A DNA stretch of 64,000 nucleotides, from assembly GCA_019358975.1 (NCBI GenBank), contig JAHHIL010000011.1, positions 1 through 64,000 on the forward strand, given 5' to 3'. The notes under the pieces are model-generated. The model saw only the letters and a program-made list of their open reading frames with translations. It made no database searches and had not been told where the DNA came from. The translations under genes were made by a program, and so were the position numbers. Positions 1-64,000 of the stretch are shown in pieces. Position 1 is the first letter of the stretch, and each line of letters begins with the position of its first letter. Source of the DNA: Trichocoleus desertorum ATA4-8-CV12 (lineage in GTDB: Bacteria > Cyanobacteriota > Cyanobacteriia > FACHB-46).

Positions 1-2
1 TT

Positions 3-65
3 GTTAATTGCGGGGCTGGTAAGTTCTCGCGTCGAACATAGTTCACCTACCGCCCCACAATTAAC
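3..65. repeat. Imperfect inverted repeat at window edge
   Basis: Arms at 3-15 and 53-65 are complementary over 13 bp with one mismatch (GTTAATTGCGGGG against CCCCACAATTAAC). A smaller GTTC/GAAC stem lies inside the loop. It sits beyond the 3' end of the HD-domain gene. It may be a terminator, a small structured RNA or the edge of a repeat element; the window edge cuts off the context. Confidence 0.4.
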
Positions 66-76
66 GCGCCATTCAT

Positions 77-106
77 CTCACACCAAATCGAAGATTATGG
101 TGTGAG
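77..106. terminator. Hairpin downstream of the HD-domain gene
   Basis: CTCACACCA (77-85) and TGGTGTGAG (98-106) pair perfectly, and the inner AATC/GATT pairs extend the stem. It starts ten bases past the stop of the minus-strand HD gene. The minus-strand side has no T-run, while the plus-strand side is followed by a modest T-rich stretch. Termination is therefore plausible but not proven, and its direction is uncertain. Confidence 0.45.
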
Positions 107-115
107 GCTTTTGTC

Positions 116-1330
116 TTATCCAGCTAAGGGTGATAAGTCACTAATTTCTTGTAAGCCCACTGCGGTTTGTAATTTAATACCCCGTTGATAGAGCGTGTAA
201 CCACGGCTACGAGCAACACGGATGCCAGTGTAGTGAGTAGGGCTGAAACCTGCTTGAGCGAGCCAAAGCGATACCTGTTGCATCAAATTTTCTTGCTCAG
301 TGAGATTTAAGCCAGAAATATCTAGAGCTTTAAGGAGATCGCGATCGAGGAAACGACGGCACAAATCTGCTAACACCGGATCAGCAGAATGCTGCCAACG
401 CTGTAGGTGGTAGGTTAGTACACCATCATCAGCAGCCAAGTATTGGGCAAGTGGCAACACCTCTGCTAGAGCATTGCCCTGAGAATCCGTTTTTCCTACT
501 GTCCTCGCTTGAGTAAGCCAAGCCGCAACGGTGTCATCTGCTGCGATGTCGCCCAAAGCAAATTGCTCACAGGCACGTCTAAAAGCATGTTCCAACACCC
601 AAGTTGCAGCAATGTTTTTAGGATGGTTGTAAACCTGGGCGTACATGAAGTAGCGCACGATCAAATAATGCTCGATCGCGGCCATACCTTTGCGAGCGAC
701 AACCAACTGCTGGCTTACAGGGTCATAGCTTAGTGCCATCAAAATGCGATCGAGGTCGAGCTTACCGTAGGAAGTACCCGTGAAGTAGCTATCACGCATT
801 AAGTAGTCAAGGCGATCGCAGTCGAGTTGGCTGGAGACTAACTGCCAGACAAAAGCAACAGGATATTTCTTCAAGTAGACCTGCTCTAGGCTGTCTAGCA
901 GACTAGGGTCAAAGTGGTCTAAAAGTCGGCGGACAGGAGCAGATTCTCGCAAGATCCGCCTGGTCCAAGCCTCATGGTGATTACCAAAAATCTCTTCGCT
1001 GGTGTGGCTAAAGGGGCCATGCCCAATGTCATGCAGCAACGCCGCACACAGAACAATGGGGCGATAGGGTTGCACCTGGGGATAACGTTTGGCAATGCGA
1101 TCGAACACTCGTCGCGCGATCGCCATTACTCCCAAAGAATGGGTAAAGCGAGAACCTTCGGCCCCATGAAAGGTGAGACTAGCAGGGCCGAGTTGACGAA
1201 TCCGGCGCAACCGCTGAAAGGCAGGTGTATCAATCAGGCGAATTAGTAAAGCTTCGGTTGGATCACTGTTATCCAACGCGATCGCCCCATGCAAGGGGTC
1301 ATGGTAAGTGCGGCTAGAATTAGGCAGCAC
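116..1330 (-). CDS. HD-domain phosphohydrolase
   Basis: 404 aa. The protein has the full HD superfamily signature: RFTHSLGVM with His64, then LLHDIGHGPFSHT with the His100-Asp101 pair, then a downstream DCDRLDYLMRDSYFTG segment with more metal-binding Asp and His. The start EHDPLHGAI-like region (YHDPLHGAI) and IRQLG match the dGTPase/SAMHD1-like branch, so a nucleotide or deoxynucleotide triphosphohydrolase is likely; the substrate cannot be read from sequence. There is no signal peptide, so it is cytosolic. The start codon lies inside the last codons of the upstream ctpA gene (11 bp overlap), which suggests co-transcription in the order ctpA then HD. A later start would remove the overlap but would cut into the conserved N-terminus. 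Confidence 0.88.
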   Translation of the reverse strand: MLPNSSRTYHDPLHGAIALDNSDPTEALLIRLIDTPAFQRLRRIRQLGPASLTFHGAEGSRFTHSLGVMAIARRVFDRIAKRYPQVQPYRPIVLCAALLHDIGHGPFSHTSEEIFGNHHEAWTRRILRESAPVRRLLDHFDPSLLDSLEQVYLKKYPVAFVWQLVSSQLDCDRLDYLMRDSYFTGTSYGKLDLDRILMALSYDPVSQQLVVARKGMAAIEHYLIVRYFMYAQVYNHPKNIAATWVLEHAFRRACEQFALGDIAADDTVAAWLTQARTVGKTDSQGNALAEVLPLAQYLAADDGVLTYHLQRWQHSADPVLADLCRRFLDRDLLKALDISGLNLTEQENLMQQVSLWLAQAGFSPTHYTGIRVARSRGYTLYQRGIKLQTAVGLQEISDLSPLAG

Positions 1331-2555
1331 CCGCCAACACGGAACGCTGAGTCAGTAATTCTACAGCCGCTTGATACTGTTGATCCTGCTCGGTAGCAAC
1401 TTGGTCGCGGGTAATAGCTTCGAGCGGCACCACGCGATCGGGGGTAATGCCCAACTTATTGATGTCTTGGTGATTCGGAGTCTCATACTTAGCCACCGTC
1501 ACCGCTAAGCCAGAGCCATCCGAGAGTTCAAATAACGACTGAATTAAACCCTTGCCAAAGGTTTTTTCACCTACTAACTCGGCGCGACCATTGTCTTGCA
1601 ATGCTCCTGCCAAAATTTCACTCGCACTCGCAGTGCCTTGATTCACCAAGACAACAAGTGGATCTTGAGTGAGCGCGGGGCCATTCGCTTCAAAACTATC
1701 TTGAATCCCTTGGCGATTCACAGTGTAGACGATGGTACCGGAGTTCAGCCACAAGCGAGCAATCTCCACGCCAGCTTGCAGCAAACCACCAGGATTGTTA
1801 CGGAGATCGAGAATGTAGCCCTCTGCTCCTTGATCTTCTAAGCGATGGACAGCCTTGGCTAATTCCACAGTGGCATTGGCATTGAACTGATTGAGACGGA
1901 TGTAACCAACAGGAGGGCGCTCAGGTAACTTGCGTAGCTGAGCATAAACCGGATTAATCGCAATGCGATCGCGTACCACTGAAATATCCAGCTCAGACTC
2001 CCCTGCTCTCGCTACCGTCAAGATCACGCGGCTGCCAATGGGTCCGCGCATCCTCTCAGCCGCTTCATCTAGAGTCAACTTAGCCGTAGCAACACCATCA
2101 ATGCGTGAGATGCGATCGGCAGGGCGAATACCCGCTTGCTCGGCTGGAGAACTTTCAAGCGGCGCGATCACCTTTAACTCACTCGTTTCTGGATCAAGCG
2201 CAATCTGCAAGCCAACTCCAGTCAACTCACCAGAAGTGTTGGTTTGTAAGCTGCGGTATTGATCGGGTCGCAACAGCCGGGTAAAGGGATCGTTCAAGCT
2301 TGCCAGCATTTGCTGAATCGTTTCATAGGCAGCTTCGCGATTGTCAAGTGGACGGCTGAGGACTTGCTGACGGAGCGATCGCCAATTTTGATGATTGAAG
2401 GACTCATCGACATAAGAGCGATTCACAATCCGCCAAACTTCATTTACCAATCGCTGCTCCTCACTAAAAGCCCAAGCTGGAGTAGACCAACTCAACATCA
2501 CCACAATTGGCACTATCAGCAACAACCCAATCTGAGCAATCCACTTTTTTTGCAT
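1320..2555 (-). CDS. ctpA: Carboxyl-terminal processing protease CtpA (S41)
   Basis: 411 aa. An N-terminal signal peptide (hydrophobic residues 9-22, then AWA-F) sends it to the lumen or periplasm. A PDZ domain spans about 108-190. The S41 protease domain follows, with catalytic Ser310 in GTASASEI and Lys335 in KTFGKG; the 25-residue Ser-Lys spacing matches plant and bacterial D1-processing proteases. In cyanobacteria this enzyme removes the short C-terminal extension of D1 so that the manganese cluster can assemble. Its likely substrate, psbA, is at 53.7 kb in this window and carries such an extension. Cyanobacteria have several S41 paralogues (CtpA, B, C). The CtpA assignment is based on overall resemblance to D1 protease and is likely but not certain. 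Confidence 0.85.
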   Translation of the reverse strand: MQKKWIAQIGLLLIVPIVVMLSWSTPAWAFSEEQRLVNEVWRIVNRSYVDESFNHQNWRSLRQQVLSRPLDNREAAYETIQQMLASLNDPFTRLLRPDQYRSLQTNTSGELTGVGLQIALDPETSELKVIAPLESSPAEQAGIRPADRISRIDGVATAKLTLDEAAERMRGPIGSRVILTVARAGESELDISVVRDRIAINPVYAQLRKLPERPPVGYIRLNQFNANATVELAKAVHRLEDQGAEGYILDLRNNPGGLLQAGVEIARLWLNSGTIVYTVNRQGIQDSFEANGPALTQDPLVVLVNQGTASASEILAGALQDNGRAELVGEKTFGKGLIQSLFELSDGSGLAVTVAKYETPNHQDINKLGITPDRVVPLEAITRDQVATEQDQQYQAAVELLTQRSVLAGAA

Positions 2556-3162
2556 GGCACCGAATCTTAGCTTTACTCACCACTACTATTGTTCTGTCAC
2601 CACTGTTCTATCAACTATCAACTTTAATGGGTGTGCTTGCATGAGTGCTATGTAGAGCCCCGCACCTAGCAAAATACACTTAACATCCCCCTACTCTGTC
2701 ACTCTAACTTTTCTGTCACCACAGCTGCGAGAGATTTAGCTGCTAACCAAATCCCTCCCGTCTTCAGCCATCCCGGCATGAAATCCTCTTCTGGTCTATG
2801 TTACATTTTTTATAGACTCCTATGAGTTAGCCCATCCATTTAGCCCAAATTAGCTCCAAGGACTGCCACCTAATTCCCATTTGGGGAAGCTTCACCCAAG
2901 CAACGAGCTGATGGCGATTCAGGAGGCAACCTGACAGCTTTTTAATAGCACACTAGTGTGGTCACACTAGAATGGATAGAACATCTGAACTCAATAAGCT
3001 CAGGCTAGATCAGCCGCAATCTAGTGTTCTGTAATTATTGGGAGCCTCTCAGAAGATTCTTTGGATAAGCAGCTGACTAAAGCCGATGCCCAAGATTCTC
3101 TTTCTTCTGAGAGACTAGAAAAGGTCACAAACAGCAATACATGTTTTAGGAACTCTTGCTCT
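2556..3162. other. Divergent intergenic region ctpA/petB
   Basis: About 600 bp separate two divergent photosynthesis-related genes and should hold both promoters. I see no gene or RNA in it. The clearest element is a perfect 8-bp palindrome at 2953-2970. A related half, CTAGTGT, recurs at about 3022. Confidence 0.6.
2953..2970. promoter_or_regulatory. Palindromic operator candidate upstream of petB
   Basis: CTAGTGTG, two bases, then CACACTAG: a perfect dyad about 190 bp before the petB start. Its form is that of a dimeric regulator's binding site. I do not recognise the regulator. Confidence 0.4.
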
Positions 3163-3810
3163 ATGGCAAAAGTGTACGACTGGTTTGAGGAACGCCTTGA
3201 GATTCAGGCCCTCGCTGATGACGTCACCAGCAAATACGTACCTCCCCACGTCAATATCTTCTACTGTCTGGGTGGCATTACCCTGACTTGCTTCTTGATC
3301 CAGTTCGCGACTGGATTTGCAATGACGTTCTACTATAAGCCAACCGTAACTGATGCTTTTGCTTCAGTTCAGTACCTGATGACAGATGTCAACTTTGGTT
3401 GGCTGATCCGCTCCATCCACCGCTGGTCTGCCAGCATGATGGTGCTGATGATGATTCTGCACGTCTTCCGGGTTTATCTTACTGGTGGTTTCAAAAAGCC
3501 TCGTGAGCTGACCTGGGTGACAGGTGTAATTTTGGCCGTAATCACCGTTTCTTTTGGTGTAACGGGCTACTCCCTGCCTTGGGACCAAGTTGGTTACTGG
3601 GCTGTCAAGATCGTTTCTGGCGTCCCTGAAGCCATCCCAGTCGTAGGCCCCTTTATCGTTGAGCTAATTCGCGGTAGTAGCAGCGTGAGCCAAGCAACCT
3701 TGACACGCTTTTACAGCTTACACACCTTTGTTTTGCCTTGGTTGATTGCAGTATTTATGCTGCTGCACTTCCTCATGATCCGCAAGCAAGGAATCTCTGG
3801 TCCTTTGTAA
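3163..3810 (+). CDS. petB: Cytochrome b6
   Basis: 215 aa, the usual length. This is the b-type cytochrome of the thylakoid cytochrome b6f complex, carrying electrons between the plastoquinol oxidation and reduction sites. The heme ligands are all in place: His86 with His187 and His100 with His202. Cys35 is the attachment site of the extra c-type heme (ci). The reading frame stays open about 34 codons upstream to a TTG at 3061, but homologues begin at [14 protein letters not shown], so the ATG at 3163 is the right start. petD follows after 139 bp in the same direction, giving the usual petBD pair, with an intrinsic terminator after petD. Confidence 0.98.
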
Positions 3811-3949
3811 GCACCTTGTAAGCAGTTCACAGCCAGTCTTCACAGTTTGCTCAAAGCACTTATACTAGGCTATTAACAATAGCTCAAGTCTAATTGCTGT
3901 CTCGTTCTCTACCTGCTGACTTCAGAATAAAGGAGAGCACTTTTACATC

Positions 3950-4432
3950 ATGGCAACGCTTAAAAAACCGGATCTTAGCGATCCACAGCTTCGCGCCAAA
4001 CTTGCCAAGGGGATGGGCCATAACTACTATGGTGAACCCGCTTGGCCTAACGACTTGCTTTACATCTTCCCAGTTGTAATTGCAGGTACGATCGCCCTCT
4101 GCGTTGGTTTGGCAGTGCTTGACCCAGCTTTGGTGGGTGAGCCTGCAAACCCTTTTGCCACTCCTCTGGAAATTTTGCCTGAGTGGTATTTCTATCCCGT
4201 CTTCCAAATCCTCCGCATTCTTCCTAACAAGCTGTTGGGAATTGTGTGTATGGGTGCAATTCCTTTGGGCCTCATGCTTGTTCCTTTCATTGAGAACGTG
4301 AACAAGTTCCAAAACCCCTTCCGCCGTCCCGTTGCTACCACCATCTTTTTGTTTGGTACTTTGGTGACTCTGTGGCTAGGAATTGGGGCCACATTCCCTA
4401 TCGACAAGTCTCTGACTTTAGGTCTGTTCTAA
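3950..4432 (+). CDS. petD: Cytochrome b6f complex subunit IV
   Basis: 160 aa, the family's usual length. It corresponds to the C-terminal part of mitochondrial cytochrome b, has three membrane helices, and forms part of the quinol oxidation site. The conserved PEWY motif is at residues 77-80, followed by [16 protein letters not shown] is placed upstream of the ATG as a ribosome binding site. It forms an operon with petB. Confidence 0.98.
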
Positions 4433-4452
4433 AAGAGCCCCAGGCTCAACTC

Positions 4453-4524
4453 AACGCCTGCTTGTTCTTCCACGGTGCTAACCGATTGCACTAGGGAGAA
4501 CAAAGCAGGCGTTATTATTTTAGG
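4453..4524 (+). terminator. Intrinsic terminator of petBD
   Basis: AACGCCTGCTTGTTCT (4453-4468) pairs with AGAACAAAGCAGGCGTT (4497-4513) with one bulged base, and is followed by ATTATTTTAG. It lies just past the petD stop. Confidence 0.8.
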
Positions 4525-4554
4525 TACCTTTTATCTGCCGCTCGATCCTTGGGC

Positions 4555-4980
4555 ATGTTGCAGCAAGACCACTTAACCGTCCCCAGCGACTTGACTGTTT
4601 TAACCGAGATCCAACAGTGGTTTGAACGATTTTGTCGCCAATTTCTACCTCAGCTGGCTTGGTCCGATCACCAGCTATATCGCCTGACTTTAGCGATCGC
4701 CGAAGGATTCACGAATGCAGTCCGTCATGCCCATCAGGACTTACCGCCTGAAACCGCAATCGATATCCATTTAGCACTTTGGGACGATCGCCTAGAAATT
4801 CAGATTTGGGATTATGGTCAACCTTTTAATCCAGATGTTTTAGAGGAGCCGAAGCCTGGAACGCTACGAGAAGGGGGCTATGGCTGGTTCTTACTGCGAC
4901 GCTTGGCAGATCGAGCCACCTATGAGCGATCGCCGGATGGGCGCAATTGTCTTTTGATCGTCAAGTACAAAGTGCGGTAG
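4555..4980 (+). CDS. Anti-sigma regulatory factor (RsbW-type kinase)
   Basis: 141 aa. It is a stand-alone HATPase_c_2 domain: the N box is AIAEGFTNAVRHAH, the G1 region is DRLEIQIWDYGQPF, and the G2 region is EGGYGWFLLRRLAD. Such proteins bind ATP and phosphorylate anti-sigma antagonists of the SpoIIAA/RsbV kind, or sequester a sigma factor. The partner is not encoded nearby. I chose the ATG at 4555 over a TTG two codons earlier. A weak ACCCT/AGGGT stem at 4981-5001 may end the transcript. Confidence 0.85.
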   Translation: MLQQDHLTVPSDLTVLTEIQQWFERFCRQFLPQLAWSDHQLYRLTLAIAEGFTNAVRHAHQDLPPETAIDIHLALWDDRLEIQIWDYGQPFNPDVLEEPKPGTLREGGYGWFLLRRLADRATYERSPDGRNCLLIVKYKVR

Positions 4981-5030
4981 ACCCTAGTTTGAGACCAGGG
5001 TTTATAAAGCTCTGCCCCAAGTTCCGCCAC

Positions 5031-5071
5031 CGCTTCAAAAAGATTAGATTAATCTAGGTGGTTTTTGAGCG
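5031..5071. repeat. Hairpin between anti-sigma and glycosyltransferase genes
   Basis: CGCTTCAAAAA (5031-5041) pairs with TTTTTGAGCG (5062-5071) with one bulge, and AGATTAATCT inside is itself a palindrome. It may end the upstream transcript. No function is assigned. Confidence 0.35.
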
Positions 5072-5243
5072 CATCCAAACTAGTTATTTGCTAGGATTTG
5101 GCAGCAATATTGATTGATTAAAGACTAAGCAAACTGAGTATTTAATCAGCTTTTATGGTGGTAAGGCTTCTAGCCCTAAAAATTTGGGTGCGAAAACTGC
5201 AAATGCTTATGGGGAGCGGAGTCACTTGCTCCGGTTATGATGG

Positions 5244-6509
5244 ATGACTGGAAGTTGCCATTTACCTGATATCTTAGCGGTCAAGCCTGAAGTCAAAGTC
5301 ACAAAATTGGAGCCTACTACGACTAAAAACACTCGCCACGTCTTCGTATTTCTAGAAATTTTTGCTTGCGAAGGTGGCATTCAATCCTACATAAAGGACG
5401 TTCTAAAGTCTTACGCAGACTTGGTGGAGCCATCAGGTCAAGAGATGGCTTGGCCTTATCAAGCCGATGTATTTTTATTGCGGGATGGGCCAGAATACCA
5501 CAATCCTCTGGAACCCAGTCCACTCGGCTTCCATTATTTCAAAACCCATCCCCCCGCCTTAGGACGCATTAAATTAGCAGCTCAGTTGTTGGCTTACCTG
5601 CTGCGCTATCGTCCGGAGCGCGTTTTTTGTGGTCATATCAATCTTGCACCGCTAATTCAGGCGCTATGCCAACCACTAGGCATTCCCTACACGGTCTTGA
5701 CCTACGGCAAAGAATTTTGGGTTAAGCTACCAACCCATGAGCAAAAAGCTCTACAGCAGGCAACTACTATTTGGACGATTAGCCGCTATAGCCGCGATCG
5801 CGCCTGTGAGGTGAATGGGCTAGACCCAGAACGAGTCAAACTGCTCCCTTGCATTGTTGATGGTGATGCTTTTACCCCTGGCCCTAAAAACCCAGCGCTA
5901 GTGGAAAAATACGGCTTGGCTGGAGCGAAAGTGCTGATGACCGTAGCGCGGCTTTGGAAGGGCGACAAGTACAAAGGGGTAGATGTGACGATTCAAGCTT
6001 TGCCCGCGATCGCTGAAGTATTTCCGCAGGTGAAATATTTGGTGATTGGTCGTGGTGATGACCAACCTCGTCTAGCTCAGCTCGCTCAAGATTTGGGTGT
6101 GGCGGAGCGGGTGGTATTTGCAGGCTTTGTACCGACTCAAGATTTAGTCGAACATTACCGCTTGGCTGATGCCTATGTCATGCCGTCACAGGAAGGTTTT
6201 GGCATTGTCTACCTGGAAGCAATGGCTTGTGGGGTGCCTGTGGTAGCAGGAGATGCAGATGGTTCTGCGGACCCTTTACAAGATGGCAAACTCGGTTGGC
6301 AAGTGCCTCACCGCGACTCAGAGGCAGTAGCAGCCGCCTGTATTGAACTTTTACGCAATACTGAAACTGCAGCAGAATCCCGCGATCGCCGCTGTGATGG
6401 GGTCTGGTTGCGCCAAGAAGCTTTGTCTCTGTTTGGAGCTGAGGCATTGACTCAGCAATTAAAACAATTACTAAGTCCACCCTTAGGGGAGCCATCAAAG
6501 CTATCCTAA
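5244..6509 (+). CDS. Glycosyltransferase family 4 protein
   Basis: 421 aa. It has a GT-B fold as in GT4. The N-terminal acceptor domain holds the GGIQSYIKDVL loop. The donor domain (from about residue 225) begins LMTVARLWKGDKYKGVD and contains the EX7E motif in EGFGIVYLEAMACGVPVVAG, where the acidic pair contacts the nucleotide sugar. GT4 enzymes of this kind build exopolysaccharide, lipopolysaccharide or glycolipids; the sugar and acceptor cannot be read here. The ATG at 5244 has no clear ribosome binding site, and a CGGAG/CTCCG hairpin (5217-5233) ends ten bases before it. The first 25 residues look unconserved, so a later start is possible. Confidence 0.85.
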   Translation: MTGSCHLPDILAVKPEVKVTKLEPTTTKNTRHVFVFLEIFACEGGIQSYIKDVLKSYADLVEPSGQEMAWPYQADVFLLRDGPEYHNPLEPSPLGFHYFKTHPPALGRIKLAAQLLAYLLRYRPERVFCGHINLAPLIQALCQPLGIPYTVLTYGKEFWVKLPTHEQKALQQATTIWTISRYSRDRACEVNGLDPERVKLLPCIVDGDAFTPGPKNPALVEKYGLAGAKVLMTVARLWKGDKYKGVDVTIQALPAIAEVFPQVKYLVIGRGDDQPRLAQLAQDLGVAERVVFAGFVPTQDLVEHYRLADAYVMPSQEGFGIVYLEAMACGVPVVAGDADGSADPLQDGKLGWQVPHRDSEAVAAACIELLRNTETAAESRDRRCDGVWLRQEALSLFGAEALTQQLKQLLSPPLGEPSKLS

Positions 6510-6543
6510 AAAAAGCGAGAATTGTTGCCTCTAGGAGACTGCT

Positions 6544-6924
6544 GTGAATCAAAACAGCCTCAGAAATTTTCAGTTAACCCTCGCTGGTGCAAGTCGCTGG
6601 CTCCCATTCCTCGCCCTAATCTGGTTGTTAGGATTAGCTGGCTTAGGCTGGTTGGTGAAGTCATTTCTCATCTTAGTGGGGTTCATTTGCCTCGCCCCAG
6701 TCATTGCATTTCTGGGGTTTCGTTGGTGGCTCAAGCGCAATCTAGTGCAAGCTCAATGTCCCGTTTGTGGAACTGAAGTGGCGGGGATCAACCAAACCCA
6801 GATTGAGTGCTCTAGTTGTGGTGAAGCGCTCAAAGTGGAAAAGGGACACCTCAGCCGACTGACTCCCCCTGGAACCATTGATGTCCAAGCGATAGAAGTA
6901 CCCGCTCAACCGATGGATCGCTAG
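6544..6924 (+). CDS. Small membrane protein with zinc-ribbon tail
   Basis: 126 aa, GTG start. Two closely spaced hydrophobic segments (about 17-35 and 39-58) are followed by a cytoplasmic tail with two CxxC pairs, CPVCGTEV and CSSCGEAL, 17 residues apart. This is a zinc-ribbon fold, usual for metal-stabilised protein or nucleic acid contacts. I do not recognise a named family. It starts 34 bp after the glycosyltransferase stop, so the two may be co-transcribed. Confidence 0.7.
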   Translation: MNQNSLRNFQLTLAGASRWLPFLALIWLLGLAGLGWLVKSFLILVGFICLAPVIAFLGFRWWLKRNLVQAQCPVCGTEVAGINQTQIECSSCGEALKVEKGHLSRLTPPGTIDVQAIEVPAQPMDR

Positions 6925-7036
6925 ACTAGGGCGCACTCTGAAGGCGCGTTTCACTGAGGCGATCGCCCCAACCAATGCTTTAATCCATGCCCTAATCAAT
7001 CCGCTAGATCAAACTAGATCAAATCAAACCAGATCA

Positions 7037-7073
7037 AAAAAGTGGACGGTTCTGAGGGAGCCATCCACTTTTT
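7037..7073. terminator. Bidirectional intrinsic terminator
   Basis: AAAAAGTGGA (7037-7046) pairs with TCCACTTTTT (7064-7073), with GGTTC/GAGCC pairing inside. It has an A-run before and a T-run after, so it can serve both the zinc-ribbon gene (plus) and the secreted-protein gene (minus) that converge here. Three AGATCAAA-like copies lie just before it at 7013-7040. Confidence 0.85.
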
Positions 7074-7103
7074 GTGGGTTTAGGGAGTCAAAAACTGCGG
7101 CTG

Positions 7104-7532
7104 TTAAGGATTGGGGGCCTGAGAGATCGAGAGTTGGTAAGCATGCTGCCCTGCGGCCCGATTGCCAACATAGACAGAATAGGTACCAGGAGACCAAAAA
7201 CCAGAGATTTGGGCTGGCTTCTTAGAATAAGTATCCGCTAAAGAACAGAATCGTCCCCCTGGCCCATCAATCACCAGCGTCGGTTGACCTTCACTTTGGA
7301 CGGCAAAGCGCAGATAGGGAACAGCCTGAGTTACCTGAATCACCTGACTGGGAGCTTCACTCACATAGCCGCAATCGCCACTCTTAGTCCCACCCGATGT
7401 GCCCGTAAGCACCTGGGGATCGGGCTTGAAACCTGGAGCAAGAGATAGAGGTTTACCTTGAGCTGTGCCAGCAACTGTCAGAGCTACGACGAGAGCTGTA
7501 GGAACAGCAAACCAATGTTGATATGTCCTCAT
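7104..7532 (-). CDS. Secreted hypothetical protein
   Basis: 142 aa. A signal peptide covers residues 1-26 (VALTVAGTAQG). The mature protein has two Cys (CGY and FCSL), which could form a disulfide, and ends in a beta-rich segment (YLRFAVQSEG, LVIDGPGGRFC, FWSPGTYSVYVGN). The last segment resembles the C-terminal pre-peptidase-like beta-sandwich of secreted proteins. No enzymatic motif is visible. The function is unknown. Confidence 0.65.
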   Translation of the reverse strand: MRTYQHWFAVPTALVVALTVAGTAQGKPLSLAPGFKPDPQVLTGTSGGTKSGDCGYVSEAPSQVIQVTQAVPYLRFAVQSEGQPTLVIDGPGGRFCSLADTYSKKPAQISGFWSPGTYSVYVGNRAAGQHAYQLSISQAPNP

Positions 7533-7680
7533 CTTGCGTCAACCCTCAAAAAGCACGGAGGGCTCCTAACTTCAGTATCCGTAATTTCGGGCAAATTGCG
7601 GAACTGCATGTTCATGTTTCCAAAGTGTCACAGAAGTTTTGTGATTACTGAGGCCGCTACACCCGCAGAAAACCAATGAG

Positions 7681-9546
7681 CTAGGTTGAATGGCGATATT
7701 GTTCGAGGAGTTGCGGAATGTGATCATAACCATCGACTCCAATCACGGAGGCAATTTGGCGACGGTGCTGCGCCAAAGCAGTTTGAAATCCTGTTTCTCC
7801 CATTTGGCCTTGCAAAATCATCAACAGCCCTGCGGGTTGTCGCCACTCGTTGGAAGCAATTTGCTCTAGGAGATACATGCCCAAGCAGCCGCTATAAACT
7901 GATTTTTCCAAGTTTTGCAGACGGTAATAGGCTTCTGCTAAGTGAGCCAAGTTGCGAGCTTGTAAATAGAGATCCCCTGAAAACTGTGCGGCTTGAATTC
8001 CACCTTCTAGGTAAGCGATCGCCATTTGCGGTTGATCTAGGACAATGTGAGCGATCCCCAAACTGCTGAGGCAAAGGGCTTGGCTTTGGCGATCGCCCAA
8101 TCGCTCAGACAATTTCAAGCCTTGTTGTAAATAATCAATCGCGCTTTCGTAGGTTTCGGGTTCGGCTTGTTCTAGCTGGTGAGCTTGTAGCACTTCGCTG
8201 TAACCGAGATTTGCTAGTGCATTAGCCTCACCCAAGCGATCCCCAGCTTGACGACTCAGAATCAAGGCCCGCTGACTATAGTTGATCGCCTCAGCGTAAT
8301 TTTTTTCTGCTACACAAGCGCGACTGAGGTGGTTAAAGTTAGCAATCTCACAGGGGCGATCGCCGGCTGTACGAGCTAGCTCTAGGGCTTGTTGGTGAAA
8401 GTTTTGCGCACGGTCATATTGGCCTTGAGCACGGAAAGAATAGCCCAATAGAGTCAGAATTCTAGCTTTTTCTTGGGTGCCTTCAGCCCGCCGCAACGGT
8501 TCATCTAGATAGTTGAGGGCGTCGCGTAGGTAGTTGCCAGCAAAGGAGGCAAAGATGCCACCATAGAGCGGAAAGTAATCACGCTGGGCAAAGGTTCGCA
8601 GAATTTGCAGGGTTGTTTGGAAAGCTGCATCGGCAAAGCGATCGCCTAACCCCACTCCCATTTGAGACCACAGCACAGCAAACGCCAGAAACGTGGAGAT
8701 GGAAAGTTTAGACCCCACTTTAGAGTCATAGACGAGTTTGTCAAACCAAGTCACTAAACCTTGTTGTAGGCCTCGGAGGATCACCGTCAGTTCCACCCAA
8801 TCTTCCAGGTCTACGGTTTGATGTCGGCTCCACTCCGCCGCCGATTGCTCCTGGGCGAGGGCTTGGAATAAAGCTTGAGGGATGGGACTACCAACCTGCT
8901 TGGCCCACAAAGCCCAAGGCCCCCGCTGCCCTGAGACGCCCTCGAACCCTAGCTGTCCTTGGCTTTGGTCGTACATCCAGCCTACCAGATGGTCTTCCAA
9001 ACGACGCCAAGCTTCGATCCCGCGCCCAATACCTGTGGCTAGCTGCTCCATCTGCTGCTGAGATTCTGCTTCGGTGATAGTGGTAGCTTGTTGTTGCAGT
9101 TGTTTGGCAAGTTGTTGCCACTGCTGTAACGTTACAATCTGGGCTCGATTGGGGTCAGTCACTTGTAGCAAAACCGTTAAACGATTATGCGGCTCAGCCA
9201 CCACAACTTGACGAACCGCCGTCGATAGCATTTCTGTCGCTTGGTTTTGCTCTTGCCAGCGTTCCCACTCACCTTGAATGGTTTGTAAGGCTCTTAATAT
9301 CCGATTGGCCTTGGCCAGTTTTAACTCATCGGTTTGGATTTCAACCTGGCGCTGAGCCGCGCTGAGGCGATCGCCCAAACAACGCTCAAAGATCTCTCCG
9401 GTTCCAGGACTCACCTCGTTCAACAACATTTGGTAAACCTGTTCTTTAGAGCGGATTTTGCCCTTGAGAGTCGTTTCGACGATGCGGTCGATGAGTTCTA
9501 GGTAGCGACTAGCTAGTGGAGTAGCACCACTCACAGAATCAGACAT
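7681..9546 (-). CDS. Tetratricopeptide repeat protein
   Basis: 621 aa. The first 330 residues are helical with no recognised domain; residues 20-60 resemble a small helical domain seen at the start of many cyanobacterial TPR proteins. From about 350 to 580 there are at least five TPR units, with repeats such as ILTLLGYSFRAQGQYDRAQNFHQ and LGEANALANLGYSE separated by about 40 residues. TPRs carry protein-protein contacts. There is no signal peptide or membrane segment, so it is cytosolic. Partners are unknown. Confidence 0.8.
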   Translation of the reverse strand: MSDSVSGATPLASRYLELIDRIVETTLKGKIRSKEQVYQMLLNEVSPGTGEIFERCLGDRLSAAQRQVEIQTDELKLAKANRILRALQTIQGEWERWQEQNQATEMLSTAVRQVVVAEPHNRLTVLLQVTDPNRAQIVTLQQWQQLAKQLQQQATTITEAESQQQMEQLATGIGRGIEAWRRLEDHLVGWMYDQSQGQLGFEGVSGQRGPWALWAKQVGSPIPQALFQALAQEQSAAEWSRHQTVDLEDWVELTVILRGLQQGLVTWFDKLVYDSKVGSKLSISTFLAFAVLWSQMGVGLGDRFADAAFQTTLQILRTFAQRDYFPLYGGIFASFAGNYLRDALNYLDEPLRRAEGTQEKARILTLLGYSFRAQGQYDRAQNFHQQALELARTAGDRPCEIANFNHLSRACVAEKNYAEAINYSQRALILSRQAGDRLGEANALANLGYSEVLQAHQLEQAEPETYESAIDYLQQGLKLSERLGDRQSQALCLSSLGIAHIVLDQPQMAIAYLEGGIQAAQFSGDLYLQARNLAHLAEAYYRLQNLEKSVYSGCLGMYLLEQIASNEWRQPAGLLMILQGQMGETGFQTALAQHRRQIASVIGVDGYDHIPQLLEQYRHST

Positions 9547-10074
9547 GGAGTTTAAATGCTTGGTAGAGAATTTTCAGTTACCTTACCGGGAGATCAGACC
9601 AGCCCAACCTTTTATTTTTTCTTATAAACTGAGCGTGCTCAGGAGACTTCCGTTCGCTACAATCGCAGACACAACAGTAAATTTACTGACTCCACTGCTG
9701 TCCCTACCATTGTCGCGATCGCTGTGGAAATTCAGAAGTTGTAATTTAGCTGAATTTCTTCTGCATTGGCTGGCTTAGGGCAGGAATTTGTCCTACTTTA
9801 CCAGGGTAGCTTTCTGGGTAGGGCAGCTTACAAGATGTATGTTCACTAGTTTGTGTATCGCTTCGCAGATACGCACTGGTTTCGTGAAGGAAGCCTCATT
9901 ACTGCTCGCCAGCCAGGGTGCTAAATGCTAATGAGTCATCAATTAACGCCGCGATCGCCCTAATTAGCTCATCTCGGCTCTACATAGGCAAAGACCTACT
10001 AGAGGCCAAGACCTTCTACCCAAGAATTACAAGAACCAATAGACTGCATAACTAGTGACGGGGAGTTTTTGAAG
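9547..10074. other. Divergent intergenic region, no gene seen
   Basis: About 530 bp between the TPR gene and the RDD/pentapeptide gene. The only structure noticed is a short GTATC/GATAC hairpin (9855-9859 and 9868-9872). An open frame at 9545-9778 has no homology that I recognise and overlaps the TPR start; I do not call it. Confidence 0.5.
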
Positions 10075-12255
10075 ATGGCGAGCCCAACAGTCAGGAGAAG
10101 CACTAATCGCTCTCAATCAACGCTAACCAGTTGGCGCTTCAAACGTCTGCCTCTGCTACCTCGACGATGTGGAGCCTGGATGATTGAGGTGTCTTTGATT
10201 GTGGCGAGTGCTTGGGTGCCCTTTAGCTTGGGGGAGTATGCCAAGTTGCACTCCTCCAGTGAACCTGTGCCCTTGAACCCATTTGTCGCCAAAGCTGAGT
10301 CCGCGATCGCCCAAACCTTAGCAATCCCAGTGGGGGATCGTAACCGGACGGTGCCTCCCCTCACGAACCTACTATGGTCTGGGGCGGTCGTAGCTCCATT
10401 TGTAGTAGCAGGACTCAACCTGTACTCACTCGCTAAAACTGGTAAAACTCAACCAAAACGCTGGTTTGCGGTCAAGGTAGTAACAGCGACAGGAGCACCC
10501 CCAGGCTTTTTGAGAGCAGTCATGCGAGAAGGAGTAGGTCGGTGGGGGTTGCCTCTGGGGATCGCCTACACGATCTGGCGCTACAGTGGTGCCTTCCCCG
10601 ACCTCAGCATTTTGTTGGGGCTGGCTAGTTTTCTGGTACTTGGTGAAAACTTCAGTGCCCGGTTCAACTCTCGGCGTCGCGCTTGGCACGATCGCTTAAC
10701 TGGCACGACTGTAATCGATGCAGCCCAACCCACCCCCTTCTACAGCGATCGCGTTCAAGTTTTGCGGCGCGACAGCCAGGGCTGGTCAGAGCAGTCATCT
10801 CACTGGAGCGAGGAAGATGCTGCGATCGCTGCCATTGTACTAACACCGGAAAAAGGCTGGCGGGGGCAAGGTCTGTGGTACTGGATGCGCCAACACCCCG
10901 GCATGACATTGTTGATTGTGTCGCTCTCCAGCGTGGGTTTGGTACTAGGTACCTTTGTCGGGACTCAGGTCTATGTGCAAAGCCAAGCCAATCGTCGGGA
11001 GTTTAAGCAGCAAGATAATCAAGTTTTTTTAGCGTTGGTGAGTAAGCTTACGCCTAACTCAGTGGGTGCACCGGATGAACGGCAAGGCGCGATTTTGGCA
11101 CTGGGTACCGTGAATGACTCACGCGCAGTTCCCCTCTTAGTAGATTTGCTGGGGCAGGAAGACAAACCCGCCCTGATCGACGCAATTCAGCAAGCTCTAG
11201 TCAGTAGTGGCCCAGACGCTTTGCCCTATCTACAACGGCTCAATCAAGCCTTGAAGAACGATTTGGAATCGCTGCGACATGGCAATAACGAAAGAGAGTA
11301 CAGATTATTAGCCTTGAGACGTCGGGCTACCCAACGAGCGATCGCTAAACTTCTCACCATCTACAGCGGTCAAGTGCATGCTGCCGACTTAAGTCGAGTA
11401 GATTTAGGTCGTGTAGATAAAGGAGCCGCCCAGTTTACGCTGGTTTTGGACCGCATCGATCTCTCAGGGACCCAACTAAAAAACGCGATTCTCGCCGGGG
11501 CAAGCCTACAAGGAAGCCGCTTTTATGGAGCTGGAGAAGACGAGCGTTGGGGGACTTTCGACGACTGGATCTCTGACTTGAGTGGTGCGGAACTCAAAGA
11601 CACCAACTTAACAGGCGCTTTTCTAGGTCATACTTTGATGGATCGCACAAATCTAACTCGTGCCATTCTCAACAAGGCCGATTTGTCCCATGCTCGCATG
11701 TCTAAAGCGAATCTTAGTAGTGCCAAGCTGGTTGCCGCCAACTTCCACCAAGCTGTTTTAGATAGTGCTAGCCTCACAGGTGCCGACTTAGGTAATGCTG
11801 ACTTTTCTCAGGCCAACTTGCAATCTGCCCGGTTGGGGCAAGCCAGTGCTACAGCCACAAAGTTTCAGTTGGCTAACTTAGTACGCTCCGAGTGGCAGGG
11901 AGCTGACTTGACGGGAGCTGACTTCAGCCAAGCTAGGCTCCAGCATGCTGATCTGAGCTCTACACAACTAGCAGAAGCTAACTTCAGAAATGCTCAGCTC
12001 CAAAACGTGAGTTTCCGGAATGCGGATCTCAGACAGGCAGACTTACGCGGAGCCAATGTGGCTGGGGCGGACTTTCAAGGCGCAACCTTAGCTGCCTCGC
12101 CGCCAAAGTCATCAAGCCAGTTTATTCAGTTAGCTCCTAGTACCTCCCAACCGAGCAGGCTGAAAGGGGTCAATTTTGCCGATGCTCAAAACTTGAGCCC
12201 TACTCAAATCACCTATATTTGCGCTCAAGGCGGTCGCCATCCTCAATGTCGCTAA
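10075..12255 (+). CDS. RDD membrane protein with HEAT-like and pentapeptide repeats
   Basis: 726 aa from the ATG at 10075 (a TTG lies two codons earlier). An RDD-like domain at about 25-215 starts with RRCGAWMIEV and has hydrophobic segments near 45, 110 and 165. Another membrane helix is near 275-295. It is followed by a HEAT/PBS-like segment (ILALGTVNDSRAVPLLVDLLG) at about 340-385. From about 450 to the end there are 40 or so pentapeptide units of A(D/N)LXX type (LSGTQLKNA, ANLSSAKLV, ADLTGADFS), which fold as a right-handed beta helix. The stop codon lies within the first of three 14-bp tandem copies. The function is unknown; a membrane scaffold is an inference. Confidence 0.82.
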   Translation: MASPTVRRSTNRSQSTLTSWRFKRLPLLPRRCGAWMIEVSLIVASAWVPFSLGEYAKLHSSSEPVPLNPFVAKAESAIAQTLAIPVGDRNRTVPPLTNLLWSGAVVAPFVVAGLNLYSLAKTGKTQPKRWFAVKVVTATGAPPGFLRAVMREGVGRWGLPLGIAYTIWRYSGAFPDLSILLGLASFLVLGENFSARFNSRRRAWHDRLTGTTVIDAAQPTPFYSDRVQVLRRDSQGWSEQSSHWSEEDAAIAAIVLTPEKGWRGQGLWYWMRQHPGMTLLIVSLSSVGLVLGTFVGTQVYVQSQANRREFKQQDNQVFLALVSKLTPNSVGAPDERQGAILALGTVNDSRAVPLLVDLLGQEDKPALIDAIQQALVSSGPDALPYLQRLNQALKNDLESLRHGNNEREYRLLALRRRATQRAIAKLLTIYSGQVHAADLSRVDLGRVDKGAAQFTLVLDRIDLSGTQLKNAILAGASLQGSRFYGAGEDERWGTFDDWISDLSGAELKDTNLTGAFLGHTLMDRTNLTRAILNKADLSHARMSKANLSSAKLVAANFHQAVLDSASLTGADLGNADFSQANLQSARLGQASATATKFQLANLVRSEWQGADLTGADFSQARLQHADLSSTQLAEANFRNAQLQNVSFRNADLRQADLRGANVAGADFQGATLAASPPKSSSQFIQLAPSTSQPSRLKGVNFADAQNLSPTQITYICAQGGRHPQCR

Positions 12256-12287
12256 GCAAATGTCGCTAAGCAAATGTCGCTAAGCAA
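12246..12287. repeat. Three perfect 14-bp tandem copies across a stop codon
   Basis: ATGTCGCTAAGCAA is repeated exactly three times (12246-12259, 12260-12273, 12274-12287). The TAA in the first copy is the stop codon of the RDD/pentapeptide gene. The two extra copies lie in the 3' untranslated region. Confidence 0.9.
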
Positions 12288-12460
12288 AAAAGCTAGATTA
12301 TGGCTCTGCTTGGGTGAAAATAAGTAACAAGATCTCTAGTTTAAAGCTAGGAATTTGCTTGAATAGACCTGTGGATAAGTCAGCCCAGAGCAAGCGCTGA
12401 CGCCTGAAGTTGAATTGAGCGAGACAATCAATCAATGCTACTGGTAGTGAGGAATTGGCA

Positions 12461-13009
12461 ATGAAGTGTCTGAAGCGCCTGTCGCAAGGCAAAAGTTGGG
12501 CTGGGAGAGCTAAGGCGATCGCGCTGGGAAGCACCGTAGCACTAGGGATGGTATGTTTCACCCCATCAGCAGCATCCGCGCAGGCTGCCTATGGTAGTTA
12601 CGTTGGCATTGGTCCCGCCATTGGTCTCACAGATGGCTCCATCAACGAAGATAGCGAAAATGCTTTAGTCATTGCCGCTCGCTACAAACTGCTGAAGCTG
12701 CCCATTTCACTGAGAGCCCAAGCCCTGATTCTGAACGATAATACGGCGATCGTACCAACGGTGTCTTACGATATCCCACTGAATTGGCAAGCAGATGCTT
12801 ATATTGGGGCGGGATACTCCTTCTCAGAGGGGGATTCTACTTCGCCTTTGGGGAATCAAGATGCCTTCGCCATTCAACCAGGCATTGACTACGCTCTACC
12901 CAACAGCAAACTCGTAGTTTTTGGAAATGCCATCATTGCCTTTGATGCCTACCGTGAGACTGGAGGCACAGCGGTATCAGTGCAAGGTGGGGTGGGCATG
13001 AGATTTTAA
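12461..13009 (+). CDS. Predicted outer-membrane beta-barrel-like protein
   Basis: 182 aa from the ATG at 12461. A signal peptide (LGSTVALGMVCFTPSAASA) precedes alternating beta-strand sequence ending in a typical outer-membrane C-terminus, VQGGVGMRF, with a terminal Phe. Strands such as YGSYVGIGPAIGL, KLPISLRAQALIL and YIGAGYSFSEG suggest a small eight-stranded barrel. The function is unknown. It converges with the next gene. Confidence 0.7.
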   Translation: MKCLKRLSQGKSWAGRAKAIALGSTVALGMVCFTPSAASAQAAYGSYVGIGPAIGLTDGSINEDSENALVIAARYKLLKLPISLRAQALILNDNTAIVPTVSYDIPLNWQADAYIGAGYSFSEGDSTSPLGNQDAFAIQPGIDYALPNSKLVVFGNAIIAFDAYRETGGTAVSVQGGVGMRF

Positions 13010-13068
13010 CTTGTAGGGGGTGTTCGGCCCACCCGACAGTCGAGGGCAACCTGACAAGTACCCCCACG

Positions 13069-13326
13069 CTATTTGTCTGCGATCGCATCTTCGGATGCAG
13101 TTTGATCGATTTCTAGAAAGCCACTCCGCCTGACCAGTTGGGGCCAGACCAAGAGAAAGAATCCCATCCAAGCCAGGATAGGAACCGCAACTAGACAGGT
13201 AAACCAAAGGGTGTGGGCTAGGAGCCAACTGCCCGTGATGATTGTGATCCCCGTGAGCAAAATGGACCAGGGTTGACACCACCAGGGTTTATAGGACCAG
13301 GGGCTGACTTGAGAAGATTGAGACAA
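13069..13326 (-). CDS. Small membrane protein, DUF-like, unknown
   Basis: 85 aa. Two hydrophobic helices at about 18-35 and 38-62 are linked by a short turn, with an acidic tail (IDQTASEDAIADK). I do not recognise a named family. It lies alone between a convergent and a divergent neighbour. Confidence 0.6.
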   Translation of the reverse strand: MSQSSQVSPWSYKPWWCQPWSILLTGITIITGSWLLAHTLWFTCLVAVPILAWMGFFLLVWPQLVRRSGFLEIDQTASEDAIADK

Positions 13327-13418
13327 GATTCGACGCAGCTCCAGAAATAGTATGGGTTCGACTTGAGTTAGGCGAGGGATACTGGATCATATCGCAACGG
13401 CATCTTTTGGTGATCGCC

Positions 13419-13733
13419 ATGCCTCACCGTAACTTTGATTCTTACCGAACTCAACATTTAGCTGATCTAGAGTGGCCCGCGAATCCTGAGGTGCAAGCCC
13501 AAATTGCAGCTTTACAGAATTCTTCTAGCTCACACTCTAAGATGCTGAACCTAAATGCTTGGGCGATCGCAAAAACTATGGACAAGTTCTACCCAGGCTT
13601 TTGGAATCGTTTTATGGCCAATCGGCAAGTGGCATTGCAGCAGTTTCTAGAGCAAAAACGCCACCAAACAGCTCAGAACCCAGGTTCTACACCACCATCG
13701 GCCAGCCTAGAAATTCCTGAAACTTCCAGCTAG
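13419..13733 (+). CDS. Hypothetical soluble protein
   Basis: 104 aa from the ATG at 13419; TTG and GTG codons lie up to four codons upstream. The sequence contains a helical segment ending in a Trp/Pro-rich patch (AKTMDKFYPGFWNRFMANR) and a low-complexity tail. No domain is recognised. Codon use matches the neighbours, so it is probably real. Confidence 0.55.
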   Translation: MPHRNFDSYRTQHLADLEWPANPEVQAQIAALQNSSSSHSKMLNLNAWAIAKTMDKFYPGFWNRFMANRQVALQQFLEQKRHQTAQNPGSTPPSASLEIPETSS

Positions 13734-13808
13734 CCATAGCTTCCCACTAACCAGATTGAGCTAAGCCTTTTTTGGGCAGTCGATAAAGCATTAGCGATCG
13801 CCCTTCAC

Positions 13809-15149
13809 CTAGCGACCCAAGCGATTAGGAATGCCCTCGCAACCACCCATAATTGTGTTTCTAGTTTTGGAACCGCCCCAAGCACAGCAATAGCAGCGTT
13901 GTTCTTCAGATAGCTTCGCCCCCGTCAAATCCGCGCTTTCTACGACCGCTCCGGTATGGAGACCAGTGCGATAATCGGGCGGCTCTGTGCGGCTACGGGG
14001 AGTAGCGGTCTCAAGGCTGCCATAGTAGAGGCGTGTTCCCTCCAGCTCAGTCCCTTGCAGCTTGGCTTCATACAAAATTGCCCGCGCTAGGTTAGCTTTC
14101 ACCAAGTCACAGTCATTAAGATTAGCCCGAACTAAGTTGGCTTCACTTAAGTCAGTCCAGCGCAAATCAGTGCCATTCAAGTTGGCCCCAGCTAACATGA
14201 CGCCCAAATCAATGACTCGAACTCCATGAATTCGGTCTTCTTCGTAGCCACCCGAACCATCTAGAATGGCTCGTCCTAGGCGGCGATCGCGTCTGAGGGG
14301 AGTCAGCAGTTTGGCGCGTGAGAGAAAACGAATAATTTTGGCCTTGCCACCCGCATCAACACTGCTAAAAATGGCTGCTGTACGACCTTCGGCGATCGCG
14401 CGTTCCTGCGGCCAGTCTTCTAGCAAGCCTTGCTCATCCAACACCAAATCCGAAATGCCCTGGAAGTAAGTGTCAATCGTTTGTTGTTGAGTAATAAGGT
14501 TCTGCTGAATCGTTAAATCTTTCGAGATCACGTATTGCCGCCAAGCAATATAGACGGCTAAAACTGCAATCAAAATCTGGCCGAGCGCCCCGAAAACTTC
14601 ACCTAAGGCTCCAATCGCGTCCCAATTTAACTGACTAGCCCAGGCATCTAAACGCTGGCTGAGCCCACTGAGGCGGTACAAGCCTAGGCAAGCGGCAAGC
14701 AGTCCCACCACGCCAACAAAAACTGAGCGCTCTCCCGGTGGCAACAGTTCCGCGATCGCAGGCTGCAAAGCGGGCCATACAACTTGCAAGGATAGTAGCA
14801 AAGCGACTAAAGCCCCTGCCCACCCAAACCAAGCATTATTGAGCGCGAACCCGACCAGCATGATCGCGATCGCCGTCAAGATCATGATCGGTGTTGCAGC
14901 AGTCGTCGCTGATGAGGTATCTGAACTCCACTTTGAAAGCCGAGTAGAGCGTACCGGGGACTGGCGAGACTGAGGTAAGGAGCTGGTACTCAGAGCTGCT
15001 AACGACTGGTTCGCAACTAAATTTTCCTGGAACGGCTGGTTGTTTGACGCTCCGTTGGAGTTATGGGCCACGTGGGTAGAAGCCGATAAACCTGGTTCTG
15101 GCGCAGGGGTTGGTGAATGAGGCTCAGATGAATTGGGATTACTGGACAT
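13809..15149 (-). CDS. Membrane pentapeptide-repeat protein
   Basis: 446 aa. The order is a Ser/Pro-rich, probably disordered N-terminus (1-80); three or four hydrophobic helices between about 88 and 200 (IMILTAIAIMLVGFALNNAW, VFVGVVGLLAACLGLYRL, GQILIAVLAVYIAWRQYV); a coil; then pentapeptide repeats from about 315 to 375 (LAGANLNGTDLRWTDLSEANL). The last 40 residues hold a Cys-containing tail (QRCYCCAWGG). Many cyanobacteria have such proteins, and no role is proven for this type. A 21-bp direct repeat lies upstream. Confidence 0.78.
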   Translation of the reverse strand: MSSNPNSSEPHSPTPAPEPGLSASTHVAHNSNGASNNQPFQENLVANQSLAALSTSSLPQSRQSPVRSTRLSKWSSDTSSATTAATPIMILTAIAIMLVGFALNNAWFGWAGALVALLLSLQVVWPALQPAIAELLPPGERSVFVGVVGLLAACLGLYRLSGLSQRLDAWASQLNWDAIGALGEVFGALGQILIAVLAVYIAWRQYVISKDLTIQQNLITQQQTIDTYFQGISDLVLDEQGLLEDWPQERAIAEGRTAAIFSSVDAGGKAKIIRFLSRAKLLTPLRRDRRLGRAILDGSGGYEEDRIHGVRVIDLGVMLAGANLNGTDLRWTDLSEANLVRANLNDCDLVKANLARAILYEAKLQGTELEGTRLYYGSLETATPRSRTEPPDYRTGLHTGAVVESADLTGAKLSEEQRCYCCAWGGSKTRNTIMGGCEGIPNRLGR

Positions 15150-15193
15150 GCTGGTAAGTATGAAGCCTCAAAGACTCCGGGCATGGCTACTGA

Positions 15194-15243
15194 TATCCAA
15201 AATAGTAGCCAAAAGCTACGGGTATCCAAAATAGTAGCCAAAA
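15194..15243. repeat. Two copies of a 21-bp direct repeat
   Basis: An identical 21-bp sequence beginning TATCCAAAATAGTAG lies at 15194-15214 and 15223-15243, start to start 29 bp. It is 45-95 bp upstream of the membrane pentapeptide gene, so it may be a regulator binding site or a duplication. Confidence 0.7.
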
Positions 15244-15393
15244 TTTGGCTGGGAAGCGATCGCGCTATCCTTTACCACTATCACCGATCGCTCTCACTTA
15301 ATATTCACTTGTATAAAGAAAGAAACGAGGGCGTACCTATGCACACCCCCGCTGTTCCTTAACCGACCTTCAACGAATTTGAATCGCTTTGAG

Positions 15394-18300
15394 TTAAATT
15401 CCAGGCATTGTTCCGGGTAACAAAATGCCGCCCATAACCACGGGAAGCATGGCGGTTTCTGTACCACTACTAAAGGCGGTGCTACCACCCGTACCAATCG
15501 TGGTTAAGTCGAGCGTGGCTCCATCTTGTCCCTCAGTTTGATCCCAAGCGTGGTAGGCAAAACTCACCACTCCTTCAAAGCCCAATTCTGGGCGGAAGCG
15601 AATCAGTTGATTGCCTGCTAACAACTGCGCTGACTCTTCGGAAACCTCCGACAGACCTATCCAGTTGTTGCCACTATCGAGAGAGTACTGCCAAGTTCCA
15701 TTAGCACTATCGGCTTGGGTGATAGCGATACCGACAACAGCGCTTTCGTCCGCATCCGTAACTCGGCTACCTAGTAGGTCAAACACCATATTGCCAGGGC
15801 TGTTCAGGTCATCGACAGCGATCGCCCTTAATTGAGGCAATAGGCTAGTTGTGAGCACAGGCGCATCATTAACAGCGTTGACCGCAATCTGTACTGTTGC
15901 TGTGGCTGTCGCCTGATTCTCGTCTCGAACAATGTAGGTAAAGCTATCATCACCGTTGAAATCAAGATTGGGCGTGTAGGTGATCAGCCCCTCCTCGGTG
16001 AAGGTGACGTTACCTTGGCTAGGCGCAGTAACCGACACAAGAGTCAGCGGGATATTTTCCGCGTCCAGATCGTTAGCCAAGACATTAAAGCTAGCGATCG
16101 CTGTGTCTTCGTCGGTGGTAATCACATCATTTGCAGCCACGGGAGGGATGTTCGTATCCCGAATTACAGTCAGATTTACAGTGGCTGACGCAGTAGCCCC
16201 AACGCCATCGCGCACTGTGTAGGTAAAAGTGTCACTGCCGCTAAAATCGCGGTCAGGCATGTAGAGGTAGGTGCCATTGCCAAATCCCATCACATTGCCA
16301 TTGGTCGGTTGATCAAAGCTAATGATGGTCACGGGTTCCCCGTCCATATCTACATCATTCGTGAGTAAGTTAGCGACACTTAGCGTCAGAACGGTATCTT
16401 CGTTTGTCGTAAAGGCATCATTGCCCACAATGGGAACGTCATTGATTGAGTTGATCGTCAGAGTGACGACAGCGACAGCCGTAGCATTGTTGCTAGTGCC
16501 ATCGGTGATGGTGTAAGTAAAGAAATCGGTGCCATTGAAGTTGGGATCTGGCGTATAGACATAGGTATTGGCACCTTGATCGACCAAGCGCCCATTTTGG
16601 GTGGGGGTGAAATTCGTAATTAGCAGCGAATTGCCATCTACATCTGTGTCGTTGCTCAGCAGATCGTCAGCCGTAATGGTGAGAGTACCATCTTCATTCA
16701 GACTAAAGCTGTTGTTATTCGCGATCGGCAAATCGTTGCCTGGAGCCACAGTGAGAGTTACGGTTGCGACTGCTGTACCGCCGCTGCTATCCGTAACGGT
16801 GTAGGTAAAGCTGTCGCTACCATTAAAGTTAGGATCGGGCGTATAGAGGTAGGTACCGTTCCCGTTCACGCTGAGACTACCGTTCTCGGGCTGGGTAAAG
16901 TTATTAATCAGCAGCGAACCTTCTACATCAGAATCATTAGCTAACAAATCGGCTGCATTCAAAACCAATGGGGTATCTTCTACCGTAGTGGCGATATTGC
17001 TGCTGACAATCGGTAAATCGTTGATCGAGTTTACCAACAAGGTTACGCTTGCTACTGCTGTACCGCCGTTGCTATCCGTAACGGTGTAGGTAAAGCTGTC
17101 GCTACCATTAAAGTTAGGATCGGGCGTATAGAGGTAGGTGCCGTCATCGTCTCTGGCTAGACTGCCGCTGGTAGGTTGCGTAAAACTGAGGATCGTTGGC
17201 AAGCCATCTTCTACATCTGTGTCATTCGCCAGTAAGCTGGCCTCGGCAAAACTCAGAGATGTGTCTTCGTCTGTGGTAAAAGCATCAGCCCGAGCGATCG
17301 CGATATCATTGACAGCTTCTACAGCAATCGTCACCGTGGCACTTGCAGAACCATCAAGGCCATCCGTAATGGTGTAAGTAAAGCTATCTGTACCATTGAA
17401 ATGGGCATTGGGTATGTAGCGGTAGGTGCCATCCCCATTACCTTCCACCGAGCCATTGGTGGGTTGAGTAAAGCCAATGATCATTAAGTCTTGTCCATCT
17501 GGCTCAATGTCATTCCCTAAGAGCAAATCGCGACCGATCGTGAGCGGGAGATCTTCAGTGGCAGAAATACTGTCATTCGTGGCGATCGGGGGATCAGGTA
17601 ATGGATTCACTAGGACATCCACAGTCGCGATCGCGGTGCCACCATAAGGATCGGCCACTGTATAAGTAAAGCTCTCGCTGCCATTGAAATTAAGATTCGG
17701 CGTGTAACTCAGAGTTCCATCGTCATTGATGGTAACGGTGCCATTGGCAGGTTGATCAACACTTGCGATCGCAATTGCATCCCCATTGCTATCACTAGCA
17801 TTTAGCAAGCCATTGATCGTAACTGCTCCGTCTTCATTCGTCGTCACCGCTTGATTGCTCACGACAGGAACCGTGTTAACCCCCAAGCGATTTTCCGTTT
17901 GTCCAAACAAGACAAAATGCTGGAAGGCGCTCTTGAGGCTCCCTGCCGCCACAACTGCTGCCACATCGCCATACCGAGCTAAATAGGCTTGCCCATCAAA
18001 GTCAGCACTAGGGCGGCGATTTTCTGTTTCTCCAAACAAGACAAAATGCTGGAAGGCGCTTTTGAAGCTTCCCGCTGCCACAGCCGCTGCCACATCGCCA
18101 TACTGAGCTAAGTAGTAATTGCTGTCGAACAAGGCCAGTGGGTTGCGTCTTTCCTGTTGACCGAACCTCAAGAAGTGTTCATAGGCACCGCTAAAAACCC
18201 CTATTGCAACTGCTTGGGCAACGTCAGGATTTTGCGCCAAGTAGTAACTGCTATCAAACGAGAGGATTGGCTCGCGTCCCTCCTGCTGACCAGACTCCAC

Positions 18301-18540
18301 AAAGTGATCAATTGCACTAGGGATAATTCCAGCAGCGATCGCTTGAGCTATGTCCGGGTTAGTACTGAGGTAATAATTAGTATCAAAAAAAGCACTGGGT
18401 TGGCGATTCTCCAAGCGGCCCAACTGGGTGAAATGAGCCAGGCCACTGGTAAATACTCCTGAGGCGATCGCTTGAGCTACGTCAGGATTTGTTTCTAGAT
18501 AATAGGTTTCGTCAAATAGGTCGGCAAAGTTTAGGCTCAT
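15394..18540 (-). CDS. Large repetitive adhesin-like protein
   Basis: 1048 aa, ATG at 18540 chosen because AAGGGG lies just upstream; a GTG five codons earlier is also open. N-terminal residues 1-215 hold five ~43-residue units with the core YYLAQNPDVAQAVA and an HF...FG-ENR tail. Residues 220-920 hold seven tandem Ig/cadherin-like units of about 95 residues, each with NEDT, LLANDTD, YTPDPNFNGSDSFTY and a closing ND; this is the 'tandem-95' pattern of surface proteins. A divergent eighth domain precedes the C-terminus. No signal peptide and no RTX repeats are visible, so the export route is not clear; type I secretion is an inference. Two units share nearly identical DNA. Confidence 0.85.
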   Translation of the reverse strand: MSLNFADLFDETYYLETNPDVAQAIASGVFTSGLAHFTQLGRLENRQPSAFFDTNYYLSTNPDIAQAIAAGIIPSAIDHFVESGQQEGREPILSFDSSYYLAQNPDVAQAVAIGVFSGAYEHFLRFGQQERRNPLALFDSNYYLAQYGDVAAAVAAGSFKSAFQHFVLFGETENRRPSADFDGQAYLARYGDVAAVVAAGSLKSAFQHFVLFGQTENRLGVNTVPVVSNQAVTTNEDGAVTINGLLNASDSNGDAIAIASVDQPANGTVTINDDGTLSYTPNLNFNGSESFTYTVADPYGGTAIATVDVLVNPLPDPPIATNDSISATEDLPLTIGRDLLLGNDIEPDGQDLMIIGFTQPTNGSVEGNGDGTYRYIPNAHFNGTDSFTYTITDGLDGSASATVTIAVEAVNDIAIARADAFTTDEDTSLSFAEASLLANDTDVEDGLPTILSFTQPTSGSLARDDDGTYLYTPDPNFNGSDSFTYTVTDSNGGTAVASVTLLVNSINDLPIVSSNIATTVEDTPLVLNAADLLANDSDVEGSLLINNFTQPENGSLSVNGNGTYLYTPDPNFNGSDSFTYTVTDSSGGTAVATVTLTVAPGNDLPIANNNSFSLNEDGTLTITADDLLSNDTDVDGNSLLITNFTPTQNGRLVDQGANTYVYTPDPNFNGTDFFTYTITDGTSNNATAVAVVTLTINSINDVPIVGNDAFTTNEDTVLTLSVANLLTNDVDMDGEPVTIISFDQPTNGNVMGFGNGTYLYMPDRDFSGSDTFTYTVRDGVGATASATVNLTVIRDTNIPPVAANDVITTDEDTAIASFNVLANDLDAENIPLTLVSVTAPSQGNVTFTEEGLITYTPNLDFNGDDSFTYIVRDENQATATATVQIAVNAVNDAPVLTTSLLPQLRAIAVDDLNSPGNMVFDLLGSRVTDADESAVVGIAITQADSANGTWQYSLDSGNNWIGLSEVSEESAQLLAGNQLIRFRPELGFEGVVSFAYHAWDQTEGQDGATLDLTTIGTGGSTAFSSGTETAMLPVVMGGILLPGTMPGI
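16771..17139. repeat. Near-identical DNA in two tandem-95 units
   Basis: Bases 16771-16854 and 17056-17139 are identical except for one position over 84 bp, at an offset of 285 bp (95 codons). The other units in the gene are less alike, which suggests recent duplication or gene conversion within the gene. Confidence 0.8.
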
Positions 18541-18790
18541 AGAATTCCCCTTCACAAAATCAAAACACTCGGGTAGTCTCTAGCCGAAGACTACGGAAGT
18601 CAAAGTTAAATTTATTACTGAGCTTGCTTTCTGTACAGTATTCGCCGTTGCTCTGCAAGAGTAACAATGCTGACTAAAGTACAATACCAGCCAGATTTAA
18701 CAATCTTTTTGTTTTTTTGATGAAGTCTTTTTGCTTGCAACACAAAACCCTAGGAAGACAAAATGAACAAGGCTAAGGCACTGGAGAGAT

Positions 18791-20581
18791 ATGAACAGAA
18801 TTTTGGGATGGGCAGGACTCGGTACTGGCACTTGTAGCGTTCTCTTGTGGCAAACCCTGACAATGGCAGCACAACCGCTGTACCTGGCCTACCCACCGAG
18901 TAATCATGAGACGACCGCCGATCGCATTTTCTTAATTGGCACGGCTGCTCCATCTGGAGAAGTGCTCGTCAACAATCGCCCGATTCAACGCAGTGCGGCT
19001 GGGCATTTCGCCCCTACTTTTCCCCTACAAGTGGGTGAGAATACATTCACCTTGCGCTACCAAGAACAAGTGATTCAACTCAAAGTCACCCGCCAAGCCG
19101 TTCAGTCAGAAATACCCACTGGGCTGAATTTTGGCAAGGATTCTTTGACCCCAAGCACGGATATTGCTCGTCTACCGGGAGAGTCCATCTGTTTTGGGGC
19201 GATCGCTCCACCCCAAGCCCAGGTCAGTGTCAAACTCGGCAACCAAACCATTCCCTTACAGGCCCAAACCCAAGCGATCAATCTGCCAGAAAATTCCGCC
19301 GTTTTGACTCAGCAAAATCAGCCCACCGTTGGCTCCGTGAGCGGTCAATATCAAGGCTGCACCACCGCAACCACCCCTGGAAACTTAGGCCAACCTCAAT
19401 TTCAACTGAGTCTTAAGGGTGCTAGCGCGATGCAATCAGCTCCAGGCAAAGTCACGATTCTGGCACCCAATCCGCTAGAAGTGGCAGAAGTTACAGCCGA
19501 TTCTGGCACCGCTCGCACAGGCCCCAGCACCAACTATTCCCGCCTGACTCCACTGCCTAAAGGCACAAGATCTGCTATTACAGGGCGCGAGGGCGATTGG
19601 TTGCGCCTAGATTATGGAGCCTGGATCAACCAAAAAGAAACGCGCTTGGTGCAGAGTACGGTACCTCCGCGATCGCTGATTCGCAGCATTAGTTCTCGCC
19701 AAGTTCCAGGCTGGACAGAGGTGGTGTTTCCCTTGCAAGCCCCTGTACCTGTGAGCGTGCAACAAGGCGATCGCACCTTTACCCTCAATCTTTTCAACAC
19801 CACAGCCCAGACAGACACTATCTATGTCAACCCGGATCGGTTGATTTCTCGGTTAGATTGGCAGCAAGCCGCTCCCACCCAAACCCAGTACACCTTTCAA
19901 CTCAAGTCAGATCAGCAGTGGGGCTACAAGTTGCGGTACGAGGGCACCAGCTTAGTATTGTCATTACGACACCCGCCCCAAGCACCTCAGAACTCTAGAA
20001 ACCAGCAGCCTAAAAACCAACCACTGCAAGGCATCACCATCCTTCTCGACCCAGGACACGGAAGCCCCAATGATTTGGGATCAAGAGGCCCCACAGGTTA
20101 TCCCGAAAAAGATGCCACTTTAGTCATTTCCAAGCTGGTGCGAGAGCAACTGCTGAAGCGGGGTGCCACGGTCTATCTAACCCGCGAAGGCGATGAAGAC
20201 CTGTATCCACAAGATCGGGTCAACATGATCCACAAACTAGAGCCTGCGATTGCCCTTAGCCTCCACTACAATGCCCTTCCAGATAACGGAGACGCGATCA
20301 AAACTCAAGGAATTTCTACGTTTTGGTACAACACTCAAGCCAACAGCCTCGCGGTGTTTCTGCACGACTATTTAGTAAAAAAGCTCGATCGCCCTGCCTA
20401 TGGAGTCTATTGGAATAACCTGGCCTTAACTCGTCCCACCGTCGCCCCCTCTGTCTTACTCGAACTCGGTTTCATGATTAACCCAGAAGAATTCGAGTGG
20501 ATTGTCGATCCTAAAGCACAGCGAAAATTGGCTGAGGCGATCGCGGCTGGAATTACTGAGTGGGTGCAGTCGAGCAAATAG
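18791..20581 (+). CDS. N-acetylmuramoyl-L-alanine amidase
   Basis: 596 aa. A signal peptide (GLGTGTCSVLLWQTLTMAA) is followed by an SH3b-like module (about 225-290, with ARTGPSTNYSRLTPL), an AMIN-like segment (about 295-405), and an Amidase_3 catalytic domain (about 415-590). Zinc ligands are visible: His in DPGHG, Glu in YPEKDA, His in SLHYNA; the catalytic Glu is in LLELGFM. The enzyme cuts the bond between muramic acid and the stem peptide, and in filamentous cyanobacteria relatives (AmiC) act in cell separation and septal pores. I do not assign the symbol because the domain order differs from the best-studied AmiC. Confidence 0.9.
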   Translation: MNRILGWAGLGTGTCSVLLWQTLTMAAQPLYLAYPPSNHETTADRIFLIGTAAPSGEVLVNNRPIQRSAAGHFAPTFPLQVGENTFTLRYQEQVIQLKVTRQAVQSEIPTGLNFGKDSLTPSTDIARLPGESICFGAIAPPQAQVSVKLGNQTIPLQAQTQAINLPENSAVLTQQNQPTVGSVSGQYQGCTTATTPGNLGQPQFQLSLKGASAMQSAPGKVTILAPNPLEVAEVTADSGTARTGPSTNYSRLTPLPKGTRSAITGREGDWLRLDYGAWINQKETRLVQSTVPPRSLIRSISSRQVPGWTEVVFPLQAPVPVSVQQGDRTFTLNLFNTTAQTDTIYVNPDRLISRLDWQQAAPTQTQYTFQLKSDQQWGYKLRYEGTSLVLSLRHPPQAPQNSRNQQPKNQPLQGITILLDPGHGSPNDLGSRGPTGYPEKDATLVISKLVREQLLKRGATVYLTREGDEDLYPQDRVNMIHKLEPAIALSLHYNALPDNGDAIKTQGISTFWYNTQANSLAVFLHDYLVKKLDRPAYGVYWNNLALTRPTVAPSVLLELGFMINPEEFEWIVDPKAQRKLAEAIAAGITEWVQSSK

Positions 20582-20593
20582 ACAATTCAGGAA

Positions 20594-20636
20594 TTCAGCG
20601 ATCGCTCTCTGGATAGAAAGGGTGGCGATCGCTGAA
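20594..20636. terminator. HIP1-built hairpin between convergent genes
   Basis: TTCAGCGATCGC (20594-20605) and GCGATCGCTGAA (20625-20636) pair perfectly over 12 bp with a 19-nt loop. It lies between the amidase (plus) and a PhoX-like gene (minus). There is no strong T-run, so termination is an inference. Confidence 0.5.
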
Positions 20637-20675
20637 CTGAGTTACTCAATCATCTGTAACCGCAGCATTAACTGC

Positions 20676-21935
20676 TTACCACGGACCCCAGATGGCAAAA
20701 GTGATGCCAGGAGTTTGCATATTAACGAACATCGTTTGACTATCTGGAGAGAAGCAGACTCCAGCAAGCTCTGATGTGTTGAGGGCATTTCTAGCAAACT
20801 TATAAAGACTGCCACCGGGAGTGATACCGAGAATAAAGTCTGTTCCATCACCGTCTTCACAGAGGAAAATATCTCGGTTTGGCACAACAACGATGTTGTC
20901 TGGATTGTCTAAAACCCCCGAGTTATTGGGCTCAATATAAAGTTCAATAGTATTATTAGCGGGTGAATAGCGCCAGATCTGTCCATCTCCAGAACTACCG
21001 CCACTCTTACAGGTGAAGTAAACATAACCACCGCCATAAAAGATCCCCTCTCCACCAGAAAATCTCGCTGCTCCCTTGTTAAATCCCTCGGTTCTGACAC
21101 TATCAGTTGAGGGATCGGGATTGGCGATCGTCACCCATTCCACTGCTTTCGAGGTATTTTTTGGGAAACCTGTGGCGGTATTGATTCCAGAGAAACCTGT
21201 GATCTTTAAAGCGTATAGAGTGCCACCAGCACTCAAGTTAGTTCTTTGGTTAGGAATGAAGCGATAGAACAGTCCATCCCCTCGGTCTTCTGTCATGTAG
21301 ACATACCCTGTGTTGGGGTCTACAGCAGCAGCTTCATGATTGAAACGCCCCATCGCGGTTAGGGGCACAGGCGTCACAAACGTCGTTGCATTGCTGGGCA
21401 CTTCAAACACGTAACCGTGCCTCTTAGTGTTGTTGGTTTCAAAGGTTTCCTCACAGGTTAGCCAAGATCCTGAAGGGGTTGGACCACCAGCACAGTTACG
21501 AATCGTTCCTGCCAAAACGCCTCGGTGCTCGATTAGAGTGCGAGAGGAACTCACCACCAACTTAGTGCAGCCACCCCTAGCATTGGTGTTGTACTTCTTG
21601 GTGTTAGGAGCACCCAAACCATTGCTAGAAGTAGGGGCGAGTTCATGGTTCCGAATGAGAATTGTACTGCCATTAGCGCCTGCAAAGGCACCCATACCAT
21701 CATGACCACCAGGTACTCTGTAGCCATCGGTCATGGTTTGTCCAGTTTCAGACAACCTTCGGTAGGTAAACCCAGCTGGTAAATCTAATACTCCCTTCGG
21801 GTCAGCCACGAGATTACCGTAAGGTCCAGCAGCGATCGATGGTTTAGCATAAAAAGCTTCCAAAGGAGATAACAATACAGCACCCGCAGCCGATGTCCCT
21901 GCTAGGGTAAAAAATTGACGTCTTGATAGATTCAC
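20676..21935 (-). CDS. PhoX/DUF839 phosphatase-like protein, copy 1
   Basis: 419 aa. The N-terminus NLSRRQFFTLAGTSAAGA is a twin-arginine signal, so the folded protein is exported, as usual for PhoX, which binds iron and calcium. The DUF839 body has GGHDGMGAF, IRNHEL, GGTKLV-like and GRFNHEAAAVDP motifs. PhoX enzymes are secreted alkaline phosphatases that free phosphate from organic esters. It resembles the copy at 22.9-24.3 kb but lacks about 27 residues. The upstream region has Pho-box-like repeats at 22102-22120. Substrate is not shown by sequence; some DUF839 members are not phosphatases. Confidence 0.85.
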   Translation of the reverse strand: MNLSRRQFFTLAGTSAAGAVLLSPLEAFYAKPSIAAGPYGNLVADPKGVLDLPAGFTYRRLSETGQTMTDGYRVPGGHDGMGAFAGANGSTILIRNHELAPTSSNGLGAPNTKKYNTNARGGCTKLVVSSSRTLIEHRGVLAGTIRNCAGGPTPSGSWLTCEETFETNNTKRHGYVFEVPSNATTFVTPVPLTAMGRFNHEAAAVDPNTGYVYMTEDRGDGLFYRFIPNQRTNLSAGGTLYALKITGFSGINTATGFPKNTSKAVEWVTIANPDPSTDSVRTEGFNKGAARFSGGEGIFYGGGYVYFTCKSGGSSGDGQIWRYSPANNTIELYIEPNNSGVLDNPDNIVVVPNRDIFLCEDGDGTDFILGITPGGSLYKFARNALNTSELAGVCFSPDSQTMFVNMQTPGITFAIWGPW

Positions 21936-22101
21936 TACAGCCTCTTTAGAGTTTTGAAAAGGTTGTTATCACCAGGCAGTTTGATTATCTAAGAAAAATG
22001 GGGATTCTTAGTTTAACTAGAGGCTAAGAGAAGCTTATAAAAATCGAGAAAAGTCAGATAGAAAACATACGAATTTCTAATCAACAACTTATTATTAAAA
22101 A

Positions 22102-22120
22102 TTGCAAAGGTAAGGTTAAA
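22102..22120. promoter_or_regulatory. Pho-box-like direct repeat
   Basis: Read on the plus strand, TTGCAAAG, 3 bp, AGGTTAAA. The second unit matches seven of eight bases of the cyanobacterial Pho-box consensus (AGGTTAAG; its complement is CTTAACCT). The first is weak (about 4 of 8). The spacing of 11 bp is right. It lies between copy 1 and the divergent secreted gene at 22218 and could serve either. Confidence 0.35.
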
Positions 22121-22217
22121 AACTACAAACTTTAGACTAAAAATAAAACTTATTTACAACAACCGTCTTACGCTTATATTTATTGTGCTTACGTAGTGTT
22201 CCGCATAAGATACTCCA

Positions 22218-22679
22218 ATGAGAAATCTGAGACTTATGACAGCCTCTAGTCTATTAGTAATTACTGTATTAATGAGTTTAGTAGGAAACCCTAATCACTC
22301 CGTTCTTGCTTCTCAGCAATTTAACTACCCTACTATCTCAAACACCGACTCTTCCGTATGTTATATGAGAACGAACAGTGGCTCGATTCTCAATCTCGAT
22401 CGCCTCTGCGCTGAAAGAACAATTGAAATAATTCAAACCAAAGATCAGCAATTTCTTGAAGAGTATCTGGGTCTTCTGGAAAGTTCTCCCACGCTTGATC
22501 CACAGTTAAAGCAAGTAGCTCAAAAAAATCCTCGTCGCATTCTTCAGACTGCATCAGCTGTGTGCCATGCTTTAAGAACGGGTACTGGAAGCACTTTTTG
22601 GGAAAATAAAATTCCAGCAGACAGAGATACTTTAGTGAATTTATCTACTGAGTATTACTGTCGCGAACTCGCCGATTAA
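22218..22679 (+). CDS. Small secreted Cys protein
   Basis: 153 aa. A signal peptide (SLLVITVLMSLVGNPNHSVLA) precedes a mature part that starts with the motif VCYMRTNSGSILNLDRLC, which I recall from other short cyanobacterial exported proteins. Four Cys in all (two in the motif, then VCHAL and YYCREL) suggest disulfides. The function is unknown. It is divergent from copy 1 of the PhoX-like gene and may share its control region. Confidence 0.6.
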   Translation: MRNLRLMTASSLLVITVLMSLVGNPNHSVLASQQFNYPTISNTDSSVCYMRTNSGSILNLDRLCAERTIEIIQTKDQQFLEEYLGLLESSPTLDPQLKQVAQKNPRRILQTASAVCHALRTGTGSTFWENKIPADRDTLVNLSTEYYCRELAD

Positions 22680-22775
22680 CCGAGATACTCAAGGAGTAAT
22701 ATAGAAAGGAAAGCATAGAGGAAAATATACCCGCACCACAAGCGCTTTCAAGCAGTCACTTTAGCCATTAGAAAT

Positions 22776-22816
22776 AAAAAATTGCTACCTGAAAACTAGT
22801 ATTTCCAAGTAGCAAT
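22776..22816 (-). terminator. Intrinsic terminator of PhoX-like copy 2
   Basis: On the minus strand, ATTGCTAC (22816-22809) and GTAGCAAT (22788-22781) form an 8-bp stem followed by TTTTTTATTTC. It lies about 115 bp past the stop of the 22933-24273 gene. Confidence 0.8.
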
Positions 22817-22932
22817 AATTCGCCCAAACATTAACGCAGGTGAGAAGGATCAGGTTGTGATGGATAAGCGCGATCGCTCTCTAGAAATGCCAATACTAAA
22901 ACATTAAATAGAGAGCAAGTGACAAGCTTAGA

Positions 22933-24273
22933 TTAAGCTCGGCTCCAAGGACCCCAGATGGCATAGGTAATACCAGGGCTTTGAACGTTTAAGAACATGG
23001 TGAGACCATCGGGAGAGAAGCAAGCCCCCGCCACCTCAGAGTTATTGAAAGCGTTACGAGCAAAGTGATACAGTTCACCATTGGCATTGACCCCAACTAC
23101 AAAGTTGTCACCAGGGCCATCTTCGCAGAGGAATAAATCGCCAAAGGGAGAAACAACTATGTTGTCTGGAGCTTGTAAATCAGCTTGCTGGCTCGACTCG
23201 ACAAACAGAGTCAGAGTACCGCCCTCGTCAGCCGTAGCACCTGGAACATATCTCCAGACTTGGCCCAAAGCGGATGGGCCGCCATCAGTACAAGTAAAAC
23301 ACAACTCGTTATTGCCAAACCAGATGCCCTCACCACGGCTAAAGGTAGCTGCTCCCTTAGCACGACCTTGGAAACGAGTCCCCGTAGGAGCGCGATCGCT
23401 GACTGGATCGGGTTCATCAATTGTGACCCACTCAGCCGCAAAAGGTTGACCGACAGGAATCACACGGATAGGTCGATTCCGGGTGAGAACACCTGTGGGA
23501 AAGTCTTTGAGCTTCAGCGCTTGCAGAACACCACCTGCCTGTAAGTTGCCAGGTTGGTTGGGGACAAAACGATAGAACAGGCTATCTCCTGTGTCTTCTG
23601 TTTCGTAAGCAATCCCAGTGCGAGGATCGATCGCTACAGCTTCATGGTTGAAGCGGCCCATTGCAGTCAAGGGAATTGGGGTAACAGCGCCTGTCGCTTT
23701 AGCGTCAACTTCAAAGTTATAACCATGACGCTTAGAGACTTGACCAGGGTTCTCTTCGGGGGTAGAAGTGTTTTCTTCAGAGGTGATCCAAGAACCCCAA
23801 GGAGTTACACCCCCGGCACAGTTACGATAGGTACCTTGAATCGAAGGATAGTGGCGAATTAGTTTGCGATTGTTGCCAATGATCAGTGTCGTTGTACCAC
23901 CTTTGCACAAGGGGTCATACACAGGTGCATTCAAGTCAGAAACTTTGGTGCCAGAGGTGGGGCTGAGTTCATGGTTTCGCACCAAAATTGTGGTACCGTT
24001 AGAACCCGCAAAAGCGCCCATACCATCGTGGCCTCCTGGCACCAGCGAGTTGTTGCTCATCACATCCCCGGTACGGGAAAAAGCTCGGTACTGGAAGCCG
24101 CGAGGTAAATCTAGAAGACCATTGGGATCAGGAATGAGCGGGCCGTATCCATTGCCAAACACTGACTGTCCATTGGCTTTGCGAGCATAAAGTGCCTGCA
24201 AAGGAGACATCACCACTGTGCCAGCAGCACTAGCACCTGCCAGCGCAAAGAATTTACGTCGCGATAAAGCCAT
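22933..24273 (-). CDS. PhoX/DUF839 phosphatase-like protein, copy 2
   Basis: 446 aa. The twin-arginine signal is ALSRRKFFALAGASAAGT. The DUF839 body follows the same motif order as copy 1 (PGGHDGMGAFAGSNG, LVRNHELSPTSG, GRFNHEAVAIDP, CEDGPGDNF), with small insertions near residues 145-160 and 245-265. It is thus a clear paralogue rather than a recent duplicate. It probably hydrolyses phosphate esters outside the cytoplasm. Pho-box-like units lie 57-86 bp upstream of the start, and an intrinsic terminator follows. Confidence 0.85.
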   Translation of the reverse strand: MALSRRKFFALAGASAAGTVVMSPLQALYARKANGQSVFGNGYGPLIPDPNGLLDLPRGFQYRAFSRTGDVMSNNSLVPGGHDGMGAFAGSNGTTILVRNHELSPTSGTKVSDLNAPVYDPLCKGGTTTLIIGNNRKLIRHYPSIQGTYRNCAGGVTPWGSWITSEENTSTPEENPGQVSKRHGYNFEVDAKATGAVTPIPLTAMGRFNHEAVAIDPRTGIAYETEDTGDSLFYRFVPNQPGNLQAGGVLQALKLKDFPTGVLTRNRPIRVIPVGQPFAAEWVTIDEPDPVSDRAPTGTRFQGRAKGAATFSRGEGIWFGNNELCFTCTDGGPSALGQVWRYVPGATADEGGTLTLFVESSQQADLQAPDNIVVSPFGDLFLCEDGPGDNFVVGVNANGELYHFARNAFNNSEVAGACFSPDGLTMFLNVQSPGITYAIWGPWSRA

Positions 24274-24329
24274 GATTTCCTTTCAGTTCTCAGGATGCGT
24301 CATTAGCTTAAGCAACGTATTTCATTATC

Positions 24330-24359
24330 TGGCAAAGGATAGATTAATTTTGGGTTAAA
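24330..24359 (-). promoter_or_regulatory. Three-unit Pho-box candidate upstream of copy 2
   Basis: On the minus strand: TTTAACCC, AAA, ATTAATCT, ATC, CTTTGCCA. That is three 8-bp units with 3-bp spacers, the layout known for SphR/PhoB binding in cyanobacteria. The units match CTTAACCT at about 6, 6 and 5 of 8 bases. It lies 57-86 bp before the ATG. Confidence 0.45.
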
Positions 24360-24426
24360 GCTTCCCTATTTTCTCATTTTTTGCAGTATTTCTTGATACT
24401 GTTTGCAAGATGGTTTCTGTCGAGTT

Positions 24427-25425
24427 TTAGTGCGCTACTAAGTTTTGCCCCACAATTTCTTGCTGAAAGCTGAACAAATTCGGGTCTTTGAAGTCAACCC
24501 TTGCCCGCAGCCAATGTACATCCGGTGAGCCAAAGGTTTCGACACGAGTAAAGTTTTCGATGCGGCTTTGACTGCGTGAACCGATCAGAGGCTTATCAAT
24601 GCGGAAGTAATGGCTATCTCCATGCACTAAAACCACAGGCTTTTTGAAGGCTACCGTTTCAGCTTCTAAGGCTGCGAGAAACTCGTTGTACCCAGTCCGG
24701 TTGGGGTCGGTAGGAGCTAACTCAAATCCAGGGTTAGCTTGAATAACCAGCATGATGCCTTTGCTGCCATTGCGCTTGGCGATCGCAAAGCCTTCCCGTA
24801 ACCAAGCTAAATTTGCCGCATTGCGCTCTTGGTATTCAGCGTCAGCCTCTGGAGTGCGACCAAAATTATTGTTGCTGCCCGGAATGTTTAGCCCTACAAA
24901 TACAATGTTGTTGTAAATCCAACGGACGTTTTCTCTAAATTTGCTGTACTGGGGATCGTTGCTTTGGCGTGTAAGGGCGATCGCGCGCTTCCCTTGACTT
25001 TGATTCCCTTGAAAAAAGATTTCCCGCAGCTTAGCCAACCGCTCTAAGGGATCATAGCCGCCATTGTTAGCCCGATGGCAATCTGTCCATTCGTTGTCTC
25101 CCGGCACAAAGATAAACGGATGCACAAAGGTATTGAACAAGTTGTAGCGCTGATAAAACGTTTCGTCATTGCATAGAGTCGAGCCGCTCTTAAAGTCACC
25201 ATCATGAACAATGAAAGTGAGCCGTGCCTTGTTCATATCCTGAATCAGGTTTTGGAACTTACCTTCCTGCTCAGGGTTATAGGGCAAGTCGCCAATTAAG
25301 CCAAATTCAAACTTGACCGCCGCTAAACTTTGATTGCCGAAGGGCTGAGCTTCTAGTACAGAGATCAACCCGACCAGCAGCAAAGATACCAAGGCAGCCC
25401 AGATGAACCGACGGTTACGACGCAT
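24427..25425 (-). CDS. Secreted metallophosphatase-like protein
   Basis: 332 aa. A signal peptide (FIWAALVSLLLVGLISVLEA) precedes a calcineurin-like fold: FGLIGDLPY, FIVHDGDFKSG, FVPGDNEWTD and, near the C-terminus, VVLVHGDSHYFRIDKP. These fit the GD-x-GD-x-GDNE and GH-type metal motifs, with HGDSH in the last. It likely hydrolyses phosphate esters in the periplasm. The neighbours (two PhoX-like genes) support a phosphate-scavenging role. Upstream are two GTTAA units 11 bp apart (25515 and 25526) of Pho-box type. Confidence 0.82.
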   Translation of the reverse strand: MRRNRRFIWAALVSLLLVGLISVLEAQPFGNQSLAAVKFEFGLIGDLPYNPEQEGKFQNLIQDMNKARLTFIVHDGDFKSGSTLCNDETFYQRYNLFNTFVHPFIFVPGDNEWTDCHRANNGGYDPLERLAKLREIFFQGNQSQGKRAIALTRQSNDPQYSKFRENVRWIYNNIVFVGLNIPGSNNNFGRTPEADAEYQERNAANLAWLREGFAIAKRNGSKGIMLVIQANPGFELAPTDPNRTGYNEFLAALEAETVAFKKPVVLVHGDSHYFRIDKPLIGSRSQSRIENFTRVETFGSPDVHWLRARVDFKDPNLFSFQQEIVGQNLVAH

Positions 25426-25513
25426 GTTTCTTTCCTCCCACCGATAGATGACACTAAGCGATCAGCCTGAGCTATCAACTTAGGGGATTTTCCTCAACAG
25501 GAGGGAAAGAACG

Positions 25514-25531
25514 TGTTAATGATGCGTTAAG
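25514..25531 (-). promoter_or_regulatory. Weak Pho-box-like pair upstream of the metallophosphatase
   Basis: On the minus strand CTTAACGC, ATC, ATTAACAC: two TTAAC cores exactly 11 bp apart, lying about 90 bp before the start and against the end of agrE. It matches the consensus at about 6 and 5 of 8 bases. Confidence 0.3.
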
Positions 25532-25534
25532 GGT

Positions 25535-27652
25535 TTAAGCATTGACAGAAGCAAAGTGATACGGACTCGTAAGCTTATCAAGCTGCTGCAACAATAAGCT
25601 AAGGAACAAACCCACATCTGTGACGACACCCACCGACTCGACAGAACCGCGATCGCTGAGTTTGGTGACGACAGCGGGGTTGATGTCCACGCACACCATC
25701 TTCACACCTGCGGGAGTCATGTTACCCACCCCGATCGAGTGCAGCATAGAAGACAGCATGAGAATTAGATCAGCTCCTTCGATTAGGCGAGCATAGTCGG
25801 CCTGAGCTTGCAGCAAATCCATCTGCGTATCGGGTAAAGGCCCATCATCACGAATCGAACCCGCTAGAGAGAATGGCACTCCGTTGCGGACGCACTCGTA
25901 CAATACGCCACTCGTCACCACGCCTTGCTCCACAGCTTGAGCAATGCTGCCACAGCGACGGATGGTATTGATCACCTTGAGATGATGGCGATGACCACCC
26001 CGCACCGAAACCCCTCGCTTCATATCCACACCCAAGGAGGTGCCCATCATAGATTGCTCAATGTCATGAACGGCGATCGCATTGCCACCCAACAGAGCTT
26101 GCACATATCCTTGGCGGATTAGATGGGCTAGATGCTCGCCTCCGCCTGTATGGATTACCACTGGCCCCGCTGTGACTACTACTTTGCCACCTTGGTCTCG
26201 AATCTTGCGTAACTCCCAGGCAATCTGCTCCACCACAAGCTCAACGCGACGTTCACTAGAAACACCTGCTCCCATGAAGCTAAACTCTTGCACATTACGC
26301 TGCTCGCGAGATTCTGTCTTCCGGATGGTACGAATCCCTTCCACGCCGACAACGACGCGATCGCCTACGGCCAAATCTCGCAGCAGTCTGCATTCCGCAA
26401 CTGGGCCTGTGGGAGTTGAATGCAACACGATCGCCGCATCCATCCGCTGTTTTTGTACCTTCACCCACTGGCACTCCACTCGCACTTCTGTGGGGTAAAT
26501 CGTGGTGACATAAAAGTCATCAGGAGATACTCCCGCTTGAGTCACCACTTCAAAGTTGATATCACAGGCTTCTTGTGGAGGTGGCACAGCGCCCAGATCA
26601 ATCAACTGCGTCATGATTGTTTCCATGACTTCATGGGAGGGAGCCGACACTTTCACTTCCGCCGAAGAAGTGCTTTGGCGCTGTTCACCCAAGTTGAAGT
26701 TGAGCACTTGGAAGCTACCGCCTGCTTCCACAATTAAATCTAGGGCGCGATTGATCAAGCCAGAATCGAGTAAGTGACCGTCTATGCGAATCACACGGCT
26801 CTCTACCGTGGCACGGGCATGAACTTCAACTCGGACAGGTTCGGTGACACGTAGGGTTAAGCACTTGGCTGCCCCCCCCGCTTTGAGAAACTCAGTTAGT
26901 GGTGTTTCCAGCACTTCAAAGCCTTTATCAGCCAGACGTTGTTTTAGGCCATCACTGGCTTTGTTCAAGATCACTCTGTGATCTACATTCACCGCGTTGC
27001 AAGCGAAATTCACAGCATCGGCTTCAGCAAGAGGAATCCGCTTCTCCTCAGGCACCCGCATTTCAATCACACGGTTGGAATAAGCGTCAAAGGCAGGGGG
27101 ATAGTAGAGCAAATAGCCTTGGCTGAGCGGGCAGAAGCAAGTATCGAGGTGATAGAAGCGCTCATCCATGAGGCGCAGCGACAGCACTTCAATGTCTAAC
27201 CACTTGGCTAAATAAGGATGGGAATCGAGTTCGGAGCGGAACCCATACCCCGCCCACAACCAGCGCCCCTCGCGATCGAGTAAGGCATCTCCTGCTCCCT
27301 CGAACGGCAGTTCTTTCGGCAATTCATGGACAGTGTACCCCTTCTCGATAAACCACTGCTTGAAGAAGGGTTCTTCAGCTTGCCGTTCTTTATGAAAAAA
27401 GCGACTTAAGACCACAGTGTCACCTAAGACCAAACCCGCATTGGCCGTAAACACTATGTCTGGAACCCCGATCTGAGGCTGAATCAAATCGACGATCGCG
27501 TATTCTTTGATTAGATGAAATAGGTGCTCCCACTGGTCGGCAGCGCGATCGCGAGAGGAGCGGTGAACATTTCCTTCCATCCAAGGATTAATTACATAGT
27601 CCACCTCGTAGTGATCTGGTGAACACATCAAGAAACGAATTGAGGAAGCCAT
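25535..27652 (-). CDS. agrE: Arginine dihydrolase/ornithine cyclodeaminase-type AgrE (ArgZ)
   Basis: 705 aa, the family's usual length. The N-terminal domain (about 1-280) is an arginine-guanidine-removing fold with FTANAGLV, EGAGDALLD, HLDTCFCPL and the nucleophile Cys264 in GGAAKCLTLRV. It converts arginine to ornithine, CO2 and two ammonia. The C-terminal part has a LOR/SDH-like segment and a Rossmann-type nucleotide-binding ornithine cyclodeaminase-like region (VVVTAGPVVIHTGGGEHLAHLI, SMMGTSLG), which can turn ornithine into proline. In cyanobacteria the enzyme degrades arginine derived from cyanophycin and supports an ornithine-ammonia cycle. No cyanophycin gene is in this window. Confidence 0.93.
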   Translation of the reverse strand: MASSIRFLMCSPDHYEVDYVINPWMEGNVHRSSRDRAADQWEHLFHLIKEYAIVDLIQPQIGVPDIVFTANAGLVLGDTVVLSRFFHKERQAEEPFFKQWFIEKGYTVHELPKELPFEGAGDALLDREGRWLWAGYGFRSELDSHPYLAKWLDIEVLSLRLMDERFYHLDTCFCPLSQGYLLYYPPAFDAYSNRVIEMRVPEEKRIPLAEADAVNFACNAVNVDHRVILNKASDGLKQRLADKGFEVLETPLTEFLKAGGAAKCLTLRVTEPVRVEVHARATVESRVIRIDGHLLDSGLINRALDLIVEAGGSFQVLNFNLGEQRQSTSSAEVKVSAPSHEVMETIMTQLIDLGAVPPPQEACDINFEVVTQAGVSPDDFYVTTIYPTEVRVECQWVKVQKQRMDAAIVLHSTPTGPVAECRLLRDLAVGDRVVVGVEGIRTIRKTESREQRNVQEFSFMGAGVSSERRVELVVEQIAWELRKIRDQGGKVVVTAGPVVIHTGGGEHLAHLIRQGYVQALLGGNAIAVHDIEQSMMGTSLGVDMKRGVSVRGGHRHHLKVINTIRRCGSIAQAVEQGVVTSGVLYECVRNGVPFSLAGSIRDDGPLPDTQMDLLQAQADYARLIEGADLILMLSSMLHSIGVGNMTPAGVKMVCVDINPAVVTKLSDRGSVESVGVVTDVGLFLSLLLQQLDKLTSPYHFASVNA

Positions 27653-27900
27653 AAATCCAAAGCTCGAATGAGGAATTGACGCAAAACTTTGACGAGCACA
27701 AACACAAGTGCAGACAACGAAAAAACTTGGTAAAACTTGCGGTGGGACAACGCCTCTTATTTAGTCTCTGATTGCTAGTAGCAACGAGGCTGGAGTCTAT
27801 CTTACTGACTCCTACGACCTCAGGTATTGACAGAAAAGCCAACCTTGTAATAGGTTCCTGACTTTCTGACTGTTTCTTTCTCCAGCCTAGATCATTAAAA

Positions 27901-28218
27901 GTGTCTGTCTACAACCGTATTTATGCGATCGTGCGTCAAATTCCTACCGGAAAAGTTGCTACTTATGGCCAGGTAGCTGAGTTAGCGGAGTTATATGGCA
28001 AAGCTCGTTTGGTGGGATACGCGCTTTACCGAGTTGATAAAAATTCAGATATCCCTTGGCATCGCGTGATTAATGCCAAAGGTGAAGTGTCAGAATCACC
28101 CCTACGTTTGGGTTCTGACCACGTACAGCGATCGCTCTTAGAAGCAGAAGGCATTCAATTTAGCGCCGAAGGAAAGATTAATTTACGGGAATATCTGTGG
28201 CGACCCACCGTAATCTAA
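27901..28218 (+). CDS. Alkyltransferase-like (ATL) protein of the MGMT family
   Basis: 105 aa, GTG start. It consists only of the DNA-binding domain of O6-alkylguanine-DNA methyltransferase (IPTGKVATYGQVAELA). The alkyl-acceptor motif PCHRV is replaced by PWHRV with Trp53, so it cannot take up an alkyl group. ATL proteins bind O6-alkylguanine and hand the lesion to nucleotide excision repair. The start is the one that gives the family's usual length. Its 3' end overlaps the next, convergent gene by 4 bp. Confidence 0.88.
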   Translation: MSVYNRIYAIVRQIPTGKVATYGQVAELAELYGKARLVGYALYRVDKNSDIPWHRVINAKGEVSESPLRLGSDHVQRSLLEAEGIQFSAEGKINLREYLWRPTVI

Positions 28219-28520
28219 CAACGTCGGTACTGGGCAGGCAGAATTGATGACTTTTCAGGTTGAGTTAAAGTTGGCTGATGCAGCGATCGCAGTTCCTTCC
28301 AGACGTTGTAGCCGCTGTCGGAGTCAGTAATGACAATTTGCTGGTGGTACTCTGATAACCCGTAAGCCAAAGCGTAAGCCTGGTTTTGGCAGGCTATTGG
28401 AAATGAAGCGACATAGCTATACAACTGCCCCCCGCTTCGCATTCCTTGTCTCAGACAACCATCAGGGCCCACGAAGGTAAAGTAATGAATTAGAGTTTCA
28501 GAAATCGTCAGTGGAGACAT
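28215..28520 (-). CDS. Hypothetical protein
   Basis: 101 aa. No recognised domain, signal or membrane segment. The sequence reads like a beta-rich short soluble protein (FVGPDGCLRQGMRSGG, QIVITDSDSGYNVW). It overlaps the ATL gene by 4 bp tail to tail. Codon use is like that of neighbours. Reality is probable but not certain. Confidence 0.5.
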   Translation of the reverse strand: MSPLTISETLIHYFTFVGPDGCLRQGMRSGGQLYSYVASFPIACQNQAYALAYGLSEYHQQIVITDSDSGYNVWKELRSLHQPTLTQPEKSSILPAQYRRC

Positions 28521-28650
28521 GAGAGTGTGAGATGCACGCTTAAGGGCAGTTTAAGCAAACGCCTCTGGCTCTACAAGTAGACTCCTACAAGATTCATGAT
28601 CTCTTGATTCAACTGACGTGAGTGTTAGAGATATCTAAACCAACAAAAAC

Positions 28651-28684
28651 GCGATCGCCTGTGATTGAACCAGAGAGCGATCGC
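28651..28684 (-). terminator. HIP1-built terminator of purM
   Basis: Two GCGATCGC octamers (28651-28658 and 28677-28684) form an 8-bp stem. Read on the minus strand, the stem is followed by GTTTTTGTTGG. It lies about 40 bp past the purM stop. Confidence 0.65.
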
Positions 28685-28724
28685 ATTTTGTCTTTATATA
28701 TTTAGTGCAATTTACCAGCAGCGG

Positions 28725-29753
28725 TTATTCTGGCAACCCAGTTAGTTCACCAGCACCCGTCACAACTTCCCCAATCGCATAAGCTGCCAGGTTCTGCGAG
28801 GTAAACCACTGGATCGTCTGCTCAGCTTGCTCAGGCGGCACAATCACTACCAAGCCAATCCCCATGTTGAACGTATTAAACATGGCGACCTCGCTGACTT
28901 CTCCAGTAGTCGCCAACCACTGAAACACAGGTAAAACAGGCCAACGGCTGGGGTCGAGATAAACAGCTTGACCTTCGCCTAAACATCGGGGGAGATTTTC
29001 TGGCAAGCCGCCGCCCGTAATGTGAGCCAAACCATGAATTGTCAGTCCAGCCTGTCGTGCCGCCAATACGGGTTTGACATAGATCTGGGTCGGGGTGAGC
29101 AATGCCTCTGCTAAAGTTTGTCCCCCTAATAGTTCCGGACGGTCATCCCAGCTAAAGCCGCGATCGCTAATGATTTTGCGCACCAAGCTAAAACCGTTGC
29201 TGTGCACTCCTTGGCTAGCCAAGCCGATCGCCACATCCCCAATTTGGACTTGCGAGCCATCTAGCAGTTGGCTTTTCTCCACCACACCGACACAAAAGCC
29301 TGCCAAATCATAGTCTCCTGGCTGGTAAAAACCTGGCATTTCTGCGGTTTCTCCTCCCAATAAGGCGCATCCCGCTTGACGGCAACCTTCACTAACGCCA
29401 GACACCACCTGAGCTAACTGCTCTGGCTCTAAATGCCCTGTGGCTAAATAATCCAGAAAAAATAGCGGTTCGGCTCCAGAAGTCAGCACATCATTGACAC
29501 ACATCGCCACCAAGTCAATCCCGACCGTATCGTGACGATTTGCCACCTGAGCAATCTTTAATTTAGTGCCAACCCCATCTGTGCCAGACACCAAAATCGG
29601 CTCATGATAACCTGCCGGAATTTGAAATAAACCGCTGAAACCACCAAATTTTCCTAGTACACCCGGTCGATAAGTACTCTCGACCATGCCGCGAATTTGC
29701 TGCACAAAGGCTCGGCCTGCTTCGACATCAACCCCAGCTTCTCGATAATCCAT
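28725..29753 (-). CDS. purM: Phosphoribosylformylglycinamidine cyclo-ligase
   Basis: 342 aa, normal length. It closes the imidazole ring in purine synthesis, turning formylglycinamidine ribonucleotide into AIR with ATP. Visible family motifs are [38 protein letters not shown] and [13 protein letters not shown]. It stands alone. A paired-HIP1 hairpin lies 57-90 bp upstream of its start. Confidence 0.97.
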
Positions 29754-30174
29754 GAAACGACGTACTTCTCGTGCTAGTTGCAGGATGTATTCTACTCGCC
29801 ATTGGTCTTGCGATCGCAGGCTGAAATGAAATTCTGCGATCGCTTACCAGATACGAATTTGGGCAAAAAATAATTCACATCTAGCATGAAGTTTATGTAA
29901 ATTTTTGATGAAGCACCCTGAAATAGCTAAAAGACTGAAAGCCTTTTCTCCAGAGCATTCCAGCTACTTTTTCAATATAAAGTTTTAATAAAATTCTAGA
30001 CAGCCTCCGTAACACCCTGATCCCCAAGGCAAAAACTTCGTGTTACTCTGTTGCAGTTCCAAGACAGAAAATAAACACGGAACGAGTACGAGTTGCGCCG
30101 CTTAATTAAACCTGTTTTTTACGGCTGATTTGCAACCATCGAGCTCGGCTTTCCAATGCCCTTTACATGGATTT
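29754..30174. other. Intergenic region between purM and the RlpA-like gene
   Basis: About 420 bp, AT-rich in the second half, where both divergent promoters should lie. The only structure seen is a pair of HIP1 sites, GCGATCGCAG (29810-29819) and CTGCGATCGC (29834-29843), which form a perfect 10-bp hairpin with a 14-nt loop in the purM leader. Confidence 0.55.
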
Positions 30175-31353
30175 ATGAATCAACGATTTCGGAGTCGTGT
30201 CACTGTTGCCCTGTTGGTAGCTGCTTTATCTCCCTCTCTACCAGGTTCCGCTGGAGCGATCGAGCTTAGTCCTAAAAACAGCTCTGCTGCTAGCCAGCCA
30301 ACCTTACTAAACCAGCAGGCAGAGAAGCAATCTGCGATTAAACTAGCACAGTCACAACCCACTCAAGCGACAGAAGTAGTCAAAGTTGGAGAACGCCAAT
30401 CTTCAACCCCAAACAAAAATACGCTGATCGCAAAAATTCAAGCCCATGAAGTGGCAGGTCGCAAAGCTGCAACGCTTTATGTCCGAGACATTCCTGTTTT
30501 GACCTTTTTAGCCACGACCAAAACCCCAGCAGATTACGAAGCTGACGAGCACAACAAAAGTTTAGCGATCGCCAATCCAGTCAAAGTAGCGAGTCGCCAA
30601 GCAATATCTGTAGAAGCTGAAACAGTCAAACAGAGTGGGGGCACCAAGACAGGCGCGATCGCTACTACCTCAACTTTCAACAACACTCCCCTAGACAACG
30701 CCGACGATCCCCTATGGCGCGCCACCGCCGTTGCTGCTCAGATTAATCAAATGAGCTGGAATGGGTTAGATGCCGACAAGATTACTGTTAACTGGGACGC
30801 TAAACCTAGTGCTACAGGCGCACCCGGCGATCGCTATTTGATCAAAGCCAACGGCAATATCTTAGTTACGCTGGATACCACCACTACCCTGCCAGATACC
30901 ACCCGTGACTTGGCTAACGATGCGCTCCAAGCCACCAACCGCTTACGACGCCTGCTGGGTAATGCCGTTCCTTTGCGAGAAGTTTCGGGTCGCCCAGTTA
31001 AGCGAGAGCAAACGATCGCAGTCGGCTCAGTCAAGTTTCACGTCAAGGGATGGGCGTCTTGGTATGGCCCTGGTTTCAATGGCAATCGCAGTGCCAGCGG
31101 CGAAATCTTCAACCAAAATGCTCTCACAGCAGCCCATCGTGACCTCCCTTTTGGCACTAAAGTGCGAGTCACCAATCTCGACAATGGCCGCTCGGTCGTG
31201 GTACGCATTAACGATCGCGGCCCTTACGCGTTCGATCGCGTCATTGATCTCTCTGCTGCGGCGGCTCAGGTTCTAGGTTTGATTCACAGTGGTGTGGCTC
31301 CAGTGCGTCTTGATGTGATGGATACCCAAAGAACTGTCACAGCTAGCAATTAA
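30175..31353 (+). CDS. RlpA-like septal ring protein
   Basis: 392 aa from the ATG at 30175. A TTG fifteen codons upstream is open, but the ATG gives a clean signal peptide (VTVALLVAALSPSLPGSAGA). The middle (about 30-290) is low in motifs. The C-terminal double-psi beta-barrel (about 300-385) has GWASWYGPGFNGNRSASGE, NALTAAHRDLPFGT and VRINDRGPYAFDRVIDLS, in which the catalytic-type Asp of RlpA lies. RlpA enzymes cut peptidoglycan strands lacking stem peptides and act at the division septum in other bacteria. No SPOR domain is seen, and whether it cuts glycan is not shown. Confidence 0.85.
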   Translation: MNQRFRSRVTVALLVAALSPSLPGSAGAIELSPKNSSAASQPTLLNQQAEKQSAIKLAQSQPTQATEVVKVGERQSSTPNKNTLIAKIQAHEVAGRKAATLYVRDIPVLTFLATTKTPADYEADEHNKSLAIANPVKVASRQAISVEAETVKQSGGTKTGAIATTSTFNNTPLDNADDPLWRATAVAAQINQMSWNGLDADKITVNWDAKPSATGAPGDRYLIKANGNILVTLDTTTTLPDTTRDLANDALQATNRLRRLLGNAVPLREVSGRPVKREQTIAVGSVKFHVKGWASWYGPGFNGNRSASGEIFNQNALTAAHRDLPFGTKVRVTNLDNGRSVVVRINDRGPYAFDRVIDLSAAAAQVLGLIHSGVAPVRLDVMDTQRTVTASN

Positions 31354-31422
31354 ACTGACACAGACCGGAAATGAATTCCTAAACTAGTAGGCGGAGCTTT
31401 GGTAATCAACCTAGGGGGATTG

Positions 31423-33033
31423 GTGCGTCTGTTTACAACGGTAGCGGGATTGCGGTGCTATCTAGAGCTACATCGATCTCAGCAATATGCGTTGAAACGA
31501 GAACAGCCTATTAGCGATGCCTCGTCTCTGGCACCTGCGGCAACTGTGGGTTTAGTGCCAACTATGGGAGCTTTGCACCAAGGCCATTTGAGCCTGATCC
31601 AGCGGGCTCGTCAGGAAAATGCTCTCGTCGTTGTGAGCATCTTTGTCAATCCGTTGCAGTTTGGGCCTACGGAAGATTTCCAGCAGTATCCTCGTACCTT
31701 AGAAACAGACCAGAATCTATGTGAGCAAGCTGGAGTTGATGCCATCTTTGCGCCTACCGCTGAAGAGTTGTATGGCTCAGCCTACTCCCATCAGCAAGAA
31801 CTAGTCACTCAAGTTGTACCTCCCCAGTCTATGACTGCTACTTTGTGTGGTCGCGCTCGCTTGGGACACTTTCAAGGAGTGGCCACGGTAGTCACAAAGC
31901 TATTACAACTCGTTCAGCCCGATCGCGCCTATTTTGGCCGCAAAGATGCTCAACAACTGGCAATTATTCAGCGGCTCGTGCACGATTTGAATATTCCCGT
32001 CAAAGTTGTGGGTTGTCCGACGGTGCGGGAGGCAAGTGGATTGGCTCTCAGCTCTCGCAACCAGTACCTCTCCGAGCAGGAACGCGAACAAGCAGCGGCA
32101 ATATATCGAAGTTTGCAGCGGGCGAAACAACAATTTCAAACGGGTGAGAGAGACACGAGTGCACTAATTGATGCGGTCAAGGTAGAATTGGCAACTGTGC
32201 CGATCAAACCTGAATACATTGAATTAGTGCATCCCATGACGATGGCTCCCTTAGATAAAGTTGACGAAGCAGGATTGCTGGCGATCGCGGCCCGCTTAGG
32301 TTCAACTCGCTTGATTGACAATGTAGTTTTGCAAGACCGTCAGCCGATCGTAGCGATCGATGGCCCTGCGGGTGCAGGTAAATCGACGGTGACTCGTCAG
32401 ATTGCTCAGACGTTAGGGCTGCTTTATTTAGACACGGGAGCCATGTACCGAGCTTTGACTTGGCGGGTGCTGCAATCGGGGATTGGCATTCAAGATGAAC
32501 CCGCGATTGCAGAACTGGTGAGTAAGTGCGAAATTCAACTCGTACCAGGAGAAACTCCAGCAGAACCAGTCAGAGTCTGGATTGATCAGCAGGAAGTGAC
32601 AGAGGCCATTCGTGACCTGGAAGTCACTTCTAATGTCTCGGCGATCGCGGCTCAACCTGCCGTCCGTAAAGAACTGGTGAAGCAACAGCAGCGTTATGGC
32701 CGCAAAGGTGGCATTGCGATCGAGGGTCGTGATATTGGCACCCACGTTTTCCCTGATGCGGAACTTAAAATCTTTTTGACGGCTTCCGTGCAAGAACGCG
32801 CCCGTCGTCGCCAACAAGACCTGAAAAATCAAGGCAAGGGTGACATCAGCCTGGATGAACTAGAACGGCTGATTTATGAGCGCGATCGCAAGGACAGCAC
32901 CCGCACTTTAGCACCACTTCAAAAAGCAGTAGACGCGATCGAAATTAATACCGATGGTCTAACTATTTCAGAAGTGTGCGATCGAATTGTGGCACTCTAT
33001 CACGAGCGGGTTTCCACTGCTGCTAATACTTAA
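31423..33033 (+). CDS. panC/cmk: Bifunctional pantoate-beta-alanine ligase/cytidylate kinase
   Basis: 536 aa from GTG at 31423, with AGGGGG upstream; a TTG eight codons earlier is also open, but homologues begin at RLFTTVAGL. Residues about 1-285 are PanC, with VPTMGALHQGHLSLI, FVNPLQFGP, and GRARLGHFQGVATVVTKLL. Residues about 305-530 are Cmk, with the P-loop GPAGAGKST, GAMYRALTW and the DIGTHVFPDAELKIFLTAS motif. The first makes pantothenate from pantoate and beta-alanine with ATP; the second phosphorylates CMP and dCMP. The fusion is typical of cyanobacteria. Confidence 0.96.
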   Translation: MRLFTTVAGLRCYLELHRSQQYALKREQPISDASSLAPAATVGLVPTMGALHQGHLSLIQRARQENALVVVSIFVNPLQFGPTEDFQQYPRTLETDQNLCEQAGVDAIFAPTAEELYGSAYSHQQELVTQVVPPQSMTATLCGRARLGHFQGVATVVTKLLQLVQPDRAYFGRKDAQQLAIIQRLVHDLNIPVKVVGCPTVREASGLALSSRNQYLSEQEREQAAAIYRSLQRAKQQFQTGERDTSALIDAVKVELATVPIKPEYIELVHPMTMAPLDKVDEAGLLAIAARLGSTRLIDNVVLQDRQPIVAIDGPAGAGKSTVTRQIAQTLGLLYLDTGAMYRALTWRVLQSGIGIQDEPAIAELVSKCEIQLVPGETPAEPVRVWIDQQEVTEAIRDLEVTSNVSAIAAQPAVRKELVKQQQRYGRKGGIAIEGRDIGTHVFPDAELKIFLTASVQERARRRQQDLKNQGKGDISLDELERLIYERDRKDSTRTLAPLQKAVDAIEINTDGLTISEVCDRIVALYHERVSTAANT

Positions 33034-33160
33034 AATTGGCTACAAAAAATCAGCTTAGCAGAGTAATTTATTCAACTTTATTCAACCTTAATTTAGGAGG
33101 AGTGGCATGTATATTTGTTGCTCCTCTTTTTCATCTGTCGTATTGTTACGTTTACGGCTG

Positions 33161-33724
33161 CTATTCCAATAACCAACCAAACACATTTCCCACACTTAAA
33201 TTCAGCTCACTAGCAAAAGAGGGAACTGGAATTTTTTGCTCTGCTTCATCAAAAACTTCTGGTTGCTGCTTGGGAAGATAAACAAATACAGTTTGCTCGT
33301 CTGGATCGATCAGCCAACCCATTTGGGTTCCGTGATTGAGACAATGCAGAATATTTTTAGTGACTTTGGTTTGGCTTTGATCAGGTGAGAGAATTTCAAT
33401 TGTCCAATCTGGGGCGATCGCAAAGGTATTGGCAATTTCGCCATTCTCGTCACGAGGAATTCTTTCCCAAGTAAACACAGACACATCTGGAACAGTTGAG
33501 CGATCGCCAAATGTGCACCGTAACTCTGAGAAGGCTCGCGCAATCCGTCCGGGTTTCAAAACAGAATTAACAGTAGTAGAAAACTCAGTCTGAATCGTGC
33601 TGTGCTTACCCTGCGGCATCGGCTTCTGAATAATTTTCCCGTCGATATATTCGCTAGCAGGTTTGGTTTCTGGCAGCTTCAAAAACTTCTCTATAGTTAT
33701 CAGTTTTGCTGGAGTTTGTACCAT
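33161..33724 (-). CDS. Uma2 family endonuclease-like protein (DUF820)
   Basis: 187 aa. A PD-(D/E)XK-like fold: the start VQTPAKLITIEKFLKLPE, ASEYIDGKIIQKPMP, VPDVSVF, DWTIEILSPDQS and GTQMGWLIDPDEQTVFVY match Uma2 proteins, with Glu/Asp and a Ser in IEILSPD and the Asp of GWLIDP. Cyanobacteria carry many such genes, often near mobile DNA; their substrates are unknown. It is the first gene of an AT-rich islet. Confidence 0.88.
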   Translation of the reverse strand: MVQTPAKLITIEKFLKLPETKPASEYIDGKIIQKPMPQGKHSTIQTEFSTTVNSVLKPGRIARAFSELRCTFGDRSTVPDVSVFTWERIPRDENGEIANTFAIAPDWTIEILSPDQSQTKVTKNILHCLNHGTQMGWLIDPDEQTVFVYLPKQQPEVFDEAEQKIPVPSFASELNLSVGNVFGWLLE

Positions 33725-33788
33725 TGCAAATTATCTACAGAAGGAAATTATAGACTTTTTATTGAAAACCAATACACTAGGCTTAGCA

Positions 33789-34454
33789 TTAATCATCTTT
33801 GCTCAGTTCCTTATTATTAGCAGGAAGCCAAGACTGCTTAAAAATAAAAAGCCAGTCATACTGAAGAACTGGCAATAGTTCAATATCATTGGCAGTAAGC
33901 AGTAAAAAATAATTTTTAAATATTTCCTCAAAAATCGCAATATCATTATTTAGGTCTTGAAAAGTTCCATCGCTTGGAACTTTAGCTATTTTTTCATAAT
34001 GTGCAATTCTTCGATCAATGAGCCTTGAATGAACGTCTTTAATTTTTTCAAGGCGGTGCAAATCGAATTCTATAGACTCTTTAGGGAACAAATTTGAAGA
34101 CTCACCTGCAAGTTTGTTAAATATATTATTACCCAAACTCTGCATGTCTTTTGAGTAGAGAGTAAGGTGTCTTTTTCTTGTTAGCAATGTATTGTTAATT
34201 TGCAAATCACGCAAAAACTTTACAAGAGAAATAGAATCTGAGTGCTCATCTAGCTGCCTTCTAATTCCCATAAGCGTTGTGCACACATAATTCCTTGTAA
34301 GCCAGTCGTAGAAGATATTAGAGTTATTAATATCTGGGTTTGCAATTACAATTTCTCGTGTTTCTGCGTAAATATAATTTGACTGTATAAGTTTGGTTAT
34401 TTCTTGTCGAAGCACCTGTAGCCATTTATTCCACTTCTGAATTTTTTGCTCCAT
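33789..34454 (-). CDS. AbiU2/HEPN-like protein, tentative
   Basis: 221 aa. No strong family match by eye. It is helical, without signal or membrane segments. An N-terminal stretch CTTLMGIRRQLDEHSDSISL and a later LIDRRIAHYEKI resemble the two landmarks of the AbiU2-like HEPN proteins (an aromatic/RR-L-D helix, and an R...AH motif). HEPN proteins are often RNases in toxin and abortive-infection systems. The gene is clearly more AT-rich than its neighbours, as for acquired DNA. The assignment is an inference and should be treated as weak. Confidence 0.6.
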   Translation of the reverse strand: MEQKIQKWNKWLQVLRQEITKLIQSNYIYAETREIVIANPDINNSNIFYDWLTRNYVCTTLMGIRRQLDEHSDSISLVKFLRDLQINNTLLTRKRHLTLYSKDMQSLGNNIFNKLAGESSNLFPKESIEFDLHRLEKIKDVHSRLIDRRIAHYEKIAKVPSDGTFQDLNNDIAIFEEIFKNYFLLLTANDIELLPVLQYDWLFIFKQSWLPANNKELSKDD

Positions 34455-34537
34455 CTCATTAAAAAGTAATATATGAGTGATTGCATATCAAATCCTAACG
34501 TTCTGGTGCAACAATTTTCGTTAGCTCATCACAGAAC

Positions 34538-34924
34538 TCACCACAGGATTGTGACAGGGTAACTTCTAAAAGCACTGTCTTTCGTCACTACAGCTAGGTT
34601 CTCTGCCAAACTCTGAGCAATGATCAGCAGATCAAAAGGATCTTTGTGGTGAAAAGGTAGCTTGGCCAATTCATCTAGATGTTCTGGCTGTATTTCGAGT
34701 AACTCAATGGCATTTCTGTACACGTGACGCTTAACTAACTCTGTTAATGTAATTCCAAGTTCCAGTTTGCCAATACTCACCTTAATTGACATCTCCCAAA
34801 GAGTTGCAATGCTCAAAAATCTTTGGTTCCCTGGATCTTCGATCACATCCCTCGCTACATCACTGAGATTTGGATGGCCCTCAATAAACCATAAGAATGT
34901 ATGCGTATCGAGCAGGAACTTCAT
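34538..34924 (-). CDS. PIN-domain toxin (VapC-type)
   Basis: 128 aa. PIN-domain RNase: the N-terminus KFLLDTHTFLWF holds Asp6, TLWEMSIK holds Glu44, and FHHKDPFDLLIIAQS holds Asp95 and Asp98, the acidic set that binds magnesium. The KDPFD form is the common one for VapC of the type paired with Phd/YefM antitoxins. It starts within the 3' end of the upstream gene (4-bp overlap), the usual layout of toxin-antitoxin operons with the antitoxin first. Confidence 0.92.
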   Translation of the reverse strand: MKFLLDTHTFLWFIEGHPNLSDVARDVIEDPGNQRFLSIATLWEMSIKVSIGKLELGITLTELVKRHVYRNAIELLEIQPEHLDELAKLPFHHKDPFDLLIIAQSLAENLAVVTKDSAFRSYPVTILW

Positions 34925-35151
34925 GGACTGTATTCCTCAAAGCCCTCCAACGGCTCGTCAAAATCATCCGGCATTTTCACTAAGCCCTTAGCACTCCCAA
35001 ACTTAGGAGTAGTTTTGACTCCGCTAATCGGCACAATCTTGAAAGATGTCCCATCGTTACGGATGATAACGACTTCTTCCCCACATGCGGCTTCTTCAAT
35101 TAGCTCCGCCAGTCGAGTTTCAGCTTCTTTCAAGTGAACCTGATGCATCAT
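34921..35151 (-). CDS. Phd/YefM-family antitoxin
   Basis: 76 aa from the ATG at 35151 (an ATG follows directly). A longer frame reaches 35199 but homologues start at HQVHLKEAETRLAELIEEA. The DNA-binding N-terminal segment is followed by an acidic C-terminal tail (PDDFDEPLEGFEEYSP) that should wrap the toxin. It blocks the PIN-domain toxin and represses the operon. The pair overlaps by 4 bp, so translation is coupled. Confidence 0.88.
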   Translation of the reverse strand: MMHQVHLKEAETRLAELIEEAACGEEVVIIRNDGTSFKIVPISGVKTTPKFGSAKGLVKMPDDFDEPLEGFEEYSP

Positions 35152-35261
35152 GGTTTCCCACAAGAACTGATGTCTTGAATATAGCCTCTGCTCAGACAAC
35201 TCAAAGCCTAAGATCTCCTAAGCTCCCGCGTCTAGCTCCAATGCAGGCTGAAAATATCACA

Positions 35262-35294
35262 AAAAAATAGGGGCTAGTTTTAGTACTAACCCCT
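35262..35294 (-). terminator. Intrinsic terminator of gltS
   Basis: On the minus strand AGGGGTTAGT (35294-35285) pairs with ACTAGCCCCT (35278-35269), with one mismatch, and is followed by a run of seven T's. It lies about 45 bp past the glutamate synthase stop. Confidence 0.85.
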
Positions 35295-35340
35295 AATTAA
35301 TGATTTTAGTGAGCGATCGCCTTAACAATCGCCCGCTTTT

Positions 35341-38300
35341 TTACTGCACAGAACTCAACACTTTTTCAGTTGCAGCATCAGGATTTGCTTCTGGGCTGTC
35401 TGCTTCAGAAGGTGGTACCACTTGCCAGAACTTAGATAAAGACTCTGACCAGTTCGCCAAAATTGCTTTAGCTTTCTGGCTACCTGTCCGTTCTGCATGG
35501 GCTTCAATTAAGTCGCGGAGTTGTTGTTCACCAACCGGAGCAATCACCCGCTGCACTTTCACGATTTCGGGGTTGACCTTGGTGGGGAAGCTGCCATCTT
35601 CATCCAAGAAGTAAGCCAAGCCACCTGTCATGCCAGCGCCCACGTTGCGACCCACTCGACCGAGAACAACAATAGTGCCACCCGTCATGTATTCGCAGCA
35701 GTGGTCACCCGCCCCTTCGATCACTGCTTGACCTTTGGAGTTCCGCACTGCAAAGCGTTCACCTGCTTGACCGTTGGCAAACAGAGTGCCACCCGTCGAG
35801 CCATAGAGGCAAGTGTTACCTACAATCACGTTTAATGCGGGATCATAAGTGGCAGCAGCAGGTGACTTGATCACAATTTCACCACCGTGCATGCCCTTAC
35901 CCACATAGTCATTCGCTTCGCCTTCCAGGTTTAGCGTCATACCCGGTAAGTTAAAGGCACCAAAGCTTTGGCCCGCACTGCCTTTGAAATTGAGGGTAAT
36001 TTGACCTTCAAATCCAGAATCGCCATACTTCTTCGCGATCGCCCCAGACAAGCGTGTGCCGACAGTCCGGTCAGTATTGATAACCATGACCTCTTTCGTC
36101 ACGCTACCCTGATTCGCGATCGCCGCTTGAATCTCAACATCAGCTAATAACTGATCATCGAGCACTGGGCCATTGCTATGTACCGACTCGTGTTGCAACC
36201 AAGCTCGGTTCTCACGGGTGTCAGGCAGTTGAGTCAAGCAATTCAGGTTCAGCGATTGTGTCTTGGTCAGCTTCGCGCCTCCTCGTACTGCCAACAAATC
36301 TGCCCGACCAATCACTTCATCCAAAGAGCGATAGCCAAGTCTCGCCAACAGCGATCGCACTTCTTCTGCGATGAAGTAGAAGAAGTTGACTACATGCTCC
36401 GGTGTGCCAGTAAAGCGCTTGCGGAGTTCTTCCCGCTGCGTCGCGACACCCACGGGACAGTTGTTAGTGTGGCAGATCCGCGCCATGATGCAACCTTCAG
36501 CAATCATCGCGATCGAACCGAAGCCAAACTCCTCGGCTCCCATCAGCGCTGCAATTAGCACATCCCAACCTGCCTTGAGGCCACCATCCACCCGCAGAAT
36601 CACCCGATCGCGCAGTTGATTTTCCATTAGGACGCGATGCACTTCGGTCAGACCGAGTTCCCAAGGCCCACCTGCATGCTTAATTGAGCTGAGGGGAGAA
36701 GCGCCTGTACCGCCATCGTGACCCGAAATTTGGATGATGTCAGCGTTGGCTTTAGCCACACCAGCCGCAACAGTACCAATCCCAATCTCAGCTACCAGCT
36801 TCACCGAAACTTGAGCCGTGGGGCTAATCTGGTGCAGATCAAAGATTAACTGGGCCAAATCTTCGATTGAGTAGATGTCATGGTGAGGCGGCGGAGAAAT
36901 CAGGGTCACTCCAGGCTTGGAGCGTCGCAACATCGCGATGTAGGGGCTGACTTTCTTCCCAGGCAGTTGACCCCCTTCCCCAGGCTTCGCCCCTTGAGCC
37001 ATCTTGATCTCAATCTGCTTAGCACTGGCGAGGTACTCCGGGGTCACACCAAAGCGACCCGAGGCAACTTGTTTAATTGAGGAGCTGGCGGTGTCTCCAT
37101 TTCTCAGCCCTTTTAAGTGGGGTAACGTAGGCGAGTTGCCGTTTTCATCCACATCGTTGAGGGGGTGGTAACGTACCGGATCTTCGCCGCCTTCACCAGA
37201 GTTGGATTTGCCGCCAATTCGGTTCATCGCGATCGCCAACGTTTCATGGGCTTCCCGCGAGAGTGCGCCCAAGGACATGCCGCCCGTGCAAAAGCGTTGC
37301 ATGATGTCAGCGACAGACTCCACTTCCTCTAAAGGAATTGAAGGGCGATCGCTCTTGAAGTCGAGCAGATCCCGCAGAGCCGTAATCGGACGGTTGCTGA
37401 GATGCTGCTGGTACAAGTCGTAATGGTCGTAGCTCTTATCGGCTACCGCTTTATGCAACGTTTTGACCATTTCCGGGTTGTTCATGTGGTATTCACCACC
37501 CGGACGGTATTGCACAAAGCCGTAGTTTTCTGGCTTCTTGGCGGTGAGTTCGGGGAAAGCGCGGCAATGGAAGGAAATGACCTCATTGGCTAACTCCGCG
37601 ACACTGAGGCCACCCAACCGGGAGGTGGTGCCAGAGAAGCCTAGATGTAACAGATCCGAACCGATCCCAATCGCTTCAAAGATTTGCGCCCCGTGGTAGC
37701 TAGCCAAAAGCGAGATCCCCATCTTGGAAAGAATCTTCAGCAAGCCCGCTTCGACTGCCTTACGGAAGTTATCCTGAGCACCATTCAGTGTAGAAACCTC
37801 GATCTTGCCGCGCTGCATCATGGCTTGAGTCTTAGAATCAGACCACCAATGACGCACAGTTTCTAGTGCTAGGTAAGGGCAGACCGCACTGGCTCCATAG
37901 CCAATCAAGCAAGCGAAGTGATGGGTGCTCCAGCATTGGGCTGTATCCACAATCAAGGATGCTTTCATCCGCAAGCCTTGACGAATCAGGTGGTGATGGA
38001 CTGCACCCACTGCTAGCAAAGGTGGAATGTAGCTGTGCTCTGCCGTTAGCTGTGAACTACCTTCCTGGTTGCGATCGCTCAAAACCAGAACCTTTTTACC
38101 CGCACGAACCGCTTCTACCGCTTGCTGACAGAGAGCATTTACCGCTCGTTGTAACCCTTCTGGCCCTGCGGAGATGGCAAACAAGGTAGACAGTGACGCT
38201 GTTTCAAACCCAGACTGCTTGATTTGCTCTAGCTCTACCTCATTCAGCACTGGAGATTCTAGCTTCAGCTGGCGAGCCGACTCTGGCTTGGCTTCCAGCA

Positions 38301-40035
38301 AGTTACCCCGCTCACCCAGCTGCATGGTCAAAGACATGACCAAACTCTCACGCAGGGGGTCAATCGGGGGGTTGGTCACTTGAGCGAAGCGCTGCTTAAA
38401 GTAATCGTAGAGCAGACGGGGCTTCTCAGACAGCACTGCCAGTGGAATATCGTCACCCATTGAGAAGGTAGGTTCTTTCCCTTGAGCCGCCATCGACTCG
38501 ATGATCATTTCCACGTCTTCAGAGCTGTAGCCAAAGGCCACTTGGTGCCGCAACAGCATCTGACCGTCCATTTGGGCGGTATCTGCAAAGGGTTGAGCCT
38601 GCAAATTTTGACGGTTTTGCTGGAGCCACTCGCTATAAGGATGAGCTTGAGCCACTCGTTGCTTAATCTGCCAGTTCTTCAGGACTTCATGAGTGCCCAA
38701 ATCCACCGAAATCATTTGCCCAGGGCCAAGGCGTCCTTTCTCTACAATCTCTGCTTCTGGCAGATCCACCACACCCGCTTCCGAAGCCACCACTACAAAA
38801 CCATCTTTGGTGATGCTATAGCGAGCGGGACGTAAACCGTTACGGTCTAGCGTCGCACCTACTTTCTTGCCATCACTGAAGACTAGCAGTGCTGGGCCAT
38901 CCCAAGGTTCTTGAATGCCGCTGTAGTACTCGTAGAAACCAACAATTTCCGGATAGTTAGCCAAATCTGGCTGATTCTTGTAAGCCTCTGGCACCATGAT
39001 CATCAAAGCTGCCGCCGGGCTGCGTCCCGATTGCACCAGCAATTCCATGACGTTGTCCAGCGTCGCAGAGTCACTGTTATCTGGGTTGACTACAGGCTTA
39101 AGGTCTTGCAGGCGATCGCCCCAAGTCGCATGAGCCAAATCTGCTTCCCGTGCCACCATCCAGTTAATGTTGCCGAGCAAGGTATTGATTTCACCGTTGT
39201 GACCCAAGAAGCGCATCGGTTGCGCCAGTGGCCACTTAGGCAAGGTATTGGTGCTAAAGCGACGGTGATACACCGCAAACACACTTTGGTAAGCAGGCTG
39301 CTTCAGGTCGGTGTAAAAATCTCCCAGAACTGCCGATCGCACCATTCCCTTGTAAATAAGGGTGCGGCTAGAGAAGGAGCAAACATAAAAATCTCTCAAC
39401 GAGTCATACTCGCTAGGGCCAGAAGATTCATGGAGAGCGATCGCAACTGCCTGCTCAATCCGCTTACGCACGAGGTAAAGCTTACGCTCTAGCTCATCCC
39501 CAGTCAGGCTCTCAGCCTGTACCAACACTTGCTCGATTCGAGGTTGATTTTCCTTCGCTTGAACGCCTAACACCTCAGGCTGAACAGGAACCAAGCGCCA
39601 CCCTAACAGCGTTAGAGACTCTTCTTGAGCAATTTTTTCGACAATCTGACGAGCTTTAGCGGCGGCTGAGGGATCTTGAGGCAAAAAGAGCATGCCTACT
39701 CCCGTCCGCTCAGGTGCAGCAGCTGACACTCCCATCTCCGTAAGAGACTGCTGCATCAATTCCCAAGGGATGGCAGTCATTAACCCTGCTCCATCCCCAG
39801 AATCTTGGTCGGCACTACAACCGCCACGATGTTCTAAACACTCCAGAGCTGACAACGCCTTAGCCACTAAAGAGTGGGTAGCTCGACCTTGGAGATCCGC
39901 AATGAAACCAACGCCACAAGCATCTCGCTCCTCAACCAACCAACGTTGGCCGGAGTAGCCTGCTTCTAATCCCTGATTTAATTGCTGGTTCAAATTCACA
40001 CTCACGTTATCCATGGGATGGCTCGCTTCGTTCAT
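35341..40035 (-). CDS. gltS: Glutamate synthase, ferredoxin-type
   Basis: 1564 aa, the size of single-subunit glutamate synthase. Order: class-II amidotransferase domain with Cys40 in [11 protein letters not shown] (the nucleophile after a short propeptide is removed), central domain, FMN domain and the C-terminal beta-helix. The 3Fe-4S ligands are visible as Cys1182, Cys1188 and Cys1193 in [12 protein letters not shown]. It transfers the amide of glutamine to 2-oxoglutarate. No small subunit (gltD) is adjacent, in line with a ferredoxin-dependent enzyme (also called glsF). An ATG seven codons inside is an alternative start. It stands alone; an intrinsic terminator follows. Confidence 0.95.
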
Positions 40036-40823
40036 TGGCTAAGGCTGTGTAAAGTCCTCTGGAGTTAAAAACTGGTTTGATTGGGTGCGGTAAGTGCTAC
40101 AGCAAGAAGCTGCACATTAATAGAAGCCACGAGCAAAGGCAAAGTCCGTACCCAATTGAATTTAAGAACGTACTTAACCCTCCGGCAGTTCATGAGCTTG
40201 AGGTAAGTCAAGACACTGCCTTTAGTGGTTTGGCTCCAAACCTGCGCTTCCCATCAGCCTGGCTGGCAAACTTCGAAAGCTATTTAATTCAGCCCCTTGG
40301 CCCCACTTAAGTTGTGCTGGTGACAGGTAAAATTCTTCTTGCGAATCCAAGTTACTGGTGCCATGAAACAATACCTAACACCCCCGTCGCTAAGGGTTTT
40401 CATAGGGAGCCGGAGTAAAAATATTATAGAAGGTATCTGAATCTGACAATCCCCAACCTCTACCGTATCCGTTACGGCTTGTCAGACTACATGCCTTTTC
40501 TTGCCCAGGCTGGTTCCCTATTTTTCAAGCAACTTTAAAGACTACAGCAGAGCTTGTATTAAGCACAACAATCTCATGCCGACTTATAGTCCCATATCTT
40601 CATTATGAAACTTGGTACCAAAAACGAAGTCACTATTTCCTGATAGAGGGACTCAAGTGTCTGCTGATTTGTGTGAGACCTCAGTCATCCTTACGGAAAA
40701 TCAAGAAGTGAAAATTTAAGGATCAAAAAACTGTAAGCTTCGCGATCGCCCTCTAAAATTCAGTCGTTAAAGTCAGAATTTGTCTCGGCAGTGCTCGTTT
40801 AACTCAGGATTCCTCAAATCATC
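40036..40823. other. Long divergent intergenic region, almost empty
   Basis: 788 bp between gltS and the next gene. I see no tRNA, riboswitch or convincing ORF. The one clear structure is a perfect GGTTTGG/CCAAACC stem (40227-40242) with a 2-nt loop, about 190 bp upstream of gltS. No NtcA site (GTA-N8-TAC) could be found by eye. Confidence 0.5.
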
Positions 40824-42809
40824 GTGCTTAACGCTAAAACCTCCAGTCAGCGGTTGCTCGCTAAACCTGCCCCCCGCTACCCCCATCTTGCTTTCAAATT
40901 TGTACTTTCACCCCTACTAGCGCTGTCCTACCTCCTAATAAGTGCTTTTGTAGGCAGAGTAGAGAGTGGGGCCGTACCCGCCGCGATCGCGCAATCGAAC
41001 CAGCCCGCTCCTGCCACTCCGCGATCGCCCAGCAGCTCAACTGTCTCTCCCTCTCCTCGGTTATTGCAGCAGGGAACACAAATCTCGCTAAATGGGCAAA
41101 CCTGGCCTGTGGCTTGGAGCCAATGGCAATCTGCCCCTAGTAACAATCAAATTCGTACAGGAATTAGTGACACAGGGCTACTTCGCACGACTGGAGTGGA
41201 TTTGCTAAATACAAATGATTCCCTCCAGCAACCTGTGCAGTGGTTCTCTAGCCCCACCTCCAACCCCCTCAACTTGGCTGTTCGCCATAGTCAGCAATAT
41301 CGCTACTTAGATATTACAGAGCTAGCAGCTCAGGCTGGTTGGCAAGTAAGACCGTCGGGTAGCACGCTGCTCGTTACCGCTCCTCCATCCAAATTGACCT
41401 CCATTCGGCAAGGTCGTCAAACTTGGGGCAATCGCATCGTGATTGATCTAGATCGCCCCACGCCTTGGCAAGTCGATCTGCAAGGTCAGACTCTGAGCGT
41501 GACGCTAAACGCAACCGCTGATCCAGCCTTACTCCAGCGTTTTAAGCCCGCCTCTGTCCGACCCACATCCAGCACTCCCCCGCCTCGTCCCACTCGCCCT
41601 CAGATAGCGACACCCCAGGTAACGGCACCTCCACCAGGTATTCCTCTAAAACTGGAAGCCGTTCAAAACAAGCTAGCATTGCGACTTGAGATTCCTGCGG
41701 GTTTGCAACCGCAATTTTCGACTTTACCTCAGCCCAATCGGCTCATCATCGATCTCAGACCCGACGCTATGGTAGAACGAAATATCTTGTGGGCTCCGGG
41801 ATTACATTGGCAACAGCAATTTCTCACGCTTGGTAGTTCCCGCTTCCCAGTGGTTTGGCTCTCAGTGAACTTACGCCAGCCCGGATTAAAATTGGGGCCA
41901 ATTTGGAGCGACCCCAGTTCCCTTATGGGGATTGCTCCCCTCGTACAAACCGCTCAGCGTTGGCAAGTCGCTGCGGCTATCAATGGTGGCTTTTTTAATC
42001 GCAAAAATCAGTTGCCACTGGGTGCAATTCGACAAAACAGCAGTTGGGTATCCAGCCCCATTCTCAACCGGGGGGCGATCGCCTGGAATGAAGCAGGAGA
42101 GGTAAAAATCGATCGCCTCACACTTCAAGAAACGCTTAGCACATCAACAGGACAACAGCTACCCGTCTTGTCGGTCAATAGTGGCTACGTGCAAGCAGGA
42201 ATTGCTCGCTACAACTCACTTTGGGGAAACACTTACACGCCACTGACTGACAACGAAATCATTGTCACCGTTCGCAACAACCAAGTGATAGGCCAACAGC
42301 CATCTGAAGGAGCAGGTAAAGGTGCCTTTGCGATCCCCGCTGACGGCTATCTACTCACCTTTCGAGCTAACCGGAACGCTGCTACTGCTTTACCCAATAA
42401 CACCGTGGTTCAGTTAGAGAGCGAAACTCTACCCACTGATTTTGCTCGTTATTCCCAGATTATGGGTGCTGGTCCGCTACTCGTGCAGAATCGGCAAATC
42501 GTCCTAGACGCTAAAGCAGAAAAGTTTAGCGATGCCTTTATTCAGGAACGGGCTGTCCGTAGTGTAATTGGCACCAACGGAGAGGGCACCTTAATGATAG
42601 CGACGGTTCACAATCGAGTCGGTGGGGTTGGCCCTACCCTGAGCGAGACAGCTCAACTGATGCAACAAATGGGAGCGATCGATGCCCTGAACCTAGATGG
42701 TGGTAGCTCCACAACCTTGTATCTAGGTGGTCAAATCCTCAATCGTCCTCCTCAAACCGCAGCCCGAGTGCATAACGGCATCGGAGTCTTTATCCAACCA
42801 AACCCATAA
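40824..42809 (+). CDS. Phosphodiester glycosidase (NAGPA) domain protein
   Basis: 661 aa, GTG start. A hydrophobic N-terminal segment (LVSPLLALSYLLISAFVG-like, about 27-45) anchors or exports the protein. The middle is Pro/Ser-rich linker and AMIN-like beta segments (VIDLDRPTPWQVDLQGQTLSV). The C-terminal phosphodiester glycosidase domain has AINGGFFNRKNQLPLGAI, VNSGY and DALNLDGGSSTTLYL. Family members remove N-acetylglucosamine phosphate caps or similar groups. In cyanobacteria its role is not settled; a function at the envelope is likely. Confidence 0.82.
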   Translation: MLNAKTSSQRLLAKPAPRYPHLAFKFVLSPLLALSYLLISAFVGRVESGAVPAAIAQSNQPAPATPRSPSSSTVSPSPRLLQQGTQISLNGQTWPVAWSQWQSAPSNNQIRTGISDTGLLRTTGVDLLNTNDSLQQPVQWFSSPTSNPLNLAVRHSQQYRYLDITELAAQAGWQVRPSGSTLLVTAPPSKLTSIRQGRQTWGNRIVIDLDRPTPWQVDLQGQTLSVTLNATADPALLQRFKPASVRPTSSTPPPRPTRPQIATPQVTAPPPGIPLKLEAVQNKLALRLEIPAGLQPQFSTLPQPNRLIIDLRPDAMVERNILWAPGLHWQQQFLTLGSSRFPVVWLSVNLRQPGLKLGPIWSDPSSLMGIAPLVQTAQRWQVAAAINGGFFNRKNQLPLGAIRQNSSWVSSPILNRGAIAWNEAGEVKIDRLTLQETLSTSTGQQLPVLSVNSGYVQAGIARYNSLWGNTYTPLTDNEIIVTVRNNQVIGQQPSEGAGKGAFAIPADGYLLTFRANRNAATALPNNTVVQLESETLPTDFARYSQIMGAGPLLVQNRQIVLDAKAEKFSDAFIQERAVRSVIGTNGEGTLMIATVHNRVGGVGPTLSETAQLMQQMGAIDALNLDGGSSTTLYLGGQILNRPPQTAARVHNGIGVFIQPNP

Positions 42810-43039
42810 GCATTTTTAACTACCCTTTTCAAATAAAGTTAAAGCTGACTTGAAGCTCCTATGAGGTGAATAAAGACTTGATGTGAATTTGCTCGTTCTT
42901 CTCCCTTATGGGTGACAGTACCCCAGCCACATTTGCTATGTTTGCCTGCAGGCCAAACTTGTGGCTTCGAGAAATTGGGAGACTCACCTCTCAATCTTCT
43001 TCAAACCATCCTTTGCAGCAGTTATTTAGGAGAGAAATC

Positions 43040-43474
43040 GTGGCCCAGCTTCAAGAAGCCCCCCAAGCATCTACCTTCCCCACATCCTCCCCAAGTCCTA
43101 CCAAAGGAGTCGCTGCCACAGAACTGCGCCCTTGGGGTTCTTTCACAATCCTAGAAGAGGGCCGAGGCTACAAAATCAAGCGAATTGAGGTCAAGCCAGG
43201 GCATCGCCTAAGCTTGCAAATGCATCATCATCGTAGTGAGCACTGGATTGTGGTTTCTGGCACCGCCAAAGTCACTTGTGATGGCCAAGACCTGGTTTTG
43301 TGCAGCAATCAGTCCACCTATGTACCACAATGTACTAGCCACCGTTTAGAGAACCCTGGAGTCATTCCACTCGTTCTGATTGAAGTCCAGAACGGAGAGT
43401 ACCTGGGAGAAGATGATATTGTGCGCTTCCAAGATGATTACGCCCGTACTGCTGCAAAAGTGAGTAGCAACTAA
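43040..43474 (+). CDS. Mannose-6-phosphate isomerase-like cupin
   Basis: 144 aa from GTG at 43040, preferred because AGGAGA lies six bases upstream; the frame is open 44 codons further but has no conserved sequence there. It is a type II mannose-6-phosphate isomerase cupin: RPWGSFTILEEG, KRIEVKPGHRLSLQMHHHRSEHWIVVSG with the His metal ligands, and GEYLGEDDIVRFQDDYAR. It interconverts fructose- and mannose-6-phosphate on the path to GDP-mannose. The guanylyltransferase half is absent. Confidence 0.9.
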   Translation: MAQLQEAPQASTFPTSSPSPTKGVAATELRPWGSFTILEEGRGYKIKRIEVKPGHRLSLQMHHHRSEHWIVVSGTAKVTCDGQDLVLCSNQSTYVPQCTSHRLENPGVIPLVLIEVQNGEYLGEDDIVRFQDDYARTAAKVSSN

Positions 43475-43596
43475 AAATCTAAGTGGCAAGTTGAGTGGCA
43501 AACTCACTTGAATAACTTGAGTAAGCTGGCAGCGCTAGTAGGATACTATTAGCGCTGTAGATTTTTTAAAGCAGTTACTGAAAAAATTGGTGAGAA

Positions 43597-43923
43597 ATGC
43601 TTCAGCTCAGCCAAGCCGCCATTAACGAAGTTTTGCGACTCAAGCAAAAGTGTCACAAATCCAACGCCATATTTCGCCTCGGAGTGCAGCCCAGTGGCTG
43701 TTCTGGCATGTCTTACACACTAGAATTTGATGATGCCATTGGACCTGATGACGAGCTGTATAACTGCAATGGCATTCAAGTTGCGATCGCCCGTCCCAGC
43801 CTAACCTTCTTAAATGGCTTAAGCTTAGATTACTCAGAAGACCTCATGGGCGGAGGATTTCGCTTTCACAACCCCAACGCGACTCAAAGCTGTGGTTGTG
43901 GTAACTCCTTCTCAATTAGCTAA
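43597..43923 (+). CDS. A-type iron-sulfur carrier (HesB/IscA family)
   Basis: 108 aa. It carries the three Cys of A-type carriers: Cys35 in PSGCSGMSY and the pair Cys99 and Cys101 in SCGCGNSF. It receives and passes on iron-sulfur clusters. It stands alone rather than in a suf cluster. Confidence 0.95.
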   Translation: MLQLSQAAINEVLRLKQKCHKSNAIFRLGVQPSGCSGMSYTLEFDDAIGPDDELYNCNGIQVAIARPSLTFLNGLSLDYSEDLMGGGFRFHNPNATQSCGCGNSFSIS

Positions 43924-44050
43924 GCTTCACAATTTGTCTTAATTAACAAACGTCTCCCTGAGGGCTAGCCATAACTGGCATACAGTAAGGACTCAGCAAG
44001 TGACTGACTTAAGCCTGAGTCTCCAAGATGTGAGGTTGCTCACCAAAAAA

Positions 44051-44080
44051 TTGACATTGACTCTATCATCTCGGTAAGAT
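44051..44080 (+). promoter_or_regulatory. Promoter candidate for the str operon
   Basis: TTGACA (44051-44056), 18-bp spacer, TAAGAT (44075-44080), about 50 bp before the rpsL start. A good sigma-70-like match. Confidence 0.6.
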
Positions 44081-44130
44081 TAGAATTTGTTGTTTGTTGA
44101 AGTAGCGAAAGGCCGCGTACGCCATTACTC

Positions 44131-44514
44131 ATGCCCACTATCCAGCAACTCATTCGTAGCGAACGTCAGAAAGTTCAGAAGAAAACCAAATCCCCGGCTC
44201 TGAAGAGTTGCCCTCAGCGTCGTGGCGTTTGCACAAGAGTTTACACAACTACTCCTAAGAAGCCAAACTCTGCCCTGCGTAAAGTCGCAAGGGTTCGCCT
44301 CACCTCTGGTTTTGAGGTGACAGCTTATATTCCAGGTATTGGTCACAACTTGCAAGAACACTCTGTGGTCATGATCCGGGGTGGTCGGGTTAAAGACTTA
44401 CCTGGTGTGAGATACCACATCATCCGTGGAACCTTAGATACCGCTGGAGTCAAAGACCGCCGTCAAGGTCGATCCAAGTACGGTACCAAGCGTGCCACTG
44501 CCAAGAAAAAGTAG
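44131..44514 (+). CDS. rpsL: 30S ribosomal protein S12
   Basis: 127 aa. It forms part of the decoding site of the small subunit. Family motifs [37 protein letters not shown] and [14 protein letters not shown] are intact; Lys in KKPNS and the R-D-L-P-G-V loop are the sites of streptomycin resistance mutations in other bacteria. First gene of a str-type operon. Confidence 0.99.
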
Positions 44515-44764
44515 GTCTTAGATTTGCCACTGGTATTAGGTTGACGTTTAAGAAGCAATTATTGGTTAAGTTGTCAGCCTTAGAAGGCTAGGCTATCCCA
44601 TATAGCTCTCTAGAGAAGCTTGAGAAGTATCTCGGTCTTTTGGTTTGGCCAATTCTATACAATGGTCGTATTGCTTCTTGCTTGACCTAAGCGCTTTTGA
44701 CTGAAATAAATTCCGCATTGCATTCAAAATAGTAGTTCCGCAATTCTTTCTCTGAAGGCTCAAT
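44515..44764. other. rpsL-rpsG spacer
   Basis: 250 bp. It is unusually long for this operon. A perfect AGCCTT-AG-AAGGCT palindrome lies at 44576-44589. No gene is seen. It may hold a promoter or processing site. Confidence 0.5.
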
Positions 44765-45235
44765 ATGTCTCGTCGTACTGTTATTCAAAAACGTCCTGTT
44801 CCTCCCGATTCTGTATACAACAGCCGCCTAGTCAGCATGATGATGCGGCGCATTATGCAAAGTGGCAAGAAGTCCGTTGCTGCTCATATTGTTTATGATG
44901 CCTTCAAGACCATTGAGGAACGGACAGGCTCAGATCCTCTAGAGCTATTTGAAAGAGCAGTGCGGAATGCAACGCCTCTCGTTGAGGTCAAAGCTCGTCG
45001 GGTGGGGGGAGCAACGTATCAAGTTCCTATGGAAGTACGCTCCGATAGAGGTACTGCCCTCGCTTTACGCTGGTTAAGCCAATTTGCTCGCCAACGCGCT
45101 GGCAGAACCATGGCTGGCAAACTAGCGAACGAGTTGATGGATGCAGCTAACGAAACAGGCAGCGCAATTCGTAAGCGCGAAGAAACCCACCGCATGGCTG
45201 AAGCGAATAAGGCTTTCGCCCACTATCGGTATTGA
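44765..45235 (+). CDS. rpsG: 30S ribosomal protein S7
   Basis: 156 aa. It nucleates assembly of the 3' domain of 16S rRNA and sits near the E site. The S7 signature [17 protein letters not shown] is near the start, with [16 protein letters not shown] following. Normal length. Confidence 0.99.
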
Positions 45236-45319
45236 TCTCCGAACCCTGGTTTCCGCAACAAAAGTATAGAATTTTAACAGAAGCGCAAATTTTTTGCGGC
45301 AAAGATAAAGGAGGTAGCT

Positions 45320-47443
45320 GTGTCACGCACCACCCCGCTTGAGCGAGTACGCAACATTGGTATTGCTGCCCACATTGATGCGGGCAAAACTACAACAACA
45401 GAGCGCATTTTGTTCTACTCCGGTGTAGTTCACAAGATTGGCGAAGTCCATGACGGAACTGCTATAACTGACTGGATGGAACAAGAGCGGGAGCGAGGCA
45501 TTACCATCACTGCTGCCGCAATTAGTACTGCTTGGGCTCGTCGCGATCCTAAAAACCCGACTAAAGCTTTAGCAGGCGAGCCTGAATACAAGATCAACAT
45601 CATTGACACTCCGGGTCACGTGGATTTCACGATTGAAGTGGAACGCTCCATGCGGGTATTAGACGGCGTTATTGCTGTCTTTTGCTCAGTAGGCGGAGTT
45701 CAACCTCAATCTGAAACTGTGTGGCGGCAAGCCGATCGCTACAAAGTCCCTCGGATGGTCTTTGTCAACAAAATGGATCGGACGGGAGCTAACTTCTTCA
45801 AGGTTTACGGTCAGATCCGCGATCGCTTACGTGCCAATGCGGTTCCAGTGCAAATTCCCATTGGCACTGAAGAAAACTTCAAGGGTCTTGTAGATTTGGT
45901 ACGCATGCGTGCCCACATTTACAAAAACGACTTGGGAACTGACATTGAGGAAACTGAAATTCCTGCGGAATTTCGGGAACAGGCTGAGGAGTTCCGTACC
46001 AAGTTAATCGAGTCTGTTGCGGAAACCGATGATACGCTCACCGAGAAGTATCTAAATGGTGAAGAGCTGACGGAAGAGGAAATTCGAGCTGCGATCCGTA
46101 AAGGGACCATTGCTGGAATGATTGTCCCGATGCTCTGTGGCTCTGCCTTCAAAAACAAAGGTGTGCAGCAAATGCTGGACGCAGTGATTGATTACCTGCC
46201 TGCTCCAGTCGATATTCCTCCTGTTCAAGGAACACTGCCCGATGGATCAACGGTTGAGCGGGGTCCAAGCGACAGTGAGCCGTTCTCAGCTCTAGCCTTT
46301 AAGGTAATGTCCGATAAGTTTGTCGGTCGGTTAACCTTCGTTAGAGTCTACTCAGGTGTCTTGAAGAAAGGTACCTACATCCTTAACGCTTCCAAAAACA
46401 AGAAAGAGCGCGTCTCTCGCCTCATTATCTTGAAAGCGGATGACCGGATTGATGTAGACGAACTGCGTGCTGGGGACTTGGGTGCTATTCCTGGCTTGTC
46501 AGATACCTTGACTGGGGACACGCTTTGCGATGAAAATGCTCCTGTAATCCTGGAATCTCTTTACATCCCAGAGCCTGTGATCTCGGTGGCAGTTGAGCCG
46601 AAAACCAAGCAAGACATGGAGAAGCTTTCAAAGGCCCTGAAAGCGCTTTCGGAAGAAGATCCAACTTTCCGGGTTAGCATTGACCCTGAAACCAACCAAA
46701 CCGTGATTGCTGGCATGGGTGAGCTGCACCTAGAAATTCTTGTAGATCGCATGCTACGGGAATTTAAGGTGGAAGCCAATGTAGGTGCCCCCCAAGTCGC
46801 TTACCGTGAAACCATCCGCAAGGCAGTTAAAGCTGAAGGCAAATTTATCCGCCAAAGCGGTGGTAAGGGTCAGTACGGTCACGTTGTGATTGAACTGCAA
46901 CCGGGTGAAACAGGCAGCGGCTTTGAGTTTGTCTCTAAGATTGTTGGTGGTACTGTACCTAAAGAGTACATTGCCCCAGCAGAACAGGGCATGAAAGAAG
47001 CCTGTGAGTCTGGAATTCTGGCTGGCTACCCAGTGATTGATGTAAAGGTCACGATGGTAGACGGTTCTTATCACGACGTGGATTCTTCAGAAATGGCTTT
47101 TAAGATTGCTGGTTCAATGGCAATCAAAGAAGCTGTAATGAAGGCATCCCCTGTTCTACTAGAACCTGTGATGAAAGTTGAGGCTGAGGCTCCTGAGGAA
47201 TTCCTTGGCTCCGTCATGGGTAACCTCATTTCCCGTCGAGGCCAGATTGAAGGCCAAACCGTTGAACAGGGAATTGCTAAGGTGACCACTAAGGTTCCGT
47301 TAGCTGAGATGTTTGGATATGCCACGGACATCCGGTCTATGACTCAGGGCCGCGGTACATTTACGATGGAATTCAGCCAGTATGATGAGGTACCTCGCAA
47401 TGTGGCTGAAACAATCATCGCGAAGAGTAAAGGGAACGCATAA
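45320..47443 (+). CDS. fusA: Elongation factor G
   Basis: 707 aa, GTG start with AAGGAGG (45308-45314) five bases upstream. It is the GTPase that moves tRNAs and mRNA through the ribosome. Domain I has [14 protein letters not shown], the switch II DTPGH at residues 96-100 and NKMD; domains II-V follow. A short extra stretch at residues 72-88 ([17 protein letters not shown]) lies just before switch II and lengthens the G domain by about eight residues compared with E. coli. tufA follows after 23 bp. Confidence 0.99.
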
Positions 47444-47466
47444 TCAGGAAGAGGAACACATAACTC

Positions 47467-48696
47467 ATGGCACGCGCAAAGTTTGAACGGACTAAACCCC
47501 ACGTTAACATCGGTACTATTGGTCACGTTGACCACGGTAAAACCACTCTGACTGCTGCAATCACAATGACCCTGGCTGCTCTGGGTCAGGCAGCAGCTAG
47601 AAACTATGAGCAAATTGATGCTGCACCTGAAGAAAAGGCACGGGGCATTACTATTAACACAGCTCACGTAGAGTACGAGACTGCCAATCGTCACTATGCT
47701 CACGTAGATTGCCCTGGTCACGCTGACTATGTGAAAAACATGATCACTGGCGCCGCTCAGATGGATGGTGCCATCCTGGTGGTATCTGCGGCTGATGGTC
47801 CTATGCCTCAAACTCGTGAGCACATCCTGCTAGCGAAGCAGGTAGGTGTTCCAGCGATGGTCGTCTTCCTGAACAAAGAAGACATGGTGGATGATGCAGA
47901 ACTGCTTGAGTTGGTGGAACTCGAAGTTCGCGAACTCCTCAGCTCTTACGACTTCCCTGGCGACGATATCCCCATCGTTTCGGGTTCGGCACTGCAAGCA
48001 GTAGAAACCATGACTGCTAATCCCAAAATGCAGCGTGGTGAAAACCAGTGGGTTGACAAGATTCACCAACTCATGGATGAAGTTGATGCTTACATCCCCA
48101 CTCCTGAGCGTGAAGTTGATAAGCCCTTCCTGATGGCGGTAGAGGATGTATTCTCCATCACAGGTCGTGGTACAGTCGCAACTGGCCGGATTGAGCGTGG
48201 CAAAATCAAGGTTGGTGACACCGTTGAATTGGTGGGTATCAAGGACACTCGCAGCACCACTGTAACTGGTATCGAGATGTTCAAGAAGAGCCTTGAAGAA
48301 GGGATGGCTGGTGACAACGCGGGTTTGCTACTGCGTGGTATCCAGAAGGCTGATATTGAGCGGGGCATGGTAATTGCTCAGCCCAAATCCATCACTCCTC
48401 ACACTCAGTTTGAGTCTGAAGTGTATGTTCTAAAAAAGGAAGAAGGCGGTCGTCATACTCCGTTCTTCCCTGGCTATCGTCCTCAGTTCTATGTTCGTAC
48501 AACTGATGTAACCGGTACTATCACCACCTTTACTTCCGACGATGGTAGTGAAGCTGAAATGATTATGCCTGGCGATCGCATCAAGATGACTGTAGAGCTG
48601 ATCAACCCAATCGCGATTGAGCAAGGGATGCGCTTTGCGATTCGTGAAGGCGGTCGTACCATCGGTGCGGGTGTCGTTTCTAAGATCCTCAAGTAA
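47467..48696 (+). CDS. tufA: Elongation factor Tu
   Basis: 409 aa. It delivers aminoacyl-tRNA to the ribosome. G motifs [17 protein letters not shown] and NKEDMVDD, plus the three-domain length, fit. The cyanobacterial insertion region near residues 180-195 is present ([11 protein letters not shown]). It is followed by a strong terminator at 48718. Confidence 0.99.
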
Positions 48697-48717
48697 CTAG
48701 CTGTTACTGATGATCCA

Positions 48718-48770
48718 GGAGCAGAAAAGTAGATCACCAAGTTGGTAATCCTTTTCTGCTCCCAATTTTT
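48718..48770 (+). terminator. Intrinsic terminator of tufA
   Basis: GGAGCAGAAAAG (48718-48729) pairs perfectly over 12 bp with CTTTTCTGCTCC (48751-48762), then CAATTTTTG. It separates tufA from rpsJ. Confidence 0.9.
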
Positions 48771-48837
48771 GTCATAGTACTTTGCTATGCAAGCTATTTC
48801 TCAGACCCTAGAACCTCGAAAATTCGAATAAATCAAA

Positions 48838-49155
48838 ATGGCAACTATTCAGCAGCAAAAAATTCGTATCCGCCTCAAAGCTTTTGACCGTCGTCTTTTG
48901 GACACTTCCTGCGAAAAAATTGTTGATACGGCAAATCGCACGAATGCAACGGCAGTAGGTCCTATCCCTCTACCCACTAAGCGGAGAATTTATTGCGTTC
49001 TGCGATCGCCCCACGTAGACAAAGATTCTCGCGAACACTTTGAAACCCGGACTCACCATCGGATCATTGATATTCATCAGCCTTCTTCTAAGACCATTGA
49101 TGCCCTGATGAAACTAGATTTACCCGCAGGCGTTGATATTGAAGTCAAGCTCTAG
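48838..49155 (+). CDS. rpsJ: 30S ribosomal protein S10
   Basis: 105 aa. It carries the S10 signature ([35 protein letters not shown]). It sits in the small subunit head and binds NusB in other bacteria for antitermination. Because a terminator lies between tufA and this gene, it probably has its own promoter. A second terminator follows. Confidence 0.99.
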
Positions 49156-49271
49156 GGGTTTTGAGTAGGTTGTAGGCAGTCTAAGAAGAACTGGTTTCAA
49201 TCTTGCAACCTTATTAGTTCAGAATGTAAATTCAGATCAAATATTGAGACCAAATTTAGTGTTGGTTTTGT

Positions 49272-49318
49272 CCCCTTGAAGCGTGAGGTATGAGCTTTGA
49301 GGGGCTTCTTATTTTTAG
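49272..49318 (+). terminator. Intrinsic terminator of rpsJ
   Basis: CCCCTTGAAGC (49272-49282) and GCTTTGAGGGG (49294-49304) form an 11-bp stem with two wobble pairs, followed by CTTCTTATTTTTAG. Confidence 0.8.
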
Positions 49319-49451
49319 TTTTCTTGATTTGCTCAACGGTTGCAGAAGGTGCAAATGCTGAGTTTCCCCGGAAAAATCTCAGCTACACCATGATGACTTG
49401 CTGATATGGGCTAGAGTAGAGACAGAAGCACTGTCTCTTAATCTTTAGACA

Positions 49452-50105
49452 ATGGCATCCTCCTCATCAATTGCGGTCCGAGAACTGCCCCTATTTCCTC
49501 TCCCAGAAGTAGTTTTATTTCCCGGTCGACCTCTCCCGCTGCACATTTTTGAATTCCGTTACCGGATCATGATGAATACCATTCTCGAGGGCGATCGCCG
49601 CTTCGGGGTATTGATGTGGGACCCGGTTGAAGGAAAACCTGCTTTAGTAGGATGCTGTGCTGAAATTCTCCAATTTCAACGCTTGCCTGATGACCGCATT
49701 AAGATCTGGACCTTAGGTCAACAGCGGTTTCGCGTGTTAGAGTATGTCCGAGAAAAGCCTTACCGTGTAGGCCTTGTAGAGTGGATAGAAGACCAGCCCA
49801 CCGAACAAGAGTTAAAACCTTTAGCGACCGAAGTTGAACAGTTGCTCCGTGACGTCGTTCATCTTTCAGCCAAACTAACCGGGCAGGTGATTGAGCTACC
49901 AGAGAGTATTCCCGACCTACCGCTAGAGCTATCTTATTGGGTTGCTAGTAACTTGTATGGCGTTGCGACTGAGCAACAAGCCCTTCTAGAAATGCATGAC
50001 ACGGTAGCAAGACTAGAACGAGAAGCAGAGATTCTCACTTCTACCCGCAATCATTTAGCTGCCCGGACTGCCTTGAAGGATGTTTTGAAAGACACAACCA
50101 AGTAA
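49452..50105 (+). CDS. Lon substrate-binding-domain protein
   Basis: 217 aa. It is like the N-terminal domain of Lon protease without the ATPase or protease parts. The core LPLFPLPEVVLFPGRPLPLHIFEFRYRIM and GDRRFGVLMW are clear. Such stand-alone proteins occur in cyanobacteria and plastids; the role is probably in substrate binding, but is unproven. Confidence 0.9.
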   Translation: MASSSSIAVRELPLFPLPEVVLFPGRPLPLHIFEFRYRIMMNTILEGDRRFGVLMWDPVEGKPALVGCCAEILQFQRLPDDRIKIWTLGQQRFRVLEYVREKPYRVGLVEWIEDQPTEQELKPLATEVEQLLRDVVHLSAKLTGQVIELPESIPDLPLELSYWVASNLYGVATEQQALLEMHDTVARLEREAEILTSTRNHLAARTALKDVLKDTTK

Positions 50106-50196
50106 AAGTAGCTTCTGGCAGTTCAGCGATCGCGCTCACGCAGACTCTGAATTGTAAACACCGATAGGCTGTTCAGAATTTCCTCTGAGCGGCTTT

Positions 50197-51189
50197 TTAG
50201 TCTGAGGAGAAATTACTAACTTGGGGGTGTATAGTAGAGCGCCACTGATGCACCACAGATTGCAATCGCGTCGGTAGCCAATCGTCGTACTGGGGATAAA
50301 CTGGCAAACGAGGTACTAAAGACCATCCCGCTTGGGCCAAGATTGCCGTTAAAGTTTCTATTTCGGGATGGGAGTAGTCAGGGTTCACTTCATCGCGTGG
50401 GCCAATCCCACCCAAATCTCTCGCACCTGCGGCTAAGCAAGCGAATAGTAGTTCCGGTTGTTGGATGAGGTTAGGGGGAATTTGTAGAGTAATACTGTCA
50501 GGTAAAATCTGGCGAGCCGTCGCAATTACCTCAATCAGTTCTGCTGCGGCAAAGGCAGCACCCGCCCAAGTTTGGTTTTGACCTGGACTATGAGGCTGCA
50601 AGATCACTTCTTGAATATGTCCCCAACGCTCTTGTATCCGCGCGATCGCTTCTAGGGTCGCCCAGCGTTCAGCAGGAGTTTCACCAATTCCCAATAATAA
50701 TCCTGTCGTAAAAGGGATTTGCAGTTCACCCGCCCAAGCCAACTGTTGCAGCCTTAGTTCAGGCACTTTACTAGGGGCATGACGATGCACAGTGGCTAAT
50801 AACTTAGGGGTAACTTGCTCTAGCATCAACCCCATAGAAACATTCACCCCCTTCAACCGAAGCATCTCGTTGAAACTGAGCGGCCCTACATTTGTATGAG
50901 GCAGTAGTCCCAAAGACAAAGCTAACTCAGCTAAATCATAAATTCGCTTCAACCAGTCTGCCCGCTGGGGGCTATTTGGATGCACTTCACCGCTGAGCAG
51001 CAAAACTTCAACTGCACCTTGGGCTTGAACTCGTCGCAGTCGAGTTTCTGCTTCGCTTAAAGACAACCAAACGTCCTGACCTGGATCGACGCGGAAATTG
51101 CAGTAGGTGCAGCGATTAAAGCACTCATAAGTCGGTACCAGAGTGTAGGCAGAACTAAAGGTGACAACAGATGAAGTGGATAAAGACAT
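50197..51189 (-). CDS. cofG: FO synthase subunit CofG
   Basis: 330 aa. Radical SAM enzyme: the CX3CX2C cluster motif is at Cys23, Cys27, Cys30 (YECFNRCTYC), followed by LLLSGEVHPN and GLLLGIGET. With CofH it makes the deazaflavin FO (8-hydroxy-5-deazariboflavin) from tyrosine and a ribityl-uracil. In cyanobacteria FO serves as the light antenna of some DNA photolyases. cofH is not in the window. It is 65 bp downstream of the PAS-LuxR gene on the same strand. Confidence 0.92.
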   Translation of the reverse strand: MSLSTSSVVTFSSAYTLVPTYECFNRCTYCNFRVDPGQDVWLSLSEAETRLRRVQAQGAVEVLLLSGEVHPNSPQRADWLKRIYDLAELALSLGLLPHTNVGPLSFNEMLRLKGVNVSMGLMLEQVTPKLLATVHRHAPSKVPELRLQQLAWAGELQIPFTTGLLLGIGETPAERWATLEAIARIQERWGHIQEVILQPHSPGQNQTWAGAAFAAAELIEVIATARQILPDSITLQIPPNLIQQPELLFACLAAGARDLGGIGPRDEVNPDYSHPEIETLTAILAQAGWSLVPRLPVYPQYDDWLPTRLQSVVHQWRSTIHPQVSNFSSD

Positions 51190-51254
51190 AGGATCAGCCA
51201 GAGACAGGCAAGTTGAAATTTTAGCTGTCTCGGCTCAGTCTTACAGGTCATCGT

Positions 51255-51965
51255 TCAAAACACCATAACCTGTTCGCACCATTGACCACTCCGTTTTTTG
51301 GCGTAGATATTTTTGACGTGGGTTTTTACAGTGTTCAAGCTGATGCGGAGAGTTCTAGCGATCTCTTGGTAGCTGCATTCTTGTCGCAATAGCATCCAAA
51401 TTTCGGACTCACGCTCGGTCAAGTCGTATCTTTTTTGCTCAATGCGTAATTCTTCCTGCAAGGCTTCGGTGGAGTTGTCCAAGATCACTAAAACGTACTG
51501 AGAATTGCTCGGCGAGTCAGCAGCACAGTCCTGTAGGTTTACTGGTAGCCAACTCGCTCGAATGCGGATCAACTGATCTTGGGGAGTCTGACGTTCTACA
51601 ACCAGCGGTTGCTTACCAGAACTCATATTTTTTAGCAACCGATAGCAAATTTCTGAAATTGCCAAAGGCAGACTAGCAGATTGGCGATCGCCTGAAGCGA
51701 GCAGTTGACACAGATGGTTAGCTTTCTCATTCAGGTAAAGAGGCTGAAGGTTACGTGAGAGAACCATCACGCCTTGCGGCAAAGATTCTAGCAACGCACT
51801 CCAGATCATCTCTAAACCGGAGGTATTGACTGTAGGCACATCATCTCTTCGATCCATGTGCGATTTGCAGGTACGTCTGCTAGAGATCGGGGTATTAGAG
51901 GAAGTTCTAAAAGGGGTCTTGAGGAATTGAGTCTCTACAGGATGGGGCAGTAGACGGGCTGTCAT
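51255..51965 (-). CDS. PAS-LuxR transcriptional regulator
   Basis: 236 aa from the ATG at 51965, with GAGGAG 7 bases before it; a TTG five codons upstream is open. Residues about 60-160 form a PAS-like fold (IWSALLESLPQGVMVLSRNL, PLYLNEKANHLC). A LuxR helix-turn-helix is at 180-230 (LTERESEIWMLL, YQEIARTLRISLNTVKTHVKNIYAK). No receiver domain is present. The ligand or signal is unknown. A phased repeat array lies 84-143 bp upstream. Confidence 0.88.
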   Translation of the reverse strand: MTARLLPHPVETQFLKTPFRTSSNTPISSRRTCKSHMDRRDDVPTVNTSGLEMIWSALLESLPQGVMVLSRNLQPLYLNEKANHLCQLLASGDRQSASLPLAISEICYRLLKNMSSGKQPLVVERQTPQDQLIRIRASWLPVNLQDCAADSPSNSQYVLVILDNSTEALQEELRIEQKRYDLTERESEIWMLLRQECSYQEIARTLRISLNTVKTHVKNIYAKKRSGQWCEQVMVF

Positions 51966-52425
51966 GGCGGTGCTCCTCAAATCATGCAGCTATTCTGCGC
52001 GCTCTCCGAATGAACACGCAATGAGCAACCTGTAGACAACACCAGAATCCTGAAGTGGTGCTGAGCGACCTGAAACAAGGTGAAGTGGGGTGAAACAGGG
52101 TGAAGTTTTTTATTACAATTCCTCTTCCGATAGAGAAATTGCGGAATAATAATGTCAATTAGGCAAATCAGTCAGGCAAAGAGCACTGGAGCTGCCATAG
52201 ATTTGTCAGCAGCTTGCCTAAGCTATATCAGCGCTTAGGAAGACCATAGGCTGTATTCAACTAAGCTCAGGAAGTAATCATTAAACCTTTTTCGGCTTTC
52301 CTGTAGTTTAGATTTTCAACTGAATTGCCTTTCCAAGACTCACTCGTTAGGGTGCTCTTTGGCTTCATGCCCCTATTCTGCCCGCACCGAATTCTTTAGA
52401 ACTCTGCCGACTCAGGTATTGACGC
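51966..52425. other. Divergent regulator/unknown-gene intergenic region
   Basis: 460 bp that should carry the promoters of both the PAS-LuxR gene (minus) and the unknown gene at 52426 (plus). Its main feature is the 10-bp repeat array (52049-52108); no small gene was seen. Confidence 0.6.
52049..52108. repeat. 10-bp phased TGAA repeat array
   Basis: Six consecutive 10-bp units: CCTGAAGTGG, TGCTGAGCGA, CCTGAAACAA, GGTGAAGTGG, GGTGAAACAG, GGTGAAGTTT. The TGAA core starts at 52051, (52061 degenerate), 52071, 52081, 52091 and 52101, so the sites lie on one face of the helix. GTG and ACA alternate after the core, giving a higher 20-bp order. Probably a binding site array for a regulator. Confidence 0.6.
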
Positions 52426-53535
52426 ATGATTAACTCTGATCGCCGCTCTAAGCTGATTGCTGAGGGTCAAAGGGCCATTGAAACTACTCCACTCAGACCC
52501 GAATTGTTAGACCATTGGTTTCCAGTCCAGCAGCAGCAACATTATGTTTCCCTCTGGATGGGTCGGGTGGGGTTAACACAACGACGGGCTGAATGTTTGG
52601 TGCAGTTGTGGGCTTATCTGGTTTTGAAGCAGCAATCTCAGTTTGGTAAGTTGCCTAAAGCTCCCTTGACCGAGTTGGAAACCCTGGAGGGTTTAGTCTC
52701 TTGTACCCATCGAGAGGCAGCTGAACTGTTTTATAACAGAAAGGAAAGAGGGAGCGATCGCGCGGCTGGCATGATGATCGATCGCTTGGCGGCTCTAGGG
52801 TTAATTGAGAAAAAGTTTGATGGAAATACCATCTGTATTGGCATTCGGCCTTTGCCTCCCGCCCCAGAGCAACAGCTAAGCCTGCCAAAAGTTATGCCAG
52901 ATGCTTTTAATCCTAGAACTGACACCATTCCCATTGCCAACTTGTTGGCTCGTAATTACTCCTGGATGGATAAAGACTCCTCCGCGATCGCCCCTCAGAA
53001 AATCGCCAAGATTTTGCGGTCTTGGGCTCAACAATATCCCAAGGGGATGCGGGTGCTGCGCCGCTGCGACAACTTGAATGCGGTGGGCATTAATATCTTG
53101 TTTCCTGTGGCTAGTGAATCTGAAGTCAATTTTTTCCTGCCACCCACTAAAAGCCTTTACTTAACGACTAGCACTGAAGTTGACCCCTTTAAGATCGCAG
53201 CACCAGGAGACCCAGACTGTACCTCTATTTTCGTGCGTTCTTGGATGATTGATCCGCCCTACATGCAGCGGCAACAAATGTACCAATTCTTAGAGGATGG
53301 TCGGCAGACGTTGGCGGCGATGCAGGATGATTTTCCCAATTTATGCGATATTTATGCCCTTGCGATTCATCCTATTTACGAAGAGTTACAGCCAGCGATC
53401 GGATTTCATAAGACTTGTCAAGCGGCTCAAAGCCTTCTCTACTGGACGTACCAACCCGTTGATCGTTACTTAGCTCTAGATCTCAAACAAGCAGTTGCCA
53501 ACTTGAAGCTGGATCTTTTTCCTAGCGATCGCTAA
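52426..53535 (+). CDS. Conserved-looking unknown protein, winged-helix-like N-terminus
   Basis: 369 aa. I do not recognise a family. Residues about 45-145 read as a helix-rich DNA-binding unit: LTQRRAECLVQLWAYLVLK, then LEGLVSCTHREAAELFY and MMIDRLAALGLIEKKFDG with a wing-like beta hairpin (NTICIGIR). The remainder (150-369) is alpha/beta with many Trp, Tyr and Pro residues and no membrane segments. It lies just before psbA and is divergent from the PAS-LuxR gene. A regulatory role is an inference. Confidence 0.75.
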   Translation: MINSDRRSKLIAEGQRAIETTPLRPELLDHWFPVQQQQHYVSLWMGRVGLTQRRAECLVQLWAYLVLKQQSQFGKLPKAPLTELETLEGLVSCTHREAAELFYNRKERGSDRAAGMMIDRLAALGLIEKKFDGNTICIGIRPLPPAPEQQLSLPKVMPDAFNPRTDTIPIANLLARNYSWMDKDSSAIAPQKIAKILRSWAQQYPKGMRVLRRCDNLNAVGINILFPVASESEVNFFLPPTKSLYLTTSTEVDPFKIAAPGDPDCTSIFVRSWMIDPPYMQRQQMYQFLEDGRQTLAAMQDDFPNLCDIYALAIHPIYEELQPAIGFHKTCQAAQSLLYWTYQPVDRYLALDLKQAVANLKLDLFPSDR

Positions 53536-53610
53536 ACCACTAGTTGCCACCCCAACCAAGACAATTGTAAACAAAAGTTAAGTTTTAAATGACATATGCT
53601 CATAAACCGC

Positions 53611-53639
53611 TTTACAAAATTCAATAAATCCTTTAATGT
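53611..53639 (+). promoter_or_regulatory. psbA promoter candidate
   Basis: TTTACA (53611-53616), 17-bp spacer, TAATGT (53634-53639), followed by a 5' leader with an AGTGGA/TCCACT stem (53648-53666). This fits the constitutive-type core promoters of cyanobacterial psbA genes. Confidence 0.6.
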
Positions 53640-53701
53640 AAAATTTAAGTGGAGTCAAAATCCACTCATCATTTTGTAGTTCATTAAGCACTTATCCAGA
53701 C

Positions 53702-54784
53702 ATGACTACTACTCTACAGAGACGCGAAAGCGCCAACCTGTGGGAGCAGTTCTGTAACTGGGTCACCAGCACCGACAACCGCCTCTATGTAGGCTGGTTC
53801 GGCGTCCTGATGATCCCAACCCTGCTCTCTGCTACCATCTGCTTCATCATCGCCTTCATCGCCGCTCCTCCCGTCGATATCGATGGTATCCGTGAGCCCG
53901 TCGCTGGCTCCCTCATCTACGGCAACAACATCATCTCTGGTGCCGTGGTGCCTTCCTCCAATGCGATCGGCCTCCACTTCTACCCCATCTGGGAAGCCGC
54001 TTCCCTCGATGAGTGGCTCTACAATGGTGGCCCTTACCAACTCGTGATTTTCCACTTCCTCATTGGCGTCTTCTGCTACATGGGTCGTGAGTGGGAACTC
54101 TCCTACCGCCTCGGCATGCGTCCTTGGATCTGCGTCGCTTACTCTGCGCCTGTCGCAGCCGCAACCGCAGTCTTCCTCATCTACCCCATCGGCCAAGGTT
54201 CCTTCTCCGATGGCATGCCCCTCGGCATCTCCGGTACCTTCAACTTCATGTTGGTGTTCCAGGCTGAGCACAACATCTTGATGCACCCCTTCCACCAACT
54301 CGGTGTGGCAGGTGTGTTCGGGGGCGCTCTGTTCTCCGCGATGCACGGTTCCTTGGTGACTTCTTCCTTGGTGCGTGAAACCAGCGAGAACGAGTCTCAG
54401 AACTACGGTTACAAGTTCGGTCAAGAAGAAGAGACCTACAACATCGTGGCAGCTCACGGCTACTTTGGCCGCTTGATCTTCCAATATGCGTCCTTCAACA
54501 ACAGTCGCGCTTTGCACTTCTTCTTGGGTGCATGGCCTGTGATCGGCATCTGGTTCACGTCCTTGGGCATCAGCACGATGGCGTTCAACCTGAACGGATT
54601 CAACTTCAACCAGTCGATCATCGACTCTCAAGGTCAAGTGATTGGCACCTGGGCTGACGTGTTGAACCGTGCGAACCTGGGGATGGAAGTGATGCACGAG
54701 CGCAACGCTCACAACTTCCCCCTCGACCTAGCTGCTGGCGAAGCTGCTCCTGTAGCGCTGAGCGCTCCTGCTATTCACGGTTAA
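53702..54784 (+). CDS. psbA: Photosystem II D1 protein
   Basis: 360 aa. All functional residues checked are present: Tyr161 (YZ), Asp170, His190, His198 (P680), His215 (iron), Ser264 (QB), His332, Glu333, His337, Asp342 and Ala344. The C-terminal 16 residues after Ala344 are the extension that CtpA removes. Residue 130 is Glu, the form found in high-light/D1:2-type proteins rather than Gln (D1:1). Only one copy is in the window. GC-rich third positions give a strongly biased codon pattern, as expected for high expression. A terminator follows at 54813. Confidence 0.99.
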
Positions 54785-54812
54785 TCTCTAGCTAGTCCCT
54801 AGTTAGAAGTAG

Positions 54813-54841
54813 AGCGCTCTCCTCACGGGGGGCGCTTTTTG
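54813..54841 (+). terminator. Intrinsic terminator of psbA
   Basis: AGCGCTCTCC (54813-54822) and GGGGGGCGCT (54827-54836) form a 10-bp stem with two wobble pairs and a TCAC loop, followed by TTTTG. Confidence 0.85.
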
Positions 54842-54896
54842 CATTACTAATACTTAACCCTGTTAAGATTAGAGTTTCTGAGTTATGTAAAGAAGT

Positions 54897-55985
54897 ATGG
54901 GCAACACGTTTGGGCATCTCTTTCGGATTACTACGTTCGGAGAATCCCACGGCGGTGGGGTAGGTGTCGTGATCGATGGTTGCCCCCCAACACTAGAGAT
55001 TTCCGCTGAAGAAATTCAGTTTGAACTCGATCGCCGTCGGCCTGGACAGAGCAAAATCACCACCCCTCGCAAAGAAGCCGATACCTGTGAAATTTTATCT
55101 GGGGTGTTTGAAGGCAAAACTCTAGGAACTCCGATCGCGCTCCTGGTGCGGAATAAAGATACCCGCTCTCAAGACTATGACGAGATGGTCGAGAAGTATC
55201 GTCCTTCTCACGCCGATGCTACCTATGACGCTAAGTACGGGATTCGTAACTGGCAGGGGGGTGGGCGATCGTCTGCTAGAGAAACCATTGGTCGAGTCGC
55301 AGCAGGGGCGATCGCCAAAAAAATCCTCAAGCAGGTCGCTGGGATCGAGGTCGTAAGCTATGTTAAGCGCATCAAAGACTTAGAAGCGGTGATTGACTCC
55401 AAAACAGTCACCCTAGAGCAAGTTGAAAGTAACATTGTGCGCTGCCCTAACCTAGAATGCGCTGAACAAATGATCGCCCTTGTGGAATCGGCTCGCGATC
55501 AAGGTGATTCTCTAGGCGGGGTCGTTGAATGTGTAGCCCGCAGCGTACCTAAAGGGCTAGGCTCTCCAGTGTTTGATAAGTTGGAAGCTGATTTAGCCAA
55601 AGGCGTAATGTCTTTACCTGCAACTAAAGGTTTTGAAATTGGCTCTGGCTTTGCTGGCACCTTAATGACAGGCAGCGAGCACAACGACGAATTTTACATT
55701 GATGAAGCGGGTGAAATTCGCACAGCAACTAACCGCTCTGGCGGAGTTCAAGGTGGCATCTCTAATGGAGAAGACATCGTGATTCGGGTTGCCTTCAAGC
55801 CCACCGCAACGATCCGAAAAGAGCAACGTACTGTTACCACCGAAGGTGAAGAAACTACTCTCGCTGGCAAAGGTCGCCACGATCCTTGCGTCTTACCCAG
55901 AGCAGTACCGATGGTAGAAGCGATGGTCGCTTTGGTGCTTTGCGATCATCTCTTGCGTCACTACGGCCAGTGCAAGGTGTTGTAG
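54897..55985 (+). CDS. aroC: Chorismate synthase
   Basis: 362 aa, normal length. It makes chorismate from EPSP using reduced FMN. Signatures [31 protein letters not shown] and [15 protein letters not shown] are complete. PheA, encoded at 59 kb, works downstream of it. It starts about 55 bp past the psbA terminator. Confidence 0.98.
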
Positions 55986-56072
55986 GCGATCGCTCAACTT
56001 GAGACAACAGAAATTCCGTCTGGGGGAGCTTTAGAGTTTCTCCGAGTTTTCTATAGCTTATTAGGTGTTATG

Positions 56073-56540
56073 TCACGGCACCCACCTTAGAAAACATCGA
56101 TAGCCGTGTTGCTCTGTAACCTCTGCACCCAATCGGTGATAAAAACTAAGTCCACGAGTATTGCGAGCATCGGCATTCCAGGCGAGATGAGTACAACCGT
56201 TTTCTTGAGAAATTTGAGCCAGCCGAGCCATTAACGCTGCACCCGCCCCTTGGCTTCTCATTGATTCATCCACATACAGATCATCGAGCCAAATACTGGG
56301 TTGACCTGCAAATGACGAGTATCTAAACCCATACAAGGCAAAGCCAATTTCACCCCCTGAAGCCCCTGCAAATAATACGTAAGAAAAAGGTACTGTTCCA
56401 AAAAGAGTTTTATGTATTTTTTCTTCGGATGTCCGCAACTCACCCAAAAAAGCGCCAATATTTCGATCAAATTCTGCTTTCTTCTTAATGAACGAAAAAA
56501 CAAGCCCCACGTCATTAGAATTAGCAGACCTGATGCTCAT
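56073..56540 (-). CDS. GNAT family acetyltransferase
   Basis: 155 aa. The acetyl-CoA binding motif is LYVDESMRSQGAGAALMARL, with AWNADARNTRGLSFYHRLGA after it, as in diamine or amino-acid acetyltransferases. Substrate unknown. It follows the thioesterase gene by 45 bp on the same strand. Confidence 0.88.
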   Translation of the reverse strand: MSIRSANSNDVGLVFSFIKKKAEFDRNIGAFLGELRTSEEKIHKTLFGTVPFSYVLFAGASGGEIGFALYGFRYSSFAGQPSIWLDDLYVDESMRSQGAGAALMARLAQISQENGCTHLAWNADARNTRGLSFYHRLGAEVTEQHGYRCFLRWVP

Positions 56541-56585
56541 TCGTTAACCTCTTGACCGCAAGAAAAAATGGCAAGCTTTAACAAG

Positions 56586-57023
56586 CTAACTTAGTGGTTT
56601 AACCTGTACATCACGATACTTCTGCTTCAGGCTTTCTGGCATCCGAATGGGTTTGTTGTTTTGCAAATTAACAAAAATACCAACTTGCTCGCCGAAAGCC
56701 GCTACTTTACCGTTCACATTAATCTCTGCCTTAACACTCAGTCGCAACGATTCCATCGTCTTGAGCCACATTTTGCCGCTTGGGGCATCAGAAATTCTGA
56801 TGGGCTGCTTGTAATCAATTTTTGTTTGCACAATAACAGGCGCAATTCCCTGCTTGAGTTGTTCGTCCAACGGAAAGTAGCGCGCTAACATCTCTAAGCG
56901 CAAATCTTCTAACCAACGAATGTAAACGATATTGCTGACGATACCTGCAAAATCAATATCGTAAGTTTTAACTGGTAAAGGTATCTCAACTTCGAACGGT
57001 TGTTTCTGAGTTGATACGTCCAT
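56586..57023 (-). CDS. Acyl-CoA thioesterase-like protein (4HBT)
   Basis: 145 aa. A hotdog-fold: YDIDFAGIVSNIVYIRWLED is the 4HBT signature, with Asp in the usual catalytic place. It likely hydrolyses an acyl-CoA or acyl-carrier thioester; the substrate is unknown. Divergent from an HxlR regulator, whose candidate operator at 57038-57075 lies in the shared promoter region. Confidence 0.85.
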   Translation of the reverse strand: MDVSTQKQPFEVEIPLPVKTYDIDFAGIVSNIVYIRWLEDLRLEMLARYFPLDEQLKQGIAPVIVQTKIDYKQPIRISDAPSGKMWLKTMESLRLSVKAEINVNGKVAAFGEQVGIFVNLQNNKPIRMPESLKQKYRDVQVKPLS

Positions 57024-57037
57024 ATATAGCTTTTAAG

Positions 57038-57075
57038 TTGCAAGTTAAAATGTAGCTTAGCGGCATAACTTGTAA
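57038..57075. promoter_or_regulatory. HxlR operator candidate
   Basis: TTGCAAGTTA (57038-57047) and TAACTTGTAA (57066-57075) form an inverted repeat with 9 of 10 complementary bases and an 18-bp spacer. It lies between the thioesterase and the HxlR-type gene and suits a dimeric winged-helix repressor. Confidence 0.55.
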
Positions 57076-57106
57076 AATGCAAGTAAGCAAGCTTCTGCAT
57101 TTAGCT

Positions 57107-57496
57107 ATGACCCAACCCACGCGCTCTCCTTGCCCTGTCTCCTGTACCTTGGATTTGATCGGCGATCGCTGGACGTTACTTGTCATCCGAGACATGATGT
57201 TCTTCGGCAAGCAACGATTTGAAGAGTTTTTAGAATCCCCTGAAGGAATTTCGACTAATATCTTGGCAAACCGCCTTAGACTACTTGAGGAATTAGGTTT
57301 AGCAGAGAAGCAACCTTACAGTAACCATTCCCGCCGAATGAACTATCAACTTACGGAGAAGGGAAAAAGCCTGCGTCCTGTTTTGAAAGTAATAGCTTCT
57401 TGGGGCTTGAAGCATATTGCTGACACACAGATTCCCCAGAGTGATTCGTGGGATGCCAATCACTCCACGAGTACCTTCAAAACAACTGAACCATAA
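57107..57496 (+). CDS. HxlR-family transcriptional regulator
   Basis: 129 aa from ATG 57107; an ATG ten codons upstream (57077) is also open but would almost touch the inverted repeat. HxlR winged-helix: CPVSCTLDLIGDRWTLLVIRDMMFFGKQRFEEFLES, then ISTNILANRLRLLEELGLAEK and YQLTEKGKSLRPVL. A conserved Cys (in CPVSC) often senses oxidants or electrophiles. It probably controls itself and the divergent thioesterase-acetyltransferase genes. Confidence 0.9.
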   Translation: MTQPTRSPCPVSCTLDLIGDRWTLLVIRDMMFFGKQRFEEFLESPEGISTNILANRLRLLEELGLAEKQPYSNHSRRMNYQLTEKGKSLRPVLKVIASWGLKHIADTQIPQSDSWDANHSTSTFKTTEP

Positions 57497-57757
57497 ATGT
57501 CAACAGACAAGCTTCTAAGTACTGCGCGAAATCTATCACCACTGAATTTCAGGCGACGTGCATCAGTAGGCCTATAAAATTTTGCTGACAAATCCGGCGG
57601 GTCATCAACCGCCAAAAATCCTTGCCTACAACTTGCCTAAATTTCCAGCCTTATTGATCGGCGCTTATCAGCCTTCATCCAGAATCCCTTTTTCGAGAGC
57701 GCTTGAAATTTAGGCTATAAACGACTGTCTGCGAGAATTATAGATAATTAGTTCTAA

Positions 57758-57828
57758 AGGCGGCACCCAGATTCGAACTGGGGGTAAAGGATTTGCAGTC
57801 CTCTGCCTTACCACTTGGCCATGCCGCC
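57758..57828 (-). tRNA. tRNA-Cys (GCA)
   Basis: 71 nt on the minus strand. Acceptor GGCGGCA pairs with TGCCGCC, anticodon loop ACTGCAAA gives GCA, and the T-arm GTTCGAATC is canonical. The 3' CCA is not encoded. No partner tRNA is adjacent. Confidence 0.95.
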
Positions 57829-58140
57829 AACCTTTCAGGATTACAAGTATATCAAATCTTTCGAGAGATTTATCATCCAAATCAGATTTTATTCCAAACA
57901 AATCATTTTTAACCAGAGCGCGATCCATCAGCAGCGATCGCCGATTAACTGGCACACTCTCCACTTCCATTTATATTTGAGCTTGAGGTTGCCAAATCTG
58001 CTTTGGATCGCAGCTCACCCGACTCTCGTCAGCTCAAGCTTTACCTAGATGGAGTCTAGAATATCCAAGTTGAGCGAGTCGAGTCTATTAGCTCGATTTG
58101 GCAACCTGAGGCTGTTGATGAATTAAGCAGAGTTGATCAC
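57829..58140. other. Intergenic region with a long foldback
   Basis: 312 bp between tRNA-Cys and the ComFB-family gene. Most of its second half can fold: AGGTTGCCAAATC (57986-57998) pairs perfectly with GATTTGGCAACCT (58095-58107), AGCTCAA (58031-58037) with TTGAGC (58070-58075), and CTAGA/TCTAG (58045-58059) forms the tip. Confidence 0.6.
57979..58113. ncRNA. Large foldback, possible structured RNA or MITE remnant
   Basis: Three nested complementary segments with a shared centre near 58050 make a hairpin of about 130 nt. Perfect outer arms of 13 bp. There is no promoter or T-run I can point to, so it might be an RNA gene, a degenerate palindromic mobile element or a terminator. Confidence 0.35.
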
Positions 58141-58491
58141 TTAGCCAAACCAGTTTGAGGGGGCGCAACCTGAGTTTAGCTCTGAAGGAATATGATGACT
58201 GACCCAATCGGCATTTTCTTCCACAATGCGCTCAATTCCTTCCACGACCATCAGTCGTAAGCGATCGCGTAAGGAGCGAGGCACTAAGGCTGGGTCTGTT
58301 TCCAACTCGCTGTGCTCCTCAATCATGGCGTAGCAGGCTGGCACACAATTGAGCACGTAAGCAATAAGCTGCTCGCGTAATTCTGGTATCGCAAACGCTT
58401 GACGGTAGGGATGGTAATGACAGGTATCTAAAACGTTTTCTACTTCTAAGGAAACCAATGGAAGCGTTAGATTGGCGATAGTTTTAGACAT
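58141..58491 (-). CDS. ComFB/CdgR-family protein
   Basis: 116 aa. Late-competence ComFB family: short helical protein with LEVENVLDTCHYHPYRQAF near the start and a Cys/Pro loop CVPACYAMI. Cyanobacterial members such as CdgR (Slr1970) bind cyclic di-GMP and influence cell size or behaviour. The residues for binding have not been checked here. It stands alone. Confidence 0.82.
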   Translation of the reverse strand: MSKTIANLTLPLVSLEVENVLDTCHYHPYRQAFAIPELREQLIAYVLNCVPACYAMIEEHSELETDPALVPRSLRDRLRLMVVEGIERIVEENADWVSHHIPSELNSGCAPSNWFG

Positions 58492-58971
58492 TTTCCTAAC
58501 TCCAGCTTTCTATAAATGCATGGAATAATCGGCAACTACCTCACGCCATCCGAAAAAGTTTTCTAGAATACAGATTCCATTAATATGCATCTAGAACTTT
58601 AATTACAGGATAGTTTTTTCCATAGGAAGCGGAAACGGCTTTAATATTTATTATTGCTCGTCTACTTTCAGGCTCATTGCCTTAGCAATCTAATTAAAAT
58701 TGAGAAGCTAATAAGGGCAGCGACCACAGAGTACTTGCGGACGAAATGCTAGCACCGAACTTGAGGGTCAAGCTGTAACCAATCCAGGAACAGCTTTGAG
58801 TGATTGAGCTGATTGAGCTTCAAGCCGTACTCACCAGTCTCATAGCCTAATAGCGAACTTTAACTAACTCAGGTTTGCTCTCACTCATTCCACTACCCAC
58901 CTTCTATCAAGCTAGGTATGAAACGTCACTTAGCCTAATAAAAACTAGGGGTAGGAAGTGGGGTTGCAGCT
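58492..58971. other. Intergenic region, no gene seen
   Basis: 480 bp upstream of the ComFB gene and downstream of pheA. One imperfect hairpin: AAAGTTTTCTAG (58555-58566) and CTAGAACTTT (58591-58600), with a 2-base bulge. Nothing else was found. Confidence 0.45.
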
Positions 58972-59832
58972 TCAGAGGGGTAGGGTCTCTAGTGGAATAT
59001 CTTGTATCGAGTAACTACCGAAAATTTTGAGAGTTTCAGTATAGTTTTTTAGCTCCACTAAAGCAGCTTGAACAGATGATTCTCGCAAGTCTGCTTCAAA
59101 GTCCATAAAAAACAAATAATCACCGAGCGATCGCTTGGTAGGGCGAGATTCAATGCGACTCAGGTTAATTCCTCGTTCGGCCAAAACTTGCAGGGGTTTT
59201 ACCAAAGCTCCAGGTACGTTAGCCGCAACACTAAACCCTAAGGAAGTATGAGTGCCGCCAAGGGCAGGATCTAGACTCAAGACCCAAAACCGTGTGCAGT
59301 TGCCAGGGTAGTCATTAATCGGATGAGCCAACATCGGCAAATTGTAGAGTTGGGCGGCTCGTGGAGAAGCGATCGCGCCAATGGTAGAGTCGTCATCCAA
59401 AAACTGGAGGGCTTCAGTCGTGGAATTGTTGGCGACTAACTGAGCTTGGGGCAGAAACTTTTCTAGCCATTCTTGGCACTGAGCCAGGGCTTGGGGATGA
59501 GAATAAACCGTCTTGATTGCTTCTAAACTTTTCGATCGCGACAGCAGCGCATGCACAATCGGTAAAACCAAGGCTTGCTGAATCTGCAACCGATCTAGCT
59601 GCCAAAGCGTATCTAATGTAATGGTAACGATCCCTTCAATCGAGTTTTCTACTGGCACGACTGCCATTTGGGTATCATCTTGGGCTACGGCTCGCAGAGT
59701 TTGCCCAATATTGGAGTAGGGGCAAAGCAGAGTGGATTGGCCTGTCGCTTGGGATAAATGGTGCGAAAAAGCCAATGCTGCTGTCTCTGCATTGGTACCA
59801 GAAGGCCCCAAATGCGCAATTGATACCGCCAT
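58972..59832 (-). CDS. pheA: Prephenate dehydratase
   Basis: 286 aa, normal length. It turns prephenate into phenylpyruvate, the last step but one to phenylalanine. N-terminal domain starts LGPSGTNAETAA (usual is GPxGTFSExAA). The catalytic NCTRF motif is in PGNCTRFWVL. The C-terminal ACT domain has LSRIESRPTKRSLGDYLFF, the phenylalanine-binding ESRP motif. Confidence 0.96.
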   Translation of the reverse strand: MAVSIAHLGPSGTNAETAALAFSHHLSQATGQSTLLCPYSNIGQTLRAVAQDDTQMAVVPVENSIEGIVTITLDTLWQLDRLQIQQALVLPIVHALLSRSKSLEAIKTVYSHPQALAQCQEWLEKFLPQAQLVANNSTTEALQFLDDDSTIGAIASPRAAQLYNLPMLAHPINDYPGNCTRFWVLSLDPALGGTHTSLGFSVAANVPGALVKPLQVLAERGINLSRIESRPTKRSLGDYLFFMDFEADLRESSVQAALVELKNYTETLKIFGSYSIQDIPLETLPL

Positions 59833-60067
59833 AAAATCTAACTATTGCTCGATAAGTCTGTATAGGTCTACCAGATGAGAAGAAGCTGAAGTAATTATTT
59901 TTATAAAGATTCTTAAAAGTCAAATTTAATTATTTATCATGATTCGTTGACCGAAACCCAGTCTGCACAAGGCTAAGCCCAATTGCTCTCTCGAAAGCCT
60001 GAGATTCACACTATAAAAAAACTGTAAAATTCAATGAATAGCAACAGCACCCATACTTAATCCTCGC

Positions 60068-60652
60068 ATGTACACTCGCTTTGTAGCATCCCAAGGGGTG
60101 GAAATCGCCGTTCCAGAACAGCCCATTCCCATTCAACACTATTTACGCCAACCCCAACGCCTCGTGAATGCCTTGGCTGACCCTAGCCGAGTGGAACTGC
60201 TGACAGACGAATGTTTTCGCTTAAAAATGCGTCCCCTTTCCTTCATGAATCTCAGCATTCAACCCACTGTGGACATGAGAGTCTGGGCTGAGCGTGAGGG
60301 CACAGTGCATTTAGAGTCTGTCGGCTGTGAGATCCGAGGGGTGGAATATATCAATCAGCGCTTTAGTCTCAACTTAGTGGGTCAATTGTCTCCAGTCCTG
60401 CTGTATGGGGTGACTCACCTGAAAGGACAAGCTAACTTAGAGGTCAAGGTGGAGTTGCCACCTCCTTTTTCATTCATGCCCCGCTCTTTGCTGGAAGCTA
60501 CAGGCAACGGTCTGTTAAAAAGCGTTTTGCTGACGATCAAACAACGATTAATGCATCAACTGTTGTCAGACTACTGCCGATGGGTTCATGCCCAAGCAGA
60601 GGAAATCACCTTGCCACCCACTAACCTATCAGTCAATAGTCCTACAGCGTAG
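60068..60652 (+). CDS. DUF1997 family protein
   Basis: 194 aa. Recognised by MYTRFVASQGVEIAVPEQP, LRQPQRLVNALADPSRVE and RLKMRPLSFMNLSIQPTVDM. Found in cyanobacteria and plastids; the function is not known. It overlaps the 3' end of rnhB by 11 bp tail to tail. Confidence 0.85.
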   Translation: MYTRFVASQGVEIAVPEQPIPIQHYLRQPQRLVNALADPSRVELLTDECFRLKMRPLSFMNLSIQPTVDMRVWAEREGTVHLESVGCEIRGVEYINQRFSLNLVGQLSPVLLYGVTHLKGQANLEVKVELPPPFSFMPRSLLEATGNGLLKSVLLTIKQRLMHQLLSDYCRWVHAQAEEITLPPTNLSVNSPTA

Positions 60653-61334
60653 CTGGCCCTAAGTCTAATTGAGTCGAGATAGGCGCGATCGCCTCGCTAA
60701 GCGCTCTAGTGCCCAGTTGATTTACCCGACAGGGACTAAACGAACGTCGATGCAGAGGAGATGGCCCCAATCTCTGCAAAGCTTGGCGATGTCGTGCCGT
60801 ACCATACCCTTTATTCGCTATCAAATCATAGGCTGGGTAATGCGCTGCCAAACGAGCAATGAATCTGTCTCGCCAAACCTTAGCCACAATACTAGCAGCT
60901 GCGATCGCGACCGAATGTTGATCGCCCTTCACCAAAGTTTGTTGAGGGAGCAATAACGTCGGAATTTTTTGATTCCCGTCAATCAAACACAAGTCGGGCT
61001 GGACTTGAAGCTTCAAAACAGCCCGCTGCATTGCTAGTAGCGAAGCCTGAAGAATATTCAGTTGATCAATCTCGGCCACAGAGGCAATACCAATTTGGCA
61101 ATCCACAGCAACGGCCCGAATCTGGCCCACTAATTGCTGCCTTTGCCCACTCGACAACTGTTTGCTGTCAGTTACACCTATATCAATCAAGGGCAATAGC
61201 GTCTCAGGTGACAAAATGACTGCTGCGGCTACAACTGGACCAAACAAAGCACCTCGACCTACTTCATCCACCCCAGCAATCAGCTGCTGAGTGTAGCCAA
61301 AGTCTGGCGCTTCCAGAAGTTTTAGCTGCTTCAC
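60642..61334 (-). CDS. rnhB: Ribonuclease HII
   Basis: 230 aa. It removes RNA, including single ribonucleotides, from DNA. Catalytic motif AGVDEVGRGALFGPVVAAAV holds Asp and Glu; another Asp is in CLIDGNQKIP, and the C-terminal GYGTARHRQAL is typical. It starts 41 bp downstream of rne on the same strand, as is common in cyanobacteria (rne-rnhB). Confidence 0.96.
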   Translation of the reverse strand: MKQLKLLEAPDFGYTQQLIAGVDEVGRGALFGPVVAAAVILSPETLLPLIDIGVTDSKQLSSGQRQQLVGQIRAVAVDCQIGIASVAEIDQLNILQASLLAMQRAVLKLQVQPDLCLIDGNQKIPTLLLPQQTLVKGDQHSVAIAAASIVAKVWRDRFIARLAAHYPAYDLIANKGYGTARHRQALQRLGPSPLHRRSFSPCRVNQLGTRALSEAIAPISTQLDLGPATL

Positions 61335-61375
61335 CGCTTCACCTGCATTGTCACCTGAAGACTCCTAGCCGTTGA

Positions 61376-63610
61376 TTAATCGTCCGTGTTGGACGCTGCA
61401 TCAGCCGCAGCCGAGGAACGCCGACGCCGACGCCGAGCAGAACCTAGTTTGTCTTCTGGTTCTGCCGCTGTGGGAGTGGCTACATCAGCAACAGTTGTCT
61501 CAGCCTGAACTGCCTCTCTCGTATCTCCAGCCGTGGTTGGAGTTTCTGGAGGTGCCGTTTCTAAAACAACCGTTGGGGTATTTCTGACCGGAGGAGCTAC
61601 ACGAGCTGTCTCGGTAGCGCGAGGTGCCACAAAATCGATGGACGGCGCAGCCCCATTCTCAGTTGGCGGTACTGGGTTACTGGGCAGAGGTGCCTGTCCC
61701 GGTAGAGCGACTTGGATCACCGCAGATTTAGGGTCCTTAACTTCCTGGTTTAGCAGGACTAAGGGAGAAATACCCATCAACGCAAATACGTCCTGCTCTT
61801 CCGGCGTCATCTCAACGGTGAAAACTTCCGGCGGTTCAACCACGGGCTTGATAAATTCTCGCTTGGCGGATTTAACGCGCTCTGGCCTTTCCGGTTCAGC
61901 TTCCTTCGGAGCAACGATGGGAAAGTCTTCTAAAGGTGCCACCGTTTCTGGTTCAGGGACATACTCCGCTTTGACCGCGATCGCCTTCACAGGAATCACT
62001 TCTCTAGAATTGACGGGCCCCCTGGGAGCAACTTCACCCTCACCTAAGGTAATGCGGCGACGACGACGACGACGATTGTTACCAGGACCACCCCGCTCCT
62101 GATAATTAGGATGGTTCATCAAATCTGGCTCTAGCGGATCGCTACCACCATCAAACTCCAAGTCATCTCCCCGTCCTTCCCAAGCATTAAAGGTAGCGGG
62201 TTCAGGATTGAGGGGCTCTCTGTTAATCGGTTCCCTGCTAATCGGTTCTCTGCTAACGGGTTCGCGATTGATCGGCTCTCGGACTCGCACACGCAATTCT
62301 GTACTGGGAGCAGCAGATTCCCTCATGCCCAACGTGCCCGATCGCTCTGCTACATCGGTGTCGTATTGAGGAAGTTCTCCTGGCAAGTGAACGGTGTGCC
62401 CTAAACCGCCACAAGTTTGGCAAGTGCGACCAAACAGTTCATAAATATTTTGGCCTTGGCGCTTGCGGGTCAGCTCAACTAGACCCAGCTCTGACAGTTG
62501 AGCAATTTGGGGTCTGGCCTTGTCTGATTTCAGGGCTTTGTTGAAGTGCTCCAGAACTTGCAACTGGTCGCGCCGAGTATCCATGTCGATGAAGTCAACA
62601 ATGATTACACCAGCCAAGTTGCGTAGGCGCAGTTGACGCGCAATTTCAGTCGCGGCTTCACAGTTGGTCCATAGCACCGTCTCGCGGGCCGTGGCAGAGC
62701 GAGTGAAAGAGCCAGAGTTCACATCAATGACAGTCAGCGCTTCAGTAGGCTCAATAATGATGTAGCCACCGGAAGGCAGATCCACTCTTGGTTTAAGCGC
62801 TTCCCGGATCGCAGCGTTGACGCGGAAGTACTCCAGCACCGAGATGCGATCGCGATGCTGATCAATCAACACTCCTTGAGGCGATCGCCCACCGCTCCAG
62901 TTCATCAAGTGCTGCTTCACCCGCTTGAGACCCGTGTGAGAATCTACAACAATCCGATTCACCTCACCACTGTACGTATCTCGCAACACCCGCTGAATGA
63001 AATCATCATCACGGTTTAGCAAAGCAGGTGCTCTAGTAGAGCTGGCTTCCTGCAAAATAGACTCCCACTGCTTTTGGAGTGCTTCTAAGTCTTCCAGAAT
63101 CGCTTCTTCAGCCATTCCTTCGGCTTCAGTTCTGACCAGCAGTCCCATCCCAGCAGGTTTAATTAAGATAGCGAGGGCTCTCAAACGGTTGCGCTCGTTT
63201 TCGTTGCGAATCCGCCGCGAGAGGTTAACCCCTTTACCGTAGGGCATTAAGACCAAGTAGCGTCCTGGCAGTGTGATATTCCCTGTGAGTCGAGGCCCTT
63301 TGTTGCCTGTCGGCTCTTTCATCACCTGAACTAAGACTTTTTGCTGGGGAGCCAATAGTTCGGTAATGGAAGCGGCGGATCGCCTTAAGCGCAATGGGCC
63401 TAGGTCTGTCACATGGATGAAGCCATTCCGCTCAGAATCGCCGATGTTCACAAAGGCAGCGTCAATGCCAGGTAGAACATTCTCAACGACACCCAGGTAC
63501 ACATCACTAATCTGGTGGCTACCTGTGGCAACAATCAACTCTTGGATTTGATCTTCAGAAAAAACAGCAGCGATGCGATGCTGCTCAGCGATAATAATTT
63601 GTTTTGGCAT
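61376..63610 (-). CDS. rne: Ribonuclease E/G
   Basis: 744 aa. It carries out the main endonucleolytic cleavage of mRNA and rRNA precursors. S1-like RNA-binding region (about 35-125) and DNase I-like catalytic domain with ALTVIDVNSGSFT and FIDMD; the zinc-link Cys397 and Cys400 in CQTCGGLGH tie two subunits. The C-terminal part (from 420) is disordered, with a six-residue repeat of REP type (62211-62281), an Arg-rich patch (NNRRRRRRRI), and ends in RRRRRRSSAAADAASNTDD. The terminal R-rich nonapeptide is the polynucleotide phosphorylase contact known in cyanobacteria. Confidence 0.97.
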   Translation of the reverse strand: MPKQIIIAEQHRIAAVFSEDQIQELIVATGSHQISDVYLGVVENVLPGIDAAFVNIGDSERNGFIHVTDLGPLRLRRSAASITELLAPQQKVLVQVMKEPTGNKGPRLTGNITLPGRYLVLMPYGKGVNLSRRIRNENERNRLRALAILIKPAGMGLLVRTEAEGMAEEAILEDLEALQKQWESILQEASSTRAPALLNRDDDFIQRVLRDTYSGEVNRIVVDSHTGLKRVKQHLMNWSGGRSPQGVLIDQHRDRISVLEYFRVNAAIREALKPRVDLPSGGYIIIEPTEALTVIDVNSGSFTRSATARETVLWTNCEAATEIARQLRLRNLAGVIIVDFIDMDTRRDQLQVLEHFNKALKSDKARPQIAQLSELGLVELTRKRQGQNIYELFGRTCQTCGGLGHTVHLPGELPQYDTDVAERSGTLGMRESAAPSTELRVRVREPINREPVSREPISREPINREPLNPEPATFNAWEGRGDDLEFDGGSDPLEPDLMNHPNYQERGGPGNNRRRRRRRITLGEGEVAPRGPVNSREVIPVKAIAVKAEYVPEPETVAPLEDFPIVAPKEAEPERPERVKSAKREFIKPVVEPPEVFTVEMTPEEQDVFALMGISPLVLLNQEVKDPKSAVIQVALPGQAPLPSNPVPPTENGAAPSIDFVAPRATETARVAPPVRNTPTVVLETAPPETPTTAGDTREAVQAETTVADVATPTAAEPEDKLGSARRRRRRSSAAADAASNTDD

Positions 63611-64000
63611 TCAATTTCCTCAAAAATTGGCAGCAGTAAAGGCACCACAACACTTACGCCTCTAACACTTTGCTGGCTTTAAGCTGACGTCGGAGAAAAG
63701 CAGACTGAGTGCATCTCAGCCGGGTGAGGTGCAGACCGCCTACAGAACAATCGAATGAAAGAATCGATGATTGAATGAACAATCAGCAATCAGGCGCTAA
63801 CGAGTGCAGTAATCTAAGACAGAACCTTCCTGTAAAGGGTTAGGTACTGGAAGCGGCGGAATCGCAGGCGGCAGAAAGTCTTTCAGAAGTAGGCTAGAAC
63901 ATCCTTTCTTAGGCCACTACTCAGCGGCAACTCTAAAGGCTTTTGTTCTTCAACTACTTCTATCTGAGAAGCATTATAGCGTGCAGATACTTCGATGCTA
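63611..64000. other. rne leader and window edge
   Basis: 390 bp. I see no gene. A -10-like element TATAAT lies on the minus strand at 63978-63973; a start there would give an rne leader of about 350 nt, which fits the long regulated leaders known for rne. A stretch near 63750-63790 has short imperfect repeats of AATCGAATGAA type. Confidence 0.5.
63973..63978 (-). promoter_or_regulatory. Candidate -10 element for rne
   Basis: TATAAT on the minus strand. The -35 region would lie at the window edge (about 63995-64000) and cannot be judged. Confidence 0.3.

Follow-up and report, generated by a model that had tools for sequence, protein, structure and literature searches.

An array of TTCA units spaced by 10 bp, lying between two divergent genes of Trichocoleus desertorum ATA4-8-CV12, is probably a locus-specific operator that is bound head-to-tail by the protein of the adjacent, unannotated gene (hereafter UNK), and that controls the divergent promoters and UNK itself. 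Comparison of cyanobacterial genomes identifies the array as a genuine, deeply conserved cis element, and UNK, not the neighbouring LuxR-type protein, is most likely its reader. The element is apparently undescribed: the open-access literature, judged on titles and the beginnings of abstracts, yielded no description of the motif, the array or the protein.

The window, i.e. the whole 64,000-nucleotide stretch of DNA analysed here, places the array between UNK and a divergently oriented PAS-LuxR gene followed by cofG; psbA usually lies behind UNK. The relevant features are as follows (slots are counted from the first array unit).

50197..51189, minus strand: cofG (FO synthase subunit), just downstream of LuxR; NCBIfam CofG equivalog above cut-off, near LuxR in 31/36 loci
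51255..51965, minus strand: PAS-LuxR gene, ATG at 51965; GerE/LuxR HTH above cut-off, PAS weak
51992..51997, minus strand: CAGAAT, inferred LuxR -10, from the alignment of relatives
52011..52014, minus strand: TTCA of slot 10, in the LuxR promoter spacer and in array phase; TTC there in 20/21 aligned relatives
52019..52025, minus strand: CTCATTG box with the TTG of the inferred LuxR -35, near-invariant in aligned relatives
52051..52054, minus strand: TTCA of slot 6 (slot 5 is degenerate); window sequence and aligned relatives
52071..52074, minus strand: TTCA of slot 4; window sequence and aligned relatives
52081..52084, minus strand: TTCA of slot 3; window sequence and aligned relatives
52091..52094, minus strand: TTCA of slot 2; window sequence and aligned relatives
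52101..52110, minus strand: AAAAAC-TTCA, the first unit of the array including the invariant A-tract; AAA before the C of the first unit in 21/21 aligned relatives, and strict element search
52145..52150, plus strand: AATAAT, candidate (inferred) UNK -10, some 46 bp past array unit 1, a spacing kept in most relatives with ATTATT
52426..53535, plus strand: UNK gene, 369 aa; no Pfam or NCBIfam family, described from AF2 models and fold comparisons
53702..54784, plus strand: psbA, behind UNK and not otherwise implicated; in 25/36 loci, several of the misses being contig ends

The LuxR ATG is preceded by GAGGAG, and LuxR and cofG form a probable operon. The PAS domain is weak in the LuxR protein of the window (E 0.028) and stronger in some orthologues, a PAS-family match being found in a minority of the 35 LuxR orthologues. 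In all 35 aligned regions, one of which (G127) was anchored by hand, a -10-like hexamer follows the CTCATTG box at exactly 28 bp. On the UNK side, the distance from ATTATT to the first unit is about 44-49 bp in most relatives where ATTATT was found. A consensus promoter scan returned two matches, neither of which is the conserved CTCATTG/CARAAT pair; one of them, GTGAAA-18-TACAAT (52090-52119, plus strand), overlaps the array and shows no sign of conservation. GTGAAA-18-TACAAT and AATAAT are thus the two candidates for the UNK promoter. No terminator was found between 51900 and 52500, and an RNA element at the array was rejected, as no Rfam family scored above gathering and the sole match at E <= 1 was at chance level and elsewhere. 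Other tandem repeats in the window lie at 12245-12288 (14-bp unit, 3.1 perfect copies) and 15186-15243 (29-bp unit, 2 copies).

The six consecutive 10-mers at 52049-52108 are CCTGAAGTGG TGCTGAGCGA CCTGAAACAA GGTGAAGTGG GGTGAAACAG GGTGAAGTTT, and on the LuxR sense strand the array reads AAAAAC-TTCA-N6-TTCA and so on. The first-pass annotation had reported TGAA in five of these six units, and this count stands: five in-phase TGAA within 60 bp never occurred when the 460-bp intergenic region was shuffled 20,000 times with dinucleotides preserved (best four, once), and when any 4-mer at any period from 5 to 30 was allowed, five in phase occurred in 0/2,000 shuffles of the same region. Its distances were also confirmed, the array lying 84-143 bp upstream of the PAS-LuxR start (ATG at 51965) and, for the 'about 320 bp' before the unknown gene, 318 bp from the UNK start at 52426. 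Within the 64-kb window, at least three in-phase TGAA or TTCA occur at the array locus only, where Tandem Repeats Finder reports a weak 10-bp array (score 35). A genome-wide search (6.06 Mb) for TGAA-N6-TGAA-N6-TGAA gave four matches, the array itself accounting for two, and the reversed control gave two. The array does not end at 52049, another in-phase minus-strand TTCA being present at 52014-52011. The GTG/ACA alternation with a 20-bp super-period that had been proposed for the units did not hold up: it is imperfect in the window, where unit 2 carries GCG, and unconserved in relatives. We rejected it because the base preceding TTCA in slots 1-4 is mostly C (95, 81, 48 and 67% of 21 aligned relatives).

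Far from being absent in orthologous regions, TTCA units stand at this position in all 34 LuxR-orthologue loci, which were drawn from 96 relatives and 42 genomes of one order, and nearly all of these units share one 10-bp phase. The weak single loci among them are L053, with one in-phase unit, and L055, with two. Typical TTCA positions relative to the LuxR ATG are -140, -130, -120, -110, -90 and -50; pair distances of 10, 20, 30 and 40 bp were counted 71, 65, 37 and 37 times and no off-phase distance more than 5 times. The stretch from -380 to -176 of the same 34 loci showed no comparable phasing. The order UNK, array, LuxR is kept, with UNK present in 35/36 longer loci. Column statistics, based on the 21 of 35 relatives that share the majority spacing, indicate that the first unit hardly varies in its AAA, C and TTC and that in-phase T, TnC or TnG positions run on through slots -29, -19, -9 and +11, across the LuxR -35 region. 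The core is mostly the same in eighty named loci, most of them LuxR-neighboured and a few with one unit or none, and it is carried by Nostoc, Calothrix, Rivularia, Tolypothrix, Coleofasciculus, Moorena, Leptolyngbya and others.

Comparison across genomes establishes not only the conservation of the array but also its lattice. The set used comprised 130 non-redundant arrays from many families, obtained from 234 records after duplicates and unscored records were dropped; many loci come from related genomes, so that counts are not equal to independent events. Of the TTC[AG] that follow the first unit in these arrays, 386 are in phase, and the nine other phases together account for 67. Array detection favoured in-phase slots up to offset 40 and made no use of offsets 50, 70 and 90, and units were nevertheless counted at offsets 50 and 90 (50 and 35 occurrences). 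A scan of periods from 9 to 12 was sharpest at 10.0 bp. The distance from the array to the -35 is 39, 49, 59, 69, 79, 89 or 99 bp in 74 of the 84 non-redundant arrays with a recognisable promoter, 48, 68 or 78 bp in nine and 140 bp in one, i.e. the remainder modulo 10 is 9 in 74, 8 in nine and 0 in one. It had been suggested that the 10-bp units put all cores on the same face of the DNA, which is roughly true, but a 10.0-bp lattice over 90 bp drifts by nearly half a turn in free B-DNA of 10.5 bp per turn. In our reading, the 10.0-bp period reflects the spacing of protomers in a protein lattice and not one helix face. Four UNK-LuxR loci of family f13 (L208-L211, in G236, G370, G349 and G189) are an exception to the lattice, their first two TTCA being 11 bp apart and the third unit, TTGA, following 10 bp on. 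The single array at 140 bp (L113, G105), also upstream of LuxR, is accompanied by more in-phase units closer to the promoter, as would result from an insertion of about 61 bp.

The same comparison establishes that the element is locus-specific and co-occurs with UNK. UNK was found in 119/388 cyanobacterial genomes. The strict element AAACTTCACCYYRYTTCA has 30 matches in 29/388 genomes (reversed control, 2), of which 29 abut UNK: 28 lie beside an UNK match and one, in G270, beside a cut-off UNK start. Among the 269 genomes in which UNK was not matched, only G270 has a strict match; this genome is incomplete, and its contig (L246, G270:C39) passes from the UNK start into GC-rich unrelated sequence, probably by misassembly. 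The only strict match away from UNK (L247, G212:C2:425958-425975) lies between hypC and hypD and is probably due to chance. A wider regulon was considered and rejected, as 4-unit arrays off the locus are at control level (about 30 matches among those listed vs 27 in the control, 42 genomes, manual counts), and neither UNK nor LuxR was found at the off-locus arrays in G100 and G106/G107. Two genomes of one genus (G106:C1:3765057 and G107:C127:10268; L125 and L126) both carry a weaker TTCA array that is not near UNK or LuxR and may be a second site or reflect common descent. A search of the genome contigs for related loci with LuxR gave no match.

The neighbour on the other side of the array can be exchanged. 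Among 60 UNK loci, a divergent LuxR is present in 27 and missing in 33. Of the latter, 15 have at least three in-phase TTC[AG] at <=8/200 shuffles, eight more have arrays that start before the HMM start, and ten have no array; UNK matches beginning late in the profile were dropped from this re-examination. The element therefore does not come and go with LuxR, as arrays stand beside UNK genes that lack a divergent LuxR. It accompanies UNK irrespective of the other neighbour; the converse is not strict, since some UNK loci have no array. Alternative divergent neighbours are YiaAB, a diiron-like protein and a CDP-alcohol transferase. The diiron/ferritin-like protein recurs in this place (L177, L180, L182 and L246); its likeness was judged by eye, with no Pfam family above cut-off and DUF4439 below cut-off in one member. 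A second UNK copy of this genome (L165, G000:C3:119591-120643), also present in G001 and G002, has an unrelated neighbour. Two of its loci were inspected, and neither showed an array upstream; this copy could work in trans or through a different operator.

One UNK clade is associated with a TTCG core instead of TTCA. Beside YiaAB, the core is TTCG in G033 and TTCA in G190, and beside the diiron-like protein it is TTCG in G069 and G092 and TTCA in G174. Because the same kind of neighbour thus occurs with both cores according to UNK clade, the operator core, on this comparison of sequences, follows the UNK clade and not the neighbour. We compared the core with UNK residues in 142 distinct proteins with at least 250 aligned residues, 16 of which were typed as having no core and five as mixed. 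At the position equivalent to His95 (window numbering), at the start of a predicted HTH helix, Cys is found in 14/15 TTCG-typed proteins, while the 106 TTCA-typed proteins have 98 His, seven Asn, Leu or Gln and one Cys, the last at a locus whose first two units are TTCG. This co-variation was rejected as proof. It counts as one event because the tree (Fitch) gives a single change, His to Cys in one clade, and other columns, including some in the GNAT part, separate the UNK clades equally well.

Searches with UNK gave no Pfam (E <= 1) or NCBIfam family and no sequence match in the PDB. In the AF2 model (pLDDT 84 for the whole protein, 82 for residues 1-150 alone), residues 25-140 form a helical domain that closes with a wing of two strands, and residues 156-358 form a GNAT-like domain. 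Residues 25-140 are predicted in the order H-H-H-b-H-H-b-b (pTM 0.77), and the N-terminal model is closest to the Rep initiator 4pt7 (Z 8.3) and to 5kbj, a Rep-DNA complex (Z 7.9); other winged-helix regulators also resemble it in the fold comparison. The match is moderate, as a Z near 8 can reflect a common arrangement, and Foldseek with the N-terminal model returned nothing at E <= 0.001 (best E 0.013, PerR). The model is thus suggestive, not proof, of a winged-helix-like DNA-binding domain at the UNK N-terminus. For residues 156-358 the GNAT fold is borne out, Foldseek matching 5c88 (Ard1) at E 2.9e-5 and more GNAT structures below E 0.001. The acetyl-CoA signature of GNAT proteins, Q/RxxGxG/A, sits between strand 4 and helix 3; of 32 UNK proteins, nine contain it, at varying sites that never coincide with the expected one (positions read by eye). 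Because the signature is not conserved, the GNAT-like domain may sense or dimerise rather than acetylate.

We infer binding, a filament, autoregulation and the direction of control in the following form. Assembly of UNK would be nucleated at the AAAAAC-TTCAN6TTCA core and would proceed head-to-tail, with one protomer for every 10 bp, in the direction of the divergent promoter, whose -35 and spacer it would cover. The assembly would set transcription of the divergent operon, which is LuxR-cofG in the window and YiaAB, the diiron-like protein or the CDP-alcohol transferase elsewhere, and would also set transcription of UNK itself; that the GNAT-like domain senses a ligand is conjecture. Against UNK as the reader stand the arrayless UNK genes (10/33 of those without LuxR, and the second copy in this genome) and the 11+10 spacing of the four f13 LuxR loci.

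The arrangement can be compared with several known systems. In the LysR-type layout, an autoregulator is divergent from its target gene. Here, too, a regulator-like gene is divergent from a putative target with the operator between them, but the UNK fold differs, and the target varies from lineage to lineage with operator and regulator retained. Iteron arrays of plasmid Rep initiators are direct repeats read by winged-helix domains, and the UNK N-terminal model is closest to Rep initiators; however, the array has no replication context and lies in a divergent promoter, and the fold similarity is moderate (Z about 8, 10% identity). BldC, Xis and RdfS are winged-helix proteins that assemble head-to-tail on DNA. 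RdfS is reported to bind at one molecule per 10 bp, BldC filaments to place one DNA turn between molecules, and BldC to act on 9-bp direct repeats (PMC11963761). Repeats that are direct instead of inverted and recur at about one helical turn fit the 10-bp lattice and the distance steps found here. RdfS differs in that it reportedly lacks a consensus motif, in contrast to the invariant core of this lattice. UNK carries a GNAT-fold domain and gave no Pfam family, but may be a remote homologue of these proteins, and its oligomerisation is proposed from the lattice. By analogy, a head-to-tail winged-helix filament is the closest working model for UNK.

LuxR-type regulators often autoregulate, and PAS-LuxR could bind the array and autoregulate a luxR-cofG operon. 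The array does lie upstream of LuxR at a promoter-linked spacing, and the UNK-LuxR divergent pair is conserved over several families. We nonetheless consider this reading unlikely: UNK loci with a divergent gene other than LuxR carry arrays of the same core, and LuxR is less conserved than UNK (mean column identity in the aligned sets 40% vs 64%). In addition, nine LuxR homologues in genomes that lack UNK (L016-L019, L022, L024, L026, L031, L034) are without three or more in-phase TTCA, which is a weak test as they are only about 28-34% identical. The cooperative regulator envisaged in the first-pass annotation is thus upheld insofar as a phase-constrained regulatory array exists in orthologous regions, but PAS-LuxR as its reader is not favoured, since the element is retained beside UNK even where the neighbour is another gene. 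It is likewise improbable that a third regulator, e.g. OmpR-family RpaA or RpaB reading direct repeats spaced by 10 bp, binds the array, with UNK and its neighbours as mere targets. RpaB regulates many genes, and many sites would be expected of a global regulator, whereas the off-locus arrays are at control level and the strict element is nearly confined to UNK loci. OmpR-type cyanobacterial sites can indeed be direct repeats with a 10-bp period: the HLR1 of RpaB is given as two (G/T)TTACA(T/A)(T/A) separated by 2 nt (PMC9241938). The array resembles HLR1 in consisting of direct repeats of this period in cyanobacterial promoters, but its core is TTCA or TTCG, not TTACA, and it has up to ten slots instead of two.

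Two further explanations dispense with a dedicated reader. Intrinsic DNA structure, with a nucleoid protein bending or wrapping an A-tract and flexible, phased CA/TG steps, would account for strict phasing over about 90 bp and for the invariant AAA before the first unit. It is very unlikely, as the TTC[AG] sequence itself is conserved and not the phase alone, the change of core follows the UNK clade, and the element is locus-specific where many promoters would be expected. Chance, or a recent tandem duplication without function, is hardly credible and is already contradicted by the comparative data, the array being kept across cyanobacterial families that include Nostoc, Calothrix, Rivularia, Moorena and Leptolyngbya, and absent from all 20,000 shuffles. 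Slippage of tandem units would also yield length steps of 10 bp; however, it alone cannot explain all steps, because G035 and G000 differ in length by 20 bp between slots 6 and 10, beyond the TTCA run.

More tentatively, and with somewhat more doubt than confidence, UNK could represent an undescribed family of cyanobacterial regulators that polymerise on a 10.0-bp lattice and combine a winged-helix-like domain with a GNAT fold lacking the acetyl-CoA signature. The filament would reach from the operator into the -35 and spacer of the divergent promoter, so that distances could change only in 10-bp steps, and the module would have been re-used before at least four kinds of gene. CofG makes the FO antenna cofactor of photolyases (PMC9178010). 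Because the putative controlled operon includes cofG, it is possible that the array switch connects this locus with light or UV physiology. With UNK as the probable reader, an unannotated family, present in 119 of the 388 genomes sampled and often beside psbA, gains a testable role as a dedicated transcription factor. The natural series of operator-promoter spacings, from 39 to 99 bp and nearly all in 10-bp steps, offers a system for investigating how head-to-tail regulators count DNA turns.
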